NCBI GenBank assembly: GCA_030696695.1
Contig: JAUYRP010000034.1
Location: forward strand, 496,001 to 560,000
Reading direction: 5' to 3'
DNA: 64,000 bases
Source: Methylophilus sp.
Lineage (GTDB): Bacteria > Pseudomonadota > Gammaproteobacteria > Burkholderiales > Methylophilaceae
Part shown: positions 1 to 64,000 of the stretch, piece after piece
Position numbering within the stretch: the stretch's first letter is position 1
Layout of the letters: each line of letters opens with the position of its first letter
Notes under the pieces: generated by a model
The model's database searches: none
What the model saw: only the letters and a program-made list of their open reading frames with translations
Told to the model about the DNA's origin: nothing
Translations under genes and position numbers: made by a program

Positions 1-508
1 ATTTGAACCCTATCACGGTTTTAAAATGGAATTCACCATTGATTTTGCGCATCCAGTGTTTGATCACTCTGGCAAAACAGTGACGATTGATTTTGCAGAC
101 AACTCTTATATCAAAGAGATTAGCCGTGCCCGTACTTTTGGATTTATGCACGAAGTCGAATACTTGCGTGCCAATGGCTTGGCACGTGGCGGTAGCTTAG
201 ATAACGCTATCGTGTTAGATGAATACCGTGTGCTCAATTCAGATGGTTTGCGTTATGAAGACGAATTTGCTAAACACAAAGTGTTAGATGCGATTGGCGA
301 TTTGTATATGTTGGGGCATCCGATTCTAGGCGCGTTTACTGCGTATAAGTCTGGTCATGCTTTGAATAACCAGTTGTTACGCGCATTGTTAGAAGATGCT
401 GATGCTTGGGAATATGCAGTATTTGAACATCTTGAGGATGCACCTGCGGGGTTTGTTGAACAAAGGCAGTACTTTACCCCTGCTTTAATGCCACACTTTA
501 GCGGGTAG
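1..508 (+). CDS. lpxC: UDP-3-O-acyl-N-acetylglucosamine deacetylase, C-terminal part
   Basis: This is the C-terminal half of LpxC, the zinc deacetylase that commits UDP-acyl-GlcNAc to lipid A synthesis in the cytoplasm. The frame is open from base 2 to the stop at 506-508; the 5' part lies outside the window, so the ATG at 26 is internal. Visible family landmarks are ISRARTFGF, the GGSLDNAIV stretch, the zinc-ligand segment [10 protein letters not shown] (His and Asp) and the catalytic histidine segment KSGHALN. The C-terminus carries a short tail after the AWE motif where the E. coli protein ends. A small membrane protein and slt follow on the same strand. Identity is certain from these motifs. 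Confidence 0.97.
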
Positions 509-544
509 CAACATGCAATATAGTAAAGCAACTCAGGCGAGCTT

Positions 545-727
545 ATGATTGTGATTCGGCTTGCAGTTGTATTGATGATCATTTCAGCATTTATTTTGCT
601 GGGATTATACGTATACAGTAAAGACAAAAAGTATTTGCGCTACTTTAAGCAACTAGCGCAACTGGCAGGTTGGTTCTTGCTGTTTGTGTTAGTGTTATTT
701 TTTGTAAGTCGCGTGCTGCGCATTTGA
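545..727 (+). CDS. small two-helix membrane protein, unknown function
   Basis: A 60-residue protein that I do not recognise. It has two hydrophobic segments, about residues 3-23 and 42-58, separated by a basic, tyrosine-rich loop (YSKDKKYLRYFK), so it is probably an inner-membrane hairpin. It sits 36 bases after lpxC and 17 bases before slt, all in one direction, so it is probably cotranscribed with them. A purine-rich GGCGAG lies just upstream of the ATG. No function is inferred. Confidence 0.7.
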   Translation: MIVIRLAVVLMIISAFILLGLYVYSKDKKYLRYFKQLAQLAGWFLLFVLVLFFVSRVLRI

Positions 728-744
728 GATGAAAGTGAACAAAT

Positions 745-2700
745 ATGCGACGCCATCCATTAGTCATTTATCTTAGTTTTACCTTCCTTCTGCTGCAGGC
801 CAGTTTGGTGTATGCCCTTGCTGGTGATGATGATGTACTCATCGCTAAAGCAGCCTATGACAAAAATAACAGCTTCGCCTTAGCCGATGCTGTTAGTCGA
901 TTAAAAGAGAAACAACATCCATTAGCACCTTACGCCGATTATTGGTGGATGCTATCCAGTTTGGGAGAAACAAGCCCAGCTGCTGTCAACGCATTTTTAG
1001 TGCAGTATCAATCTTTACCGTTTGCCGACAGGCTGAGGGGTGAGTGGCTAAAAAAACTAGGTAAGCAAAAAAACTGGGCACTATTTTTAGAAGTCTATCC
1101 GCAATATCAGTTACAAGATCCAGCGGTCGCTTGTTATGCTGCAGAAGCCAGCGCAACCTTAGAAGACAGTAAATCTTTAGAGGCGGCTAAGGCGCTGTGG
1201 TTTCAAGCCAAAGAGCAGCCAGGCAACTGCAATGCTTTATTCGATCAATTACAAGCAGCTCAATTATTAACAGATGACGACATCGTGGCGCGTTTTCGTT
1301 TGGCACTATCAGAAAATCGCCTGACATTGGCAAAAGGCATCGCAAAACGCAGTAAAGCGATAGACGCGACATTTTTAAAACAAATAGATGCCGTGAATGC
1401 GAACCCGCAAAAAGCGGTGGCAAAAAAAACCATCAGTACAACTACTGCATTCGGCAAAGAGCTTTATTTATATGCGCTCAATCAAATTGCAAAAACAGGT
1501 TCAGCAGAGGCGCTAAATGCTTTTAAATCTATTCAGTCTATGTTGAATGCAGAGCAGAAAAGTTATTTTTATGGTCGTTTAGCGCTGTTGGCAGCGCAAC
1601 GTCATGAAGTGGAAGCTTACCAATGGTTTAGATTGGCTGAAAATACAGCGCTAGATAATGTGCAAATGGAGTGGTTTGCACGTAGCGCATTACGTCAAAG
1701 CAACTGGCCACAGCTGCTAGAAGTGATTGCAATGATGTCAGCTGAACAAGCAGATGAAGCCACGTGGCGGTATTGGAAAGCACGTGCCCTTAAAGCGCAA
1801 AATCAAATGTTAGAGGCCAATAGTTTATTTGCGATGTTGTCTACGGAGCGCCATTTTTATGGTTGGTTGGCACAAGAAGAGTTGGAGGCTAGCCTACGTG
1901 CTCAACCAATAGAGTATGTGCCCACAGATGAGGACATTGATGCCTTTGCTAAGTCTGAGCCGGTGAAACGTGCAGAAGCTTTGCAACGTTTGGACATGCG
2001 CTGGGAAGCGAAGTTAGAATGGGCAGTTGCCACTGATAATCTAAGCGATGAGCAATTGATTGCGGCAGCTGAATATGCGGCGAAACAGAAATGGTATGAC
2101 CTTGCTGTGCTGACTGCAGATAAAACCAAAAACGTGCATAATTTTAATTTGCGCTATCCAACACCGTATCGAGATTTAATGCAACCTGCAGCGACTGACC
2201 AAGCGCTAGACGAGGCTTGGGTTTACGGTATTATTCGTCAAGAAAGCCGCTTTATGCATTACGCAAAATCAGGCGTAGGCGCAGCTGGGTTAATGCAAGT
2301 GATGCCAGCCACGGCCAAATGGGTGGCTGGAAAAATCGGGTGGGCTAACTATCATCACGGCATGTTGCATGATTTAGACACCAATATATCATTGGGTACC
2401 TACTACATGCGTTATACCGCTGATATGTTTAACGGGCAGGAGACCATGGCCACTGCGGCTTATAACGCTGGGCCTAGTCGAGCTAAAAAATGGATGGCCA
2501 ATATGCCACTAGAAGGTGCAATCTATGCAGAAACCATCCCTTTTAGTGAAACACGTAATTATGTGAAAAAAGTGATGGCGAATGCCCATATTTATTCACG
2601 ACGTTTAGGCTTAACCAATATTCCATTGAAAAAACGGTTGGGTATGATCCCAGCAAAATTCAGTGCGAATACTGAAACAATTTCAACTTCGAACGAGTAG
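745..2700 (+). CDS. slt: soluble lytic murein transglycosylase
   Basis: This is a periplasmic peptidoglycan-cleaving enzyme of the Slt70 family, 651 residues. It starts with a signal peptide (MRRHPL followed by a hydrophobic run to about residue 25). A long alpha-helical superhelix region rich in Ala, Leu and Gln covers about residues 30-470. The C-terminal SLT domain contains the catalytic glutamate in IIRQESRF (about residue 500), GLMQVMPATA, and AYNAGPSRAKKW. It makes 1,6-anhydromuropeptides during wall turnover. It is followed 9 bases later by the SDR gene and then cca, a familiar betaproteobacterial order. Confidence 0.95.
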   Translation: MRRHPLVIYLSFTFLLLQASLVYALAGDDDVLIAKAAYDKNNSFALADAVSRLKEKQHPLAPYADYWWMLSSLGETSPAAVNAFLVQYQSLPFADRLRGEWLKKLGKQKNWALFLEVYPQYQLQDPAVACYAAEASATLEDSKSLEAAKALWFQAKEQPGNCNALFDQLQAAQLLTDDDIVARFRLALSENRLTLAKGIAKRSKAIDATFLKQIDAVNANPQKAVAKKTISTTTAFGKELYLYALNQIAKTGSAEALNAFKSIQSMLNAEQKSYFYGRLALLAAQRHEVEAYQWFRLAENTALDNVQMEWFARSALRQSNWPQLLEVIAMMSAEQADEATWRYWKARALKAQNQMLEANSLFAMLSTERHFYGWLAQEELEASLRAQPIEYVPTDEDIDAFAKSEPVKRAEALQRLDMRWEAKLEWAVATDNLSDEQLIAAAEYAAKQKWYDLAVLTADKTKNVHNFNLRYPTPYRDLMQPAATDQALDEAWVYGIIRQESRFMHYAKSGVGAAGLMQVMPATAKWVAGKIGWANYHHGMLHDLDTNISLGTYYMRYTADMFNGQETMATAAYNAGPSRAKKWMANMPLEGAIYAETIPFSETRNYVKKVMANAHIYSRRLGLTNIPLKKRLGMIPAKFSANTETISTSNE

Positions 2701-2709
2701 GGCAATACT

Positions 2710-3669
2710 ATGAAAAAAGTAACCGTATTAGGTGGATCAGGTTTTGTTGGTAGCAGTTTAGTAGCAAAATTAGATGCTGCAGGCTATCAAGTCACAGTGA
2801 TTTCACGTCGCAGAGAATCCGCAAAACATCTGATTTTATTACCCAAAGTACAAGTGGTGCAATGCGACATTTATGACCAGCATAAACTTAAAAGTATGCT
2901 CGAAGGTAGCTTTGCTGTGATTAACCTAGTCGGTATTTTGCATGAGTCTGGTCGCTCTAGTTTTGAGCAGGTGCACCATCAATTACCCAGACGCTTGGCA
3001 CAGCTTTGTGTGGAGTTGGGGATTGATAGACTCATTCACATGGGTGCATTGCAAGCTGGAAAATCTGCACCAAGCCAATACCTGCGCAGTAAAGCAGCTG
3101 GCGAGTCGGCAGTAAGCGAGTTCAATAAAAAATTGAATGTCACCATATTTAAACCCTCTATTATTTTCGGAAGACACGATAGCTTCTTCAATCTGTTTGC
3201 TAGCTTGGTGAAAATGCTGCCTGTCATTGTGTTGGCAAAACCAGATGCAAAATTCCAGCCGATTTGGGTGGAAGACGTGACGAGCTGCATGGTAAATGCG
3301 CTGGAAAATACAGACACTTATAGTAAAACCTATGAGCTGGGTGGCCCACAGGTTTATACCTTCCGCGAGCTCATTCAAAAAGTGATGACCATTTTAGGGG
3401 TGTCACGCCCCATTATTGGCTTAAGTGACAAACTCTCGTACTTGCAAGGCTTTGCGATGGAATTTATGCCTGTCAAATTGATGAGCCGCGATAATGTGCG
3501 TTCCATGCGTGTGGATAGTGTGACCACGCAAGCGCTAGCGCCAGAGTTAGGCGTATCGCTAATGCCGCTAGAAGCCGTAGTGCCTGAGTATTTGACCAAT
3601 GCAACGCCGCGTGGTGCATACGATGCGTTTAGAAGCGCAGCCGGCCGTGCAATTAACGCCAAGCGATAA
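2710..3669 (+). CDS. complex I NDUFA9-like SDR family protein
   Basis: A 319-residue extended short-chain dehydrogenase/reductase-like protein of the NDUFA9 (SDR_a5) group. The N-terminal nucleotide-binding motif GGSGFVGSSL is clear at residues 8-17, and the Rossmann pattern continues through NLVGILHESGR. The segment where SDRs carry YxxxK reads YLRSKAAGE, so Tyr and Lys are present. Mitochondrial NDUFA9 is an accessory subunit of complex I; the role of bacterial members is not well defined, and I infer only a cytoplasmic or membrane-peripheral NAD(P)-binding protein. It lies between slt and cca in one run. Confidence 0.85.
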   Translation: MKKVTVLGGSGFVGSSLVAKLDAAGYQVTVISRRRESAKHLILLPKVQVVQCDIYDQHKLKSMLEGSFAVINLVGILHESGRSSFEQVHHQLPRRLAQLCVELGIDRLIHMGALQAGKSAPSQYLRSKAAGESAVSEFNKKLNVTIFKPSIIFGRHDSFFNLFASLVKMLPVIVLAKPDAKFQPIWVEDVTSCMVNALENTDTYSKTYELGGPQVYTFRELIQKVMTILGVSRPIIGLSDKLSYLQGFAMEFMPVKLMSRDNVRSMRVDSVTTQALAPELGVSLMPLEAVVPEYLTNATPRGAYDAFRSAAGRAINAKR

Positions 3670-3707
3670 GCATTACTCTACATCACTCAATTCATTTCAC
3701 AACGACC

Positions 3708-4925
3708 ATGAATATTTACTGTGTGGGTGGTGCTGTGCGAGATGAGCTATTAGGGCTCCCCATACAAGATCGCGATTATGTTGTAGTTGGCGCTACGCCA
3801 GAAGAGATGACACAAGCGGGTTATAAGCCTGTAGGTAAAGACTTCCCAGTTTTTTTGCACCCTAACACGCACGAAGAATATGCACTTGCCAGAACCGAGC
3901 GTAAAACGGCTAAAGGCTATAAAGGGTTCTTGGTGCATGCCTCCCCCGATGTGACTTTAGAACAAGATTTGGCACGTCGTGACTTAACGATTAACGCGAT
4001 TGCCAAGACCGCAGATGGTGAGCTCATAGATCCATTCCATGGACTGCGAGATATACATGCCAAAGTGTTGCGACATGTCAGCGATGCTTTTGTGGAAGAC
4101 CCAGTGCGTATATTGCGATTAGCGCGCTTTGCTGCCAGATTTACTGAATTCACTGTGGCAGATGACACTTTGCAACTGATGCGTGACATGGTGCAAGCGG
4201 GTGAGGTGGATGCTTTAGTGCCTGAACGCGTGTGGCAAGAGTTGGCAAAAGGCTTGATGGAAGCCAAGCCCAGTCGCATGTTTGAAGTGCTCAGAAGCTG
4301 TGGCGCACTTGAGAGGATATTTCTTGAGCTAGATCGGCTTTGGGGCGTGCCGCAACCACCTAAGCATCACCCTGAAATTGATACCGGTGTGCATATCATG
4401 CTAGTGATTGATTACGCAGCAAAACAAGGGTTTAACTTGCCTGTACGTTTTGCCGCTCTCACGCACGATTTAGGTAAGGGCACTACGCCAAAAGATGTAT
4501 TGCCAAGGCATATAGGGCATGAGGCACGTAGCGTCTCGTTGTTGAAAGACGTGGTAAAACGGTTGCGTGTTCCGAATGATTGCAAAGAACTAGCGGTTGT
4601 CGTGGCCCAATTCCACGGTAAGCTCCATGCGGTAACCAATATGAAGTCTAGTACCTTACTCCATTTTTTAATGGAGCTGGATGCGATTCGCCAGCCACAA
4701 CGGTTTCAGCTATTTTTACAAGCATGTGAGTCAGATTCACGCGGTAGAACTGGCTTGGAGAATTGTCCGCTACCAGAGGCGGCGCTACTGCAAGAAGCGC
4801 TCGCTACTGTAATGAAGGTAGATGCAGGTAAGATTGCTCAACAGTACTCGGATTCTGAGCAAATCAAACAAGCGGTATTTGAAGGGAGACTCGCAGCGCT
4901 AGAACAATCGCATCGCCAAGCCTAG
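3708..4925 (+). CDS. cca: multifunctional CCA tRNA nucleotidyltransferase
   Basis: This adds or repairs the 3'-CCA end of tRNAs using CTP and ATP. The 405-residue length is close to the 412 of E. coli. The head domain shows GGAVRDELLG, the metal-binding DRDYVVVG and the RRDLTINAIA motif of class II nucleotidyltransferases. The C-terminal half carries an HD phosphohydrolase domain with ALTHDLGKGTTP and HIGHEARS, which gives the 2',3'-cyclic phosphodiesterase and phosphatase activities of the long bacterial form. It ends 12 bases before the convergent DUF2788 gene. Confidence 0.96.
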   Translation: MNIYCVGGAVRDELLGLPIQDRDYVVVGATPEEMTQAGYKPVGKDFPVFLHPNTHEEYALARTERKTAKGYKGFLVHASPDVTLEQDLARRDLTINAIAKTADGELIDPFHGLRDIHAKVLRHVSDAFVEDPVRILRLARFAARFTEFTVADDTLQLMRDMVQAGEVDALVPERVWQELAKGLMEAKPSRMFEVLRSCGALERIFLELDRLWGVPQPPKHHPEIDTGVHIMLVIDYAAKQGFNLPVRFAALTHDLGKGTTPKDVLPRHIGHEARSVSLLKDVVKRLRVPNDCKELAVVVAQFHGKLHAVTNMKSSTLLHFLMELDAIRQPQRFQLFLQACESDSRGRTGLENCPLPEAALLQEALATVMKVDAGKIAQQYSDSEQIKQAVFEGRLAALEQSHRQA

Positions 4926-4937
4926 TATTGTAAGCAA

Positions 4938-5162
4938 CTATTGAATGTTGAGATAACGTTGAATCACAAATTTTGCGATAAAGCCGACTAAGCCAAAAGT
5001 CAGTGCTAAAAACAAAATGAAGGTGCCAGTTTTACCCGCTTTACACTTCCATGCTAGATGACCCACAATAAAGATCATCAATAACATCAGGCCACCTACA
5101 CCGAACGTCATACCAAATTCTGTAATTTGTGCTTCTGTAAAACCGAAAACGGTGTTGTCCAT
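4938..5162 (-). CDS. DUF2788 family small membrane protein
   Basis: A 74-residue protein with two predicted membrane helices (about residues 15-37 and 47-67) and a Lys/Cys-containing loop between them (WKCKAGKTG). The composition and the N-terminal TEAQITEFGMTFG resemble DUF2788 proteins of beta- and gammaproteobacteria, whose function is unknown. It is 12 bases downstream of slmA on the same strand and is probably the last gene of that unit. Confidence 0.8.
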   Translation of the reverse strand: MDNTVFGFTEAQITEFGMTFGVGGLMLLMIFIVGHLAWKCKAGKTGTFILFLALTFGLVGFIAKFVIQRYLNIQ

Positions 5163-5174
5163 AGGGATGATTGC

Positions 5175-5753
5175 TTAACTCACAAAATGTATCAGACGTT
5201 GCATTAAGGCAATTTGTTCGGTGGAGAATTCCAAAGGTTTACGCTTAAAGCCAGTTTTGGCAAATTGTTGCCAGCGCCCAATCACATAACAAGTCATCAA
5301 ACTAGCCAAAGCAGACGGGTCTTGCTTATTGTCACCTTGGGCAATCGCAATTTTGAGCGATTGTTTAATGCTGGCTTCAATACGGTCATGCAATTGGTTA
5401 ATGCGTAGTTGTAATGCGTCATCTTCATTCACCAATGCATCACCAATCAATACGCGTGTCATCCCTGGGTTCTTTTCAGCAAAACGCAGCAACATGCTGA
5501 CTATCAGTTGCACTTGTTTGGTACCGTCCATTTCATCACTGGTGATTTTATTAATCACGCCGAAAATAGAGTTTTCAATAAATTCAATCAAGCCCTCAAA
5601 CATTTGTGCCTTATTGGCAAAGTGGCGATACAACGCGGCTTCTGAAACCTCTAATCTTGCAGCAAGCGCAGCGGTCGTGATTTTTTCTCGTTTAGGTACT
5701 TCCAGCATTTGTGCGAGAGTTTCTAAAATTTGTTGTTTACGATCTGAAGCCAT
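5175..5753 (-). CDS. slmA: nucleoid occlusion factor SlmA (TetR family)
   Basis: SlmA binds specific chromosomal sites and disassembles FtsZ polymers so that the septum does not cut the nucleoid. The 192-residue protein has the family start KQQILETLAQMLE, the TetR helix-turn-helix about residues 20-62 (TTAALAARLEVSEAALYRHFANKAQM) and the typical C-terminal RWQQFAKTGFKRKP. E. coli SlmA has 198 residues. It follows the HAD nucleotidase gene with a 77-base gap on the same strand, as in other betaproteobacteria. Confidence 0.93.
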   Translation of the reverse strand: MASDRKQQILETLAQMLEVPKREKITTAALAARLEVSEAALYRHFANKAQMFEGLIEFIENSIFGVINKITSDEMDGTKQVQLIVSMLLRFAEKNPGMTRVLIGDALVNEDDALQLRINQLHDRIEASIKQSLKIAIAQGDNKQDPSALASLMTCYVIGRWQQFAKTGFKRKPLEFSTEQIALMQRLIHFVS

Positions 5754-5830
5754 AAGTATCCTTATATGTCTGTCGCACGGTGTAAGTGTATGCTTACTTA
5801 CTTGCTCGACGTGTTCATTATTTCTTTGAA

Positions 5831-6463
5831 TTATAGCCTAAGGTGAGTAAGTGCTAGCACCGAGTTGATTCTAAAATCGACAAAATTTGGTTTTTTTAAT
5901 TGACGAGTTACCCAAATAGTTTGCATGCCCAGACGTTTGGCGGTCATTAATGCAGGCAAATTATCCTCTAACATCACACAGTCGCTGGCATTCACATTTA
6001 ATGTGTTAAGCAACATTTGAAAGCCACGCATACTTGGTTTTGCATGAAATTGTGTGGATTCCACACTAAAAATCAGCTCAAAACAATCTTCAATGCGCAT
6101 GATTTCTAAGACACGTATGGCATACGCACGTGGTGCGTTAGTGAATACACACTTACGTCCTTTAAGTTGTTTTAGAACGTGGCGTAAGCGCTTTACTTGC
6201 AGCACCATATTGGGTAAATCCATAAAGGCATGGGTTTCCTGCAAAAAATGGTAGGCGTCTACACCATGATGTCGCATCAGGCCTTTTAATGTCGCACCGT
6301 AAATACGCCAATAATGCTGTCGTAATTGATGCGCTGCGGGTTCATCTATATTGAGTTCGGCCATGATGTATTGGGTCATCGCGCGATTCATCACAGGGAA
6401 AATATGAGCAGAGGCGTTGTGTAAGGTGTCGTCTAGATCAAAAATGTAGATTTTTTGCGTCAT
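5831..6463 (-). CDS. pyrimidine 5'-nucleotidase, HAD superfamily
   Basis: A 210-residue haloacid-dehalogenase-type phosphatase of the yeast SDT1 / pyrimidine 5'-nucleotidase group. Motif I is IFDLDDTLHN at the N-terminus (nucleophile Asp and acid/base Asp), motif II is the VFTNAP segment, the motif III lysine is in the HAKPSMRGF region, and motif IV is MLEDNLPAL. It probably dephosphorylates pyrimidine nucleotides, including unusual ones. It sits between argB and slmA on the minus strand. Confidence 0.88.
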   Translation of the reverse strand: MTQKIYIFDLDDTLHNASAHIFPVMNRAMTQYIMAELNIDEPAAHQLRQHYWRIYGATLKGLMRHHGVDAYHFLQETHAFMDLPNMVLQVKRLRHVLKQLKGRKCVFTNAPRAYAIRVLEIMRIEDCFELIFSVESTQFHAKPSMRGFQMLLNTLNVNASDCVMLEDNLPALMTAKRLGMQTIWVTRQLKKPNFVDFRINSVLALTHLRL

Positions 6464-6591
6464 CTGGATTTTTTAAGGTTTGGAGTATTTTAGATGCGCA
6501 TTCTCGTGAAGGCGTGAAGCGTGTGCAATATGCAATAGGATGCCAAGTTTCGAAGGGCGGATATCTATTTTAATCTTTTCACCTTGAACTG

Positions 6592-6613
6592 GACTCCCAC
6601 TTTCGCGGGAGTC
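6592..6613. terminator. hairpin between argB and the nucleotidase gene
   Basis: The arms GACTCCC and GGGAGTC, seven base pairs, enclose ACTTTCGC. There is no good T-tract on either side, so it may be a weak or Rho-assisted terminator or a dispersed palindrome rather than a classical intrinsic terminator. It lies in the 198-base gap downstream of argB. Confidence 0.4.
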
Positions 6614-6661
6614 GGGAGCACGCTTTAGGATTGATTGAGCAATTTAGCTTAGTTAGGCTAG

Positions 6662-7594
<933 letters not shown>

Positions 7595-9190
7595 TTACAG
7601 CGGTTTAACAAACACTTTCGATTTGCGTTGGAAATTGTAGAGCGCTTGCTTTTCTTGCGGTAAATGTTCAACAGGGAGTTCTACAAAGCCACGCTCCAGA
7701 AACCAGTGTTCAGTGCGCGTGGTTAGGCAGAACAATTGATTAAATCCCAATTTTTTTGCTTGCGCTTGGCAGTAATTAAATAATTTATCTCCCCGCCCGC
7801 CACCACGATATTCTGGATCAATCGCAAGACAAGCAAACTCTGCCATCTTGGCTTGTGGAAACGGGTAAAGTGCAGCACAGCCAATCGCTCTGTTGTCATG
7901 TTCCATCACGTAAAAATGGTTAATTTCCATCTCAATACGTTCGCGGCCACGCCTCACCAAAATACCGTCATTTTCTAATGGTTCGATAAGCTTAAGAATC
8001 CCGCCCACATCCTCTATGTTAGCTTGCCGCATAGTCTCAAGAGGTAACTCAGTGATCATGGTGCCAATACCACTGTGGGTAAACAGCTCTTGGATAATCG
8101 CGCCATCAATATGTCGTGAGATTAAATGTGTCCTTGCAACACCGCGTTCGCAAGCATGTACCGCAGCGGGTAGGTAAAAATTCACATCTTCCGAAAAGTG
8201 AATAGGCTCATCACTTTCTTGCACGTTTTTGAGTAAGTTCTTGGCTTTTTCTGCTGTCATTTCACGCAGCAATTCACCACGCAAATTATGCACACCTTCT
8301 GAGTCCATTAAAAAAATCAGTTTTTCCGCATCCAGCGCAATCGCAGTGCTCACGGCAACATCTTCCAAACTCAAGTTAAACGCTTCACCAGTGGGTGAGT
8401 AGCCCATCGGTGATAGCAATACCAATTCACCATCATCCAAACGCTTTTGAATGCCAATCGCATCCACTTTTCTCACTTCACCCGTATGCTGTAAATCAAC
8501 GCCATCCAACACACCCAGCGGTTTTGCGGTAACAAAGTTACCACTTGCAACACGAATATCTGCACCCGCCATAGGGGAATTGGCAATCCCCATCGAGAGT
8601 AATGCTTCAATTTCAACCCGTACCGCACCGTTGGCTTCTTTCACCGCTTCCATGGCAGCATCGTCGGTAATGCGCAAGCCCTCATGATAAGCTGGCGCAA
8701 GCTTATCGCGCTTCAAGCGTTGTTCAATTTGTGGACGTGCGCCATGCACCAGCACTAACCTAACCTCTAAGCTTGCCAGTAGATTTAAGTCGTGTGAAAG
8801 CGCAATAAATTGTTGTTCACTCACTACCTCGCCACCAAACGCAATCACAAAGGTTCTGCCACCAAATGCGTGAATGTAAGGGGCGGCAGAACGAAACCAG
8901 TGCACAAAGTCTTGCGTATTGTTGCTATTCAGTGTGTAAGGAGCAGCACTTACTTGATTATTTGTAGCTTTCTCGTGTGTTGCGGCATTCGTATTGTGCT
9001 CGCTAAAAAGTACAGCGGGTGTTGTCTTGAGTGCGGCTGCAATTTTGCGAATCAGCATTTCGGAAACGCCAAGTTCTCCGCGTTCAATGCGTGAAAGATT
9101 GCCTGCATCGGATTCAGTTAAGTGTGCCAACTGTTGTAATGTCAGCTTGTTTTGTTTGCGTAAGAGACGAATCTGATTGCCAATAGACAA
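7595..9190 (-). CDS. argA: N-acetylglutamate synthase with N-terminal XRE helix-turn-helix domain
   Basis: ArgA makes N-acetylglutamate from acetyl-CoA and glutamate, the first arginine step. The 531-residue protein has three parts in one frame. Residues 1-60 are a Cro/C1-type helix-turn-helix (IGNQIRLLRKQNKLTLQQLAHLTESDAG, LSRIERGE). A Ser/Asn-rich linker follows to about 95. Then come the amino-acid-kinase-like domain (FVIAFGGEVV, LVHGARPQIEQRL) and a C-terminal GNAT domain (FACLAIDPEYRGGGRGDKLF). The HTH is absent from ordinary ArgA. The start is inferred as TTG at 9190 with AAGG about 8 bases upstream; an in-frame ATG at 9307 would run inside rsmE and encode an AT-rich, non-conserved stretch. 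It could regulate its own operon. Confidence 0.9.
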   Translation of the reverse strand: MSIGNQIRLLRKQNKLTLQQLAHLTESDAGNLSRIERGELGVSEMLIRKIAAALKTTPAVLFSEHNTNAATHEKATNNQVSAAPYTLNSNNTQDFVHWFRSAAPYIHAFGGRTFVIAFGGEVVSEQQFIALSHDLNLLASLEVRLVLVHGARPQIEQRLKRDKLAPAYHEGLRITDDAAMEAVKEANGAVRVEIEALLSMGIANSPMAGADIRVASGNFVTAKPLGVLDGVDLQHTGEVRKVDAIGIQKRLDDGELVLLSPMGYSPTGEAFNLSLEDVAVSTAIALDAEKLIFLMDSEGVHNLRGELLREMTAEKAKNLLKNVQESDEPIHFSEDVNFYLPAAVHACERGVARTHLISRHIDGAIIQELFTHSGIGTMITELPLETMRQANIEDVGGILKLIEPLENDGILVRRGRERIEMEINHFYVMEHDNRAIGCAALYPFPQAKMAEFACLAIDPEYRGGGRGDKLFNYCQAQAKKLGFNQLFCLTTRTEHWFLERGFVELPVEHLPQEKQALYNFQRKSKVFVKPL

Positions 9191-9204
9191 GATAAACACC
9201 TTAT

Positions 9205-9269
9205 ATTTGTAATTAATACAAATTATTATATTTATATTATGTAATAAATACAAATAATTTATATTTGAA
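9205..9269. promoter_or_regulatory. palindromic sites at the argA start, possible operator
   Basis: A perfect inverted repeat lies at 9205-9223 with arms ATTTGTA and TACAAAT and a five-base spacer. A second, imperfect copy lies at 9249-9269 (TACAAAT, then ATTTGAA). The region is almost pure A+T and covers the gap between rsmE and argA, immediately before the chosen TTG start. Because argA itself carries a helix-turn-helix domain, autoregulation is a reasonable inference. Confidence 0.5.
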
Positions 9270-9272
9270 AGA

Positions 9273-10007
9273 CTAAAAGTCACCCCAGAGCGTATGCATG
9301 CTTGCAATTGCAGTGAGCGCTGCTGTTTCTGTGCGCAAAATACGTGGGCCTAACAGAATGGATTGAAAGCCATGCGCAGTGGCCGATGCTATTTCAGTTG
9401 CGTTTAACCCACCTTCTGCCCCTATCAGTAGTTCAATCGCATGCTGAGGTTCAGCTATATCCGCTAAACGTTGAGCGCCTGTAGGGTTGAGTTGGATACG
9501 GCAACTGTTACCATGCGGGTGCTGCGCTAGCCATACCTTTAACGAAAGCGGCGCATGCACTTTAGGCACAAAAGCACGGCCACATTGTTCGCAGGCAGAA
9601 GCCACCACTTGGCGCCAATGCTCGAGACGTTTTTCTGCTCTAGCGGCATCCAGCTTCACCACGCTGCGTTCAGTTGCAATGGGGTAAATCTCATGCACCC
9701 CTAGCTCAACCGCTTTTTGAATGGTGTAATCCATGCGGTCGCCACTGGAAATGCCTTGCAACAGAACAATATTCAGAGGTGATTCATTGGTGACGGGCGT
9801 AACTGACATCACTTCTGCAGTCACGGATGACTTTTGAATGGAGACCAACCGACACATGTAATCATTGCCATCACCATTGAACAAAATGGCTTGATCACCT
9901 TCTGCCATTCTGAGCACGCGTGCCGCATGTGCGGCAGCAGAGTCGGGTAGTTGTACAGAGGCACCCACTAGCAAAGAGTCGGGGCAATAAAAGCGATGCA
10001 GTGACAT
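9273..10007 (-). CDS. rsmE: 16S rRNA m3U1498 methyltransferase RsmE
   Basis: RsmE methylates N3 of U1498 in 16S rRNA using SAM. The 244-residue protein has the N-terminal PUA-like part (HRFYCPDSLL, HAARVLRMAEGDQ) and the SPOUT domain with its knot motifs LLIGAEGGL and LGPRILRTETAALTAI. I start at the ATG at 10007 because MSLHRFY is the family N-terminus; an upstream ATG at 10064 would add 19 atypical residues. It ends 82 bases before argA in the same direction, so some read-through into argA is possible. Confidence 0.94.
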   Translation of the reverse strand: MSLHRFYCPDSLLVGASVQLPDSAAAHAARVLRMAEGDQAILFNGDGNDYMCRLVSIQKSSVTAEVMSVTPVTNESPLNIVLLQGISSGDRMDYTIQKAVELGVHEIYPIATERSVVKLDAARAEKRLEHWRQVVASACEQCGRAFVPKVHAPLSLKVWLAQHPHGNSCRIQLNPTGAQRLADIAEPQHAIELLIGAEGGLNATEIASATAHGFQSILLGPRILRTETAALTAIASMHTLWGDF

Positions 10008-10199
10008 GAAGTGCAAACTGAAAAATGTTAGTATTGAGATTATAAATTGATTGGAGTCGTGCATGGCAAGTATCCACCCACCGATATTTGAATTTGGCTA
10101 CGGCCGCGCTGCTTAACATCGGCTATGCCGAGTTAGCCTGCGCCGAAATTGCATGTTGTAAGACTCTGATTGACTGCAAAAGCTATTGAAAGGAAAAAT

Positions 10200-10754
10200 G
10201 TGGCGAGTGTAAATCCCCCCGTATGCAATTTTGGCTGGCGAGCGCCAGACTTTAGTTTGCAAAACGTAGATGGCAGTACCGTTACTTTGCAATCCAACAT
10301 GGGTAAACACGGTTTATTGATCATGTTTATCTGCAACCATTGCCCGTATGTTAAAGCTATTTTGCCGCGCTTGATTCAAGACGTAAAAGCGTTACAAATT
10401 TTGGGCGTGAATACGGTAGCGATTATGAGCAACGACCCTACTGATTATCCAGAAGATAGCTTTGAGTATATGCAGAAAATCTCACAAGAAATGGCGTTTC
10501 CATTCCCGTACTTGCTAGATGAAACGCAACAAATTGCTAAACTTTACGGTGCTGTCTGTACCCCAGATTTTTTTGGTTTTAACAACAAAGCAGAGCTGCA
10601 ATACCGCGGTCGCTTTGATGAAAGCCGCAAAGAAACCGCGCCAGATAGCACACGAGATTTATTTAAAGCCATGAAATTGATTGCCGAAACTGGGCATGGA
10701 CCCAAAGAGCAGATTGCAAGTATTGGCTGTAGCATTAAATGGAGAGAAGCATGA
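10200..10754 (+). CDS. thioredoxin-like (AhpC/TSA type) protein
   Basis: A 184-residue thioredoxin-fold protein with the redox-type motif FICNHCPYVKA near residue 50, so two cysteines are spaced CNHC. The pattern GWRAPDFSLQNVDG at the start is that of AhpC/TSA-thioredoxin-like proteins. Partner and substrate are unknown. I prefer the GTG at 10200 because AAAGGA lies just upstream; an in-frame ATG at 10170 lacks a ribosome site. Its stop overlaps the next start as ATGA, so translation of the two genes is coupled. Confidence 0.82.
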   Translation: MASVNPPVCNFGWRAPDFSLQNVDGSTVTLQSNMGKHGLLIMFICNHCPYVKAILPRLIQDVKALQILGVNTVAIMSNDPTDYPEDSFEYMQKISQEMAFPFPYLLDETQQIAKLYGAVCTPDFFGFNNKAELQYRGRFDESRKETAPDSTRDLFKAMKLIAETGHGPKEQIASIGCSIKWREA

Positions 10755-11776
10755 GCGATAAAAAATTAAAGTGGGGCATTCTCGGCGCTGCTCGGGTGAA
10801 TGAGCGCTTACTTCCAGCTATTGTGGAATCGTCTAACTCGCAGTTGGTGGCGTTTGCTAGCCGGCGCGCAGGCGCGGCTAGAGCGACATTGGAAAAGTAT
10901 GCACCCGGTACAGTCGGTGTGGCCTGCTATGACGATTTAGAAAGCCTGATAGCCGACGACAATGTGGAGGCGGTCTATTGCCCCATGGCGAATGAAGAGC
11001 ATGCAGAGTGGGCGTTTAAGCTAATCCAAGCAGGTAAGCATGTGTTGATTGAAAAGCCGATGACTACGCAACTGGCAGATATTGGTGCGATAGAAGCAGC
11101 AGCCAAAGCCATGGGTGTCACTGTAATGGAGGGGTTTATGTACCGCTTTCATCCTCAGCACGCCAAGATAAAAGAATTGGTAGATTCTGGGTTGATTGGT
11201 GACATATTGTCGTGCCGTGCCAGTTTCTCATTTTTAATGCCACCTGCGCGTATGTATCGCATTAATAGAAGCATGGCCAATGGCGGCGGTGCCATGTGGG
11301 ACATAGGCCCCTATGCGATACATGCATTACGCTGGGCTATGGGTTTAAATAACAGCGGCAAAAACTTTGGGCCAGTCGAGCCGAAAAAAGTAGTGGCCTA
11401 CGGCAAGTTGAATGAACACGGAGCTGATGTGGTGGCGAGTGGTATTTTGGATTTTGGTGCGGATACTCAAGGCCGTGCACGGTATGGTCATTTTGATGTG
11501 AGTTTTGAGCGCAGCCGTAAAGCCGAGTATGAAATCATAGGTGATAAGGGGTGGATTAAGTGCCACAACATGTGGGCATATCCCAGCGATGACCCTGTGA
11601 TTAGCTGGGAGGCTGGGGGCAAAACTGAAACCCTGATGTTACCTAAAGCCAATCATTTTAATTTAGAGATAGAGCACTTTAGTGAATGTGTATTAAGCGG
11701 TAAATCACCCTTACTCACGTTTGAAGATGCTAAAGGCAACTGCAAGGCCATTGAGTCAGTGATTGCTGAAATCTAA
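10751..11776 (+). CDS. Gfo/Idh/MocA family oxidoreductase
   Basis: A 341-residue NAD(P)-dependent dehydrogenase-like protein. The N-terminal Rossmann fold reads WGILGAARVNERLL, followed by the EKPMTT motif (catalytic-type Lys in EKP) near residue 100 and the GGGAMWDIGPYAIHALRW signature of the Gfo/Idh/MocA C-terminal domain. The substrate, probably a sugar or polyol, cannot be read from the sequence. The ATG at 10751 is preceded by GGAGAGAAGC and overlaps the upstream stop. A strong hairpin terminator follows. Confidence 0.88.
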   Translation: MSDKKLKWGILGAARVNERLLPAIVESSNSQLVAFASRRAGAARATLEKYAPGTVGVACYDDLESLIADDNVEAVYCPMANEEHAEWAFKLIQAGKHVLIEKPMTTQLADIGAIEAAAKAMGVTVMEGFMYRFHPQHAKIKELVDSGLIGDILSCRASFSFLMPPARMYRINRSMANGGGAMWDIGPYAIHALRWAMGLNNSGKNFGPVEPKKVVAYGKLNEHGADVVASGILDFGADTQGRARYGHFDVSFERSRKAEYEIIGDKGWIKCHNMWAYPSDDPVISWEAGGKTETLMLPKANHFNLEIEHFSECVLSGKSPLLTFEDAKGNCKAIESVIAEI

Positions 11777-11794
11777 AGCATTAGGATAGCAAAT

Positions 11795-11822
11795 AAAAAA
11801 GAGTGCAACGGCACTCTTTTTT
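11795..11822. terminator. bidirectional intrinsic terminator
   Basis: A perfect stem, AAAAAAGAGTGC with GCACTCTTTTTT, encloses the loop AACG. It has a T-run on one strand and the equivalent on the other, and it lies between two convergent genes, so it can serve both the Gfo/Idh gene and the Fae homologue. Confidence 0.92.
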
Positions 11823-11849
11823 ATTTCAAAATTTCGGGCGGTGAGCGTG

Positions 11850-12401
11850 CTAGATTTTGCCGTCTAAACCCATTTGATAGTATTTGTGCACAATCTCGTC
11901 TTGGTGTTCCAACAACCAATCAATGCTTGGTTCATTGCACATCGCCTTTTTAATCGCCAAAGTGGTGGCTTTGCGGTGAATCTCAAACAGCACCTTATGG
12001 TCCAGATTGTCTTGTTCAACGACAATTGGATTCAGCCATACCGAGACGATAATGCCTAAGTCATTGGCTCTCTCTTTGGGGATGTAGCCCTCACGTACAG
12101 CGTCTAATACGCCATTGGCAATCGCCCCTTGCACTGTGCCCATTAAAATATTGGTGTAGCGCGTATCTTTTACCGTGACTTTGCTCACCATCAATGTGGC
12201 AGGACGCACCATAATATCGGTGTTCATAATCGCCAACACTCTAGTGTGACCTTTCACTTGATCGCCAAGTAAGTTTGCAAAAGCAATCCCCATTGGGCCA
12301 TCCATCTCACCAATCGCTACTTCTGGTTCGGCCGCGGTGCCCACAGGGCCGCCCGCTACCAGTGCTTCACCAACGCGCATAATAATTTTTTCGGTCATCA
12401 T
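11850..12401 (-). CDS. formaldehyde-activating enzyme (Fae) homologue, divergent
   Basis: A 183-residue homologue of Fae, which condenses formaldehyde with tetrahydromethanopterin in methylotrophs. Shared landmarks are VGEALV at the N-terminus, AFANLL, the RPATLMVSKVTVKD segment and DAVREGYIPKERANDL. The position of the catalytic histidine of Fae (in AHIDLIIG of the Methylobacterium enzyme) appears to be Glu here (AEPEVAIG), and the PAQHG segment reads TVQGA. It therefore resembles the Fae2/Fae3 type paralogues whose function is not settled. Two ATGs at 12401 and 12398 are possible. It is divergent from transketolase. Confidence 0.85.
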   Translation of the reverse strand: MMTEKIIMRVGEALVAGGPVGTAAEPEVAIGEMDGPMGIAFANLLGDQVKGHTRVLAIMNTDIMVRPATLMVSKVTVKDTRYTNILMGTVQGAIANGVLDAVREGYIPKERANDLGIIVSVWLNPIVVEQDNLDHKVLFEIHRKATTLAIKKAMCNEPSIDWLLEHQDEIVHKYYQMGLDGKI

Positions 12402-12659
12402 CAACTTTCTTTAAGGTTTTAAAAATGATAAGTCATTACCAGCCAATTACCAACCCTTGATTGGGCGTAAAACTGCAAATCATAGATGTGATTAAAGCAT
12501 TATCTTTAATAGGGTAACACTTGCCCAAAAGTAGTAACTAAGCAATAATTTAGCCTTTGCAAAAAAGTGGTTATTTATCGCTGCTTTTTTAAGAATTCAA
12601 TCAAGGTTTTATTGCATTCACTATAAGACCTCAAGTTACTAAACATTAGGGAGATTACA
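12402..12659. promoter_or_regulatory. divergent promoter region of the Fae homologue and tkt
   Basis: This 258-base A+T-rich gap separates two divergently transcribed genes of one-carbon and pentose metabolism, so both promoters must lie here. I could not assign -35 and -10 boxes with confidence. A GGGAG ribosome site precedes the tkt ATG. Confidence 0.5.
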
Positions 12660-14645
12660 ATGGCAACGCGTAATGATCTAGCCAACGCCATCCGTGCGTT
12701 ATCAATGGATGCAGTACAAAAAGCAAATTCAGGCCACCCAGGCGCGCCTATGGGCATGGCAGAGATTGCAGAAGAATTATGGAATAACCACTTAAGCCAT
12801 AACCCAAAAAACCCTAAATGGGCAAACCGCGATCGCTTTGTGCTTTCTAATGGTCACGGCTCCATGTTAATTTATTCATTGTTACATTTGTCAGGTTACG
12901 ACTTGTCTATGGATCAAATCAAAACATTCCGTCAATTACATTCACAATGTGCAGGCCACCCAGAATATGGTTACGCAGCTGGCGTTGAAACAACGACAGG
13001 TCCATTGGGCCAAGGGATTGCCAACGGTGTAGGTTTTGCCATGGCGGAAAAATTATTGGCTAACCAATTCAATAAACCTGGCCATGAAATCGTTAACCAC
13101 AACACTTACGTGTTCTTGGGTGACGGCTGTATGATGGAAGGCGTTTCTCACGAAGCTTGCGCATTGGCAGGCACATGGGGTTTGGGTAATTTAATCGCTT
13201 TCTGGGATGACAACGGTATATCTATTGATGGTCACATTGAAGGTTGGTATACAGACGACACAGCAAAACGTTTTGAGTCATATGGCTGGCACGTGCAGTC
13301 AGTAGATGGTCACGATGTAGCTGCCATTGGCGCGGCAATTACTGCAGCTAAAGCAGTGAAAGACAAGCCATCACTGATCTGCTGTAAAACAATCATTGGT
13401 AAAGGTTCTCCAAACAAATCAGGATCACATGATTGCCACGGTTCTGCATTAGGTGATGCGGAAGTTGCAGCTACGCGTGCAGCGATTGGTTGGAACCATG
13501 AGCCATTTGTGATTCCAGCAGATGTGTATGCAGGTTGGGATGCAACAGCAAAAGGCGCTAAAGTTGAGGGTGATTGGAATGCTAAATTTGATGCATATGC
13601 CAAAGCCTACCCAGCAGAAGCTGCTGAATTCAAACGCCGTATGGCAGGTGAATTACCAGCGAACTGGAAAGCAGAAACAGACAAAATTATTGCTGCTGTG
13701 AATGAGAAGGCAGAAGGCTTGGCTTCACGTAAAGCGTCACAAAACGCGATTGGTGCATTAGCGCCATTATTGCCAGAGTTCTTAGGCGGTTCAGCTGACT
13801 TAACAGGTTCAAACTTAACGTCAACAGGCAGCTTTGTGCACGTTGAGGCTAAAAAGCCTGGTAACTATATCTCTTACGGTGTGCGTGAGTTTGGTATGGC
13901 AGCTATCATGAACGGTATGGCATTACACGGTGGTTTATTGCCATTCGGCGGCACATTCCATATGTTCTCTGATTACATGAAGAGCGGTATGCGTATGTCT
14001 GCATTGATGCATCAACGCGTCATCTATGTATTAACCCATGACTCTATCGGCCAAGGTGAAGATGGTCCTACACACCAACCAGTAGAAAACACATCTGGTC
14101 TTCGTTATATTCCACGTATGGATGTATGGCGTCCAGCTGATGCAACTGAAACCACGGTTGCTTGGGTGGCTGCAGTTGAGCGTCATGAAGGTCCAACTAG
14201 CTTAGTGCTTTCACGTCAAAACTTGGCAGGGATTAAACACGATGCAAAAGATTTTGCAGCTATCCGTAAAGGTGGTTATGTATTCTCTGATTGTGACGGC
14301 AAAGCAGATTTGATTTTCATCGCTAACGGTTCAGAATTAGACTTGGCAGTGAAAGCGGCTGCAGAGTTAACCGCAGCAGGTAAAAAAGTACGTGTAGTGT
14401 CTATGCCTTCTACCAATGTGTTTGATCGTCAAGATCAGGCTTACAAAGACAGCGTGTTAACTGCGGGTGTTAAACGTGTTGCGATTGAAGCAGCGCATCC
14501 AGACTTCTGGCGTAAATATGTTGGTTTAGAAGGTGCTGTAGTGGGTATCGATACCTTTGGTGAATCAGCACCTGGTGGCGCGTTAATGAAACACTTTGGC
14601 TTTACAGTTGAAAATGTAGTGGCTGTTGCTAAAACAGTTTTATAA
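12660..14645 (+). CDS. tkt: transketolase
   Basis: Transketolase moves two-carbon ketol units between sugar phosphates with thiamine diphosphate; in RuMP-cycle methylotrophs it regenerates ribulose phosphate, the formaldehyde acceptor. The 661-residue protein has the family features: [14 protein letters not shown] near the start, the ThDP motif GDGCMMEG followed by the [15 protein letters not shown] segment, GSADLTGSN, and the pyrimidine-domain [14 protein letters not shown]. The ATG is preceded by GGGAG. It heads a plus-strand block with gap, pgk, gap and pyk. Confidence 0.97.
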
Positions 14646-14681
14646 ATTTCAATAGGTATTTGATTTAGCGCAACATTACCC

Positions 14682-14708
14682 AAAAGGGCCTCTATATGAG
14701 GCCCTTTT
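14682..14708 (+). terminator. intrinsic terminator after tkt
   Basis: The arms AAAAGGGCCTC and GAGGCCCTTTT, 11 perfect base pairs, enclose TATAT and end in a T-run. It lies 37 bases after the tkt stop and separates tkt from the first gap gene. Confidence 0.9.
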
Positions 14709-14766
14709 AATTTGGTAAACTGTTAGAACAGTTAAAGCATAAATAATAAGTGTGTTAGGGGTGAGT

Positions 14767-15774
14767 ATGACGATTCGTGTAGGCATCAACGGTTTTGGCC
14801 GTATAGGACGTATGGCATTGCGCGCAGTAATTCAAGAAACCGAATTTAATGATATTGAAGTAGTGGCCATTAATAGCTCGTATGATATTGATTATATGAT
14901 GTACATGCTGAAGTACGATTCCGTGCATGGACGATTTGATGCAGAATTGGAAGCCGAGAACGGACATTTGCTCGTCAATGGTAAGAAAATTCATTTAACA
15001 GCAGAGCGTGATCCTGCCAACATTGATTGGTCAGCTTCGGGCGGTGTAGATGTAGTAGTGGAGTCTACAGGTGCTTTTCTCACAGTTGAAACTTGTCAGC
15101 CACACATCAATCGTGGTGCAAAAAAAGTGGTGCAATCCGCCCCAGGTAAAGATGACACACCGATGTATGTGTACGGGGTTAATCATGATGAGTACAAAGG
15201 CCAAGCGATTGTTTCAGCGGCTTCCTGTACTACCAATGGATTAGCGCCATTGGTCAAAGTGTTGCATGATCATTTTGGTATCAAGCGTGGCTTAATGACT
15301 ACCGTGCATGCAACGACGGCCTCACAACTGACCGTGGATGGCACATCTAAGAAAGATTGGCGCGGCGGGCGTAGCGTATTTGAAAACATTATTCCCTCTA
15401 GCACGGGCGCAGCCAAAGCTGTGGGTAAGATTATTCCAGCGTTGAACAAGAAAATCACAGGAATGGCCATGCGTGTGCCGTCTGCAGATGTTTCAGTCGT
15501 GGATTTGACTGTCGAGTTGAATCGGGAAACCACCTATGAGGCGATCTGTGAAGCCATGAAAACTGCTTCACAAGGTGAACTCAAAGGTGTGCTGGGTTAC
15601 ACCAACGACAAAGTGGTATCCACCGACTTTCGTAGCAGCCCCGAAGCCAGTGTATTTGATGCAGACGCAGGCATCATGCTCGATTCAACTTTTGTGAAAG
15701 TGATTGGCTGGTACGATAATGAATACGGCTATACTTGCAACTTATTGCGTTTAGTACAACATATTTCAAAATAA
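14767..15774 (+). CDS. gap: type I glyceraldehyde-3-phosphate dehydrogenase (first copy)
   Basis: This interconverts glyceraldehyde 3-phosphate and 1,3-bisphosphoglycerate. The 335-residue protein has the Rossmann start [13 protein letters not shown], the catalytic cysteine in [12 protein letters not shown], the histidine in TTVHATT, and the C-terminal WYDNEYGYT. At the position of the NAD-selecting Asp32 of the Bacillus enzyme (VNDLTD) this protein has Ser (INSSYD), so use of NADP is possible. The ATG at 14767 has AGGGGTGAG before it; a GTG at 14752 is less likely. A paralogue lies after pgk. Confidence 0.95.
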
Positions 15775-15871
15775 GGCTATTGTGCGGGGTTTGCATCGCA
15801 CATTAGATTCACAAGTTGAATATCATTAAAGCAACGCTTCAATCGTTGCATCACATCATTAGGAGTGCAAC

Positions 15872-17068
15872 ATGCAGTTCATCAAAATGACCGATTTGGA
15901 TTTAAAGGGCAAGCGCGTGTTCATTCGCGCAGATTTAAATGTGCCAGTGTCTGATGGCAAAGTCACCTCTGATGCACGCATTACGGCCTCCATGCCTACA
16001 ATAGAATTTGCACTTAAAGCGGGTGCAAAAGTGATGGTGACTTCGCACTTGGGTCGACCAGAAGAAGGTGTATATTCCGAAGAGAACTCATTGCAACCAG
16101 TTGCCGATGTGATGTCTGCCAAATTAGGTAAACCTGTACGTCTGGTAAAAAACTGGCTGGCAGCTAATGCGCCTGCTGATAGTTTAACGGTGGAAGACGG
16201 GCAGCTTATTTTGCTGGAGAACTGTCGCTTTAATGTAGGTGAAAAGAAAAATAACGATGAGCTAGCCAAGAAATATGCGGCGTTATGTGATGTGTTTGTG
16301 ATGGATGCATTTGGTACCGCACATCGCGCCGAAGCCTCTACCCATGGCATTGCAAAATTCGCGCCTGTGGCATGTGCGGGCATTTTACTTACCGAAGAAT
16401 TAGAAGCACTGACCAAGGCTTTGCTGAGCCCAGCCCGTCCAATGGTCGCTATTGTGGGTGGTAGTAAAGTATCAACCAAACTGACTGTGCTGGAGAGCTT
16501 GTCTGAAAAAGTAGATCAGCTGGTAGTAGGTGGCGGCATTGCCAATACTTTCTTAAAGGCTTCTGGCAAGCAAATCGGTAAATCACTGAATGAAGATGAA
16601 TTAGTGCCCATTGCTAAGGCATTAATGGAGAAAATGACCAATCGTGGTGCAACAATTCCGATTGCGGAAGATGTGGTGTGTGGTAAAAAGTTTGATGCGC
16701 AGGAAGCGGCTGTATTGAAAAGTGCTGCAGATGTAGCAGATGACGACATGATTTTTGACATTGGACCAAAGTCTGCACAAACCATTGCGGATATTATTCT
16801 GAGCGCTGGGACGGTGGTATGGAATGGTCCAGTAGGTGTGTTTGAGTTTGACCAATTTGGTGAAGGCACCAAGACTATTGCCAATGCCATTGCGAACACG
16901 AAAGCCTTTACCCTTGCGGGTGGAGGCGATACGATAGCAGCCATCCAGAAGTACGACATGTACGATAAAGTCAGTTATATTTCTACTGCTGGGGGTGCTT
17001 TTTTAGAGTTTTTAGAAGGCAAAAAATTACCTGCAGTTGAGATTTTAGAGCAACGTAGTCAATCATAA
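15872..17068 (+). CDS. pgk: phosphoglycerate kinase
   Basis: Pgk transfers phosphate from 1,3-bisphosphoglycerate to ADP. The 398-residue length is typical. Visible motifs are [11 protein letters not shown] near the N-terminus, [36 protein letters not shown], the nucleotide-binding WNGPVGVFE and the C-terminal GGGDTIAAI and [15 protein letters not shown] good ribosome site, AGGAGTGC, precedes the ATG. It sits between two gap genes and ends in an intrinsic terminator. Confidence 0.97.
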
Positions 17069-17151
17069 ACCTACAATAGATTCGAACTTACTTCAATTTT
17101 TGCACTCATTCATTAGTGTGTCATCAACGTAACTTACTATCCTAAATATTG

Positions 17152-17180
17152 AAATAGCCTCAATAGAGGCTATTTTTTTT
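17152..17180 (+). terminator. intrinsic terminator after pgk
   Basis: The arms AAATAGCCTC and GAGGCTATTT enclose AATA and run into eight T residues. It ends the gap-pgk unit and means the second gap copy probably has its own promoter. Confidence 0.9.
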
Positions 17181-17235
17181 GAAACTAGCATTAAAGTTGC
17201 TTAATGATAAGAAATGCTTAACGTTTGGAGAATAA

Positions 17236-18303
<1,068 letters not shown>

Positions 18304-18371
18304 TATGCCGATATAGTGGATTTAAGAGCAGGTAAATTGATAAAGCATAACGAATCTAAATAATCGAAAAC

Positions 18372-18410
18372 AAGTCAAACAGGGGAGTCAAGTGACTTCC
18401 CTTTTGACTT
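18372..18410 (+). terminator. long hairpin between gap and pyk
   Basis: The outer arms AAGTCAAA and TTTGACTT and the inner arms AGGGGAGTCA and TGACTTCCCT join into one stem of about 18 base pairs with a bulged C and one G-T pair. The loop is AG. TTTT follows both the inner stem and the full stem. It can act as the gap terminator. Because it ends 14 bases before the pyk ATG and directly touches the GGGAA ribosome site, it may also affect pyk expression. Confidence 0.75.
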
Positions 18411-18424
18411 TTGGGAATACCAAT

Positions 18425-19849
18425 ATGCAACGCAAGACAAAAATTGTGGCTACTTTGGGGCCAGCGAGCGCGTCAGAAGAAAAAATAGCACGGCTATTTC
18501 GTGCGGGTGTGAATGTCGTGCGACTTAATTTTTCTCACGGCACCTCAGATTCGCACATTGAACGTGCGAAGTTGGTGCGTGAGATTGCCGATAAAATGCA
18601 AATCCATGTGGGGATTCTGTGTGATTTGCAAGGCCCTAAGGTACGCATAGGTAAATTTGAAGCGCAAAAAATCCTGTTAAAAAGTGGTGATTTGTTTGTG
18701 CTAGATGCAGATTGCCCGCTTGGCAATCAAGACCGTGTTGGCTTGGATTATCAGAGCTTGCCGCGCGAAGTGAAGGAAGGCACAGTGCTGTTGTTGGACG
18801 ACGGCCGCATCACTTTGCAAGTCAACCGTGTGCGAGGCAATCAAATCTATTGTGTGGTACTGAATGGTGGAGCGCTCTCTGATAACAAAGGCATTAACCT
18901 GCAAGGTGGCGGCTTAGCAGCCGATGCGCTGACAGCTAAAGACATTGCGGACCTCAAGACAGCTGTAGCGTTAGACGCTGATTATATTGCGATTTCTTTT
19001 CCTAAAAGCGCACAAGACATGGTGCGGGCACGCGCTTTGGTGAAAAAGGCTGGTGGTCATGCCAGTTTGGTAGCCAAAATAGAGCGTGCAGAAGCCATTG
19101 AACATTTAGAAGCGATTATCGACGCCTCTGAGGTGGTCATGGTGGCGCGTGGTGACCTAGGTGTGGAAATGGGCGATGCTGCGATTCCTGGCTTACAAAA
19201 ACGCATTATTCGTTTGGCACGTGCCCGTAATAAATTAGTGATTACGGCGACACAGATGTTGGAGTCAATGATCAATAGCCCGATTCCCACACGTGCGGAA
19301 GTCTCTGATGTCGCCAACGCAGTGCTAGACGGCACAGATGCGGTGATGCTATCAGCAGAAACTGCCAGTGGCAGTTACCCGGTAGAAGCAGTAGAGGCCA
19401 TGCATCGGGTGTGTGTTGAAGCAGAAAAAGAATACGAAAGCATGCACCATTTTGAGCGACGTGCGCATGAGCATGACCGCGTCGATGAGGCGATTGCCGC
19501 CGCTGCAGTGTTTACAACACGCTACTATCGTGTAAAAGCAATCGTGGCTTTGACTGTGTCTGGCAATTCAGCACAATGGTTATCACGTGCTGATTGTTTT
19601 GTGCCGATTTACGCGATGTCCCCCGATATTTCTGCCCGTCGCAAACTCACCTTGCATCGCAATGTATTTCCGTTTGAAATTTTTCAACAAGACCGTAGCC
19701 GCGACCAAATTTTTGCAGATATTGAGAAAATATTACTCACAGCACAAGTGGTAGAAGCTGGCGACGAAGTCCTGGTCACCTATGGCGAACCATTTGGTAC
19801 CTTAGGGGGTACCAATTCACTCAAGCTGATTCAAATTGGTGTGCAGTAA
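18425..19849 (+). CDS. pyk: pyruvate kinase
   Basis: Pyk makes pyruvate and ATP from phosphoenolpyruvate. The 474-residue protein has the start RKTKIVATLGPAS, the RLNFSHGT motif, the LCDLQGPKVRIG segment, the metal and phosphate site VAKIERAEAIEHL followed by VMVARGDLGVEMG, and the ATQMLESMINSPIPTRAE signature. The ATG at 18425 is chosen because conserved sequence begins there; a GTG at 18392 lies inside the preceding hairpin. It is the last glycolytic gene of the block. Confidence 0.95.
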   Translation: MQRKTKIVATLGPASASEEKIARLFRAGVNVVRLNFSHGTSDSHIERAKLVREIADKMQIHVGILCDLQGPKVRIGKFEAQKILLKSGDLFVLDADCPLGNQDRVGLDYQSLPREVKEGTVLLLDDGRITLQVNRVRGNQIYCVVLNGGALSDNKGINLQGGGLAADALTAKDIADLKTAVALDADYIAISFPKSAQDMVRARALVKKAGGHASLVAKIERAEAIEHLEAIIDASEVVMVARGDLGVEMGDAAIPGLQKRIIRLARARNKLVITATQMLESMINSPIPTRAEVSDVANAVLDGTDAVMLSAETASGSYPVEAVEAMHRVCVEAEKEYESMHHFERRAHEHDRVDEAIAAAAVFTTRYYRVKAIVALTVSGNSAQWLSRADCFVPIYAMSPDISARRKLTLHRNVFPFEIFQQDRSRDQIFADIEKILLTAQVVEAGDEVLVTYGEPFGTLGGTNSLKLIQIGVQ

Positions 19850-19874
19850 CATCTGCTAGCGCCACTGTAAAACA

Positions 19875-19904
19875 TTGGCTTCAAATGCGCCTGCCATCTA
19901 TAAT
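19875..19904 (+). promoter_or_regulatory. candidate sigma70 promoter of purC
   Basis: TTGGCT and TATAAT are separated by 18 bases and lie about 30 bases before the purC ATG. The -10 box is a perfect match and the -35 box a partial one. This is a pattern match only. Confidence 0.55.
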
Positions 19905-19932
19905 ACTTATCTTTCTTGCATATTGATTCACC

Positions 19933-20835
19933 ATGACATCACCGTTACTTAAAACTAGTCTCAAGAGCTTAAAACTGATACATCAGGGCAAAGTACGCGA
20001 CATTTACGATATTGATGCCGACACCATGCTATTAGTAAGTACTGACCGATTGTCCGCATTTGACGTGATTCTGCCAACGGGCATTGATAATAAAGGCGCG
20101 ATGCTCACGCAAATGGCCAATTTTTGGTTTAAAAAACTTGCGCATGTGGTGCCTAATCACCTCACAGCTATTGATCCATATACAGTAGTCTCTCAACCAG
20201 AAGAACAAGTGCAGTTAGGCAGCCGTGCGGTTGTCGTGAAAAAGCTAAAACCATTGCCTATAGAGGCAATTGTGCGTGGTTATTTGGTTGGCAGTGGCTG
20301 GAAAGAGTACAAAGCCAAAGGCACAGTGTGTGGCATTGCTTTACCAGCAGGATTACAAGAAGCATCTAAGTTGCCGCAACCACTGTTTACGCCATCTAGC
20401 AAAGCAGCAGTGGGTGAGCATGATGAGAATATTACCCTAGACCAATGTGCTGACTTAATTGGAGCAGAGCGGGCTGCGGAAGTCGCCAAAGTGGCCATTC
20501 AGCTCTATAGTGAAGCCGCTGAATACGCTTTAACCAAAGGTATTATTATTGCAGACACCAAGTTTGAGTTTGGACTGGACGCCAATGGCGTCCTACATGT
20601 CATGGATGAAGTGTTAACACCAGACTCCTCCCGCTTTTGGCCATTAGAGAGTTATCAAGTAGGCAAAAATCCACCTAGTTATGACAAGCAATATGTGCGC
20701 GATTGGTTAGAAAGTACAGGTTGGAATAAAACACCGCCAGCGCCAGCATTACCCGACGACGTTGCTAAACGCACCTCTGATAAATACTTAGAAGCGTTTG
20801 AAAAATTAACTGGAAAAAAGTTAGCTGAAAGTTAA
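19933..20835 (+). CDS. purC: SAICAR synthase
   Basis: PurC joins aspartate to carboxyaminoimidazole ribotide in purine synthesis. The 300-residue protein is of the longer, yeast-like class. It has HQGKVRDIYDID, STDRLSAFDVILP, the LPIEAIVRGYLVGSGWKEY segment, and IIADTKFEFG followed by MDEVLTPDSSRFWP. A good candidate promoter lies directly upstream. The next gene starts 10 bases after its stop. Confidence 0.96.
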   Translation: MTSPLLKTSLKSLKLIHQGKVRDIYDIDADTMLLVSTDRLSAFDVILPTGIDNKGAMLTQMANFWFKKLAHVVPNHLTAIDPYTVVSQPEEQVQLGSRAVVVKKLKPLPIEAIVRGYLVGSGWKEYKAKGTVCGIALPAGLQEASKLPQPLFTPSSKAAVGEHDENITLDQCADLIGAERAAEVAKVAIQLYSEAAEYALTKGIIIADTKFEFGLDANGVLHVMDEVLTPDSSRFWPLESYQVGKNPPSYDKQYVRDWLESTGWNKTPPAPALPDDVAKRTSDKYLEAFEKLTGKKLAES

Positions 20836-20845
20836 TTTAAACCTA

Positions 20846-21124
20846 ATGGCTATCATGGATAGACTAAAGCAGATTGCAGGGCAGCTCAAAGCTGAATTTG
20901 ATTTTTATCGGCGACTCTACAAACATCCTCAAACTCCATTGCTCGCAAAAGGGCTACTTTGGTTAGCCATTGGTTATTTGCTCATGCCCTTTGATTTAAT
21001 TCCCGATTTTTTACCTGTCATCGGCCAGCTAGATGAATTGGTGATCATTCCATTTCTATTATTTCTCGCACTTAAACTCACCCCAGCAAGCGTCAAAGCG
21101 GCTTGCAAAATGGAGGCCCCGTAA
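20846..21124 (+). CDS. DUF1232 (YkvA-like) membrane protein
   Basis: A 92-residue protein with the DUF1232 core YLLMPFDLIPDFLPVIGQLDEL, in which a DLIPDF motif sits between two hydrophobic helices (about residues 33-50 and 60-78). The family is widespread and of unknown function. A second ATG three codons downstream is an alternative start. Its stop overlaps the start of the DedA gene by one base (TAATG), so the two are translationally linked. Confidence 0.85.
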   Translation: MAIMDRLKQIAGQLKAEFDFYRRLYKHPQTPLLAKGLLWLAIGYLLMPFDLIPDFLPVIGQLDELVIIPFLLFLALKLTPASVKAACKMEAP

Positions 21125-21753
21125 TGCAAATCTGGCAAATGCTCTTGAGTTTTGATGCGCATTTGCCTCAGTTGGTCGCGATGCATGCTAATTTGGTGTA
21201 TGTTTTGTTATTTATCCTAGTTTTTTTGCAAATTGGCGTCTTGCCTTTTTTCTTTTTGCCAAGCAATCCATTTTTGTTTGTATGTGGCGCGGTTTGGGCA
21301 GCGTCAGAACTCAATCTCGTGTTGTTATTGACTGTGCTAATTGGTGCGGCGATGCTGGGCAATTTTAGCGGCTATTGTTTAGGTAAAACTGTCGGACAGG
21401 TATTTTTTGTGGATTATCTTAAATGGCCAAACCAAGATGCGCTCGATAAAACACGTGCTTTTTACGATAAACATGGCGAAAAAGGTTTTTTAGTTTCTTT
21501 GTTTTTGCCAGTGATTCGCACTGTTGCACCTTTTGTGGCTGGAATTACCAATATGCATAAGGCAAAATTTGCACGCTCAACCAGTATGGGCGCAGTTATT
21601 TGGGTGCTAGTGTGTGTGCTAGCGGGTTATTTTTTTGGCAACATTCCTGCCATCAAAAATCATTTGGGATTGGTCACCTTGTTGGGGTTGGGGATAGTCA
21701 TCAGCGTTTTTTTGCTTAAAAAACTATGGGACGCCCTAGCAAAACGTACTTAA
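21124..21753 (+). CDS. DedA family membrane protein
   Basis: A 209-residue inner-membrane protein of the DedA/SNARE-associated family, members of which act in lipid-carrier recycling and envelope homeostasis. Family features are LPFFFLPSNPFLFVCGA, LGNFSGYCLGKTVG, the re-entrant FYDKHGEKGFLVSLFLPVIRTVAPFVAGI segment with its conserved Arg, and a C-terminal membrane helix. The ATG at 21124 has GGAGG eight bases upstream and overlaps the DUF1232 stop; an earlier ATG at 21103 lies inside that gene. Confidence 0.9.
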   Translation: MQIWQMLLSFDAHLPQLVAMHANLVYVLLFILVFLQIGVLPFFFLPSNPFLFVCGAVWAASELNLVLLLTVLIGAAMLGNFSGYCLGKTVGQVFFVDYLKWPNQDALDKTRAFYDKHGEKGFLVSLFLPVIRTVAPFVAGITNMHKAKFARSTSMGAVIWVLVCVLAGYFFGNIPAIKNHLGLVTLLGLGIVISVFLLKKLWDALAKRT

Positions 21754-21827
21754 GCTAAAAATTGCAACAATCCAGCAACAAATTTCCCCTATAATTTCGT
21801 TTTTTCTCATCACGGGTTTTATTCAAC

Positions 21828-22376
21828 ATGTCGCTCAATTTAGTACCTTCTGGCAAAGATCTCCCCAATGATTTTAATGTGATTATCGAAATACCTATGC
21901 AGGGTGATCCTGTCAAGTATGAAGTCGATAAAGAAAGTGGCGCAATTTTCGTCGATCGCTTTATGGGAACTTCTATGCAGTATCCATGTAACTATGGCTA
22001 TATCCCACATACATTAGCGGATGATGGTGACCCAGTGGATGTGTTGGTGATTACACCAGTACCTTTGTTACCAGGTGTAGTGGTACGTTGTCGTGCATTG
22101 GGCATGTTAAACATGACCGATGAAGCAGGTGGTGATGCTAAATTGTTAGCGGTGCCAGTAGAAAAAGTGTGTGGCTTATATGCTTACCAAAAAACTTACA
22201 AAGATGTTTCACCTTGGCGTCTAGAAATGATTTCTCATTTCTTTGAACACTACAAAGATTTAGACAAAGGAAAATGGGTGAAAATAGAAGGATGGGAAGG
22301 CATTGAAGAAGCGCATAAAGAAATTATGGATGGCGTCGCACGTTACAATGAGGCAGAAGTGAAACCAGCGTTTTAA
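21828..22376 (+). CDS. ppa: soluble inorganic pyrophosphatase
   Basis: A family I cytoplasmic pyrophosphatase of 182 residues that hydrolyses PPi to phosphate. It has [18 protein letters not shown], the metal-binding signature [10 protein letters not shown] with its aspartates, and the [24 protein letters not shown] region with the catalytic Lys/Tyr residues. A TATAAT box lies at 21790-21795, about 38 bases before the ATG. It is convergent with the gene for the membrane pyrophosphatase, sharing a terminator. Confidence 0.96.
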
Positions 22377-22406
22377 TGTGTTTGTCATTTACAGATGCAA
22401 TCAAAT

Positions 22407-22434
22407 AAAAAAGGCAGCCTAGGCTGCCTTTTTT
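22407..22434. terminator. bidirectional terminator between ppa and hppA
   Basis: A perfect 12-base-pair stem, AAAAAAGGCAGC with GCTGCCTTTTTT, around CTAG. It is symmetrical, with A- and T-runs on both sides, and serves both convergent genes. Confidence 0.93.
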
Positions 22435-22461
22435 ATTGAGCTTCAATATCACTTAAATGCA

Positions 22462-24495
22462 TTAAACATGTAACAACGGCACAATCAGTAATGCAACAAT
22501 ATTGATGATTTTAATCAAAGGATTCACTGCTGGACCTGCGGTGTCTTTATATGGATCGCCCACAGTATCACCAGTCACCGCTGCTTTGTGTGCATCGGAA
22601 CCTTTGCCACCATGATGACCATCTTCAATGTATTTCTTGGCGTTATCCCATGCACCACCACCTGTACACATGGAGATGGCGACAAACAAACCAGTCACAA
22701 TCGTGCCCATCAGTAAACCACCCAACGCAACTGGCCCGAGAAGCAGACCCACTGCAATCGGCGCAACCACTGGAAGCAACGATGGAATCATCATTTCTTT
22801 AATGGCAGCGGTAGTGAGCATATCGACTGCTTTGCCGTATTCTGGTTTAGCGGTGCCTTCCATGATGCCTTTGATATCACGAAATTGACGACGTACTTCT
22901 TCGACTACAGCACCAGCAGCGCGCCCTACTGCCTCCATCGCCATGGCAGCAAACAAGAAGGGAATCAAGCCGCCAATGAATAAGCCGATAATGACCATCG
23001 GGTCACTTAAATCAAACTTCACATCGATGCCTGCGCCTTGTAACTTGTGTGTGTAATCGGCAAATAACACCAAAGCAGCTAAACCCGCAGAGCCAATCGC
23101 GTAGCCTTTGGTTACTGCTTTTGTCGTGTTACCCACTGCATCTAACGGGTCTGTCACATCACGCACACTGCTTGGCAGTTCTGCCATTTCAGCAATACCT
23201 CCCGCGTTGTCAGTGATTGGTCCATAAGCATCCAGCGCAACTACAATGCCTGCCATACTTAACATCGCAGTCGCTGCAATCGCAATGCCATACAAACCAC
23301 CCAAATGGTATGACGTGTAAATAGCCAAACACACCGCTAACACTGGCCACGCTGTAGACTTCATGGAAACGCCAATGCCGGCAATGATGTTGGTTGCATG
23401 TCCAGTTGTTGATGCTTGTGCTACGTGTTTCACAGGGGCATAATCAGTGCCTGTGTAGTACTCCGTAATCCATACCAATGCCGCGGTTAACACCAATCCT
23501 ACAGCACACGCCCCAAACAGCGCCTGAGCGCTCACTATCTTATCGCCATGCGTTAATCCTTCAGGGAATAAGTACTGTGTGACAAAGTAGAATGCTATGA
23601 GTGACAGTACGCCCGCAACGGCCAAGCCTTTGTAAAGCGCTGGCATCACGTTTTTCATGCCCGCAGAAGCTTTCACAAAGAAGCAACCAATAATCGATGC
23701 CACAATGGATACGGCGCCAAGTAGCAATGGATACACTACTGCGTTGGTGCCTGCCTCTGCCGCCATTAAGCTACCCAACACCATGGTTGCAATGATAGTC
23801 ACGGCATAGGTTTCAAATAAGTCAGCAGCCATGCCAGCACAGTCGCCCACGTTATCGCCCACGTTATCTGCAATCACGGCAGGGTTGCGTGGGTCGTCTT
23901 CTGGAATTCCAGCTTCTACCTTGCCCACTAAATCGGCACCGACGTCAGCACCTTTGGTAAAAATACCCCCACCCAATCGTGCAAAAATAGAAATGAGTGA
24001 CGAACCGAATGCAAGCCCGATTAAAGGATCGAGGTTGGTAGCTGTTTCTGCACCCAAGTAGGCATAAAAACCAGTCACCCCCAATAGACCTAACCCCACT
24101 ACAAGCATGCCTGTAATCGCGCCACCTTTAAATGCAACGTCTAACGCTGGCCCAATACCTTTGGTCGCAGCTTGTGCAGTCCGTACGTTGGCTTTTACCG
24201 AGACATTCATCCCAATAAAGCCACAGGCACCTGACAGTAGCGCACCCACCACAAAACCAATTGCGGTATTCACATTTAAAAAAATCCCAATCAATACTGC
24301 GAGTACTACCCCTACAATGGCAATCGTCTTGTATTGACGGGCCAAATAGGCCGCTGCCCCCTGTTGAATCGCGCTGGCAATTTCTTGCATACGCGCATTA
24401 CCCGCTGGTAACCCCGAAATCCATTTACTCATTACTACGCCATACAGTACTGCTAATACCGCTGCAGCAATGGCAATCATTAAAGCGACTGACAT
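22462..24495 (-). CDS. hppA: membrane-bound proton-translocating pyrophosphatase
   Basis: HppA couples PPi hydrolysis to proton export across the inner membrane. The 677-residue protein has many membrane helices and the acidic substrate motif [23 protein letters not shown], plus [15 protein letters not shown] and the [18 protein letters not shown] segment near the C-terminus. The [10 protein letters not shown] motif has Lys where K+-dependent enzymes have Ala, which marks it as the K+-independent H+-pumping type. It may recover energy from PPi in a methylotroph that uses PPi-linked sugar metabolism; that last point is an inference. Confidence 0.96.
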
Positions 24496-24698
24496 GACTT
24501 CTCCTAATTTATCGTTATAAATTTGAACCGTAATTGAAATGCTAATTAGTTGTAAAAATTGTAAGAATTATGTAACAACCGATTTCATTATGGCACTAAT
24601 CAATAGGCGCGACAACAAGGCTATTGAGACTGGAAAGAAGGGATGTAGAACGTATGAAGATACCTAGAGATTAGCTAGGTTTTGCAATGGCTTGGAAT

Positions 24699-25142
24699 TT
24701 AGCTTGTACTTTTGGAAGCGAGCTTTTTTAAGATATCACCCAATGGCGTACCCGCAATCGAATCTGCGTATTGATTCAACTGTTGCGCACCAGACGAACT
24801 CAGTTCAATCGGGCGTTTAGGGCGTGTTTTAGGGGTAGATTTCACTTGCACTTTCACCTTAATTAAAGTAACTTTACAAAGCTTGAATTCTGCAATCTTT
24901 TTTTGCGAATTCTCTAATGCTTTCAATAGGCTAGCTTGGGTAAGTTTGATTTTAGTTGCAACGCTTGCATTGATGACCGAGACGGTGAGTACACCATCTT
25001 TCAGATGAAGCGCTGAACTGCAGCTCGCCAAGTCTGGCGCTGAACTTTGCCATAGCTCATTGATGAGCGCATTAGCACGGGCGTGTTGCGCGAGTTGATG
25101 AAGTTGGTCATGTTGACCAAAAAGTGCATTGAATTGATGCAT
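24699..25142 (-). CDS. dciA: DciA family (DUF721) protein
   Basis: A 147-residue protein of the DUF721 family; DciA is the ancestral loader or operator of the DnaB helicase in bacteria without DnaC. The N-terminal half is the KH-like DUF721 domain (LWQSSAPDL, GVLTVSVINASVATKIKLTQASLLKAL), and the C-terminus is a basic tail followed by helical sequence. I start at the ATG at 25142 (MHQFNALFG); longer starts run into the divergent peptidase gene. Order dciA, M23 peptidase, secA is typical for betaproteobacteria. Confidence 0.85.
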   Translation of the reverse strand: MHQFNALFGQHDQLHQLAQHARANALINELWQSSAPDLASCSSALHLKDGVLTVSVINASVATKIKLTQASLLKALENSQKKIAEFKLCKVTLIKVKVQVKSTPKTRPKRPIELSSSGAQQLNQYADSIAGTPLGDILKKLASKSTS

Positions 25143-25167
25143 CACATTAAATAGACAATAGGTATCA

Positions 25168-26070
25168 ATGAATATTATCCTAGTTTCAAACAAAATGGCA
25201 AAAGCCAAAAGTTTAAATGCTTGGCAAGCGGGCGGGTTGGTGTCGGCTCTGGTGCTATTGCCCGTGTTGTTGATGCTGTTGTTTATTACGCCTAAACAAA
25301 CCATTAAGGAACAAGGTGTAAAGGCAATGCTGCCACCCCATCTCAAGGGCACGCTCACTTCTGCGCAAAGCCACTTAGATGCCTATGCCAAGCAGATTGG
25401 TGAGTTGCAGGCACGTATCATGCGCTTAGATGCACAAAATCAACGCCTAGCAAAACTGGCAGGTGATAAAACACAACAAGTACCTCAAACAGAACAAACA
25501 CCCCATAGTGTCATTCCTAACCGTGGTGGGCCGCTCGTCCATGATAAACCAATGTCAGAATTGGAATTGAAATCGGCAATTGAGGAGTTGATGAAAACGG
25601 TGGATGCGCGTGATGATTATCAAAGCGTGATAGAGGCGAAAATTTTGCAGCAAAGCGTGCTCAAAGATATGTTGCCTAACAGTAGTCCAGTGCGCGCAGG
25701 CTATAACTCCTCAAGTTATGGTTGGCGTATCGACCCATTCAATGGCCACAAGGCTTTCCATGAAGGTTTGGATTTTCCAGCCAATACTGGTACACCTATT
25801 TTGGCTGCTGCTGATGGCATTGTGATTGCCTCTGAGCATACGCCTGACTATGGTAATATAGTCAAAATTAACCATGGTTCTGGGCTAGAAACGCGTTATG
25901 CCCATGCGTCAGAAATACTAGTAAAAAAAGGTGAGCGCGTGACGAAAGGTCAACGTGTGGCACTAGTAGGCAATACTGGACGTTCAACAGGGCCACATTT
26001 ACATTACGAAATTCGCTTAAATGGGAACCCATTAGACCCACGCCAATATTTACGCGGAAACGCAGGCTAG
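25168..26070 (+). CDS. M23 family metallopeptidase, membrane anchored
   Basis: A 300-residue envelope protein with an N-terminal membrane helix (about residues 22-42), a coiled-coil-like stretch (SAQSHLDAYAKQIGELQARIMRLDAQN), and a C-terminal M23 domain. The domain has the zinc-binding FHEGLDFPANTG (His and Asp) and the GPHLHYE motif. All metal ligands are present, so it may be an active peptidoglycan endopeptidase or an activator. An ATG at 25195 is an alternative start. It is divergent from dciA with only 25 bases between the start codons. Confidence 0.9.
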   Translation: MNIILVSNKMAKAKSLNAWQAGGLVSALVLLPVLLMLLFITPKQTIKEQGVKAMLPPHLKGTLTSAQSHLDAYAKQIGELQARIMRLDAQNQRLAKLAGDKTQQVPQTEQTPHSVIPNRGGPLVHDKPMSELELKSAIEELMKTVDARDDYQSVIEAKILQQSVLKDMLPNSSPVRAGYNSSSYGWRIDPFNGHKAFHEGLDFPANTGTPILAAADGIVIASEHTPDYGNIVKINHGSGLETRYAHASEILVKKGERVTKGQRVALVGNTGRSTGPHLHYEIRLNGNPLDPRQYLRGNAG

Positions 26071-26204
26071 TAATCGCAAATTAGTCGCTATAAAAAGAAA
26101 AGCAATATATTTGAATTAACAAATGTAATCCCCATCTGTATATCAATATTTTAATTTAACACTATTTTTAGGTTTCCGTTTTTGCGGAAAGTTGGTGCCC
26201 TTTC
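26071..26204 (+). promoter_or_regulatory. secA leader region with small hairpin
   Basis: This 134-base gap carries TTTCCG-TTTTTG-CGGAAA, a six-base-pair hairpin, 20-40 bases before the secA ATG. There is no strong ribosome site between hairpin and ATG. No SecM-like ORF was found upstream, so any regulation here would be by another means. Confidence 0.3.
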
Positions 26205-28931
26205 ATGTTATCCACGTTGTTCAAAAAATTCTTCGGTAGTCGTAATGAGAGGCTGATTAAGCAATACAGCCAAGCCGTCAAAGATATCAATGCCTTAGAA
26301 CCCGCTATCGAAGTTTTATCAGACGATGCATTGCGTGCAAAGACTGAGGAATTTAAGCAACGTTATCAGCAAGGTGAGACACTAGAACAATTATTGCCGG
26401 AAGCCTTTGCGGTGGTAAGAGAAGGGAGCCGCCGTGCGTTAGGTATGCGTCATTTCGATGTGCAGTTGATAGGCGGTATGGTGCTCAATGCTGGCAAGAT
26501 TGCGGAAATGCGCACAGGTGAAGGTAAAACCCTAGTGGCAACGTTGCCAACTTACCTAAACGCACTGACTGGTAAGGGTGTGCATGTAGTTACCGTCAAT
26601 GACTACCTTGCTAAGCGCGATGCGGAATGGATGGGCAAGCTTTACAATTTTCTAGGCTTGAGCGTTGGCATTAACTTATCGCAAATGCCACATGATGTAA
26701 AACAGCAAGCCTATGCAGCTGACATCACTTACGGCACCAATAATGAATTTGGTTTTGACTACTTACGCGACAATATGGTGTTTAGCCGCGAAGAACGTGT
26801 GCAACGTGCACTCAGTTATGCGCTGGTGGATGAAGTAGACTCTATTTTAATTGATGAAGCGCGTACGCCATTGATTATTTCAGGTCAAGCTGAGCATAGT
26901 ATTGATTTGTACCATCAAATTAATGCAGTTGCCTTACAACTCACACGTCAAACAGAAGAAGAGGGTGAGGGTGATTATTGGGTGGATGAAAAAGCCCAAA
27001 CAGTGACCATGAGTGAAGCAGGGCATGAGCACGCTGAACAAATCCTCACTAGCTCTGGCTTATTGCCAGAAGGCTCGAGTTTGTACGAGGCGGCAAATAT
27101 CACCTTGGTACATCACTTGTATGCCTCACTGCGCGCGCAAAACCTTTTCAATAAAGATCAACATTATGTAGTACGTGATGATGAAGTGATCATAGTGGAT
27201 GAGTTTTCTGGCCGTATGATGCCAGGCCGTCGTTGGTCAGATGGATTGCATCAAGCGGTTGAGGCTAAAGAAGGTGTGGCCATACAAAAAGAAAACCAAA
27301 CCTTAGCTTCAATTACTTTCCAGAATTACTTCCGCATGTATACCAAGTTAAGCGGTATGACGGGCACTGCAGATACAGAAGCTTACGAGTTTAACCAGAT
27401 TTATAATTTAGAAACTGTAGTGGTACCTACACATCGCCCCATGCAGCGTAAAGATGCCATGGACAAGGTATATCGCACTGCGATGGAAAAATACAATGCG
27501 GTGATTGAAGACATCAAAGCGTGCCAAGCCAAAGGGCAGCCAGTATTGGTAGGTACTACCTCGATTGAAAACTCTGAGCTCATCTCCAATCTACTGACGC
27601 AGGCTAAGTTGGAGCACCAAGTGCTGAATGCTAAGCAACATGAGCGTGAAGCGCATATTGTGGCTGAGGCAGGTCGCCCAGGCGTGATTACCATTGCCAC
27701 CAACATGGCAGGTCGCGGTACCGATATTGTGCTAGGTGGTAATCCAGAGGCGGAAATTCATGCGGTTGACGAAGATGCCAATTTAAGTGACGCAGAAAAG
27801 CAAACCAAGGCAGCGCAATTAAGAGCCGAGTGGCAGCAGCGTCATGATGCTGTGCTGGCATCAGGTGGTTTGCATATCATTGGTACAGAGCGCCATGAGT
27901 CTCGCCGTGTGGATAACCAATTGCGTGGTCGTGCTGGCCGTCAAGGTGACCCTGGTTCCAGTCGTTTTTACTTATCGTTAGATGATCAGTTGTTACGCAT
28001 TTTCTCTGGTGAGCGCGTATCTGCGATCATGGCGAGATTGAATATGCCAGAAGGTGAAGCGATTGAACATTCCATGGTGACGCGCGCAATTGAAAATGCG
28101 CAACGTAAAGTGGAAGGCCGTAACTTCGACATTCGTAAGCAGTTGTTGGAATTTGACGATGTGGCCAATGACCAGCGCAAAGTGATTTATGAGCAACGTA
28201 ACGAATTGTTGGAAGCGCAAGATGTGGGTACGACAATACAAGCCATGCGCCATGATGTATTGAACAGCCTATTTGAAACGCATATTCCACCCGGTAGCGT
28301 GGAAGAGCAGTGGGATATCGCGAGTCTAGAAAGCAACTTGCTTGCAGACACTGGTTTAGCGTTACCCATTTCGAAATGGTTAGAAGAGAATCCGGACTTA
28401 CATGAAGAGACCTTGCGTGAACGTATTTTTGAGGCCGCTGATCAAGCTTATGTAGAAAAAGAAACCTTAGCAGGACCGGATAATATCCGTAATTTCGAGC
28501 GTTCCGTGATGTTGCAGAGTTTGGATAATCATTGGCGTGAGCACTTGGCTGCTTTAGATCATTTGCGCCAAGGTATTCATTTACGTTCTTATGCGCAAAA
28601 AAATCCTAAGCAAGAATACAAGCGCGAGGCTTTCCAGTTGTTTGAGGGTTTACTCAATACAGTGAAAAGTGAAGTCACGCGCATTACGATGTTGGTACAG
28701 GTGCGTACACAAGCCGATGTAGAAGCTGTAGAGCCTGCGGCCCCAGTTGAAAACGTACAATATCAGCATGCGGATTATGATGAAGCGCTTGCCAACCCAA
28801 GTGCTGATGAAGAAACGCAATTGGCCAGTGGCCAACCTGTCGTGCGTGAAGGTGCAAAAGTTGGACGAAATGATCCATGTCCGTGTGGCTCAGGAAAAAA
28901 ATATAAAAATTGTCATGGTGTGTTGAGCTAA
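26205..28931 (+). CDS. secA: preprotein translocase ATPase SecA
   Basis: SecA drives post-translational export through SecYEG. The 908-residue protein has Walker [41 protein letters not shown] (DEAD-type Walker B), [32 protein letters not shown] and [20 protein letters not shown]. The C-terminus has the zinc-binding SEC-C motif [14 protein letters not shown]. It is complete and of normal length. Confidence 0.98.
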
Positions 28932-28979
28932 TCAATCACAGGCAATTCAGTTTAATGACATTTGATTTCAAGGTTTAGT

Positions 28980-29165
28980 ATGACAGAACAAACAATCGCC
29001 TCCCCATGCATAGGCGTGTGTAGCATGGATGACTTGAGTGGTTTATGTATGGGATGCTTTCGCACCATTGAAGAAATTCGCAATTGGTGGGATATGGATG
29101 ATACGAGTAAACAAGCCATTCTTGCGCAAGCCTCTGAACGGGAGACATCCGTCTTTGGAGACTAA
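28980..29165 (+). CDS. DUF1289 domain small protein
   Basis: A 61-residue cysteine-containing protein with the DUF1289 pattern SPCIGVCSMDDLSGLCMGCFRTIEEI (four cysteines, CxxxC...CxxC), which suggests binding of a metal or Fe-S cluster. The function is not known. The ATG at 28980 is chosen because conserved sequence starts there. It follows secA by 48 bases and is closed by a strong terminator. Confidence 0.85.
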   Translation: MTEQTIASPCIGVCSMDDLSGLCMGCFRTIEEIRNWWDMDDTSKQAILAQASERETSVFGD

Positions 29166-29193
29166 TACTCAGTACAGCCGTATTAAATACAAT

Positions 29194-29221
29194 AAAAAAC
29201 CCAGCGCATGCTGGGTTTTTT
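29194..29221. terminator. bidirectional intrinsic terminator
   Basis: The arms AAAAAACCCAGC and GCTGGGTTTTTT enclose GCAT, a perfect 12-base-pair stem. It lies between the DUF1289 gene and the convergent DUF2063 gene. Confidence 0.92.
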
Positions 29222-29239
29222 ATTGTATATGTTTATGTT

Positions 29240-29983
29240 TTAGACCATTTTTGATGTACCCATAAATACCTCTTGTCTTGCTAAGTCCAATAAAATTTCA
29301 TGACCAAACTGTAGGATGGCTGTGGGATCACTTTGACCTAATTCTGTTGCCAGCAACTTAAGCGCCTGCCGCCCCGGCAATGGTTGTGCCTTCAATAAGC
29401 TTAACAGGCGATAAGTGACAGGATTGAGTGCTATAAATTTCACACTGAATGCGGCGTTGCGATACACCAGTAAGTAGGTGGTGGTTTTCTCTCGTGGGAT
29501 ATTTTTTTTAGAAATTTGATGCACTGGGTAGGCGTAAGCCAATAATTGGTGTGCAGAAAATTGCGGTACTTCATTTAAAAAATCAGGTACTGCGATACAT
29601 GGCTGCGTTTGCGTCAGTTGGTGGGTAACTTCTAACTCTACCCATTCATAATGTGCAAGCTCGGTTAAGTAGACGGGTATATCTTCAAGCCTTCCCAAAA
29701 ACTGGACGAACTCGAATGGAATATCTTTAAAAATAGGCGTTTTAGCCGCATATTCAGCCACAAAACGACGCACTAGTGTTTTCCAACCACGCGCGCCTAA
29801 CACTTGCTGACACACTGGAAAACAGGCAGAAACAGTCGTTAAAAAGTTGTTGAAAATGGCATCACGATACACAGCCATTCTTTTTTCTGGGACATTGGCA
29901 GGTTTGCCATGTAATGCTGGATTACGGATGTGCGCGGTAAACGCCATTTGATATTGCTGGAAATCTGGTAACACATCGGTCAT
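29240..29983 (-). CDS. hvfC: DUF2063 protein, HvfC/BufC-like RiPP partner
   Basis: A 247-residue protein of the DUF2063 family. It begins with the usual DFQQYQMAFTAHIRNP and has MAVYRDAIFNNFLTTVSACFPVCQQVLG followed by FVAEYAAKTP. In characterised hvf, gig and buf clusters the DUF2063 protein helps the DUF692 enzyme bind and modify the precursor peptide. The start overlaps the stop of the DUF692 gene by four bases (ATGA), so the two are made together. It is the last gene of the operon; no DoxX-type gene follows. Confidence 0.88.
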   Translation of the reverse strand: MTDVLPDFQQYQMAFTAHIRNPALHGKPANVPEKRMAVYRDAIFNNFLTTVSACFPVCQQVLGARGWKTLVRRFVAEYAAKTPIFKDIPFEFVQFLGRLEDIPVYLTELAHYEWVELEVTHQLTQTQPCIAVPDFLNEVPQFSAHQLLAYAYPVHQISKKNIPREKTTTYLLVYRNAAFSVKFIALNPVTYRLLSLLKAQPLPGRQALKLLATELGQSDPTAILQFGHEILLDLARQEVFMGTSKMV

Positions 29984-30894
29984 GACACGGCTGCCAATGC
30001 AGTGGGCAGTGTTGGTTGACTAAACCCCTGATGACCATACTGCGCTTGATAGTACGCAATTCGATTCACCTCAGCGATTAAGCTGGTAAGTGGCGGAATG
30101 TTGCTGTCACGCTCTAGTAAGGTAGGGAAAGTACCAAATAACGCATACGCGCTATCCAAAAGTTTCCATACCGGGTCGATGACGTCTTTGCCATGGGTAT
30201 CAATCAATAAATCTGGGCTTTGCTGGAAGTGTCCAGCAATGTGGCCATACACAATACGCTCGCCAGGAATTTGCCTCAAAAAGGTGTGTGCATCAAACCC
30301 AAAATTGACGCTGTTGACATAGATGTTATTAATGTCCAAATGCAACCAGCAATCAGCCTCTTCGAGCACCGCTTTTAAAAAAGTGATCTCATCCATACTC
30401 GATATTGGACAAGCTGCATAAAAAGAGGCGTTTTCAACAGCAATACGTTGGCCTAGAATATCTTGTGTTTGGCGGATACGCTTGGCGACATAGTGCACAG
30501 CTTCTTCTGTAAACGGAATAGGTAATAAATCATATAGGTAGCCACCTTCACCATGATAGGTGTCGCTACAATAACTTAAGTGCTCGGTATACAACGGTAT
30601 TTTGTACGCAGATAAAAAAGATTTTACTTGTTTAAGAAATGTGGTGTTCAGGGGGTCTGGCCCGCCCAATGATAAACATAAACCATGGCAAGCAATTGGA
30701 TAACGCTCCGCAAACCAAGCTAAATCATGCAGCGCTTTGCCGCCAGCACCTAACCAGTTCTCTGGCGCAATTTCTACAAACTGAATATTGGCAATACTAG
30801 GGTCTTGGTACAGATGCTGAATTTGAGGAATCAGCTCACGCTTTAACCCCAATCCAGCACCTTGTATAGGAGAACTGACTGCCGATATTGGCAT
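29980..30894 (-). CDS. hvfB: DUF692 multinuclear non-heme iron enzyme, HvfB/BufB-like
   Basis: A 304-residue TIM-barrel enzyme of the DUF692 (MNIO) family. The family's metal-ligand segments are visible: FVEIAPENW, the CHGLCLSLGG segment, YTEHLSYCSD, VENASFY, LHLDINNIYVNS, and GHIAGHF followed by IDTHGKDVID. Characterised members oxidise precursor cysteines to thiooxazole or oxazolone/thioamide groups that bind copper. I choose the ATG at 30894; TTG at 30909 is also possible, and neither has a strong ribosome site. It lies 21 bases after the precursor gene. Confidence 0.92.
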   Translation of the reverse strand: MPISAVSSPIQGAGLGLKRELIPQIQHLYQDPSIANIQFVEIAPENWLGAGGKALHDLAWFAERYPIACHGLCLSLGGPDPLNTTFLKQVKSFLSAYKIPLYTEHLSYCSDTYHGEGGYLYDLLPIPFTEEAVHYVAKRIRQTQDILGQRIAVENASFYAACPISSMDEITFLKAVLEEADCWLHLDINNIYVNSVNFGFDAHTFLRQIPGERIVYGHIAGHFQQSPDLLIDTHGKDVIDPVWKLLDSAYALFGTFPTLLERDSNIPPLTSLIAEVNRIAYYQAQYGHQGFSQPTLPTALAAVS

Positions 30895-30915
30895 ATGCTC
30901 AATCAGCAAATATGA

Positions 30916-31224
30916 TTATTTGTCTTTTTTCATTTCGGCGCCACACTTGCCCTCGCCACATTTACCTTCTTTAGCTTTATCACCATGACCACATTTTCCG
31001 TCTTTCATTTTGTCACCGCATTTGCCTTCTTTGTCTTTCATTTCGGCGCCACATTTACCTTCGCCGCATTTACCATCAGTACCCTTTTCATGATGGTCAG
31101 CTACTTGGTAGCCGCTAGACAGCGATTTAATTGCAAATGGATTCTCACCTGCTTGCAGATTGACGGCACTCATGCTCAATGCGATTGCACCAGCAGCTAA
31201 TACTAAAGATGTATTTGATTTCAT
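30916..31224 (-). CDS. hvfA: Cys-repeat RiPP precursor, HvfA-like
   Basis: A 102-residue exported precursor. A signal peptide (MKSNTS, then a hydrophobic run ending near LQA) is followed by a spacer and by six [ED]GKCG units at residues 50-54, 55-59, 66-70, 75-79, 86-90 and 91-95, separated by AEMKD-type Lys/Asp linkers. HvfA of Haemophilus has EGKCG motifs whose cysteines are converted to copper-binding groups by HvfB and HvfC. The two downstream genes encode those partners and an ECF sigma factor lies upstream, so a metal-response role is likely. The modification in this strain is inferred. Confidence 0.9.
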   Translation of the reverse strand: MKSNTSLVLAAGAIALSMSAVNLQAGENPFAIKSLSSGYQVADHHEKGTDGKCGEGKCGAEMKDKEGKCGDKMKDGKCGHGDKAKEGKCGEGKCGAEMKKDK

Positions 31225-31280
31225 GATTCATTTCCTTTTCTATTAAGTTTAAATTGTGCTTGCGTGAAAGTCGCTACACG

Positions 31281-31532
31281 TTATTTCATTTCTGATTCTA
31301 ACGATTTTGCGATACGTGCTTTTGATTCAGATGGCATGTGCAGTTGTGTGTCTTCTTCAATCAGCTTAGTCATACGTTGCATTCCTGACCGCAGAGCCAG
31401 CAGTTGCTGACTAAAACGTTTGCAGTACTTACATAACCATAGATGCAATCGCATTGCAAAACGTTCCTGCAAAGTAAGACGACGGTCTAGCGACTGAGAA
31501 ACAAGCTGGCTAGTTTGTTTACAATTTAACAT
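31281..31532 (-). CDS. zinc-finger anti-sigma factor-like protein
   Basis: An 83-residue soluble protein with the HxxxCxxC signature of ZAS/zf-HC2 anti-sigma factors (HLWLCKYCKRF, about residues 31-41) and an upstream Cys in LNCKQTSQL. No membrane helix is visible, so any sensing must be cytoplasmic. The ATG at 31532 has AAAGG six bases upstream. It lies directly after the sigma gene (24 bases) and before the precursor gene, which is the classical order for an ECF sigma/anti-sigma pair. Confidence 0.85.
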   Translation of the reverse strand: MLNCKQTSQLVSQSLDRRLTLQERFAMRLHLWLCKYCKRFSQQLLALRSGMQRMTKLIEEDTQLHMPSESKARIAKSLESEMK

Positions 31533-31556
31533 GTTCACCTTTCTTATTTCTCTTGA

Positions 31557-32120
31557 TTAAGTTTGTAACCAATGCATTTCTAAACACTTTCTGATGCCCA
31601 TCCGGGCTCTGTATAACATCACCCAAGCATTGGTCGCAGTAATGTTCAGTTCCTTACAAATTTCTTCATTATCTGTTTCATGGATATCACGCATTAAAAA
31701 TAAGGTGGCTAATTTTGTGGGTAGTTTTTCCATGCATTGTTGCAAAATCCCCAAAAACTGCTTTTGCTCAAGCGCATCGTGAGGTATATCCCAAGCCAAC
31801 GGCTTATCAGACCAATGGCCTTTCTCATCAAAGAATTCATCCATATTGGCGTCTGCATCTTGCACTAAATCGCTAGCTGCCACTTCGCGTATATTTTTGC
31901 GCATCACATCAATAATTTTATGTTTGAGGATACCTGTGAGCCAGGTGCGAGGGGCGGATTGCTCCGCAAAACTTGGGCTTTTGATGGCGGCGATAAATGT
32001 CTCTTGGACCACATCTTCGGCTAGATGCACGTCGCGTAATCGAGCGAGCGCAAAGCGGTAAAGATAATCACTGTGCTCGGTTAACCAATCATGTATATTT
32101 GGAGTTTGCATGGCAAGCAT
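31557..32120 (-). CDS. ECF-type RNA polymerase sigma factor
   Basis: A 187-residue sigma factor. Region 2 reads HSDYLYRFALARLRDVHLAEDVVQETFIAAI and region 2.4 RTWLTGILKHKIIDVMRKN; region 4 is LQQCMEKLPTKLATLFLMRDIHETDNEEICKEL with its C-terminal helix-turn-helix (NEEICKELNITATNAWVMLYRAR). There is no signal for a long insert between regions. It is the first gene of the anti-sigma/precursor/DUF692/DUF2063 operon and probably drives it. An ATG three codons later (32111) is an equal start. Confidence 0.9.
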   Translation of the reverse strand: MLAMQTPNIHDWLTEHSDYLYRFALARLRDVHLAEDVVQETFIAAIKSPSFAEQSAPRTWLTGILKHKIIDVMRKNIREVAASDLVQDADANMDEFFDEKGHWSDKPLAWDIPHDALEQKQFLGILQQCMEKLPTKLATLFLMRDIHETDNEEICKELNITATNAWVMLYRARMGIRKCLEMHWLQT

Positions 32121-32139
32121 TCAATCATGTTCATTACGA

Positions 32140-32583
32140 TTACGCAATACTGCCTACTTTTTGTTGCATCAGTGTTAAGTAATGCGCAGCATCTAACGGT
32201 GTTTGATTACGTTGTGCCAGCCAAATCGTTTCGGCTAAACATTCCAATAAGTCATGTTGTGCATCGTGCTCATTTTGGTATTTCGCTTTCAATTGTGCGT
32301 AAATGTTCGTGATACCGATAGGTTGATTGATGCTTAATTGTTCTAAGATAGAGAGATGTAAACTCATGTGTAAAAATGGGTTGGTTTCGCCCATTTCGGG
32401 ATAGTACGCCTGGTGTTGATAGCGTTCGGGGTCGTTCAAGATGGCGTGGTATTCAGGATGCATATGCATAATCGATACGCCTAACTTTTCCAAATCAGTC
32501 AGTGTGTGCTTTGCATTAAATTTTGCCCATGCGTCAAAGAAAAAGGCACGCACTTCATCGCGGCTAGGGTTAAACAAACTCAT
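32140..32583 (-). CDS. DUF1841 family protein
   Basis: A 147-residue cytoplasmic protein of the DUF1841 family, unknown function. It starts MSLFNPSRDEVRAFFFDAW and contains HPEYHAILNDPERY and the NPFLHMSLHLSILEQ segment typical of the family, rich in His and aromatic residues. The ATG at 32583 overlaps the end of the FIST gene by 14 bases. It is the last gene of the rsx-nth-FIST run; the sigma operon begins 20 bases downstream. Confidence 0.88.
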   Translation of the reverse strand: MSLFNPSRDEVRAFFFDAWAKFNAKHTLTDLEKLGVSIMHMHPEYHAILNDPERYQHQAYYPEMGETNPFLHMSLHLSILEQLSINQPIGITNIYAQLKAKYQNEHDAQHDLLECLAETIWLAQRNQTPLDAAHYLTLMQQKVGSIA

Positions 32584-33691
32584 GAGATTCCTTGGTTTGA
32601 CCAAACAACGCCAACACTATCGAATGTTGCAGTAATGTATTTTTACCCATGATAGGTGCGATTTGACCATTGCCATAAAAACCGATAATTGGCATATCAG
32701 GGAACTGTGATTTGAGTAGACTCAAATCCTCATCATTGCCGCCATAGTAATATGGTCCGCGCGCTAAGCAAGAAAACATACAAGCAAATGCGGGGCCGTG
32801 GGCTAATTGATTCGACAATGATTGTGCTGTGTAGCTTAAGTCGCTTTGGGCGCTTGCTGCATCACGGATAGCCCAGCGCATCCAATAACCCTCTGGGATT
32901 TCATGGGACAACGTTAAACTCTGATGCACATCGTTAGCAATGATAATACTGGCGAGTTGGAATTGACCGCTCTCCATCGCTTTTGTGGAGGCTGCATAAG
33001 CAATACTCATCAGATGCAAAGGCAGATCGTCTGGCGGTGCATTCAATGACTGGCAAGCGGTCTGAAGACTTTGAAGTGCGGCCACGTTAGCCACAGATTG
33101 CAAATCAAAGGTTTTGCTAGCTGTGACTTTTCTTGCACTGGAAAGCCACTTGAGACCATGGCTGGCAGCCACTACAAGTTGAGTATGCTGTATACCTAAA
33201 GCGCAATAGCCTTGCGAGACACCTTTGCCATCTTGCCATACAGAGAACGCGCCATGTCCAGTTGCATCCCCCGAGATTGCGCCAAACCTTAGTTGTTGGC
33301 TGGTTAGCCAACTCGCATTGACGGCGCTAGGCGCTGCTAAGGTAAGCAAGTGTTCACTCTTATTAACATGATTTGGCAGGCTGGAAAAAATGTCTACGGA
33401 CAACACCAGTGCCGCAACTGCTGCACCATCTAATACCCAATCTTCTTCTGTAAAAATACCTATGGCTGAGCATCCAATCACTTGTGTGCAATTGGCTGCT
33501 TTAGATGCAGCACGAATCGCTGCTTGTGGCGCTTGGGCAAATTCAGAGGTGAAATATAACAACACGCATTGCGCTGATGGTATGCCTGCTTTTTCGAGTG
33601 CGCGATTGACTGCCTCCGCTGCTAAATCTGGGCTGGCTTGGAGTCCTTTTGCCAAACCAGTAGCAACATGTAATTGGCTAGCAGTGCTCAT
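32570..33691 (-). CDS. FIST domain sensory protein
   Basis: A 373-residue protein with FIST N- and C-terminal domains, thought to bind small ligands such as amino acids in signalling proteins. The N-terminal part has VIGCSAIGIFTEEDWV, and the C-terminal part has PAFACMFSCLARGPYYYGGNDEDLSLLKSQFPDMPIIGFYGNGQIAP, the FIST_C signature. No output domain is attached, so it must act on a partner. It overlaps nth by four bases (ATGA) and DUF1841 by 14. Confidence 0.88.
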   Translation of the reverse strand: MSTASQLHVATGLAKGLQASPDLAAEAVNRALEKAGIPSAQCVLLYFTSEFAQAPQAAIRAASKAANCTQVIGCSAIGIFTEEDWVLDGAAVAALVLSVDIFSSLPNHVNKSEHLLTLAAPSAVNASWLTSQQLRFGAISGDATGHGAFSVWQDGKGVSQGYCALGIQHTQLVVAASHGLKWLSSARKVTASKTFDLQSVANVAALQSLQTACQSLNAPPDDLPLHLMSIAYAASTKAMESGQFQLASIIIANDVHQSLTLSHEIPEGYWMRWAIRDAASAQSDLSYTAQSLSNQLAHGPAFACMFSCLARGPYYYGGNDEDLSLLKSQFPDMPIIGFYGNGQIAPIMGKNTLLQHSIVLALFGQTKESHEFV

Positions 33692-34401
33692 GTGGTAGAT
33701 TCTTTAGAGTTAGTGTTTAGATTACCAGTCATGTTGGTGATTGCATCTCCTGCCATTAAATGAGGGGTTGGAATCACTTTGCCGCGGTATTCACACAAAT
33801 CGACAATACAGCATTCGCCACATTTCGGATTACGCGCAGTGCAAGTGTAGCGGCCATGCAAAATGAGTAAGTGATGTGCATCTTGTAGAAACGCCTTGGG
33901 GATGGTTTTCAGATATTTCTGCTCCACTTGTTGCACATTCTTGCCCGTGGCTAATTTGGTACGATTGCCCAAGCGAAACAAATGCGTATCGACAGCTATG
34001 GTAGGCTGACCAAATGCAGTATTCAGAATAACATTGGCGGTTTTTCTGCCTACACCCGGTAAAGCTTCGAGTGCCTCACGCGTATTCGGTACCTCGCCCG
34101 CATGCAAGTCGATCAATTGCTTGCAGCAAGCCACCACATTTTTGGCTTTGGCATGATACAAACCAATAGTTTTGATATATGGCTCGAGGCCTTCCACATC
34201 AAGCGCTGCAATTTTCTCAGGCGTGTTGGCAACAGCAAACAATTTACGCGTGGCAATGTTCACGCTTTTATCGGTGGCCTGTGCAGAGAGAATTACCGCT
34301 ATCAACAATTCAAAGGTGGATTGATACTCAAGCTCAGTGCTTGGATTGGGAATCGCAATGCGTAGGCGATTGAAGATAGCGGCTCTTTTTTCAGCGTTCA
34401 T
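33688..34401 (-). CDS. nth: endonuclease III
   Basis: Nth is the DNA glycosylase/AP lyase that removes oxidised pyrimidines. The 237-residue protein has the helix-hairpin-helix LPGVGRKTANVIL with its catalytic Lys, the catalytic Asp in AVDTHLFRLGNRT, and the C-terminal 4Fe-4S motif CTARNPKCGECCIVDLC. A tail of about 25 residues follows that E. coli Nth (211 residues) lacks. It sits at the end of the rsx block, as in many proteobacteria. Confidence 0.95.
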   Translation of the reverse strand: MNAEKRAAIFNRLRIAIPNPSTELEYQSTFELLIAVILSAQATDKSVNIATRKLFAVANTPEKIAALDVEGLEPYIKTIGLYHAKAKNVVACCKQLIDLHAGEVPNTREALEALPGVGRKTANVILNTAFGQPTIAVDTHLFRLGNRTKLATGKNVQQVEQKYLKTIPKAFLQDAHHLLILHGRYTCTARNPKCGECCIVDLCEYRGKVIPTPHLMAGDAITNMTGNLNTNSKESTT

Positions 34402-34419
34402 CAGCCACTACCTTGTACA

Positions 34420-35097
34420 TTAGTGACTAGGTTTTAAAGCGCCAGTGGCCGCAACGTTCGGCTTGGTTTTGCGTATTTCCGCCCAGTTACGCAACGCGAT
34501 GAGACCAGCGAGCCCTAAAAACGCACCCGGTGGCAATATCGCCAGTAAAAAGCCCTGATAATCAGGAATCACAGTCAAAATATAGGTTTTGAATTGTGGA
34601 CCAAGCGCTAAGTCTAACCCTGAAAATAATGTGCCCTTGCCCACTAATTCGCGAATCCCACCAAGGAAAGCTAGCACAACAGTTAATCCAATACCCATCA
34701 TAAAACCATCCCATATAGCAGGCGCTGGTGCATTTTTTGCGGCAAATGATTCCACGCGCGCCAGTACAATACAATTCACCACAATCAACGGAATAAATAT
34801 ACCAAGCACTTTATGTAAGGGCTCTGCAAATCCATGAATGGCTAAATCAATCATGGTCACAAGCGCAGCAATCACTAAAATAAACACAGGTACGCGAATT
34901 TCATCGGGGACAAATTTACGTACAGGCGACACCGCACCATTGGAGGCAGCCATCACCAACGCAGTAGCTAGGCCAAGGCTCACACCATTCACAACGGTGG
35001 TAGTCACGGCCAACGTAGGGCATAATCCAAGTAATTGTACGACGCCTGGGTTCTGTTTCCACAATCCGTTATGGGCAATTTCAGTGAACTGACTCAT
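34420..35097 (-). CDS. rsxE: electron transport complex subunit RsxE/RnfE
   Basis: A 225-residue integral membrane subunit of the Rsx/Rnf complex, which links NADH and ferredoxin redox state or reduces the SoxR regulator. It has NGLWKQNPGVVQLLGLCPTLAV near the N-terminus and about six membrane helices, and the C-terminal GLAGLIALRNWAEIRKTK. The start overlaps the rsxG stop by four bases. Confidence 0.94.
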   Translation of the reverse strand: MSQFTEIAHNGLWKQNPGVVQLLGLCPTLAVTTTVVNGVSLGLATALVMAASNGAVSPVRKFVPDEIRVPVFILVIAALVTMIDLAIHGFAEPLHKVLGIFIPLIVVNCIVLARVESFAAKNAPAPAIWDGFMMGIGLTVVLAFLGGIRELVGKGTLFSGLDLALGPQFKTYILTVIPDYQGFLLAILPPGAFLGLAGLIALRNWAEIRKTKPNVAATGALKPSH

Positions 35098-35756
35098 TTT
35101 TTCTCCGCTTGCGCACTTGGTTGCTGATTCACTTGCGCAGTAAATAATACCTGTTTATTTTGCACTACATATTGTAAGGCTTTGTGCACTGCGCTCACCA
35201 CAGCACGTGGTGTAATGGTTGCACCTGCCATGTAGTCAAATTTACCGCCATCTTTCTTTACGCGCCAATCAGCCTCACTATAAGTGTGGAGTGATTGCCC
35301 ATCAAAAAGTTTAATCCAATTGTTTTTTGCAATATCAATATAGTCACCCAAGCCAGGCGTCTCTTTATGGGTAATCACGCGAACGCCACTCACAACACCA
35401 TCTGCTTGAATCGCCAATAGCAACTTGATGTCGCCGCTATAACCATCATGCGCAATTGCCTCCAAAATAATGGCCGTTGGTTGACCCTGTATACGCGCAA
35501 TATTGGCCACCGTGTTTTGAGTAGTGCCTAATAGAGGGTTAGGCGGAATGTCGACGGTATCTATTAGTAAATCATTGTCATGCATATGCTCAGGCATGAT
35601 TTGCCGGAACAAGCTCATACGCGCAGCCGCTTCACTTTGTTCAATCGGCGCTTTGGTGACATTGAACACATAAGCCATCAACGTGGTAAAGACGATAGCA
35701 AACGCCATTAAGGTAATAGCGGTTTTGCTAGCGTGGCGGATGATGGTTTCTGGCAT
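35094..35756 (-). CDS. rsxG: electron transport complex subunit RsxG/RnfG
   Basis: A 220-residue subunit with one N-terminal membrane helix and a periplasmic domain that carries covalently bound FMN. The flavin attachment site reads YMAGATITPRAVV, where the last Thr of the GAT core is the expected FMN-linked residue; the residue two before it is Ala instead of the usual Ser/Thr. Other landmarks are ITHKETPGLGDYIDIAKNNW and the Gly-rich DYMAG. It lies two bases from rsxD and overlaps rsxE. Confidence 0.93.
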   Translation of the reverse strand: MPETIIRHASKTAITLMAFAIVFTTLMAYVFNVTKAPIEQSEAAARMSLFRQIMPEHMHDNDLLIDTVDIPPNPLLGTTQNTVANIARIQGQPTAIILEAIAHDGYSGDIKLLLAIQADGVVSGVRVITHKETPGLGDYIDIAKNNWIKLFDGQSLHTYSEADWRVKKDGGKFDYMAGATITPRAVVSAVHKALQYVVQNKQVLFTAQVNQQPSAQAEKK

Positions 35757-35758
35757 GC

Positions 35759-36778
35759 TTATTTCTCATGTCCAAACACACGGGGCTGTGTGTAAATATC
35801 AATTAGCGGTACGCAAATATTCATAAAGATCACAGCAAATGCTACACCATCAGGATACCCGCCATACACACGAATCAGGTAGGTAATGATGGCGACACCG
35901 CCCGCAAAGTAAAGCTTGCCGCGTGGAGTGGTAGGGCCACTGACTGGATCTGTGATGATAAAAAACGCGCAAAGCATGCTGGCGCCACTAAACAAATGAA
36001 AAACAGGTGATGCGTAATGTGCAGCGTCCGCTAACCAAAATGCTGCAGAAAATAAGGCCAATACTCCCAAAAATGCTGTAGGTAAGTGCCAGCTTATAAT
36101 TTTTTGTTGCCACAAATATAAGCCGCCCAACAAGTAAGCCACGGCGACGTATTCACTGCCTTTGCCGCCCAGCGTGCCAAATAATGGCGCACTCTGTATG
36201 ACTGAAATGTCCTGTTCTAGTTTGAGTTGTGTTTTTAAATAGTCTAATGGTGTGGCAGAGGTTACAGCATCTATTAATACGCCTTGTGGCAATTGGCCGC
36301 TGAAAATAAACTGCCATTGCTCGCTAAAGCTGAGCGGCGTTTGCGCTAATTGCAGCGCTGCTGGCCATTTAGTCATGAGTACTGGAAAAGAAATCAACAA
36401 TACGGCATAGCCCACCATGGCTGGATTAAACGGGTTATAACCCAATCCACCGTAGAGCTGTTTGGCGAAAATAATCGCGAATGCTGTCCCCAGCACAATC
36501 AGCCACCAAGGGGTTAATGGAGGAATCGCCAATGCCAATAACCATGCAGTAATCACTGCGCTGTAATCTGAGAGAAATGGTTTCACTGGCCGATCTCTCA
36601 GCTGTAACATCAGCGCCTCAGTGAGCAAAGCAGTGAGCGTGGCAAGCGTCAATGTAATCAAAATGCCACCACCATACATCCACACATACACGGCAATCGC
36701 TGGTACGAGCGCAAGTAGCACCTTGCCCATGATGGTGCTGACGCTAGGTGCATCTGAAATGTATGGCGAGCGTATCAA
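35759..36778 (-). CDS. rsxD: electron transport complex subunit RsxD/RnfD
   Basis: A 339-residue membrane subunit that carries a covalent FMN in the family. The start is taken as TTG at 36778, one base after the rsxC stop, with AAAGGA five to eight bases upstream; the protein then begins IRSPYISDAPSVSTIMGK as RsxD does. A longer ATG start at 36907 lies inside rsxC and would add an artefactual Arg/Lys/Gln-rich stretch. Conserved parts are GGLGYNPFNPAMVGYA, DAVTSATPLDYLK and FFIITDPVSGPTTPRG. Confidence 0.92.
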   Translation of the reverse strand: MIRSPYISDAPSVSTIMGKVLLALVPAIAVYVWMYGGGILITLTLATLTALLTEALMLQLRDRPVKPFLSDYSAVITAWLLALAIPPLTPWWLIVLGTAFAIIFAKQLYGGLGYNPFNPAMVGYAVLLISFPVLMTKWPAALQLAQTPLSFSEQWQFIFSGQLPQGVLIDAVTSATPLDYLKTQLKLEQDISVIQSAPLFGTLGGKGSEYVAVAYLLGGLYLWQQKIISWHLPTAFLGVLALFSAAFWLADAAHYASPVFHLFSGASMLCAFFIITDPVSGPTTPRGKLYFAGGVAIITYLIRVYGGYPDGVAFAVIFMNICVPLIDIYTQPRVFGHEK

Positions 36779-36779
36779 G

Positions 36780-38753
36780 TTAGTCCTTTTTCTCTGATGT
36801 TTCAGCTGCTTTTGCAGCTTCTGCTGCTGCTTTCTGCGCTTTTGCTCTGGCAATCGCTGCAGCAATTGCGGCTTGTTTGTCGGCCTGCGCTTGCGGAGGT
36901 TGCTCAACGGGCGTGATACCTACCGCTTGTCTTCTCGCATCAATCTCGGCAATTTCTTGTTGCACGCTAGTGCTGGCGGCTTCTACATTTTTTGGAGCAA
37001 CGCCTGATTGTAATGCAGCCGCTTTTTGAGCCTTAGCACGTGCAATGGCAGCCGCAATTGCCGCTTTTTTGGCTTCGTCTGCACTCGCATCAGTTTGGCT
37101 TTCTGTAGAAGCTTGAGCTGGCTTAGCCACATCAGATTTCAGCTCGGCTGTACTATTTAGTTTTTGTGCTTTGGCACGCTCAATGGCTGCGGCAATCGCT
37201 ACTTTTTTAGCATCGTTAGCATCTGCTGGCGTCGCTTGGGTTGCTTCAGATGTTTCTGAACGGACCGCTTGCTGATTGCCAGTATTTAAATCTTTATTCG
37301 CATCTGTTTTAGCCGCTTGCGCACGCTCTGCATGTTTTTGCGCGCGTTCCAATTTTTCACGCTCAATACGTGCAAGTCTTGCTTCGTTGCGCTCCCGTGC
37401 TAAGTCAGCCGCTTCTTTTGCTTTGTCTGCAGCAATGATTTCACTTTTTGCATAGCGGTAATATTGCACCAATGGAATATCGCTTGGACACACATAAGAG
37501 CATGCGCCACACTCAATGCAATCAAACAGTTTGTAATCACGCGCTTTTTCAAAGTTATCTGATTTTGCAAACCAGTATAGCTCTTGCGGTTGCAAGCTTA
37601 CTGGGCAGGCATCTGCACAACGGGCGCAACGTATGCACGGCATGGCTGGTGGCGGTGGTGCAAACAGATTGGGTGATGCCGCAATAATGCAATTGGCCGC
37701 TTTGGTGATGGGCACATTAGCCTCAGGCAAGTTAAAGCCCATCATGGGCCCGCCCATAATAAAGTGCGTAGTATCTGGCTTGGCACCGCCAGCAGCATCG
37801 ACTAAATGCATAAGTGGTGTGCCAAATAACACCTCAAAATTTCGCGGTTGGCTTACATTGCCAGTCATTGAAACAATACGACTGATAGAGGGCTCGCCAA
37901 TATCAAAAAAGCGATGCAACGCTAATACGGTTGCCACATTAAAGACTTGAATACCCACTTCTGTTGCGCGCTTGTTGTAGGGGATTTCTTCGCCCAAGAG
38001 TAAATGTACCAAGCGGCGTGCATCACCACTCGGATACAGCGTAGGTACTACCACTACTTGCATGGTGGAATTGGCAATGGCCTGTTGCATTGCTGCAATA
38101 GCTTCTGGTTTGTTATCTTCAATTCCAATCAATACTTGAGTTGCGCCAAGTAAATGCTGCGCAATGGCAATGCCTTGCACAATCTCCGTCGCACGCTCAC
38201 GCATCAACATGTCGTCACACGTGATGTAAGGCTCGCATTCTGCTGCGTTAATCACCAGCGTATGTACACCAGACCTACCGTCGGCATTCAGTTTCACGTG
38301 CGTGGGGAAAGTTGCGCCTCCCAAGCCCACAATGCCAGACAAACGCAAGCTGTTGACCAATGTTCTTTTGTCTGTATTGCGCCAATCAATGCCATGGTGG
38401 TCTATCCAAGTATCTAAACCGTCTGGTTGCAAGGTGATGCAATGATCAGGCAAGCCAGAAGGGTGTGGAATAATGGCCTCTGCAATTGCCGTAATGGTGC
38501 CCGAAGTAGGGGCATGAATAGCAGCAGACACCATACCTTCTGCTTCAGCTAGCAATTGGCCTTTCAATACGTGGTCACCCACGCTGACTTTGACCTTTGG
38601 GATATTGCCGACATGCTGTCTCAGCGGCAAAACCAAACTGGCAGGCAGGCTTAATTTGGCAATCGGCAGTTGCGTCGATTGCGCTTTGTTTTCGGGTGGG
38701 TGAACCCCACCGTTAAACTTAAATATTTTTCCCAAACTCACAAGTGCATTCAT
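36780..38753 (-). CDS. rsxC: electron transport complex subunit RsxC/RnfC, with repeat tail
   Basis: A 657-residue peripheral subunit that binds NADH/FMN and two 4Fe-4S clusters. The front half has FNGGVHPPENK, GLGGATFPTHVKL, the ECEPYITCDD segment and GGPMMG. The cluster motifs are CIRCARCADACP and CIECGACSYVCPSDIP (about residues 365-415). The last 200 or so residues are a charged, Ala/Lys-rich tail with three copies of an AIAAAIxRAKAQK unit. The ATG at 38753 begins MNALVSLGKIFKF and is chosen over an upstream ATG inside rsxB. Such tails occur in other RsxC proteins and are likely surface tethers. Confidence 0.94.
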   Translation of the reverse strand: MNALVSLGKIFKFNGGVHPPENKAQSTQLPIAKLSLPASLVLPLRQHVGNIPKVKVSVGDHVLKGQLLAEAEGMVSAAIHAPTSGTITAIAEAIIPHPSGLPDHCITLQPDGLDTWIDHHGIDWRNTDKRTLVNSLRLSGIVGLGGATFPTHVKLNADGRSGVHTLVINAAECEPYITCDDMLMRERATEIVQGIAIAQHLLGATQVLIGIEDNKPEAIAAMQQAIANSTMQVVVVPTLYPSGDARRLVHLLLGEEIPYNKRATEVGIQVFNVATVLALHRFFDIGEPSISRIVSMTGNVSQPRNFEVLFGTPLMHLVDAAGGAKPDTTHFIMGGPMMGFNLPEANVPITKAANCIIAASPNLFAPPPPAMPCIRCARCADACPVSLQPQELYWFAKSDNFEKARDYKLFDCIECGACSYVCPSDIPLVQYYRYAKSEIIAADKAKEAADLARERNEARLARIEREKLERAQKHAERAQAAKTDANKDLNTGNQQAVRSETSEATQATPADANDAKKVAIAAAIERAKAQKLNSTAELKSDVAKPAQASTESQTDASADEAKKAAIAAAIARAKAQKAAALQSGVAPKNVEAASTSVQQEIAEIDARRQAVGITPVEQPPQAQADKQAAIAAAIARAKAQKAAAEAAKAAETSEKKD

Positions 38754-38764
38754 GCGATGTGTGA

Positions 38765-39325
38765 CTATCTTTCTAGTGCTATAGGTTTGATAGGTATCGT
38801 GGGATATTTCCACTTCCAATTGTCTGGCGTTTCTGCAATTGGCTCCATGGTAATACAATCCACAGGACAAGGCGCCAAGCAAAGTTCACAGCCGGTACAC
38901 TCACTGCTGATAATGGTGTGCATGTGCTTGGCCGCGCCCAAAATCGCATCGACAGGGCAGGCTTGAATACACAGGGTGCACCCAATACAGGTGTTTTCAT
39001 CAATGAAAGCCACCGATTTTGGTTTTGGCTCGCCATGTTCTGCGTTGAGTGGTTTATATTCAACACCGAGTAAATCGGCCAGCGCATGCACGCCAGCATC
39101 TCCACCCGGCGGACATTGATTAATATCGGCTTCCCCTTTTGCGATGGCAGTGGCATAAGGTTTGCAACCTGGGTAGCCGCACTGCCCGCACTGGGTCTGT
39201 GGCAAAATAGCATCAATCCGCGCAATGAGCGGGTCACCTTCCACCTTAAATTTCAGCGCAGAATAACCCAGCAACACACCCAAGGCGAGGGCAAGACCAA
39301 GCATGATATAAAGTGCAATCAGCAT
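38765..39325 (-). CDS. rsxB: electron transport complex subunit RsxB/RnfB
   Basis: A 186-residue ferredoxin-like subunit with an N-terminal membrane helix. It has the four-Cys domain [14 protein letters not shown] with a further Cys in INQCPPGG, and two ferredoxin motifs, [15 protein letters not shown] and [15 protein letters not shown]. It passes electrons between RsxC and the membrane subunits. It is 11 bases from rsxC and five from rsxA. Confidence 0.95.
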
Positions 39326-39329
39326 ATGC

Positions 39330-39914
39330 TTAGTACCTATCTAACCCAGCAAAGCCCATAAATGCCAGACTCATTAATGCTGCGGTCACCATGGCAATGG
39401 CAGAGCCTTTGAACGGAGCGGGCACATCTGCAGCTTCCATGCGCTCACGCATAGAGGCAAATAAAATCAATACCATTGAAAATCCTAGCGCGCCACCAAA
39501 TCCATAAATACCAGACTGAATAAAGTTATGGCCAGATTGCGCATTGAGTAGTGGAATGCCAAGTACAGCGCAATTGGTAGTAATCAGCGGTAAGAAAATA
39601 CCCAGCATTTGGTAGAGCAACGGAAAACTTTTTTCCATGATCATTTCTGTCAACTGCACAACGCCGGCAATCACCACGATGAACGACAGCGTACGCAAAT
39701 ACTCTACATGGTTTGGTTCTAATAAATAATGGTTAATGGCCCAACTGGTCATTGAGCCCAAGGTCAGCACAAAGGCAGTTGCAGCTGCCATACCCATAGA
39801 AGCTTCTAGCTTTTTTGAGACGCCCATAAACGGGCAAAGTCCCAAAATTTTAACCAATACAATGTTATTGACTAACACTGTGCTGATTAAAATTAAAATG
39901 TAGCTTTCTGACAT
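39330..39914 (-). CDS. rsxA: electron transport complex subunit RsxA/RnfA
   Basis: A 194-residue inner-membrane subunit, first gene of the rsxABCDGE-nth-FIST-DUF1841 run. Family landmarks are [28 protein letters not shown] at the front, [13 protein letters not shown]-like sequence in the middle ([18 protein letters not shown]) and [17 protein letters not shown]. It has about six membrane helices. The region before its ATG has no purine-rich ribosome site but two direct TTATCACAA repeats. Confidence 0.95.
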
Positions 39915-40199
39915 GTTGTGATAACCGTATTGTGATAAAAGGCTGAATGTTAAATTATACCTGTTTGCATGCTATTTTGTTGCTGCAATCAACGCTTAGT
40001 CGGGCAGTGCAGGCTATAGCAGACAGTCTCAGAATAGCAATGTAATAGACTTTAAAAAGATTTCAAAAGAATATGTTTCTATATTGGTATAAGCAAATAT
40101 TATAACCACGGCATGATTACTTTACGGCTGTAAAGCTTTTAGCTTAATTAGGTATATTCGGTTAAAATATCAATATTTTTTCGAACAACTGGTTGAGAT
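39915..40199. promoter_or_regulatory. divergent promoter region of rsxA and dapA
   Basis: A 285-base A+T-rich gap between two divergent operons. TTGTGATAA occurs twice in direct orientation at 39916-39924 and 39930-39938, right in front of the rsxA start; a site for a regulator or for RNA binding is possible. Nothing else in the gap was recognised with confidence. Confidence 0.45.
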
Positions 40200-41075
40200 A
40201 TGTTTACAGGTAGTTTAGTTGCAATCGTGACACCCATGCATGAAGACGGTAGTTTAGATCTAACAGCACTGAAAAAGCTCATTGATTTCCATGTCGAAGC
40301 GGGTACGGATGGCATTGTGATTGTCGGCACCACGGGCGAATCACCTACAGTAGACGTTGAAGAGCATTGTCTGCTCATTAAAACAACCGTAGAGCATGTT
40401 GCAAAACGTATTCCAGTCATTGCTGGCACAGGCGCAAACTCAACCAGCGAAGCAATTGCACTCACGCGCAAAGCCAAAGAGTTAGGGGCCGATGCCTGCT
40501 TATTGGTCGCGCCTTACTATAACAAGCCTACACAAGAAGGTTTGTTCCAGCATTTTTCTGCGGTAGCACACGCAGTCGATATTCCACAGATTTTATATAA
40601 TGTGCCTGGCCGCACTGGTTGTGATATTCACAACGATACAGTGCTTAGATTGTCAGCCATTCCCAATGTTGTGGGGATCAAAGATGCTACGGGTGGTATT
40701 GAACGTGGGACAGATTTGCTGCTAAAAGTACCTGCTGATTTTGCGGTGTATAGTGGAGACGATGCCACTAGCCTGTCGCTTTTGCTATTGGGTGGGCATG
40801 GTGTGATTTCGGTGACCGCGAACGTAGCACCCAAATTGATGCACGAGATGTGCGTGAAAGCGTTGGCTGGCGAAGTGTCGGCAGCGCGTGCAATTAACGC
40901 GAAACTATTTGGTTTGCATCAAAAATTATTCGTAGAAGCAAACCCCATCCCAGTGAAATGGGTGCTAGAACAAATGGGGTATATCCAATCCGGTATTCGT
41001 TTACCTATGGTGCATTTGTCACAACAATATCATGCAGTGCTGCGTCAGGCGATGACACAAGCGGGTATTGTGTAA
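40200..41075 (+). CDS. dapA: 4-hydroxy-tetrahydrodipicolinate synthase
   Basis: DapA condenses pyruvate and aspartate semialdehyde in lysine and meso-diaminopimelate synthesis. The 291-residue protein has the Schiff-base lysine in [10 protein letters not shown], the TTGESPT motif near residue 45, the catalytic Tyr in [11 protein letters not shown], and IAGTGANST. It is the first gene of a dapA-bamC-MBL unit that is common in betaproteobacteria. Confidence 0.96.
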
Positions 41076-41131
41076 AGCACTTAAACGACCGTAATTTAAA
41101 CCTATGAATCAACGATGAGAATGGTGAAACA

Positions 41132-42394
41132 ATGAATCAACAGTTCCTATTAAAAGCAATTGGCATCTGCCTGTTTGCAAGTGTAATCACTGCTTGTGAT
41201 TCAATCCCTTTTATTGACAAAACCTCTGATTACAAGGGTGCTGGCCGCTCTAAACCGCTAGAAGTGCCACCGGATTTGACCGTGATGAGAACCAGTGACG
41301 CTTACGCTGTGCCTGGCAGTGCGACTTACTCTGGATACAGTCAAGAGCAAGAAGGGCAAGAAGTAGGCGTAGAGCAAGTATTGCCCAGTTCTGATGGTGT
41401 GCGTATGGAAAAAGCAGGCGCACAACGTTGGTTATTAGTGAAAGCCCCTGCAGAAAAAATCTGGCCGGTTATTCGTGAGTTTTGGTTGGATCAAGGCTTT
41501 GCTGTACGCGTGGAGAATGCAGAAACAGGTGTGATGGAAACTGAGTGGGTACAAGCAGATGCGATTAAGCTAAAAGAAGACGGTCGAAACGTGGGTGAAA
41601 AATTTGATGCTTGGTTGGATAAATTGTCAGGCTTGGCAGATCGTCGTAAATTTAGAACACGTTTAGAACGCGGCGAGCAAGAGGGCACAACGGAAATTTA
41701 CATGACACATCGTAAGGTGGCAGGTGCGCCCGATGATGGCAAGAATATTGTCAACACGCAGCTAGGTAAAATTGATACCGGTTATCGATTGGATTCGGCA
41801 GAAAAAAAGCCTAACGCGTCAGAACAGTACGATAGTGATTTAGACGTAGAGTTACTGCGTCGCTTAATGGTTAAATTGGGAGTGGCTGAAAAACAGGCGG
41901 ACCAAATTGCTGCTAATCCAGAGAGTCCAAAACGCGCAACAGTCGTCAAAGAATCCGACAGAAGCGTCACGCTCAATATCAACGACTCATTTGACCGTGG
42001 ATGGCGCCGTGTGGGCTTGGCATTAGATCGCGTGGGCTTTGTCACTGAAGATAAAGACCGTTCACAAGGCATATTCTTTGTGCGCTACGCCGATGTCGAT
42101 ATTGACGATACCCCCAAGAAAAAGAAAGGGTTATTAGAAACCCTGAAATTCTGGGGCGATGATGACGAGGATAAAAACAATCCAAAACCTAAAGATGACA
42201 AATCGTTGGCAGAAAAAATGAAATTTTGGAAAGGTAAAGATGAAAAAACCGATCCAGCTAAACAATACCGCATTAAAGTCAGTGAACGTGAAGACGGCAC
42301 TTCAAGCATAAACGTGGTAGATACAGAAGGTAAGCGCAATCCGTCTACCACTGCTAATCGCATTATTTCTTTGTTGTATGAGCAATTGAAATAA
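41132..42394 (+). CDS. bamC: outer membrane assembly lipoprotein BamC
   Basis: BamC is a lipoprotein of the BAM complex that inserts outer-membrane proteins. The 420-residue protein has a signal peptide with lipobox SVITAC (Cys 22 modified), an unstructured LEVPPDLTV segment, and two helix-grip domains (RWLLVKAPAEKIWPVIREFW and RSVTLNINDSFDRGWRRVGLALDRVGF). A Lys/Asp-rich insertion (about residues 325-375, with two FWG/FWKGKDE-like repeats) makes it longer than the E. coli protein. It follows dapA by 56 bases. Confidence 0.92.
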   Translation: MNQQFLLKAIGICLFASVITACDSIPFIDKTSDYKGAGRSKPLEVPPDLTVMRTSDAYAVPGSATYSGYSQEQEGQEVGVEQVLPSSDGVRMEKAGAQRWLLVKAPAEKIWPVIREFWLDQGFAVRVENAETGVMETEWVQADAIKLKEDGRNVGEKFDAWLDKLSGLADRRKFRTRLERGEQEGTTEIYMTHRKVAGAPDDGKNIVNTQLGKIDTGYRLDSAEKKPNASEQYDSDLDVELLRRLMVKLGVAEKQADQIAANPESPKRATVVKESDRSVTLNINDSFDRGWRRVGLALDRVGFVTEDKDRSQGIFFVRYADVDIDDTPKKKKGLLETLKFWGDDDEDKNNPKPKDDKSLAEKMKFWKGKDEKTDPAKQYRIKVSEREDGTSSINVVDTEGKRNPSTTANRIISLLYEQLK

Positions 42395-42403
42395 ATCTGC
42401 GCC

Positions 42404-43174
42404 ATGCGCTTTGCATCGCTTGGAAGCGGGAGTGCTGGAAATGCCACACTTGTTGAGGTAGGCCAGTCCCGCTTATTGCTGGATTGTGGGTTCAGTGTGC
42501 GTGAAATGGTTGTGCGTCTAGCGCGATTATCCATTGCACCTGAGCAGTTAACGGGTATTTTGATCACGCACGAACACGACGATCATGCACGTGGCGCATT
42601 CAAGCTAGCCGCAAAATACGATATACCTGTTTGGTTAAGTTACGGCACGTTCAAGATGTGCGAACGCTATATTCCAGATGCGCATACAATCCGCATCGAA
42701 CTCATTGATAGTCACACCGATTTTAATGTGAACGAGATAGGCGTCTCTCCATTTCCAGTGCCGCATGATGCCAGAGAACCCACGCAATTTACCTTTACCG
42801 ATGGTCAATCTAAACTGGGCGTGCTGACTGATGTCGGTAGTTCAACTCCTCACATAGAGCGTGTGTTGTCAGGGTGTGATGCTTTGGTGTTGGAATGCAA
42901 TCATGACCGCACCATGCTGGAAAAAGGCCCTTATGCTAAACCATTGAAGGATAGAGTGGGCGGGCGCTTAGGGCATTTGGATAATCAAAGTGCTGCGCAA
43001 CTATTAGCAAAGCTCGACAACTCGAAATTAAAGCATATCGTTGCTGCGCATCTAAGTGAAAAAAACAACACACCTGTGCATGCAAAATTGGCGTTAAGTA
43101 CTGTTTTAAATTGCACCCAAGATTGGGTAGGTATTGCTGAACAAACGCTGGGGTTTGATTGGCGGGCAATTTAG
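42404..43174 (+). CDS. metallo-beta-lactamase fold hydrolase (YycJ-like)
   Basis: A 256-residue MBL-fold protein. The metal-binding HEHDDHARG motif (HxHxDH) is near residue 57, with further ligands in HDAREP, LTDVGSS and ECNHDR, and AAHLSEKNN near the end. It belongs to the YycJ/WalJ group, some members of which are exonucleases or RNases. It is nine bases downstream of bamC, so it is in the same operon. Confidence 0.88.
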   Translation: MRFASLGSGSAGNATLVEVGQSRLLLDCGFSVREMVVRLARLSIAPEQLTGILITHEHDDHARGAFKLAAKYDIPVWLSYGTFKMCERYIPDAHTIRIELIDSHTDFNVNEIGVSPFPVPHDAREPTQFTFTDGQSKLGVLTDVGSSTPHIERVLSGCDALVLECNHDRTMLEKGPYAKPLKDRVGGRLGHLDNQSAAQLLAKLDNSKLKHIVAAHLSEKNNTPVHAKLALSTVLNCTQDWVGIAEQTLGFDWRAI

Positions 43175-43284
43175 ACTCAAATATCGGGCAGACTTAAACC
43201 CGCGGGTAAATGCAGAGGAACACATAACATACAGTATTGCGCTCCAGCATAATGATAGCCATTGAATGTTAGTCACATGGTATA

Positions 43285-43313
43285 AAAAAAGCCGACTTAG
43301 GGTCGGCTTTTTT
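43285..43313. terminator. intrinsic terminator, bidirectional
   Basis: AAAAAAGCCGAC and GTCGGCTTTTTT pair over 12 bases around TTAGG. It can end the dapA-bamC-MBL transcript on the plus strand and the lipoprotein transcript on the minus strand. Confidence 0.9.
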
Positions 43314-43335
43314 ATTCAACTAAAAGTTAAAACTA

Positions 43336-43560
43336 TTAGTTTGCTGGAGCAGCTTCGGCTGGTGCTTCTTCAACTGGAGCAGCTTCGGCAGGTGCAGCTT
43401 CAACTGGAGCAGCTTCTTCAACTGGAGCAGCTTCTGGAGCAACTTCTGGAGCAACTTCAGCAGCTGGCGCTTCTTCAACTGGCGCTTCTTCAGCAGGTTT
43501 TTCGCCACAAGCAGTTAAAGCAAGTGCTAATAATGCGGCTAATAGAGCAGAACGTGTCAT
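43336..43560 (-). CDS. low-complexity Ala/Glu/Pro lipoprotein
   Basis: A 74-residue lipoprotein with a signal peptide ending in the lipobox LTACGE, so Cys 18 is the lipid anchor. After that nearly every residue is A, E, P or V in loose VEEAAP/AEAAP repeats. Such tails are flexible and acidic and probably span or coat the envelope. The DNA is correspondingly repetitive (GGAGCAGCTTC-type units), so the length may vary between strains. Function unknown. Confidence 0.75.
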   Translation of the reverse strand: MTRSALLAALLALALTACGEKPAEEAPVEEAPAAEVAPEVAPEAAPVEEAAPVEAAPAEAAPVEEAPAEAAPAN

Positions 43561-43745
43561 TTTTATTTCCTTAGTATGGGCTAATGTTTAATCGGGTACG
43601 GCACGCTATTTGACTAGCTTGCCGAGTATGCAAATTGTAGCAGTAAATTATTTGAAAAGAAATTGGATTTATTTGCAAATATGATAAATAAATCAAAAAA
43701 ATATCGTTATATTGCAACAATTTAGCGGCAAAACCTCAAAAAGCA

Positions 43746-44558
43746 CTAATCCACACGAATTGTAAGGTTACTTTGGTCCTGTTGTGTGCCAGATTGTGTC
43801 CCCAAAATCTTCCTACTCATCTCATCACGCTGCTGCATGGTCTGACCAATGTTGACCCATTCACCCAAATTTGCTCTAACCACTGTGGTCAGTTCTTCAA
43901 AGTCGATAGACTGCTGGCTATTTAAATTTCTGATGCGAGGGGTGATTTCGATTTCTACTGTGTTACCAATGGTGCGAGGCCTCACCGCAAAGCCCGTAGT
44001 GATCTCCATCCATTCCGTTGTGCGGTTTAATTGGGTGTAACGCTGTGTGATAAGCAACCAATCTTGTGTGAATGGCACTAAGTTGCCCACTTGAATAAAT
44101 GCACGCTCACCGTCAACCACTTGAATAAATTGCTGGCTATTTTGTTGGCTTTGGTTGGTTTGGCGTGTTACATCAATGCGCGCTCGATTGTCTCTAGTAT
44201 TGCCATTGCCCATTCTTACATTGCCGATTCTTACATTGCCTATGTTCACATTGCCAGATGCCTCTGTATTGTTGAATGTAGACTGGTTGCTGCGGTTCGA
44301 TTGCACAGTAATTTTTCGATTGACACGGGGTCTGTCAAACTCGGCGATGATTGCTTCAATTTCAATCAGTTGAGATGGCGTTGCGCGCACTATCAATTGA
44401 TTATTCATGCCAGTGACCGTACCGCCTTCTCCCACCAAGGGCGACACCACACTAAACAAATCTTGCGCAAAGTGGTGTTGCAGCGTGAAGATTCTTAACT
44501 CTGTCGCTGCCCAAGCAGGCAAGCTGAATATGAGTAATAGCGCAAATAGTCGTTTCAT
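43746..44558 (-). CDS. secretin-like periplasmic protein (mini-secretin)
   Basis: A 270-residue protein with a signal peptide (MKRLFALLLIFSLPAWA), an N-domain (LRIFTLQHHFAQDLFSVVSPLV, NQLIVRATPSQLIEIEAII) and, after an Asn-rich linker, part of a secretin-like domain (GFAVRPRTIGNTVEIEITPRI and the NIGQTMQQ region). It is far too short for a full outer-membrane gated pore. The linker (about residues 85-145) has NIGNVRIGNVRMGNGN-type repeats. It is the third gene of the roxA unit. I cannot say what it transports, if anything. Confidence 0.72.
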   Translation of the reverse strand: MKRLFALLLIFSLPAWAATELRIFTLQHHFAQDLFSVVSPLVGEGGTVTGMNNQLIVRATPSQLIEIEAIIAEFDRPRVNRKITVQSNRSNQSTFNNTEASGNVNIGNVRIGNVRMGNGNTRDNRARIDVTRQTNQSQQNSQQFIQVVDGERAFIQVGNLVPFTQDWLLITQRYTQLNRTTEWMEITTGFAVRPRTIGNTVEIEITPRIRNLNSQQSIDFEELTTVVRANLGEWVNIGQTMQQRDEMSRKILGTQSGTQQDQSNLTIRVD

Positions 44559-44573
44559 TATGTTAGCTCCTCG

Positions 44574-45083
44574 CTACAGCCCTAATTGCGTAGGAGACAA
44601 AGTATGCGATGTCTCTTCAAGTAGTTCGTCAAAACGCATATGTAAACTGGCGCAGGTTTCGGCATCATCCAGCGCATATTTAAAACGTGCTTGGTCAATA
44701 TGAATGCGTTTCACATAGTGCAAGTTATCGGCAATCACAAAGCAGTCTTTGGCAACCTTGGCACTGTCATTGGTGATGTACACAGTCATTTTGTGTCCAT
44801 ATGTGGTCAGTAGTTCCATCAATCGTGGGCAATGCGTTGTCAGGTAGTCACTTTGATGCAAGACAATGGTGAGCGCTGTGTGCGCATCACGGCTTAAAAA
44901 TTGATGCAACGATTGGTGTCGCAATACGTTGGCATAATCACCACGCGAAAAATCCTGATCAAACATGAGGAGTGTGTGTTGTGCTTGCTGGATGACCAAC
45001 TCAATGGCTTGCGCATACAACCGTTCCCCAAGGATGATGGTGTTTGGTATCAACGCTGCTGTGCTTGTGTCATCGTTGCTCAT
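44574..45083 (-). CDS. PLD-like-fold protein of unknown function (DUF7931-like)
   Basis: A 169-residue cytoplasmic protein that I can place only loosely with a group found next to roxA in betaproteobacteria. It has NTIILGERLYAQAIELVIQQAQHTLLMFDQDF and RLMELLTTYGHKMTVYITND, which suggest a phospholipase-D-like half fold, but no HxK catalytic pair is present. The start overlaps the roxA stop by four bases (ATGA), so it is cotranslated with it. Confidence 0.65.
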   Translation of the reverse strand: MSNDDTSTAALIPNTIILGERLYAQAIELVIQQAQHTLLMFDQDFSRGDYANVLRHQSLHQFLSRDAHTALTIVLHQSDYLTTHCPRLMELLTTYGHKMTVYITNDSAKVAKDCFVIADNLHYVKRIHIDQARFKYALDDAETCASLHMRFDELLEETSHTLSPTQLGL

Positions 45084-46231
45084 GCTTCCTCCAACATCAG
45101 GTAACCAGCTAAGTAATGTGGGTGTAATAATGCCGCCAGAGTGCCTAATTGATCTGCCTCCAAGCTTGATCCATCCAATTGGCGTGTATCCGCTAAGATT
45201 TTCATCTCCGTTGTCAGTGTGTTCGGCACCGCTAGCGCTTCACCATTCAAATAAAACGTATCTTGCCAAAATAGCATTTGCGAAGCCAAATCCAAATAAA
45301 TAATCCGCTGTTGTAAGCGCTGGCCAAATATTTTCAGACTCATTTTTTTAGGTGGTTCAAACACTATATGTGGTTTAGGCTCGGTGAGATAACGCCCTAA
45401 AAAATCACCGACATGTTGGGTACCCCATGTAATCGCTTTAAATGACTGGTACACTTTTTCTACCATTGCTGTGCTAATTTCTGCTGGGTGAGTCTGTAGC
45501 GTTAAGTCTGCATCTGCATAGATACCCGTAAGGGTCGATTGGTCTTGTAAATAATGCAAAAACTCATGTGCTAGTTCTTGGGTTTTGGGCGCACGAAACC
45601 CTATTGAGTAGGTCATGCAGTCATCACCCACCGCCACACCCCAGTGCGCGATTTGCGGTGGTAAGTAGAGCATATCACCTGCTTCCAGTACCCACTCTTG
45701 CTCGGTTTCAAAGTTTTGTAAGATACGTAGCGGTGCATTTTCAACCAGAGTGAAATCGGTTTGCTGGCTAATTTTCCAATGGCGTTTGCCGCTACCTTGT
45801 AATAAGAACACATCATAGCTATCTAAGTGTGGACCAACACCACCGCCGTCTGGTGCATAGCTCACCATTAAATCGTCCAATCGCGCATGCGGAATAAAAC
45901 TAAACTGCGAGAGTAAATCAGTGGCCTCTGGTAAAAAGTGGTTCACGCCTTGCACCAGCAATGTCCAATCTTTTTCAGGCAAGCGCTTAAATGTTTTTTC
46001 AGTCATTGGCCCCTGTGTTACCTGCCACTGACCTTTTATAAACTGCACCAATCTAGATTGCACTTCATCTTCACAAGCTAAGCCAGCCAATTCATCTGGT
46101 GTTAGCAAGCCCTCAAATTGTGGGATGGCTTGCCGTATGAGTAACGGCTTTTTTTGCCAGTATTCAGCCAAAAAAGCTTCTGGAGTGAGTTGATTGAGTA
46201 GTGCCAAAGGCTGGTTGGATATCTTCTGCAT
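45080..46231 (-). CDS. roxA: ribosomal oxygenase RoxA-type cupin (L16 arginine hydroxylase)
   Basis: A 383-residue JmjC/cupin 2-oxoglutarate oxygenase that in E. coli (YcfD/RoxA) hydroxylates an arginine of ribosomal protein L16. The iron-binding HxD lies in GVGPHLDSYDVFLLQGSG and the distal His in PPQIAHWGV. Conserved start FLAEYWQKKPLLIRQAIP and the GFRAP segment support the assignment. It is the first gene of a three-gene minus-strand unit with the PLD-like and mini-secretin genes. Confidence 0.9.
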   Translation of the reverse strand: MQKISNQPLALLNQLTPEAFLAEYWQKKPLLIRQAIPQFEGLLTPDELAGLACEDEVQSRLVQFIKGQWQVTQGPMTEKTFKRLPEKDWTLLVQGVNHFLPEATDLLSQFSFIPHARLDDLMVSYAPDGGGVGPHLDSYDVFLLQGSGKRHWKISQQTDFTLVENAPLRILQNFETEQEWVLEAGDMLYLPPQIAHWGVAVGDDCMTYSIGFRAPKTQELAHEFLHYLQDQSTLTGIYADADLTLQTHPAEISTAMVEKVYQSFKAITWGTQHVGDFLGRYLTEPKPHIVFEPPKKMSLKIFGQRLQQRIIYLDLASQMLFWQDTFYLNGEALAVPNTLTTEMKILADTRQLDGSSLEADQLGTLAALLHPHYLAGYLMLEEA

Positions 46232-46348
46232 ATTCGTATTTTAATCGTCTTTTTTCACACGCAATAAAATAATTGCAAGGAGTATACAAGTGGGTATATA
46301 GTCATTCTACAACGAGAAAAAGACAATAAACGGTTAAAGGAGATTGGC

Positions 46349-48487
46349 ATGAATGCACCAACGGATAGTGGCGTACACACATTTCATGGGGGTTGCCCAC
46401 ATGATTGTCCTGATACTTGCAGCATGGAATACCATGTGCAAGACGGTAAATTGCTCAAGGTCACTGGCAATAAAGAGCACCCGATGACCCGTGGCGGTTT
46501 GTGCGTCAAACTCAAAGATTACGAAAAGCGCCATTACCATCCAGATCGTTTGTTGTACCCCATGAAACGTACTGGGCCTAAGGGTAGTAAACAATTTACG
46601 CGCATTAGTTGGGATGAAGCCTTAGATACCATTGTAGATAAATGGCAACAGATTATTGCCACCGATGGCCCGCAAGCGATTATGCCTGCCAGTTATTTGG
46701 GCAACCAAGGTTTGGTGCACGGCCTTAACGGCGGCGATGCATTTTTTAACCGCATGGGTGCCACAGTGTGCGAGCGTACTTTCTGTGGCGAAGGCTCTTG
46801 CACTGCTTGGTTACTTACCGTTGGCCCTACAGCGGGTGTGGACCCAGAAAGCTTTATTCATTCTAAATACATTGTGGTATGGGCATCTAATTCAGTCTCT
46901 ACCAATTTGCACCATTGGCACATTATTAAAGAGGCGCAGAAAAAAGGTACCAAAGTCGTAGTGGTGGATTCTTATGCTTCAAAAACAGCTAAAGAAGCCG
47001 ATTGGCATATTGCCCCCAAACCAGGCACCGATGGTGCGCTGGCGATGGCCATGATGCATGTGATTATTGAAGAGGGTTTGCAAGACCAAGACTACATAGA
47101 CAACTACACCGTAGGTTACAAAGAATTGGCAGCACGTGCCAAAACACGCACCCCAGAATGGGCGGAAAAAATCACAGGCATCGAGGCTGAAGATATCCGC
47201 AAATTTGCGCGTGAATATGCCACCACAGGGCCAGCGGCTATTCGTATTGGCGTGGCGTTAGAGCGTAATTACGGCGGTAGCCAGGCTATTCGTGCAGTGA
47301 CTTGTTTGCCAGCTTTGATTGGCGCATGGCGCCATGTAGGCGGGGGTATTTTGCAGTTTCCAGTGTGGGAGCATCCTTACCGTTTTGATGTGATTTCACG
47401 CCCAGACCTCATTCCAGAAGGCACGCAAGTGGCTAATATTCTGCAATTAGGGCGCGTATTGCTGGGTGAGATTAAACTGAACACCCCGATTAAATCGCTA
47501 ATGGTGTGGAACACAAACCCAGTCACGCAATCGCCCGAGACCGATAAAATTGTCAAAGGCTTAGAGCGCGAAGACCTATTTACTGTAGTGGCTGAGCACT
47601 TTATTAGTGATACTGCTGCGTATGCCGATATCGTATTACCTGCTGCCATGGGTGCCGAGATGGAAGACATGATTCTGTCTTGGGGCCATTTGTACCTCAC
47701 CTACAATGCTAAATGTATCGACCCGCCGGGCGAAGCGCTACCCAATAATGAGATTTTCCGTCGCCTAGCCAAACGTTTAGGTTTTGAAGAAGACAACTTT
47801 AAATGGTCAGACAGTGAATGTCTGGAACATTATGTGGCATGGGATGCCCCAGCCTGTGACGGTTATGACTTGGCTTATATGCGTGAGCACGGCTTTGCCA
47901 AGCTTAAAGTAGGCACCAAAGATGACCGTGCGCCTCATAAAAACGGTAACTTCCCCACTCCAACAGGTAAATGTATGTTCATGGTAGAAGGCGCTAAAAA
48001 CTTTGTGGCAGGGCCGTTCCGTCAAATGTACGAGGGCTTTCAACCGGGTGAGGACTTAGACCCATTGCCCGATTTTGTGGCCAATCGTGAGAGCGTAGAA
48101 AGCAATCCAGCACTGGCTAAAAAATATCCACTCAATATTATCTCGCCTAAGAGCCATGGCTTTTTAAACAGTTGCTATGCCAACGTCACTGAAAAAATCA
48201 AAGGACAAGGCGAGCAGTTTGTGATGATTCACCCAGCAGATGCGGCAATACGTGGCATTCAAGAGGGCGTGAAAGTGAAAGTGTTTAACGACCGTGGTGC
48301 GTTTGAGGCAGATGCCCGCATTACCAAAGATGTGAACCCAGGGATTGTAGTGGCGACCTTAGGCTATTGGAGACAGTTGAATAAAGGCACAGTGAATTGT
48401 ATTAGCGCGGCGGAGTTTGGGGATATGGGGCACTCGACGACGTTTAGTGATAATTTGGTGGAAGTGGGGCTGGCGCAACATGGCTAA
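46349..48487 (+). CDS. molybdopterin oxidoreductase, DMSO reductase family
   Basis: A 712-residue bis-MGD molybdenum or tungsten enzyme. The N-terminus carries the 4Fe-4S motif CPHDCPDTC with a later Cys in GGLCVK. Then come ISWDEALD, the active-site region RTFCGEGSCTAWLL, VVWASNS and the C-terminal MopB_CT domain (LNIISPKSHGFLNSCY, GVKVKVFNDRGAF). It resembles the cytoplasmic MopB group near thiosulfate/polysulfide reductase and formate dehydrogenase-like proteins. The substrate is not clear; I could not assign the metal-ligand residue. No signal peptide is present. A YdhR-like gene overlaps its end. Confidence 0.9.
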   Translation: MNAPTDSGVHTFHGGCPHDCPDTCSMEYHVQDGKLLKVTGNKEHPMTRGGLCVKLKDYEKRHYHPDRLLYPMKRTGPKGSKQFTRISWDEALDTIVDKWQQIIATDGPQAIMPASYLGNQGLVHGLNGGDAFFNRMGATVCERTFCGEGSCTAWLLTVGPTAGVDPESFIHSKYIVVWASNSVSTNLHHWHIIKEAQKKGTKVVVVDSYASKTAKEADWHIAPKPGTDGALAMAMMHVIIEEGLQDQDYIDNYTVGYKELAARAKTRTPEWAEKITGIEAEDIRKFAREYATTGPAAIRIGVALERNYGGSQAIRAVTCLPALIGAWRHVGGGILQFPVWEHPYRFDVISRPDLIPEGTQVANILQLGRVLLGEIKLNTPIKSLMVWNTNPVTQSPETDKIVKGLEREDLFTVVAEHFISDTAAYADIVLPAAMGAEMEDMILSWGHLYLTYNAKCIDPPGEALPNNEIFRRLAKRLGFEEDNFKWSDSECLEHYVAWDAPACDGYDLAYMREHGFAKLKVGTKDDRAPHKNGNFPTPTGKCMFMVEGAKNFVAGPFRQMYEGFQPGEDLDPLPDFVANRESVESNPALAKKYPLNIISPKSHGFLNSCYANVTEKIKGQGEQFVMIHPADAAIRGIQEGVKVKVFNDRGAFEADARITKDVNPGIVVATLGYWRQLNKGTVNCISAAEFGDMGHSTTFSDNLVEVGLAQHG

Positions 48488-48788
48488 AATTTTCCTCTAC
48501 GCCGAATATCAAGTGTCCATCCCGTTTACTGAGATCGACTGGGCAAGCATCAACCCGCAAATGCAAACCTTTGCGGGGTTAAAGTCCAAAACGTGGTTAA
48601 GCGGCATCAACACGCACAGCGTGGGCGGGTTTTATGAGTTTGATTCAAAAGAAAACGCCCAAGCCTATATCGATGGTTTATTGGTGCCATTTGCTAGCCA
48701 AATTAATGGCAATTTAAGTGTTAAGTTGTTTGATGGGGATGTGGTGGCAGAGGCGAGTAAAGGGATGGGGTCGCCTTTTTATCGGTGA
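48480..48788 (+). CDS. YdhR-like putative monooxygenase / dimeric alpha-beta barrel protein
   Basis: A 102-residue protein of the YdhR type (IPFTEIDWASINPQMQTFAGLKSKTWL, GGFYEFDSKENAQAYID, LSVKLFDGDV). E. coli YdhR is a small dimeric barrel of suspected monooxygenase function. The ATG at 48480 overlaps the last codons of the molybdopterin gene by eight bases, so the two are cotranslated and may act on the same substrate. It ends 19 bases before the restored end of the convergent HEPN-like gene. Confidence 0.82.
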   Translation: MAKIFLYAEYQVSIPFTEIDWASINPQMQTFAGLKSKTWLSGINTHSVGGFYEFDSKENAQAYIDGLLVPFASQINGNLSVKLFDGDVVAEASKGMGSPFYR

Positions 48789-48877
48789 TGTCGGCTGTAG
48801 CGCTGTGTTATAAGGAATCTGATTGTGCTCGCAACTTTTCACAAATCCCTCGCAGGAACTCTGCATACTCATGCACA

Positions 48878-49351
48878 TCATCTTCTCTCAACGGCCCAGG
48901 ACTGTATTGTTCGGGGGGGGGCGTGGGACAGGGCATTCCTAAGATCTGCCCATGCAAGAAGTTCATCTTCTTCTTCCTGGGTCAACTCAAACCCAATACC
49001 TTTCATAAAGTTGATCTTTGACCTCATGCCAAACAAAGGCTTTTCTGGTTGGCGAGGCGCAATTCGAGAGATGACAATCGATTCGAATATCCCCTGCAGG
49101 CGCCAAAGACAGAACTGCCAGAGATACTGTTCATTAATCCATGCGTAATGGGTCAAATCGTCATGTACCTCACATGCACTTTGCTCATCTATATCAGACC
49201 TCTCATAAAGACTATCAAGTTCCTTTTGGAGCTTGGCTTGGTTCGCGGAAATAAAGTCCTTTACCAGATTCATAGTAAACAGGAAATCTTCTTCACTTGG
49301 CCCATATATCCACCATTGATTTTCACCAATGTCACGCAGATTTTCACGCAT
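48878..49351 (-). CDS. HEPN-like protein, C-terminus lost by frameshift in G9 tract
   Basis: A 157-residue protein with the HEPN motif Rx4H as R138-NALS-H143 (DLRNALSHAPP), which in HEPN toxins and CRISPR RNases is the RNA-cleaving pair. Just after it, nine G residues on the plus strand (48913-48921) shift the frame and the protein ends ...RTIQSWAVERR. With eight G the frame continues sensibly (APPEQYSPGPLREDDVHEYAEF and on) to a stop at 48808, giving 180 residues and ending close to the convergent gene. So it is either phase-variable, a fresh mutation or a base-call error. Function is inferred from the motif only. Confidence 0.7.
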   Translation of the reverse strand: MRENLRDIGENQWWIYGPSEEDFLFTMNLVKDFISANQAKLQKELDSLYERSDIDEQSACEVHDDLTHYAWINEQYLWQFCLWRLQGIFESIVISRIAPRQPEKPLFGMRSKINFMKGIGFELTQEEEDELLAWADLRNALSHAPPRTIQSWAVERR

Positions 49352-49371
49352 CCAGGATTACCATATAACAG

Positions 49372-49403
49372 TTAATAAAGAGACCCATGGGTCCCTGTAT
49401 TAA
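49372..49403. promoter_or_regulatory. palindrome upstream of the HEPN-like gene
   Basis: A nearly perfect 32-base palindrome with outer arms TTAATA/TATTAA and centre GACCCATGGGTC. It sits 20 bases upstream of the HEPN-like gene start on the minus strand, where an operator or terminator would be expected. Confidence 0.45.
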
Positions 49404-49526
49404 TATTTTGATTGATAATGTTTTTCATTAAAAACTGTTTAAATTCATTTGGTTAAATTTTGGTTCCTGCATACTAACCAATAGATAACGGTGATGCAAC
49501 CATTGTCGCTCTCGCGCGACTTGCGA

Positions 49527-49560
49527 CCCTATTTCTTTTGCTTAGCCAAAAGAAATAGGG
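49527..49560. repeat. 14-bp inverted repeat, left hairpin of the island
   Basis: Perfect complementarity CCCTATTTCTTTTG with CAAAAGAAATAGGG across a six-base loop. It is followed by purine-rich GGAAAGAAAAGGC and CTACCCC. Its stem core is related to that of the hairpin at 50065-50099. Confidence 0.75.
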
Positions 49561-50064
49561 GAAAGAAAAGGCTACCCCACCGCCGCTTTATCCTTCGGTC
49601 TTAGCGCCGCATCTGCGTGGTGACTGCGGAACTCACGCTTTCAGCGCTCAGACAGTCCTCGTCACCTTGCATCTGCCGCTCAAGCCTCAGGCGCGGCAAA
49701 GGGGTTTTTAAAAGCAAACCATATGAGCACGTCAGATTAGGTTTATATGCTGGTGCTTTCAACCCCTTACATCACCCTGACAACTAAGACTGCACAAGCA
49801 GTCTGTTGCGGTGTAGGCTAACCTTTAGGTTAAGCGAAGCGGCCGCAACCAATAGCGGAAATAAAATAAGAAGAAGGCGAGCACTTGTTTGAATCCCGCA
49901 GTGGCTTGTGGCGTTTGCAAGCCACTAGGTTGAGTTGCGCAGCCGCTTATTTTGTTGAGCAACGCAAGGAAGCCGTTAGGGCGTCTCAACCGACTTAGTG
50001 CTATAGCACTTAGCGAGGTTGGGGACGACCCTTGCGGTTGAGATGTGGGGTGCCGTTTTCTTGG

Positions 50065-50099
50065 GTTACTTTCTTTTCAGGCAGTTAAAAGAAAGTAAC
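50065..50099. repeat. 13-bp inverted repeat, right hairpin of the island
   Basis: GTTACTTTCTTTT pairs perfectly with AAAAGAAAGTAAC around CAGGCAGTT. It is followed at once by the TGTCGGG/CCCGACA hairpin and by GCTACCCC, which recalls CTACCCC beside the left hairpin. Confidence 0.7.
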
Positions 50100-50195
50100 T
50101 AGCTGTCGGGCTACCCCCGACATGCAATCTATCAAGCTGAATTTTCTTTGTAATCAGAACTCATATGATTACATTTTTGAAATCAAGATAACGTC

Positions 50196-50897
50196 ATGTT
50201 TTTAATTAACGCTTTTACTTGGCTTTTACTGATACTCAATATCAGCGCTTCATGGGCTGATACCAATCTCTACCAACAATTCCCACCTACCGCCGAGGGC
50301 ACTGGCAAAGTCTACATGGGTCGTGAAATCGCACATGTCATGGGTTATCAAGGTGCTGCTTGGTTAGAACGTGAAAACCGTGAAAAAGAAGAACGAACAG
50401 ATTTGCTCATCCAGTCACTCAATTTAAAAGCAGGGATGACCATTGCCGACATTGGCGCGGGCACTGGTTATTTGTCTAGAAAAATGGCAGCTCGTGTCAC
50501 TAATACTGGCACTGTATACGCTGTAGATGTACAGCCAGAAATGATAGGAAAGCTCAAAGCGGCCTCTAGGCAGTTCACCAACATCAAGCCAGTATTATCC
50601 AAAGAGGAAGATATTCAGTTGCCTGCCAATAGCGTAGATTTAGCCATCATGGTGGATGTGTACCATGAGTTGGCCTACCCATACGAAGTGATACAAAGCA
50701 TATTAAAAACACTCAAACCTAACGGCCAGTTGGTATTGGTCGAGTACCGGGCTGAGGATGATAATGTGCCGATTAAAGCGACGCATAAAATGACTGAAGC
50801 ACAGATTAAAGCTGAGATGGGTGTACACCCACTTACATGGCAAAAGACAATCCGTACCTTGCCCTGGCAGCATGTGGTGATCTTTACCAAGCAGTAA
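50196..50897 (+). CDS. class I SAM-dependent methyltransferase with signal peptide
   Basis: A 233-residue protein with an N-terminal signal peptide (MFLINAFTWLLLILNISASWA) and a class I methyltransferase fold: motif I ADIGAGTGYLSRKMA, the acidic loop AVDVQPEMIG, motif IV NSVDLAIMVDVYHE, and LKPNGQLVLVEY. Both features are clear, which is odd because SAM is cytoplasmic; the segment may be an uncleaved anchor, or the enzyme may work in another place. The substrate is unknown. It lies right after the hairpin island. Confidence 0.85.
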   Translation: MFLINAFTWLLLILNISASWADTNLYQQFPPTAEGTGKVYMGREIAHVMGYQGAAWLERENREKEERTDLLIQSLNLKAGMTIADIGAGTGYLSRKMAARVTNTGTVYAVDVQPEMIGKLKAASRQFTNIKPVLSKEEDIQLPANSVDLAIMVDVYHELAYPYEVIQSILKTLKPNGQLVLVEYRAEDDNVPIKATHKMTEAQIKAEMGVHPLTWQKTIRTLPWQHVVIFTKQ

Positions 50898-51091
50898 ATG
50901 GATTTAATATTGAATACAGTAAGTTAGTGCAGTCACAAAGTGCTATGCATGTAGGAATCGTCTGACAACAATATCAGTATTCACTGATATGCAGTGGTTT
51001 TATTGAGGCAGATAATGCAGCCATACTAAATAGTTTGTGTTACACCTTGTATCGTTACTAAACTTTAATACTTTATAAAAGGAATAATAAA

Positions 51092-51217
51092 ATGAAATTA
51101 ATCAGCACATTTTTAGTTTTAGCTTTTGCATTTACATTGAGCGCTTGCAACACTGTTGAGGGCGCTGGTAAAGATATCCAAAAGGGTGGTGAAGCCATTG
51201 AGGATTCTGCTAAGTAA
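51092..51217 (+). CDS. entericidin-like small lipoprotein
   Basis: A 41-residue lipoprotein of the entericidin A/B family. The signal peptide ends in LSAC with the lipid-anchored Cys at residue 19, followed by NTVEGAGKDIQKGGEAIEDSAK, the family's amphipathic tail. A GGAA ribosome site lies upstream of the ATG. Entericidins are envelope lipoproteins that in E. coli act as a toxin-antidote pair under stress; here only one copy is present. It is the first of two lipoprotein genes. Confidence 0.88.
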   Translation: MKLISTFLVLAFAFTLSACNTVEGAGKDIQKGGEAIEDSAK

Positions 51218-51331
51218 ATAAGTAATTCAACAATCCAACGAGATGATGTCAGCGTATGTGTAGCACGCAGCGTTGTGTAATCTCGTTAAGTAGTTTGTCC
51301 CAAGTAGTACTTTTAAAATAAGGTAAATAAT

Positions 51332-51991
51332 ATGCGCAATAATATAATCGTCGGTTCTTTGGTAGTTGCATTTGCATTAGGCGGATGCGCTAATATGTCA
51401 GAAACCCAAAAAGGTACGGCCAAGGGCGCTGCCATTGGTGCTGGCGTGGGTGCCGTTGTGGGCGCTGTGGCTGGCAAAGGCAAAGGCGCAGCCATTGGCG
51501 CAGTAGTGGGTGCTGGTGCTGGTGCCGTGGCAGGGAATGTGTGGACAAAACGCCAAGAGGAGCAAAAACGCCAAATGGAAGAAGCCACGGCGGGTACTGG
51601 TGTCGCTGTATCGCAAACAGCAGATAATCGTTTGAAATTAGATATTCCAAGTGATATTTCTTTTGCGGTTGGCCGTGCTGATATTCAATCTAACTTTAGA
51701 TCTATTTTGGATACATTTGCCACTAGCTTAAACAACACACCGAACAGTAATGTGACGATTATCGGCCACACCGATAGTACAGGTAGCGATGCAGTGAATA
51801 ATCCGTTGTCTTTAAACCGTGCTGCTAGTGTGCGTGATTACTTGTCAGCACGCGGTGTGTCATCAAATCGTGTTGCGATTGAAGGCCGTGGTTCACGTGA
51901 GCCGATTGCAGCAAACGATACTGCAGCTAACAAAGCTAAAAACCGTCGTGTAGAAATATTTGTAGCAGAGCCTGCACCAGCTGCGCAATAA
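51332..51991 (+). CDS. OmpA-family lipoprotein with glycine zipper
   Basis: A 219-residue outer-membrane lipoprotein (lipobox ALGGCA, Cys 19). A glycine-zipper region with many GxxxG repeats (KGAAIGAGVGAVVGAVAGKGKGAAIG) lies at about residues 30-70. The C-terminal OmpA domain binds peptidoglycan: it has FAVGRADIQSNF, VTIIGHTDSTGSDAVNNPLSLNRAASVRDYL, RVAIEGRGSREPIAAN and NRRVEIFV. It resembles YiaD. A terminator follows. Confidence 0.93.
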   Translation: MRNNIIVGSLVVAFALGGCANMSETQKGTAKGAAIGAGVGAVVGAVAGKGKGAAIGAVVGAGAGAVAGNVWTKRQEEQKRQMEEATAGTGVAVSQTADNRLKLDIPSDISFAVGRADIQSNFRSILDTFATSLNNTPNSNVTIIGHTDSTGSDAVNNPLSLNRAASVRDYLSARGVSSNRVAIEGRGSREPIAANDTAANKAKNRRVEIFVAEPAPAAQ

Positions 51992-52015
51992 ACGACTGAT
52001 TGAATAGTACGAATT

Positions 52016-52039
52016 AAAAAAGGGCCTAGTGCCCTTTTT
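52016..52039 (+). terminator. intrinsic terminator after the OmpA-like gene
   Basis: AAAAAAGGGC and GCCCTTTTT pair around CTAGT, followed by AATTTTTT. It separates the OmpA-like gene from the convergent diguanylate cyclase gene. Confidence 0.85.
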
Positions 52040-52086
52040 AATTTTTTGCGGGTTCCTTTAATGGTTCTGTCTTAAATGGTTGAGGG

Positions 52087-53262
52087 TTAATCAGTGAAGG
52101 AGTCACCAATAAAGCTAAATTGGTTTTTGCCTTTTTTCTTGGAGTAGTACATGGCTGTATCGGCCATCGCGATTAAAGTTTCTTTATGCACCGCATCTTG
52201 CGGAAACCTTGCAATGCCAATACTCACGCCTATTTGAATAGGGTGATGATCGATATTAATTGGCTTGTTGACAGATGCGATGATTCTATTTGCAATCTCG
52301 ATGAGACTTTTTTGGTGATGGTAATAGTTAATCACAATCGCAAACTCGTCCCCACCCAATCTTGCTAAAAAGTCATGTTCTCTTAATTGACCTGTGATGA
52401 TTTTAGCGACCTCTACCAATACACTATCACCAATATTGTGCCCATAAGTATCATTGACCTCTTTAAAGCCATCTAAATCCAAATATATAACCGCATATTG
52501 CAGATTGCGTTGGTGAGCATTGGAGTGAGCGAGTTCAATGTAATGATCAAAGCCTCTGCGATTTGAAAGGTTAGTCAGCATATCGTGCTCAGCTTGATGT
52601 GCGAGCGATTTGGAGGCTTCTTTGGTTTCTAGCATCGCTTCAAATAATTGGATGGTGCGCCTGTAAGAGAAGATGAGGATGCCGACAACGATTAAAACAA
52701 GCATAAGCCCGCAAAAGATAGTTAACTCCAATGCTTGATGGATTTGCTTTTCATACACTTGTCGTTGCTCCAGCAATAACATATCAGCATCGGCTAGTTT
52801 TAGTCTCATTTGGTTCATCACTGCTCGCCCTTTGTCCTTAGTCAGTGTTAAGTGCGATGCATATGAGCCTACGTTAAGTTGCACCTTAATTGATGACTCG
52901 ATCGTATTGAATTTTTCCTCACTTAGTTGCCTAGCCTCCACCATGAGCGGTTTGATATCCGGAAATAATGGAAAATTTTCTGCAATTGCCTGATACGTGT
53001 TTAGCGCCTTTTGTTTGCCTTCGTTATAAGCATTAAAGAACTCCACATTATTGGTCATTAAATAGCCGCGCTGACCAGTTTCTGCTTCTACCATAGCGCT
53101 ACTAAACGTTGCCAATAAATAGCGTTGAGCATCTATATCATCTTTTTTCTGAGAGAGTGTGATGATGTGATAAAAGTTAACGTATAGCCAAAGCATTGAT
53201 ATGCCTAACAAAAAAGAGGCAATCAATAATGGGCGTATCGTATCGGTTTTGTAACTGGCCAT
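52087..53262 (-). CDS. CHASE3-GGDEF diguanylate cyclase
   Basis: A 391-residue membrane sensor that makes c-di-GMP. A first membrane helix is followed by a periplasmic CHASE3 domain (EAETGQRGYLMTNNVEFFNAY), a second helix near residues 185-207, and a GGDEF domain. The active-site motif reads RLGGDEF and the inhibitory RxxD site is present as REHD, five residues before it, so product inhibition is expected. The ATG at 53262 is chosen over a GTG at 53286. Confidence 0.92.
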   Translation of the reverse strand: MASYKTDTIRPLLIASFLLGISMLWLYVNFYHIITLSQKKDDIDAQRYLLATFSSAMVEAETGQRGYLMTNNVEFFNAYNEGKQKALNTYQAIAENFPLFPDIKPLMVEARQLSEEKFNTIESSIKVQLNVGSYASHLTLTKDKGRAVMNQMRLKLADADMLLLEQRQVYEKQIHQALELTIFCGLMLVLIVVGILIFSYRRTIQLFEAMLETKEASKSLAHQAEHDMLTNLSNRRGFDHYIELAHSNAHQRNLQYAVIYLDLDGFKEVNDTYGHNIGDSVLVEVAKIITGQLREHDFLARLGGDEFAIVINYYHHQKSLIEIANRIIASVNKPINIDHHPIQIGVSIGIARFPQDAVHKETLIAMADTAMYYSKKKGKNQFSFIGDSFTD

Positions 53263-53337
53263 ATTGTTGAACGCAGTAACACACACTTTAAAATAGACTT
53301 AAAGTTTAGCTTGTGTGCGAATCAATCAATTGGATAA

Positions 53338-54060
53338 TCAGAATGGTAAAAATACTGCAGTTGCAATACTTTGCGTGATTTTCGAGATCAAGCGCTGAGA
53401 CTTTTCTGCCAGCATAAAAGCAAATAAATCAGTACGCCCGATAATTTTGCCAAACTCGCGCTCAAAGCTGAGATTGCGTTCATGTGCGTTGACTTCGTTA
53501 CTCAGCAGGTAAAGCTCACCAGTTGGCTTGCGGCTGGTGGAAAGTTTCCATGCAGCAATTTCTACATTGCGCGCTACGTTATACAAGCTTTGTGGATGGA
53601 TACTGTCGATGAAGTAAAACTCTTTTTTACTGCCATGTGCTTTTTCTAGCATGGTTTGTAAACCCACAATAAATGGCAATACTCTATCGCCCTGATATTC
53701 AGGATTAAAGCTCAAGTAAATTGCCTCTGTACCTTGCTTGTTTTGTATTGCTTTAAACTGCCAGTGATGCTGCAATTCACCTTCGAATACCCATGCCACC
53801 ATTTTTTCTGGACTGTCAGAAGTGCTTTTGGCTAATTCGTGTGGATTACGCTTATAGAGTTTGAGCATGAGGGTTTTTAAGCTGAGAGTGTTTTCTGCCA
53901 ACTCTACATCGGCCATACGGTCAAAATCGCTTTTCATGAACTGGTTAGCAGAACTTTTTTCCGCACGCTCTGGCATGGGTTTGCCATCGGCCAGTGAGGA
54001 AGGGGTATTTGCGCAGGCGGTAAGAAAAATGAGGAGCGCTACTGTGCCAAATATCTTCAT
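53338..54060 (-). CDS. hypothetical lipoprotein
   Basis: A 240-residue protein that I do not recognise. The N-terminus is a lipoprotein signal with lipobox FLTAC, so Cys 16 is the likely anchor. The mature part has WVFEGELQHHWQFKAIQ, AIYLSFNPEYQGDRVLPFIVGLQTML and a C-terminal helix; it looks globular. It lies 31 bases downstream of phoR on the same strand and may be cotranscribed with it, but no functional link is claimed. Confidence 0.75.
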   Translation of the reverse strand: MKIFGTVALLIFLTACANTPSSLADGKPMPERAEKSSANQFMKSDFDRMADVELAENTLSLKTLMLKLYKRNPHELAKSTSDSPEKMVAWVFEGELQHHWQFKAIQNKQGTEAIYLSFNPEYQGDRVLPFIVGLQTMLEKAHGSKKEFYFIDSIHPQSLYNVARNVEIAAWKLSTSRKPTGELYLLSNEVNAHERNLSFEREFGKIIGRTDLFAFMLAEKSQRLISKITQSIATAVFLPF

Positions 54061-54091
54061 TCAAATAGCGACCTTTAATCAAATGGATGCT

Positions 54092-55408
54092 TTATGCAAA
54101 CAAGGCGACTTGTTTATGTAATATCCTTGATTTTGGAAATACGATGCTGAATGTACTACCAACACTCACTTCGCTTTGTATATGCAAATTAGCCTGGTGA
54201 CGATTCAGAATGTGTTTCACAATCGATAAACCCAAACCTGTGCCGCCGGTTTCACGACTACGGCTACTATCCACGCGATAAAACCGCTCGGTTAAACGGT
54301 CGATATGATGCTGTTCAATACCAATACCTGTATCGCGTACGCTAAATACAGGGTGGCCATCTTGCATGCCCCATGTGATGAAAATTTCACCACCTTTGGG
54401 GGTGTAACGAATCGCATTGCTGACTAAGTTGCTGAATGCACTTTGCAACTCATTTTGTGCGCCGTTCAAGTTAAGGGTAGGGTCTGCCTCTAAATGGATT
54501 TTGTGTTGACCTTGACTCAGTCCTTTGGCATCGTTTTGCACTAACTTCAACATATTGGTCATGTCAATTTCGACATCTTCGGTATTTTTTGAGTTGCTTT
54601 CGATTTGGGACAAAGTCAGCAAATCTTCAATGATGCGGCGCATACGTCCTGTCTGTTCTTGCATCATATTAAAATAAGGTTTAGCGGTTTCAGAAACTTC
54701 ACCTGCCATATCCGAGAGCGTTTCTAAAAAGCCACCAATCACTGTGAGCGGAGTACGCAGTTCATGCGATACGTTGGCAATAAAGTCTCGACGCATCACT
54801 TCGGTTTTTTCAAGGGCAGACACATCGCGACAAATGAGTAGTTTTTGTTTGGTACCAAACGGTATCAGTTGGATTTCTAACGTGACATCAGGATTACGCC
54901 AAGATTTGAGTTTGATGGGTGAACTGTAATCATCAGATTGTAAATAACTCAAGAAATCGCCATTCCGCACTAAATAATTAATGGGCTGACTTTCGTCATG
55001 CTGCTTGTTTAAGCCTAGCTGCTTCTCTGCGGGATCATTAAACCATTCAATTTCATTTTGTGTATTCAGCACAACCACTGCATCTGGCAATGCGCTGGTA
55101 GCATGACGAAACCGCTCAAGTGCCGTGCTTAGCTGACTTTGGCTACGTGAGTGTTTACGGTGCTCTTGATACAACATGGCAAATACATCTTCCCAAATGC
55201 CAGTGCCATTAGGAATGTGATTTAGGATAGGTTTTTGTAGCCACTTGTAGAGTTTATGCAGCCAATAGATATGGCCAATTAGATAAATGAGTGTGCCAAG
55301 ACCAAAGAAAGCTAATGCAGTTTCGGTGTCGTATACCAGCCAAATTAACAGGCAAAATGCCGTTAATGAAAGGAGTAGCCAGAAAGCTTTCCAACGAATA
55401 TCTTGCAA
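54092..55408 (-). CDS. phoR: PhoR-like sensor histidine kinase
   Basis: A 438-residue sensor kinase with two N-terminal membrane helices (about residues 8-45), a PAS domain (PDAVVVLNTQNEIEWFNDPAEKQLG), the phospho-His box ANVSHELRTPLTVIGGFLETL, an N-box in FSNLVSNAIRYTPKGG and G-boxes in RDTGIGIEQHH and GGTGLGLSIVKHIL. PhoR controls the phosphate regulon with PhoB, but no phoB gene is adjacent here. The start is TTG at 55408, with no clear ribosome site. Confidence 0.88.
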   Translation of the reverse strand: MQDIRWKAFWLLLSLTAFCLLIWLVYDTETALAFFGLGTLIYLIGHIYWLHKLYKWLQKPILNHIPNGTGIWEDVFAMLYQEHRKHSRSQSQLSTALERFRHATSALPDAVVVLNTQNEIEWFNDPAEKQLGLNKQHDESQPINYLVRNGDFLSYLQSDDYSSPIKLKSWRNPDVTLEIQLIPFGTKQKLLICRDVSALEKTEVMRRDFIANVSHELRTPLTVIGGFLETLSDMAGEVSETAKPYFNMMQEQTGRMRRIIEDLLTLSQIESNSKNTEDVEIDMTNMLKLVQNDAKGLSQGQHKIHLEADPTLNLNGAQNELQSAFSNLVSNAIRYTPKGGEIFITWGMQDGHPVFSVRDTGIGIEQHHIDRLTERFYRVDSSRSRETGGTGLGLSIVKHILNRHQANLHIQSEVSVGSTFSIVFPKSRILHKQVALFA

Positions 55409-55506
55409 AATTTAAGATTTTCAAAAAAATTGGTGGTTAATTATAACGAGCTTTTATGACAAAGGTGTGGGTACAATTTAATTATTTTACACCGTCATGT
55501 CTACCG

Positions 55507-56607
55507 TTAATCTGCTTTAATTGGTGACATGGCTTCTGTCGTCAGTGGGATTTTTTGATACGGTGTTGCTAATGGCTCACCTATAAAAAGTCCTTGTGTT
55601 GGCCATGCTACACTCTTCCAATAAGACTCAATCAGCGTTTCTCCTGCCAAGTAATGCGATATTAATATCTGTGGATTTGAGAATTTTTGCCAGTAATTGC
55701 AGGGTTCAGACACGGTGCCATAACTGCCAGTTGCGCCTGCCTCTGTCCATTGCGTAATGCGTGACGGATTACTCAATGTTAAATCTCCGCCAAACGAAGT
55801 GAGATGGTCACCTACAGCACCCGGTAAAAAATTGAGGGTATCTAAATGTGAAACAGCGGTTTGCCCCGTAAAGTAAAACATCACGTCACGCTTGTGTTGA
55901 ATATGTTCGGTATTCAGTGTTCTTAAATAGAGCTTGCGTGATTGAACGGTATCTAGATCTTTTGGAAAAAAGCGCTCTCTAGGTTTGCTTCTCGCTGCAT
56001 CTGCTGTTTTTAAAAAATAGGCAGAGCCTTCATTCACGCTAAAGTTACTCAACACCCCTCTGTCTATCAACGCTTTTGCAGCAGGCACTGAATCGGTGGG
56101 AATCAACATGGAAAGTCGAATACCTAAATCACGAAAAGGGTGCAATGACGCACTATTAAAATAGGGACTGGGTTTGCCCACGCCACATAAATCTTCGCAT
56201 TGCGCGGCTTGGTAGCCTAAGGACATGGCAGAGGTGATGCTATTACAACTCACCGCAAACGGTGATGTCCAGACCATCACAATCACTTGGATATCTGCAT
56301 TCAATCGGCTATCTATGGATTGTTTCAATATGGCAAATCGCTCAGGGGAGATGGTGTTTTGAACCTCAGCTGGGATATCTAAGCCAATTAAGTTTTGTGC
56401 AGGAATACTTCTAGCGCTCACGTAGTAGTCCGCCACTTCAATACTTTTCGCATCGTTTTGATTAAATACAACAGCGATGTTTTTAGCGGTAAGTTGTGAT
56501 GGCCTATATATCACAGTGTTACTTAAATCTGCTGCAATACTGGGCAATGAGCATACACAAAACCAGCATAGGACTAGTTGGATTAAATTGAACCTTAATA
56601 ATGTCAT
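55507..56607 (-). CDS. TIGR03790 family secreted protein
   Basis: A 366-residue protein with a signal peptide (cleavage near SIAADL). It contains NIAVVFNQNDAKSIEVADYYVSARSIPAQNLIGLDIP, a proline-rich pattern of the TIGR03790 family, and VIVMVWTSPFAVSCNSITSAMSLGYQA and PTQGLFIGEPLATPYQKI near the end. The family's function is unknown. It is divergent from the SDR gene. Confidence 0.85.
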   Translation of the reverse strand: MTLLRFNLIQLVLCWFCVCSLPSIAADLSNTVIYRPSQLTAKNIAVVFNQNDAKSIEVADYYVSARSIPAQNLIGLDIPAEVQNTISPERFAILKQSIDSRLNADIQVIVMVWTSPFAVSCNSITSAMSLGYQAAQCEDLCGVGKPSPYFNSASLHPFRDLGIRLSMLIPTDSVPAAKALIDRGVLSNFSVNEGSAYFLKTADAARSKPRERFFPKDLDTVQSRKLYLRTLNTEHIQHKRDVMFYFTGQTAVSHLDTLNFLPGAVGDHLTSFGGDLTLSNPSRITQWTEAGATGSYGTVSEPCNYWQKFSNPQILISHYLAGETLIESYWKSVAWPTQGLFIGEPLATPYQKIPLTTEAMSPIKAD

Positions 56608-56681
56608 GGCATTCTAGTAATAGATTAGAATTAGTGCATGATAACTTAGATTATGGTCAATCAAATGACAGAGGCGGAAAC

Positions 56682-57377
56682 ATGAGTAGTGAAAACACCT
56701 TATTGATCACAGGTGCAAACCGCGGAATAGGTTTGGAGTATGTGCGTCAGTATGCAGAGAGTGGTTGGCGCGTGATTGCTTGTTGCCGTGACCCTGAAAG
56801 CGCAAGTGTATTAAATCAGTTAGCCAACAAATTCAGTTGCATTGAAATCTGCAAGCTAGACGTGGCAGATTTTGATCAAATTGAAATGCTGGGTAGGAAA
56901 CTGATAGATCAGCCCATTCATTTGCTCATCAATAATGCAGGCGTCTACCCAGAAAGTAGTTTTCGTAGTATTGATTATGCGCGGTGGATGGATGCATTTA
57001 AGGTCAATACGATGTCTTCACTGAAATTGGCAGAAGTATTTATTCCACATTTAGTGAAAGCTGGAAACGCCAAATTTGTGGCGATGACCAGCAAAATGGG
57101 CAGCATTGAGGATAATAGCAGTGGCGGAGAGTACTTATATCGCACGTCTAAAACGGCATTGAATATGGTGATGAAAAGTCTATCGGTGGATTTGACTAAA
57201 TATGGCGTAGCCGTTGCAGCGCTTCATCCTGGCTGGGTCAAAACAGACATGGGTGGCCCCAATGGTTTGATTGATTCAGAAACCAGCGTAGCAGGTTTGC
57301 GTAAGGTGATCGCGCTTTTGTCATTGAACAATTCAGGCAAGTTTTACGCTTATGATGGAAAAGAAATTCCTTGGTAA
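56682..57377 (+). CDS. short-chain dehydrogenase/reductase
   Basis: A 231-residue classical SDR. It has the cofactor motif TGANRGIGLEY, NNAGVYPESS, and the catalytic tetrad region with Ser in TSKMGS and YxxxK in YRTSKTALN, followed by HPGWVKTDMGG. The substrate is unknown. The ATG at 56682 is preceded by GAGGCGG. The next gene is convergent, starting 10 bases beyond its stop. Confidence 0.92.
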   Translation: MSSENTLLITGANRGIGLEYVRQYAESGWRVIACCRDPESASVLNQLANKFSCIEICKLDVADFDQIEMLGRKLIDQPIHLLINNAGVYPESSFRSIDYARWMDAFKVNTMSSLKLAEVFIPHLVKAGNAKFVAMTSKMGSIEDNSSGGEYLYRTSKTALNMVMKSLSVDLTKYGVAVAALHPGWVKTDMGGPNGLIDSETSVAGLRKVIALLSLNNSGKFYAYDGKEIPW

Positions 57378-57387
57378 GGATGGGGTG

Positions 57388-58539
57388 TTATAGCGTGTGA
57401 TCGTTTCTTTTAAACGGTACGCGCTCCTCTAATTCATTGGTGTAAGCGCTGATGTGCTCAGATTCATCTTGAATAAACGCTGCAATCGCTGCAGAAAATT
57501 CTGGATGGGCAATCTTGTGGTAAGAGCAGGTAGGCCTAGGTTCAAAGCCGCGTGCAAGTTTGTGTTCGCCTTGTGCACCGCCTTCAAAGTAGCGAATATT
57601 CCGTTCGATGCAAAAAGCCTGCGCTTGGTAATAACACAACTCAAAGTGCAAATTAGGCACATATTGCAAAGCGCCCCAGTATCTTCCGTAAAGTGTTGTT
57701 TCATTAAAAATGTTCAGCGTCGCAGCAATAGGCTGTCCATCTCGCTCCGCAATGATAAGCAAGATATGTTGAGGCATGGATTGCCCAATAAGGCTGAAAA
57801 ATTCGCGCGTTAAATAGGGCATGGAATAGTGCGCTGCATAGGTGTTGCAATAACAAGCATAAAAGAAATCCCAATCGGACTCTTGAATATCTTTGCCTAA
57901 CAGCCATTGGCAAGTTACGCCAGCATTGGTTACTTTTTTACGCTCTTGGCGTATTTTCTTACGCTTATCATGGCTGAGTGTGCCTATAAAAGCTTCCCAG
58001 TCTGTGTATTGCTTATTTTGCCAGCGAAATTGCACACCGTCACGTTTAAGCCAGCCGGCTTCTTCAAAGTAAGGTTGGCAAGAATCCGCAGGGAATAGCA
58101 CATGCGCACTGGAAAGCTTGTGTTGAGTGAGTAGGCTGGTGAGTGCTTGTACCAATAACCCAGAAATTGCAGGGGATTGACTCAGCAATTTAGCGCAGGT
58201 GACTGGGGTAAATGGGACAGCGCTGACTAATTTGGGATAGTAAGCCAAGCCGTGTTTGGCATACGCATCTGCCCATGACCAATCAAACACATATTCACCA
58301 TAGGAATGGGTCTTCAAATAGAGAGGTATAGCACCGACTAAGCTTGATTGCTGATCCGTAATGGTTAAGGCATAGTTAGTCCAGCCAGTGCTTTGGCCAA
58401 CGGAGTTCGATTGTTCCAGCGCCAATAAAAACGCATGTTGCAGAAACGGGGTTCCGTCTGTTAATCCATTCCACGCTGATGCATCGATTTCTGCAAGGCT
58501 AGACACAACACGGATGGTATAGGGCGCTGATAAGGACAT
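57388..58539 (-). CDS. FemAB-like / GNAT acyltransferase (DUF482)
   Basis: A 383-residue protein of the FemAB-like (PF04339) family. It starts IRVVSSLAEIDASAWNGLTDGTPFLQHAFLLALEQSNSV and has YVFDWSWADAYAKHG, DKRKKIRQERKKV, LTREFFSLIGQ, the GRYWGALQYVPNLHFELCYYQ signature and the C-terminal YFEGGAQGEHKLARGFEP. Such proteins are annotated as peptidoglycan-type or other GNAT acyltransferases; the substrate is not known. It is convergent with the SDR. Confidence 0.85.
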   Translation of the reverse strand: MSLSAPYTIRVVSSLAEIDASAWNGLTDGTPFLQHAFLLALEQSNSVGQSTGWTNYALTITDQQSSLVGAIPLYLKTHSYGEYVFDWSWADAYAKHGLAYYPKLVSAVPFTPVTCAKLLSQSPAISGLLVQALTSLLTQHKLSSAHVLFPADSCQPYFEEAGWLKRDGVQFRWQNKQYTDWEAFIGTLSHDKRKKIRQERKKVTNAGVTCQWLLGKDIQESDWDFFYACYCNTYAAHYSMPYLTREFFSLIGQSMPQHILLIIAERDGQPIAATLNIFNETTLYGRYWGALQYVPNLHFELCYYQAQAFCIERNIRYFEGGAQGEHKLARGFEPRPTCSYHKIAHPEFSAAIAAFIQDESEHISAYTNELEERVPFKRNDHTL

Positions 58540-58645
58540 GAAGACACTTTAAACAAGAGAGCAAGCTAAGTTTAAAGGTAGGAGTGTTACCGATGCAATG
58601 CGTTCAATGACTAGTTTGTTAAATTAAACAGATTGGAAGGTACTT

Positions 58646-59233
58646 TTAGATAGGACGTTTGCGACCATTGGACGCTTGCTTATTGATTTTTTCTTTGCTT
58701 TTGTTTTTGATTTCTTCTTCAGCATCTAAAATGCGTTTGGCTTCCATTCGCGCCTCAGCTGCTTTTTGACGCTCAACCGACTTTGCTTGGGCAAGTTCAA
58801 GCTCTTCTAATGTAATCACACCATCTTCATCTACATCCACGTAACTAAAATGGCGCGCGATTTGTGGCAAACACTGCGTGGTTTCTTCTCTGTCTAATGA
58901 ATCGTCGTTATCTTTGTTACAGTCGTTGAACCGTTTGGCCACACTTTCTTTCATGGCCTTACGTTTGAGTTCAATTTGGGTGTGTTCGGGATCAGTGTTT
59001 TTGGCATAGTCAGACAAAGCCTTGCGTAAGCGCGCTCTATCTTCTGGGCTGAAATTATGTTCTAGCGTTTTTTCTAGACCCACATCATCTTCACTATCCG
59101 TTGAAATGAGTTTGTCATCTGCAGCAGATAAATACATTTTATTGTCTGCCATGACAGAGGGGAATGCGAACAACAAGCCCAAAGTGATGAGCAAGTGTTT
59201 AGCAATAAAATTAGGCGACAAATTCAAATCCAT
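58646..59233 (-). CDS. exported EF-hand protein
   Basis: A 195-residue protein with an N-terminal hydrophobic segment (HLLITLGLLFAFPSVMA), so it is probably periplasmic or membrane-anchored. Two EF-hand calcium loops are visible: FNDCNKDNDDSLDREE (about residues 102-117) and YVDVDEDGVITLEELE (about 131-146). The C-terminus is strongly basic and helical (EARMEAKRILDAEEEIKNKSKEKINK). The ATG at 59233 is chosen; function unknown. Confidence 0.8.
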   Translation of the reverse strand: MDLNLSPNFIAKHLLITLGLLFAFPSVMADNKMYLSAADDKLISTDSEDDVGLEKTLEHNFSPEDRARLRKALSDYAKNTDPEHTQIELKRKAMKESVAKRFNDCNKDNDDSLDREETTQCLPQIARHFSYVDVDEDGVITLEELELAQAKSVERQKAAEARMEAKRILDAEEEIKNKSKEKINKQASNGRKRPI

Positions 59234-59507
59234 GGGCTTTAGGTGCAAATCATCACTTTACTGTTGATTAATAAGACGTCTGATTACATGCCATACAAGT
59301 GCGATATCATGAATTATGATTGTAAATATTTTGTTTCACAGTATGCTTGAATTGTAACTGATTGTAACTTCAGTCACTATCAGATAAGGTTTGGATTGCA
59401 CGTATTCTATAAAGTTTTATGGGTTCTAGATTTATTCATTTTTAACCCATATACTTGCGGATTAGTAGTCATTAAAATGACATAAATCAATCTTCAAAAA
59501 GGCATGA

Positions 59508-60233
59508 ATGATCGTGGAAAATGCAAAAAAAATATTAATGGTCGATGATGATTTGCGGATGCGGGAGCTACTTCAGCGCTATTTGACTGAACAGGGCTTT
59601 AACATTAAAGCGGTATCGGATGCAAAAGAGATGGATATCGCATTAGCCGCTGAACATTATGATTTATTGGTATTGGATTTGATGTTACCTGGCGAAGATG
59701 GATTGGCTATTTGCCGGCGCTTGCGAGGTAGTGGTCTGATGACGCCAATTATCATGCTCACAGCGCGTGGTGATGAAGTCGACCGCATTGTAGGGCTGGA
59801 AATGGGTGCAGATGACTATTTGCCCAAGCCGTTTAATCCCCGTGAGTTATTAGCGCGCATCAATGCAGTGTTGCGTCGCCACGAGCATACGCCGAATGCA
59901 GAAAATGCTAGCAAATCTGAAGCCTTTAGTTTTGGTGAATTTGTGTTTGATGCCAATACACGTAGTTTGAGCAGAAATGGTATGTCTATTACCATTACCA
60001 GCGGAGAATTCACGCTGCTTAAAGTTTTTACAGAGCACCCTCGTCAGCCTTTGTCGCGTGATCGTTTAATGCAGTTGGCGCGTGGACGTGAGCTGGACGT
60101 GTTTGATCGTAGTATTGATGTGCAAGTGTCACGTTTAAGGCGCATTATTGAAGCAGATCCAGCCCATCCACGATACTTGCAAACAATGTGGGGGTTTGGT
60201 TATGTATTTATCCCCGATGGTGAGGTTGCTTAA
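59508..60233 (+). CDS. ompR: OmpR-type response regulator
   Basis: A 241-residue response regulator with a receiver domain (MVDDDLRMRELL, phospho-acceptor Asp in LLVLDLMLPGEDGL, Thr in MLTARGDE, Lys in YLPKPFNPREL) and a winged-helix output domain (SGEFTLLKVFTEHPRQPLSRDRLM, RSIDVQVSRLRRIIE). It matches OmpR. The partner kinase gene follows 25 bases later, so this is a complete two-component pair. Confidence 0.93.
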   Translation: MIVENAKKILMVDDDLRMRELLQRYLTEQGFNIKAVSDAKEMDIALAAEHYDLLVLDLMLPGEDGLAICRRLRGSGLMTPIIMLTARGDEVDRIVGLEMGADDYLPKPFNPRELLARINAVLRRHEHTPNAENASKSEAFSFGEFVFDANTRSLSRNGMSITITSGEFTLLKVFTEHPRQPLSRDRLMQLARGRELDVFDRSIDVQVSRLRRIIEADPAHPRYLQTMWGFGYVFIPDGEVA

Positions 60234-60258
60234 TCCTTTCCGAGCCTAGCAAATTGTT

Positions 60259-61569
60259 TTGAGATTACTCCCACGCACCTTACTTTCAAGATTGTTGTTG
60301 CTTATCGCGTTGTTGTTGGCGATTAGTATTTATGCTTCTTTAAAGATTTTTGATTACTTCGACCGCGAACCTCGGGCCACTACTGCTGCCTTGCAAGCAG
60401 TCACCATTGTTAACTACACACGCGCATCTCTTATCGCCTCGCATGAAAATCGGCGCTTGGCATTGCTGTCCGAATTATCTGGTCGAGAGGGTGTGCGCGT
60501 ATATGCCGCAGATTTCCTCGAAGATATTGAGCCTTTGCCGCATGATCCGTTTATTAACTTGATCGCACAAAAGATCCGTGAGCGATTAGGTGTAGAAACC
60601 ATTATTACTGTCAATCATTATGATATTCCAGGATTGTGGATAAGTTTTAATGTAGGGCAGGATGATTTTTGGGTGGTGATTCCAAAAATTCAGGTCGATC
60701 GACCATTCCCATGGCATTGGCTAGGTTGGGCGGCTGTGGTGGGTTTGCTTTCGTTGCTGGGGGCTTACATCATTGCGGCTAGAATTAATCGCCCACTCAA
60801 CTTATTGGTGCATGCGGCTGAGCGCTTGCGTAATGGTGAACCTGCGCCAAAATTGCCAGAAGACAGTGTTGAAGAGTTGCGTGAAGTGAGCCGTACCTTT
60901 AACGAGATGGCTGAGTCACTTGTAAGATTGGATGCAGAGCGCACGCTGCTGTTGGCCGGAGTTTCACATGACATTAGAACACCACTGGCTAGGTTGCGAC
61001 TTGCGGTAGAAATGCTCTCGGGTGGTACAGGCGATAGCATGAAGCAAGGCATGATTGAAGATATTAGTGACATGGATAACATCATCCATCAGTTCTTGGA
61101 TTTTGTACGTGGGGTGGAAGGTGAGCCCACCAAAATGGTCGATATCAATGAGTTGCTGCGCTCCTTAGCCGAGCGCCAAGCGCGCGCAGGACGTAATTTA
61201 AAACTCACACTCACTTCTACTTACTTTATCCCGCTCAGGCCGCTAGCTATGCAGCGTTTGCTAGATAACTTGGTAGGTAACGCATATGCTTACTCCAAAG
61301 GTGCGGTCGAGGTGACCAGCAAAATCACAGCGGATAAAATCATTATCAGTGTGTTGGATAACGGGCCGGGTATTCCACCTGAGCACGCGCAACGTTTGCT
61401 CAGACCATTTGAGCGCATGGACAGTGCACGGAATAAAAATGAAGGTGGCAGTGGCTTGGGTTTAGCAATTTGTAACCGTATCGCTAAATTACATCGGGGT
61501 AGTTTGGAGTTAATCAATCGCCCAGAAGGTGGGTTAGAAGCAAGACTGTCATTGCCAATCATGCATTAA
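60259..61569 (+). CDS. envZ: EnvZ-type sensor histidine kinase
   Basis: A 436-residue osmosensor-like kinase. It has a short N-terminal membrane helix, a periplasmic region, a second helix (WLGWAAVVGLLSLLGAYII), a HAMP domain (INRPLNLLVHAAERLRNGE), the H-box LAGVSHDIRTPLARLRLAVEML, an N-box in LLDNLVGNAYAYS, and G-boxes in LDNGPGIPPEH and GGSGLGLAICNR. The start is TTG at 60259, with no strong ribosome site. It overlaps the end of the convergent GGDEF gene by four bases. Confidence 0.92.
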   Translation: MRLLPRTLLSRLLLLIALLLAISIYASLKIFDYFDREPRATTAALQAVTIVNYTRASLIASHENRRLALLSELSGREGVRVYAADFLEDIEPLPHDPFINLIAQKIRERLGVETIITVNHYDIPGLWISFNVGQDDFWVVIPKIQVDRPFPWHWLGWAAVVGLLSLLGAYIIAARINRPLNLLVHAAERLRNGEPAPKLPEDSVEELREVSRTFNEMAESLVRLDAERTLLLAGVSHDIRTPLARLRLAVEMLSGGTGDSMKQGMIEDISDMDNIIHQFLDFVRGVEGEPTKMVDINELLRSLAERQARAGRNLKLTLTSTYFIPLRPLAMQRLLDNLVGNAYAYSKGAVEVTSKITADKIIISVLDNGPGIPPEHAQRLLRPFERMDSARNKNEGGSGLGLAICNRIAKLHRGSLELINRPEGGLEARLSLPIMH

Positions 61570-62873
61570 TGTTTGCGTGCTGGCTTGCCTTCCACGCGGT
61601 TGCGTCCATTTGTTTTTGCACTGTATAACAAACGATCTGCATGAATCATCATGTCGTTCAAGTTTTTGCGTAGTACCCCAGTCACACCAATGCTGCATGT
61701 GTATTGAATGACATGCTGTTTGACCTGCACAAACTGACTGGAAATTTTGGATCTAAACGCCTCAATATATTCAAAGCTATCTAAATAATCAGGCGATTGG
61801 CTGAGCACTGCAAACTCCTCACCGCCAAGCCTTGCCACAATGTCTGTGTGAAAATGCTCTTTTAGTTGACGTGCAAAGTGCTTGATGACTTCATCCCCCG
61901 CATCATGCCCATACATATCATTCACTTTTTTAAAGAAATCAATATCCATCATCATCACAGTGACTGGGCTGTACTCTTTGAGTGATTGGAAAATTTTATT
62001 GCCACGCTCAAAGAAATAGCGGCGATTAAACACGTTGCTAAGGTAATCCACATTCGATAAATGCTTCGCAAATTCCACCGCATCTAACATGTCTAAGTTC
62101 TGGTTGATGCGGCATAACAAAATTTCATAATTGAATGGCTTGGCGATGAAATCGTTTGCGCCAGCTTTAAGAAATTTAACGGCTAATCGTGGGTCCGAAG
62201 ATGTCGAGATGCCAATAATTAATAGTTGGTCCTTAGGATAAATGGAGCGTACTTTTTGCACAAAAGTAATGCCGTTGATCATCGACATTTGATGGTCCAC
62301 CAGTACTAGCTTTACGTCGCCCTGTTGCTCAAGAATATTTAAGGCTTCTAAACCATTAAAAGCTTTAAACACACTGAATTTTTGTAACGACAACTCCCGC
62401 CCAATGACAAACTGGGATACCTTTGAGTCATCCACCACCAGCACTTTAATGGACGTGTTTTTATGCACTCTTTGGATGAGTTCGCATATATAGGTAATGC
62501 CATCTGATTGACCTTTGACCACATAATCAATGACATGGCGCTTGATCAATTGGTCACGCATTTCGTCCTCGTACTCTGAGACGATTGCGATAACCGGAAT
62601 GTTAAATTCTCCTAATAAATCCACCTTTTCAAAGGCGTCAGAATTGAGGTCAATGACACTTGTGATGCTTAAAAAGAAGTGATTGGGTTGCTCTGATAAT
62701 AATAATTTTGCGGCTGCTACTGTGTGGACTGTCACCACATTCACACGCAGTTGACTCTCAATTTCTTGCTTGAGCGTGCGTGCATAGAGCTGGTCTTGCT
62801 CTAGCACTAAGATATGAAATTGCACAGGCGTTGAAGGGTCGCGCAAAGTTTGGCGAATATGTTTATTCGGCAT
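61566..62873 (-). CDS. dual-receiver GGDEF response regulator
   Basis: A 435-residue cytoplasmic protein, REC-REC-GGDEF, of the PleD architecture. The first receiver (about residues 18-130) has lost the usual phospho-acceptor pattern. The second has VLVVDDSKVSQFV, the Asp in VLVDHQMSMINGI and the Lys in FIAKPFNYE, and should be phosphorylatable. The GGDEF domain has DIDFFKKVNDMYGHDAGDEV and RLGGEEF, so cyclase activity is likely. The RxxD inhibitory site is not present (FHTD). Confidence 0.9.
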   Translation of the reverse strand: MPNKHIRQTLRDPSTPVQFHILVLEQDQLYARTLKQEIESQLRVNVVTVHTVAAAKLLLSEQPNHFFLSITSVIDLNSDAFEKVDLLGEFNIPVIAIVSEYEDEMRDQLIKRHVIDYVVKGQSDGITYICELIQRVHKNTSIKVLVVDDSKVSQFVIGRELSLQKFSVFKAFNGLEALNILEQQGDVKLVLVDHQMSMINGITFVQKVRSIYPKDQLLIIGISTSSDPRLAVKFLKAGANDFIAKPFNYEILLCRINQNLDMLDAVEFAKHLSNVDYLSNVFNRRYFFERGNKIFQSLKEYSPVTVMMMDIDFFKKVNDMYGHDAGDEVIKHFARQLKEHFHTDIVARLGGEEFAVLSQSPDYLDSFEYIEAFRSKISSQFVQVKQHVIQYTCSIGVTGVLRKNLNDMMIHADRLLYSAKTNGRNRVEGKPARKH

Positions 62874-62909
62874 GATGATGACCGTGCTGAAATAGCCGAA
62901 TCGTGATGA

Positions 62910-64000
62910 TTATTCTGGTTGAAACCAATTCAATTTATCTCGTAACAGTACAACTTCGCCAATGATCGTTAAACAGGGCGGTTTCATTTCTGCCAAAGAT
63001 ACTTTTTCAGCGAGGTCTGCCAGCGTTGCTGCTACCACGCGTTGTCGCTGTGTTGTGCCTTGTTGTATAACAGCCGCAGGCATGTTCGTGGATACGCCGC
63101 GTTGGATCAATTGTTGGCAAATGTCTGCTAAACCCACTAATCCCATATAAATCACTACTGTTTGACGTGGGCGAGTCATGGCATCCCAATCCAAATCAAT
63201 GGTGCCGTCTTTTAAATGACCTGTAATAAATAAGCATGCTTGCGCATAATCACGATGGGTAAGCGGAATACCAGCGTAGCTCGATACGCCATTGGCAGCT
63301 GTGATCCCCGGCACCACTTGGAAAGGTACGCCATGTTGCATCAGCGTTTCAATCTCTTCACCGCCACGACCGAATATAAACGGGTCGCCGCCTTTTAAGC
63401 GCAGCACACGTTTACCCTCTAACGCTAATTTAGCAAGTAGCTCGTTAATCTGTTCTTGTGGCATGGTATGTTGATCGCGTGCTTTGCCCACATAGACCAG
63501 TTCTGCATCGCGTCGTACTAACTCCATCACTTCCGGGCTCACTAATTTATCGTACACACACACATCACATTGCTGCATCAAACGCAGCGCGCGGAATGTC
63601 AGTAGATCTGGATCACCTGGCCCACCCCCTACCAAAAACACTTCGCCTTTAGAGGCGGTGCTCGGCGTGTCACTCAGTACATCGCGCAATACTGCACGGG
63701 CGGCCTCTTCTTGACCAGACAATACACGTTCCACCATGGGGCCTTGCAGTACATCTTCCCAAAAGCGCCGCCGCAATTGTGTGGTAGCAAATTTGGCCTT
63801 CACTTGATCGCGAAACTCACCCGCAATCGCCGCAATACGGCCATAGCCAGCAGGTAGCATGGTTTCAATTTTGGTGCGAATGTAGCGTGCAAGTACTGGG
63901 GCATTACCTTCAGATGACACAGCAATCACAACAGGGCTACGGTCAATCACAGAGCCCATGGTAAAGGTGCACAAGTCTGGCGCATCTACCACATTGACAG
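62910..64000 (-). CDS. cysG: siroheme synthase CysG, 5' part outside window
   Basis: This is the C-terminal part of the multifunctional CysG, which makes siroheme (uroporphyrinogen-III methyltransferase, precorrin-2 dehydrogenase and ferrochelatase). The frame is open to base 64000 and reads [22 protein letters not shown], so the gene continues upstream. Then come [12 protein letters not shown] and the methyltransferase [47 protein letters not shown], and [13 protein letters not shown]. It is the last gene of the window. Confidence 0.96.

Follow-up and report, generated by a model that had tools for sequence, protein, structure and literature searches.

A helix-turn-helix fused to N-acetylglutamate synthase across Methylophilaceae: a predicted enzyme and probable repressor of its own gene

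In a 64-kb stretch of Methylophilus sp. DNA (hereafter the window, 64,000 nucleotides in all), argA encodes a single chain in which a Cro/C1-type helix-turn-helix (HTH) domain precedes N-acetylglutamate synthase (ArgA), and this HTH-ArgA fusion is a trait that recurs across Methylophilaceae, streamlined genomes included. From the domains, the conserved residues and the sites upstream of the gene, we propose that HTH-ArgA is probably both an enzyme and a repressor of its own argA(-argB) promoter, with arginine as the probable co-repressor. A sequence-only reading of the window had raised the idea of a DNA-binding sensor, and the comparisons reported here support it as the best reading of the fusion. 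The features of the locus are as follows.

7595..9190, minus strand: argA with N-terminal HTH, encoding the 531-aa HTH-ArgA (open frame and relatives)
9011..9184, minus strand: Cro/C1-type HTH, residues 3-60, with recognition-helix region DAGNLSRIERG (Pfam, predicted model, Foldseek)
8921..9004, minus strand: variable linker, residues 63-90 (identity 0.168, dN/dS 0.234)
8066..8854, minus strand: amino-acid-kinase-like arginine-sensing domain, residues 113-375 (Pfam, arginine-site alignment)
7598..8038, minus strand: GNAT acetyltransferase domain, residues 385-531 (Pfam, NCBIfam, PDB match)
9190, minus strand: start codon TTG, with AAGGTG six bases ahead
9197..9202, minus strand: Shine-Dalgarno-like AAGGTG (direct reading of the sequence)
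9206..9222, no strand assigned: operator-like palindrome 2, TTTGTATTAATTACAAA, perfect (direct reading, site scoring)
9225..9230, minus strand: putative -10 TATAAT, 17 bp after TTGTAT (promoter pattern)
9238..9254, no strand assigned: operator-like palindrome 1, TTTGTATTTATTACATA, one mismatch, 32 bp from palindrome 2 and containing the putative -35
9248-9253, minus strand: putative -35 TTGTAT, inside palindrome 1
6662..7561, minus strand: argB (acetylglutamate kinase), the next gene after argA on the same strand

The argA gene runs from 9190 to 7595 on the minus strand as a single unbroken frame of 531 codons plus a stop. The sequence-only reading had placed a Cro/C1-type HTH ahead of ArgA in one frame, with no plausible internal start between the two parts. 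Both observations are confirmed for the window, where Pfam assigns the HTH to residues 3-60, ArgA models begin at residues 89 and 95, and the sole candidate codon, GTG at residue 96, is preceded by no Shine-Dalgarno-like sequence. Because the frame is intact across many independent genomes, we reject a sequencing or frameshift artefact. The start position in the window matches the chosen start in 50 of 59 non-redundant family proteins (the window's own included). This start is a TTG, and ATG was chosen for the other 58 of the 59 loci by a start-choosing script that favoured ATG; the TTG may lower translation of the window argA.

When used as a query against its own genome, the protein returns two matches, HTH-ArgA itself and argB, which lies just downstream on the same strand and likely belongs to the same operon. 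Among 77 loci whose sequence extends more than 400 bp downstream, 56 have argB after argA on the same strand; the proposed switch would thus often govern both initial steps of the pathway. In the window, argA heads a minus-strand run whose remainder (5175-7561) consists of argB and then genes for what we take to be a HAD-type hydrolase and a TetR-type protein (SlmA-like).

Pfam recognizes HTH_31 (E 1e-8, 35.8 bits against a cut-off of 27) and HTH_3 (E 4e-7, 30.4 bits against a cut-off of 23) at residues 3-60, followed by AA_kinase at 113-358 and GNAT at 424-504. Two NCBIfam ArgA equivalog models, PRK05279 (694.9 bits, cut-off 344) and TIGR01890 (586.6 bits, cut-off 202.85), cover residues 89-531 and 95-531. 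By sequence, a DNA-binding-type domain and a complete enzyme are therefore together in one chain; the protein carries about 90 extra N-terminal residues with the HTH and does not have the two-domain layout that starts at the kinase-like domain. The HTH alone is predicted to form five helices (pLDDT 90.7). The closest solved structures found for this model by Foldseek include ClgR, C.AhdI, SinR with DNA and P22 c2 with DNA (TM about 0.9, E from 4e-4 to 1e-2), with ClgR and C.AhdI giving TMq values of 0.90-0.91 at an E of about 5e-4. HppE, an enzyme, is also among the solved structures that share this fold, and thus an HTH fold on an enzyme is no proof of regulation. AlphaFold predicted the kinase-like domain of the full-length protein poorly (mean pLDDT 60.3), and this model served for fold search only. 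Among regulator families the HTH best matches the model of a benzoate-catabolism regulator, NCBIfam PRK08154 (25.9 bits at E 4.9e-6, below the cut-off of 204), and no further copy of the argA HTH was detected in the window's genome at an E of 0.01.

A search for the same domain order in other ArgA proteins reveals that HTH plus ArgA recurs across Methylophilaceae. The window protein has a match in 179 of 187 family genomes, in at least one of which (G184) the match is argB only, and most of the family matches listed span residue 1-3 to the protein end. Loci with matches include Methylophilus, Methylotenera, Methylobacillus, Methylovorus and Candidatus Methylopumilus, the others being broadly labelled MAGs (one Sulfuritalea). 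None of the eight genomes without any match is more than 90% complete. Genomes of the streamlined genus g2 (about 1.3 Mb) keep the fusion, with ArgA proteins just 39-44% identical. Of 16 family genomes that were re-examined, nine carry an intact fusion (G001, G002, G003, G007, G009, G012, G018, G019 and G023) and two carry it on cut contigs (G015, G162). Runs of N lie inside the argA locus of G013 and G181, the locus of G056 has a frame break with TGA, that of G028 (47% complete) is in pieces, and G184 has argB and a weak HTH-like stretch with no argA. G006 gives a weak match only, and G048, G091, G140 and G153 are among a few more family genomes with truncated or fragmented matches.

For quantitative comparisons, 149 loci with a tblastn match were reduced to 126 full-length proteins and then to 59 at <90% identity (the window's included). 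The loci dropped from the 149 were 20 that start after residue 7 (argB-only or partial matches among them), 2 that stop short of residue 520, and one that failed the length, X or start filter. The intactness of the 126 is consequently a product of selection, and many genomes are present twice among them through overlapping locus searches. HTH alignment coverage is 0.999 among the 59 non-redundant proteins, and all members of a 45-sequence alignment match both HTH_31 and HTH_3 at an E of 0.001. A lack of HTH homologues in other ArgA proteins of the family, which the sequence-only reading had named as grounds for abandoning its idea, is thus not what we find.

Beyond the family, the first 197 residues used as a query match 387 of 399 genomes of the order. 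Among the matches listed (the best ~150), all that begin at residue 1-3 belong to Methylophilaceae and the remaining ones first align somewhere from residue 20 to the ArgA start; HTH-bearing G001 and G003 rank below these best ~150, and a divergent fusion at that depth could be missed. In the class (369 genomes, 300 with a match), none of the matches listed (again the best ~150) begins before residue 45 except the window's own. Five genomes in which the match seemingly reached into the linker or HTH, or in which a long frame was present (G402, G372, G557, G235 and G301), were considered as carriers of the fusion outside the family and rejected, as inspection by eye revealed other sequence or stops in their upstream frames. 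A Pfam scan of the upstream frames in G402, G301 and G235 detected no HTH.

Sequence comparison indicates purifying selection on the HTH. Across the 59 proteins, pairwise identity averages 0.577 in the HTH, 0.168 in the linker, 0.737 in the kinase-like domain and 0.655 in GNAT. The corresponding dN/dS values from 86 close pairs are 0.066, 0.234, 0.025 and 0.035, ratios that are rough because synonymous sites are near saturation (pS about 0.65). The most conserved stretch of the HTH is the recognition-helix region, in which L32, S33 and E36 are invariant in 59 of 59 proteins and R34, I35, R37 and G38 are each kept in 57 or 58.

The upstream palindrome named in the sequence-only reading proved real, being perfect at 9206-9222, and it is one of a pair. 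Palindrome 1 lies over the putative -35 element and palindrome 2 starts two bases past the putative -10, a geometry that suggests repression. The site pair has a family consensus of about TTTGTA-N5-TACAAA, present in two copies upstream of argA. The sites at 9206-9222 and 9238-9254 are the best two of five matches (at most 2 mismatches) in the 64-kb window, and five is no excess over the shuffle mean of 6.1; since the number of sites is at chance level, the weight rests on their position and on the relatives. Among 103 distinct argA upstream regions, the two sites of the best pair are separated by exactly 30 bp in 54 and by 29-33 bp in 75, counts that overstate independence because the regions are related sequences from which the consensus was itself drawn. 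The window's spacing is 32 bp, compared with the commonest value of 30 bp. Because the tblastn match served to anchor the upstream regions, a few of them, such as those of L082, L122 and the streamlined genomes, do not lie exactly at the start codon. A consensus-free measure of palindrome pairs, applied to 47 non-redundant regions, also peaks at 30 bp (z 9.4 relative to dinucleotide shuffles). Elsewhere in the range of spacings from 17 to 55, its z values of 1.3-7.4 indicate that argA regions are palindrome-rich in general.

The site pair is associated with the fused gene. A consensus pair score of at least 20 is reached by 52 of 103 family argA starts and by 0 of 52 argA starts without the HTH, although this unfused control is much GC-richer (0.52 versus 0.27). 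When the comparison is confined to AT-rich regions, the same score is reached by 52 of 97 family argA regions and, among the AT-rich starts of other frames (at least 120 aa) at these loci, by 1 of 189. A palindrome-only pair score separates the two sets at a threshold of at least 10 (39/97 versus 2/189) and at a threshold of at least 9 (78/97 versus 34/189). About half of the 103 regions fall short of a pair score of 20; sites in Methylophilus and the Methylobacillus branch are imperfect palindromes, and the pair is less regular in streamlined genomes. In four streamlined loci (L125-L127 and L129) the start reads ATGCAAA, and the right half of the palindrome, TGCAAA, overlaps the start codon.

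A promoter of the form TTG[CT][AT][AT]-17 bp-TATAAT (at least 5/6 matches in the -10) occurs in 56 of the 103 regions compared with 1.6% of shuffles. A consensus promoter scanner did not list the proposed argA promoter, TTGTAT-17-TATAAT, because TTGTAT fits TTGACA at only 3/6 positions. The possibility that the sites form the operator of rsmE or another neighbour is not favoured, as pairs at a score of 19 occur both without detected upstream rsmE (9/17) and with it (30/42). A wider regulon was also sought with a strict tandem pattern in 31 genomes, of which 19 belong to the family; it matched in two, and both matches are at argA. The strict single site TTGTA-N5-TACAA is found three times in the window's genome, no more often than a reversed control; one copy is at argA, and the other two fall within long frames, one permease-like and one of 1004 aa. 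A looser site pattern gives 58 matches in the same genome compared with 10 for the reversed control.

Variation in the recognition helix offers a hint of co-evolution between helix residue 30 and site sequence. In 15 Methylophilus-type regions (L012, L014-L017, L019-L021, L023, L024, L026, L031, L058, L077 and L113), residue 30 is changed from Gly to Ser, and the sites differ in sequence, such as TTTGCAATAA and TTTTGCAAAA. Direct-repeat spacing nevertheless peaks at 30 bp both in the Ser-30 regions (n=15, z 6.9) and in the Gly-30 regions (n=84, z 10.1), with four of the 103 regions outside both groups. The Ser-30 regions constitute one clade, and the change therefore counts as a single event that yields no statistic.

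The arginine site of the enzyme is also retained. Residues 368-377 read ELFTHSGIGT, which fits the arginine-site motif E-(L/I)-(F/M)-(T/S)-x-x-G-x-G-T given in the available part of a review of the N-acetylglutamate synthase (NAGS) family (PMC4490483). The same text names K201 and E270 as arginine-site residues of Neisseria gonorrhoeae ArgA, and describes a large quaternary change of that protein driven by arginine (PMC4490483). By alignment, the counterparts of K201 and E270 are K290 and E368, which are present without exception in 45 aligned sequences. The kept motif, together with the arginine-driven change in the N. gonorrhoeae protein, means that a route for coupling ligand to DNA binding exists. 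Thus, the sensor idea gains evidence from three sides: tandem sites at the promoter, an intact arginine motif, and the lack of any over-cut-off match to the arginine repressor ArgR described below.

In the mechanism that we propose, the ArgA part would make N-acetylglutamate, and arginine bound at the kinase-like ring would inhibit the enzyme, as in classical ArgA. A linker of about 30 residues would join each HTH just ahead of the ArgA N-terminal helix, and the oligomer, presumably a hexamer, would pair its HTHs near two-fold axes, ready for palindromes. These pairs would bind the two argA palindromes, most often 30 bp apart, and binding over the -35 and the start region would turn the argA(-argB) promoter off. 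Arginine, the presumed signal, could shift the placement of the HTH pairs, and its reshaping of the hexamer most likely favours the DNA-bound state. A more detailed version, nearly but not quite as probable as its opposite, is that the hexamer is itself an arginine-operated repressor in which arginine-driven expansion of the ring changes the spacing of three HTH pairs, letting a single hexamer clamp both palindromes about 30 bp apart. If that version is true, feedback inhibition and transcriptional repression would be two outputs of one allosteric event.

Other explanations accommodate parts of these data. The HTH might bind the operators in response to N-acetylglutamate, glutamate or acetyl-CoA bound by the GNAT site, or its signal might just be the amount of enzyme, which would be plain negative autoregulation. 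Sequence data do not fix the ligand, and constitutive autorepression would fit the same architecture; however, the arginine-site motif retains its key K and E, and it is arginine that drives the large quaternary change of the N. gonorrhoeae protein (PMC4490483, available part), such that we consider a different signal rather unlikely. It is somewhat less probable again that another regulator binds the palindromes while the ArgA HTH serves as a scaffold or protein-interaction module. In favour of this reading, the enzyme HppE carries a Cro/C1-like fold. On the other side, conservation within the HTH is concentrated in its recognition-helix region, high-scoring tandem sites accompany the fused gene and none of the 52 unfused argA starts (the GC-richer control), and strict sites are not spread genome-wide, two of the three lying inside long frames.

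The coupling could also fail if internal initiation or cleavage of the linker yielded two separate proteins in the cell. In 37 of the 59 non-redundant loci the linker contains or ends with an in-frame start codon, which in some of them follows AGGA or a similar four-base match. These codons shift in place among loci, however, and 22 of the 59 loci have none; the only one in the window, GTG 96, has no Shine-Dalgarno-like sequence and sits inside the conserved ArgA N-terminal helix. We therefore regard separate proteins as improbable. In ten loci (L097, L099-L102, L104, L108, L109, L111 and L117), several of them named Methylobacillus or Methylovorus, CAGGA precedes an in-frame GTG where the ArgA helix begins, and these could produce a short form without the HTH. 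That the HTH is a neutral relic of gene fusion is scarcely credible: the linker does vary freely, but the HTH has a dN/dS of 0.066 and is kept in streamlined genomes of about 1.3 Mb.

The reading of HTH-ArgA as enzyme and repressor invites comparison with ArgR, a hexameric arginine sensor with N-terminal DNA-binding domains that acts at tandem operator boxes. The two belong to unrelated families, and the ArgR domain PF01316 is absent from the Pfam matches of HTH-ArgA. Scans of 187 family genomes, the window's included, and of 150 genomes sampled from the order gave no ArgR over cut-off; weak matches below it numbered two in the family and one in the order, and 9 of 14 control genomes scored positive. 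A comparative study, in the part available, reports that gammaproteobacterial groups conserve ArgR and that the other classes compared lack it (PMC5343134). With no ArgR over cut-off in the 150 order genomes, HTH-ArgA would offer, for one family, a concrete answer to how arginine is sensed at the gene level. If the hexamer version holds, the protein would be a natural functional replacement of ArgR. Methylophilus has been used in methanol-based amino-acid production, where such a switch, if real, would be a practical control point.

The sequence-only reading considered a link of this type undescribed. The general kind, an enzyme joined to a DNA-binding domain, is known: PutA, NadR and BirA are each one polypeptide that serves as a pathway enzyme and as a DNA-binding regulator of its pathway. 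They differ from HTH-ArgA in enzyme, pathway and DNA-binding fold, and to our knowledge none of the three acts in arginine synthesis. For HTH-ArgA itself the claim stands within the literature covered, with no report among the titles and abstract openings listed from full-text sources, a scope that excludes most subscription journals. The NAGS family review gives several unusual NAGS types, and the words 'helix-turn-helix', 'DNA' and 'fusion' are absent from its available part (PMC4490483).

Classical ArgA, represented by the N. gonorrhoeae enzyme (2r8v/3d2p), shares with HTH-ArgA the kinase-like and GNAT domains and the arginine-binding motif. It is the top PDB match by sequence (E 2.5e-90) and also by fold, the latter from the full-length model with its poorly predicted kinase-like domain. 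No HTH precedes the kinase-like N-terminal helix at which the solved protein begins, in agreement with the earlier statement that ordinary ArgA starts directly with this fold, whereas HTH-ArgA has the additional domain; we know of no DNA binding by the N. gonorrhoeae enzyme. If our reading is true, feedback inhibition and repression would be joined by the HTH within a single molecule through one ligand site.

The closest parallel in architecture is BzdR, which, according to the available part of its description, combines an HTH-XRE domain with a shikimate-kinase fold whose enzyme activity is lost (PMC3602430). The same text reports a laboratory chimera of an HTH and shikimate kinase, Q1, that is both an enzyme and a shikimate-responsive repressor in vitro (PMC3602430). 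Like HTH-ArgA, BzdR and Q1 have an N-terminal HTH-XRE, a linker and an enzyme-fold domain, and they act at several operator regions of a promoter, comparable to the argA site pair (PMC3602430, same part). BzdR is inactive and controls benzoate-degradation genes, and Q1 is man-made (PMC3602430, same part); HTH-ArgA, by contrast, has an enzyme part with the scores of a complete ArgA, and its proposed sites lie on its own gene. The gain of an HTH by an enzyme has been put forward as a step by which BzdR-type regulators arose, and engineering has reproduced it (PMC3602430, same part). HTH-ArgA, if correctly read from its sequence, would be a natural and apparently still catalytic enzyme with an acquired HTH and, should the hexamer version hold, a living example of the enzyme-to-regulator intermediate built in the laboratory.
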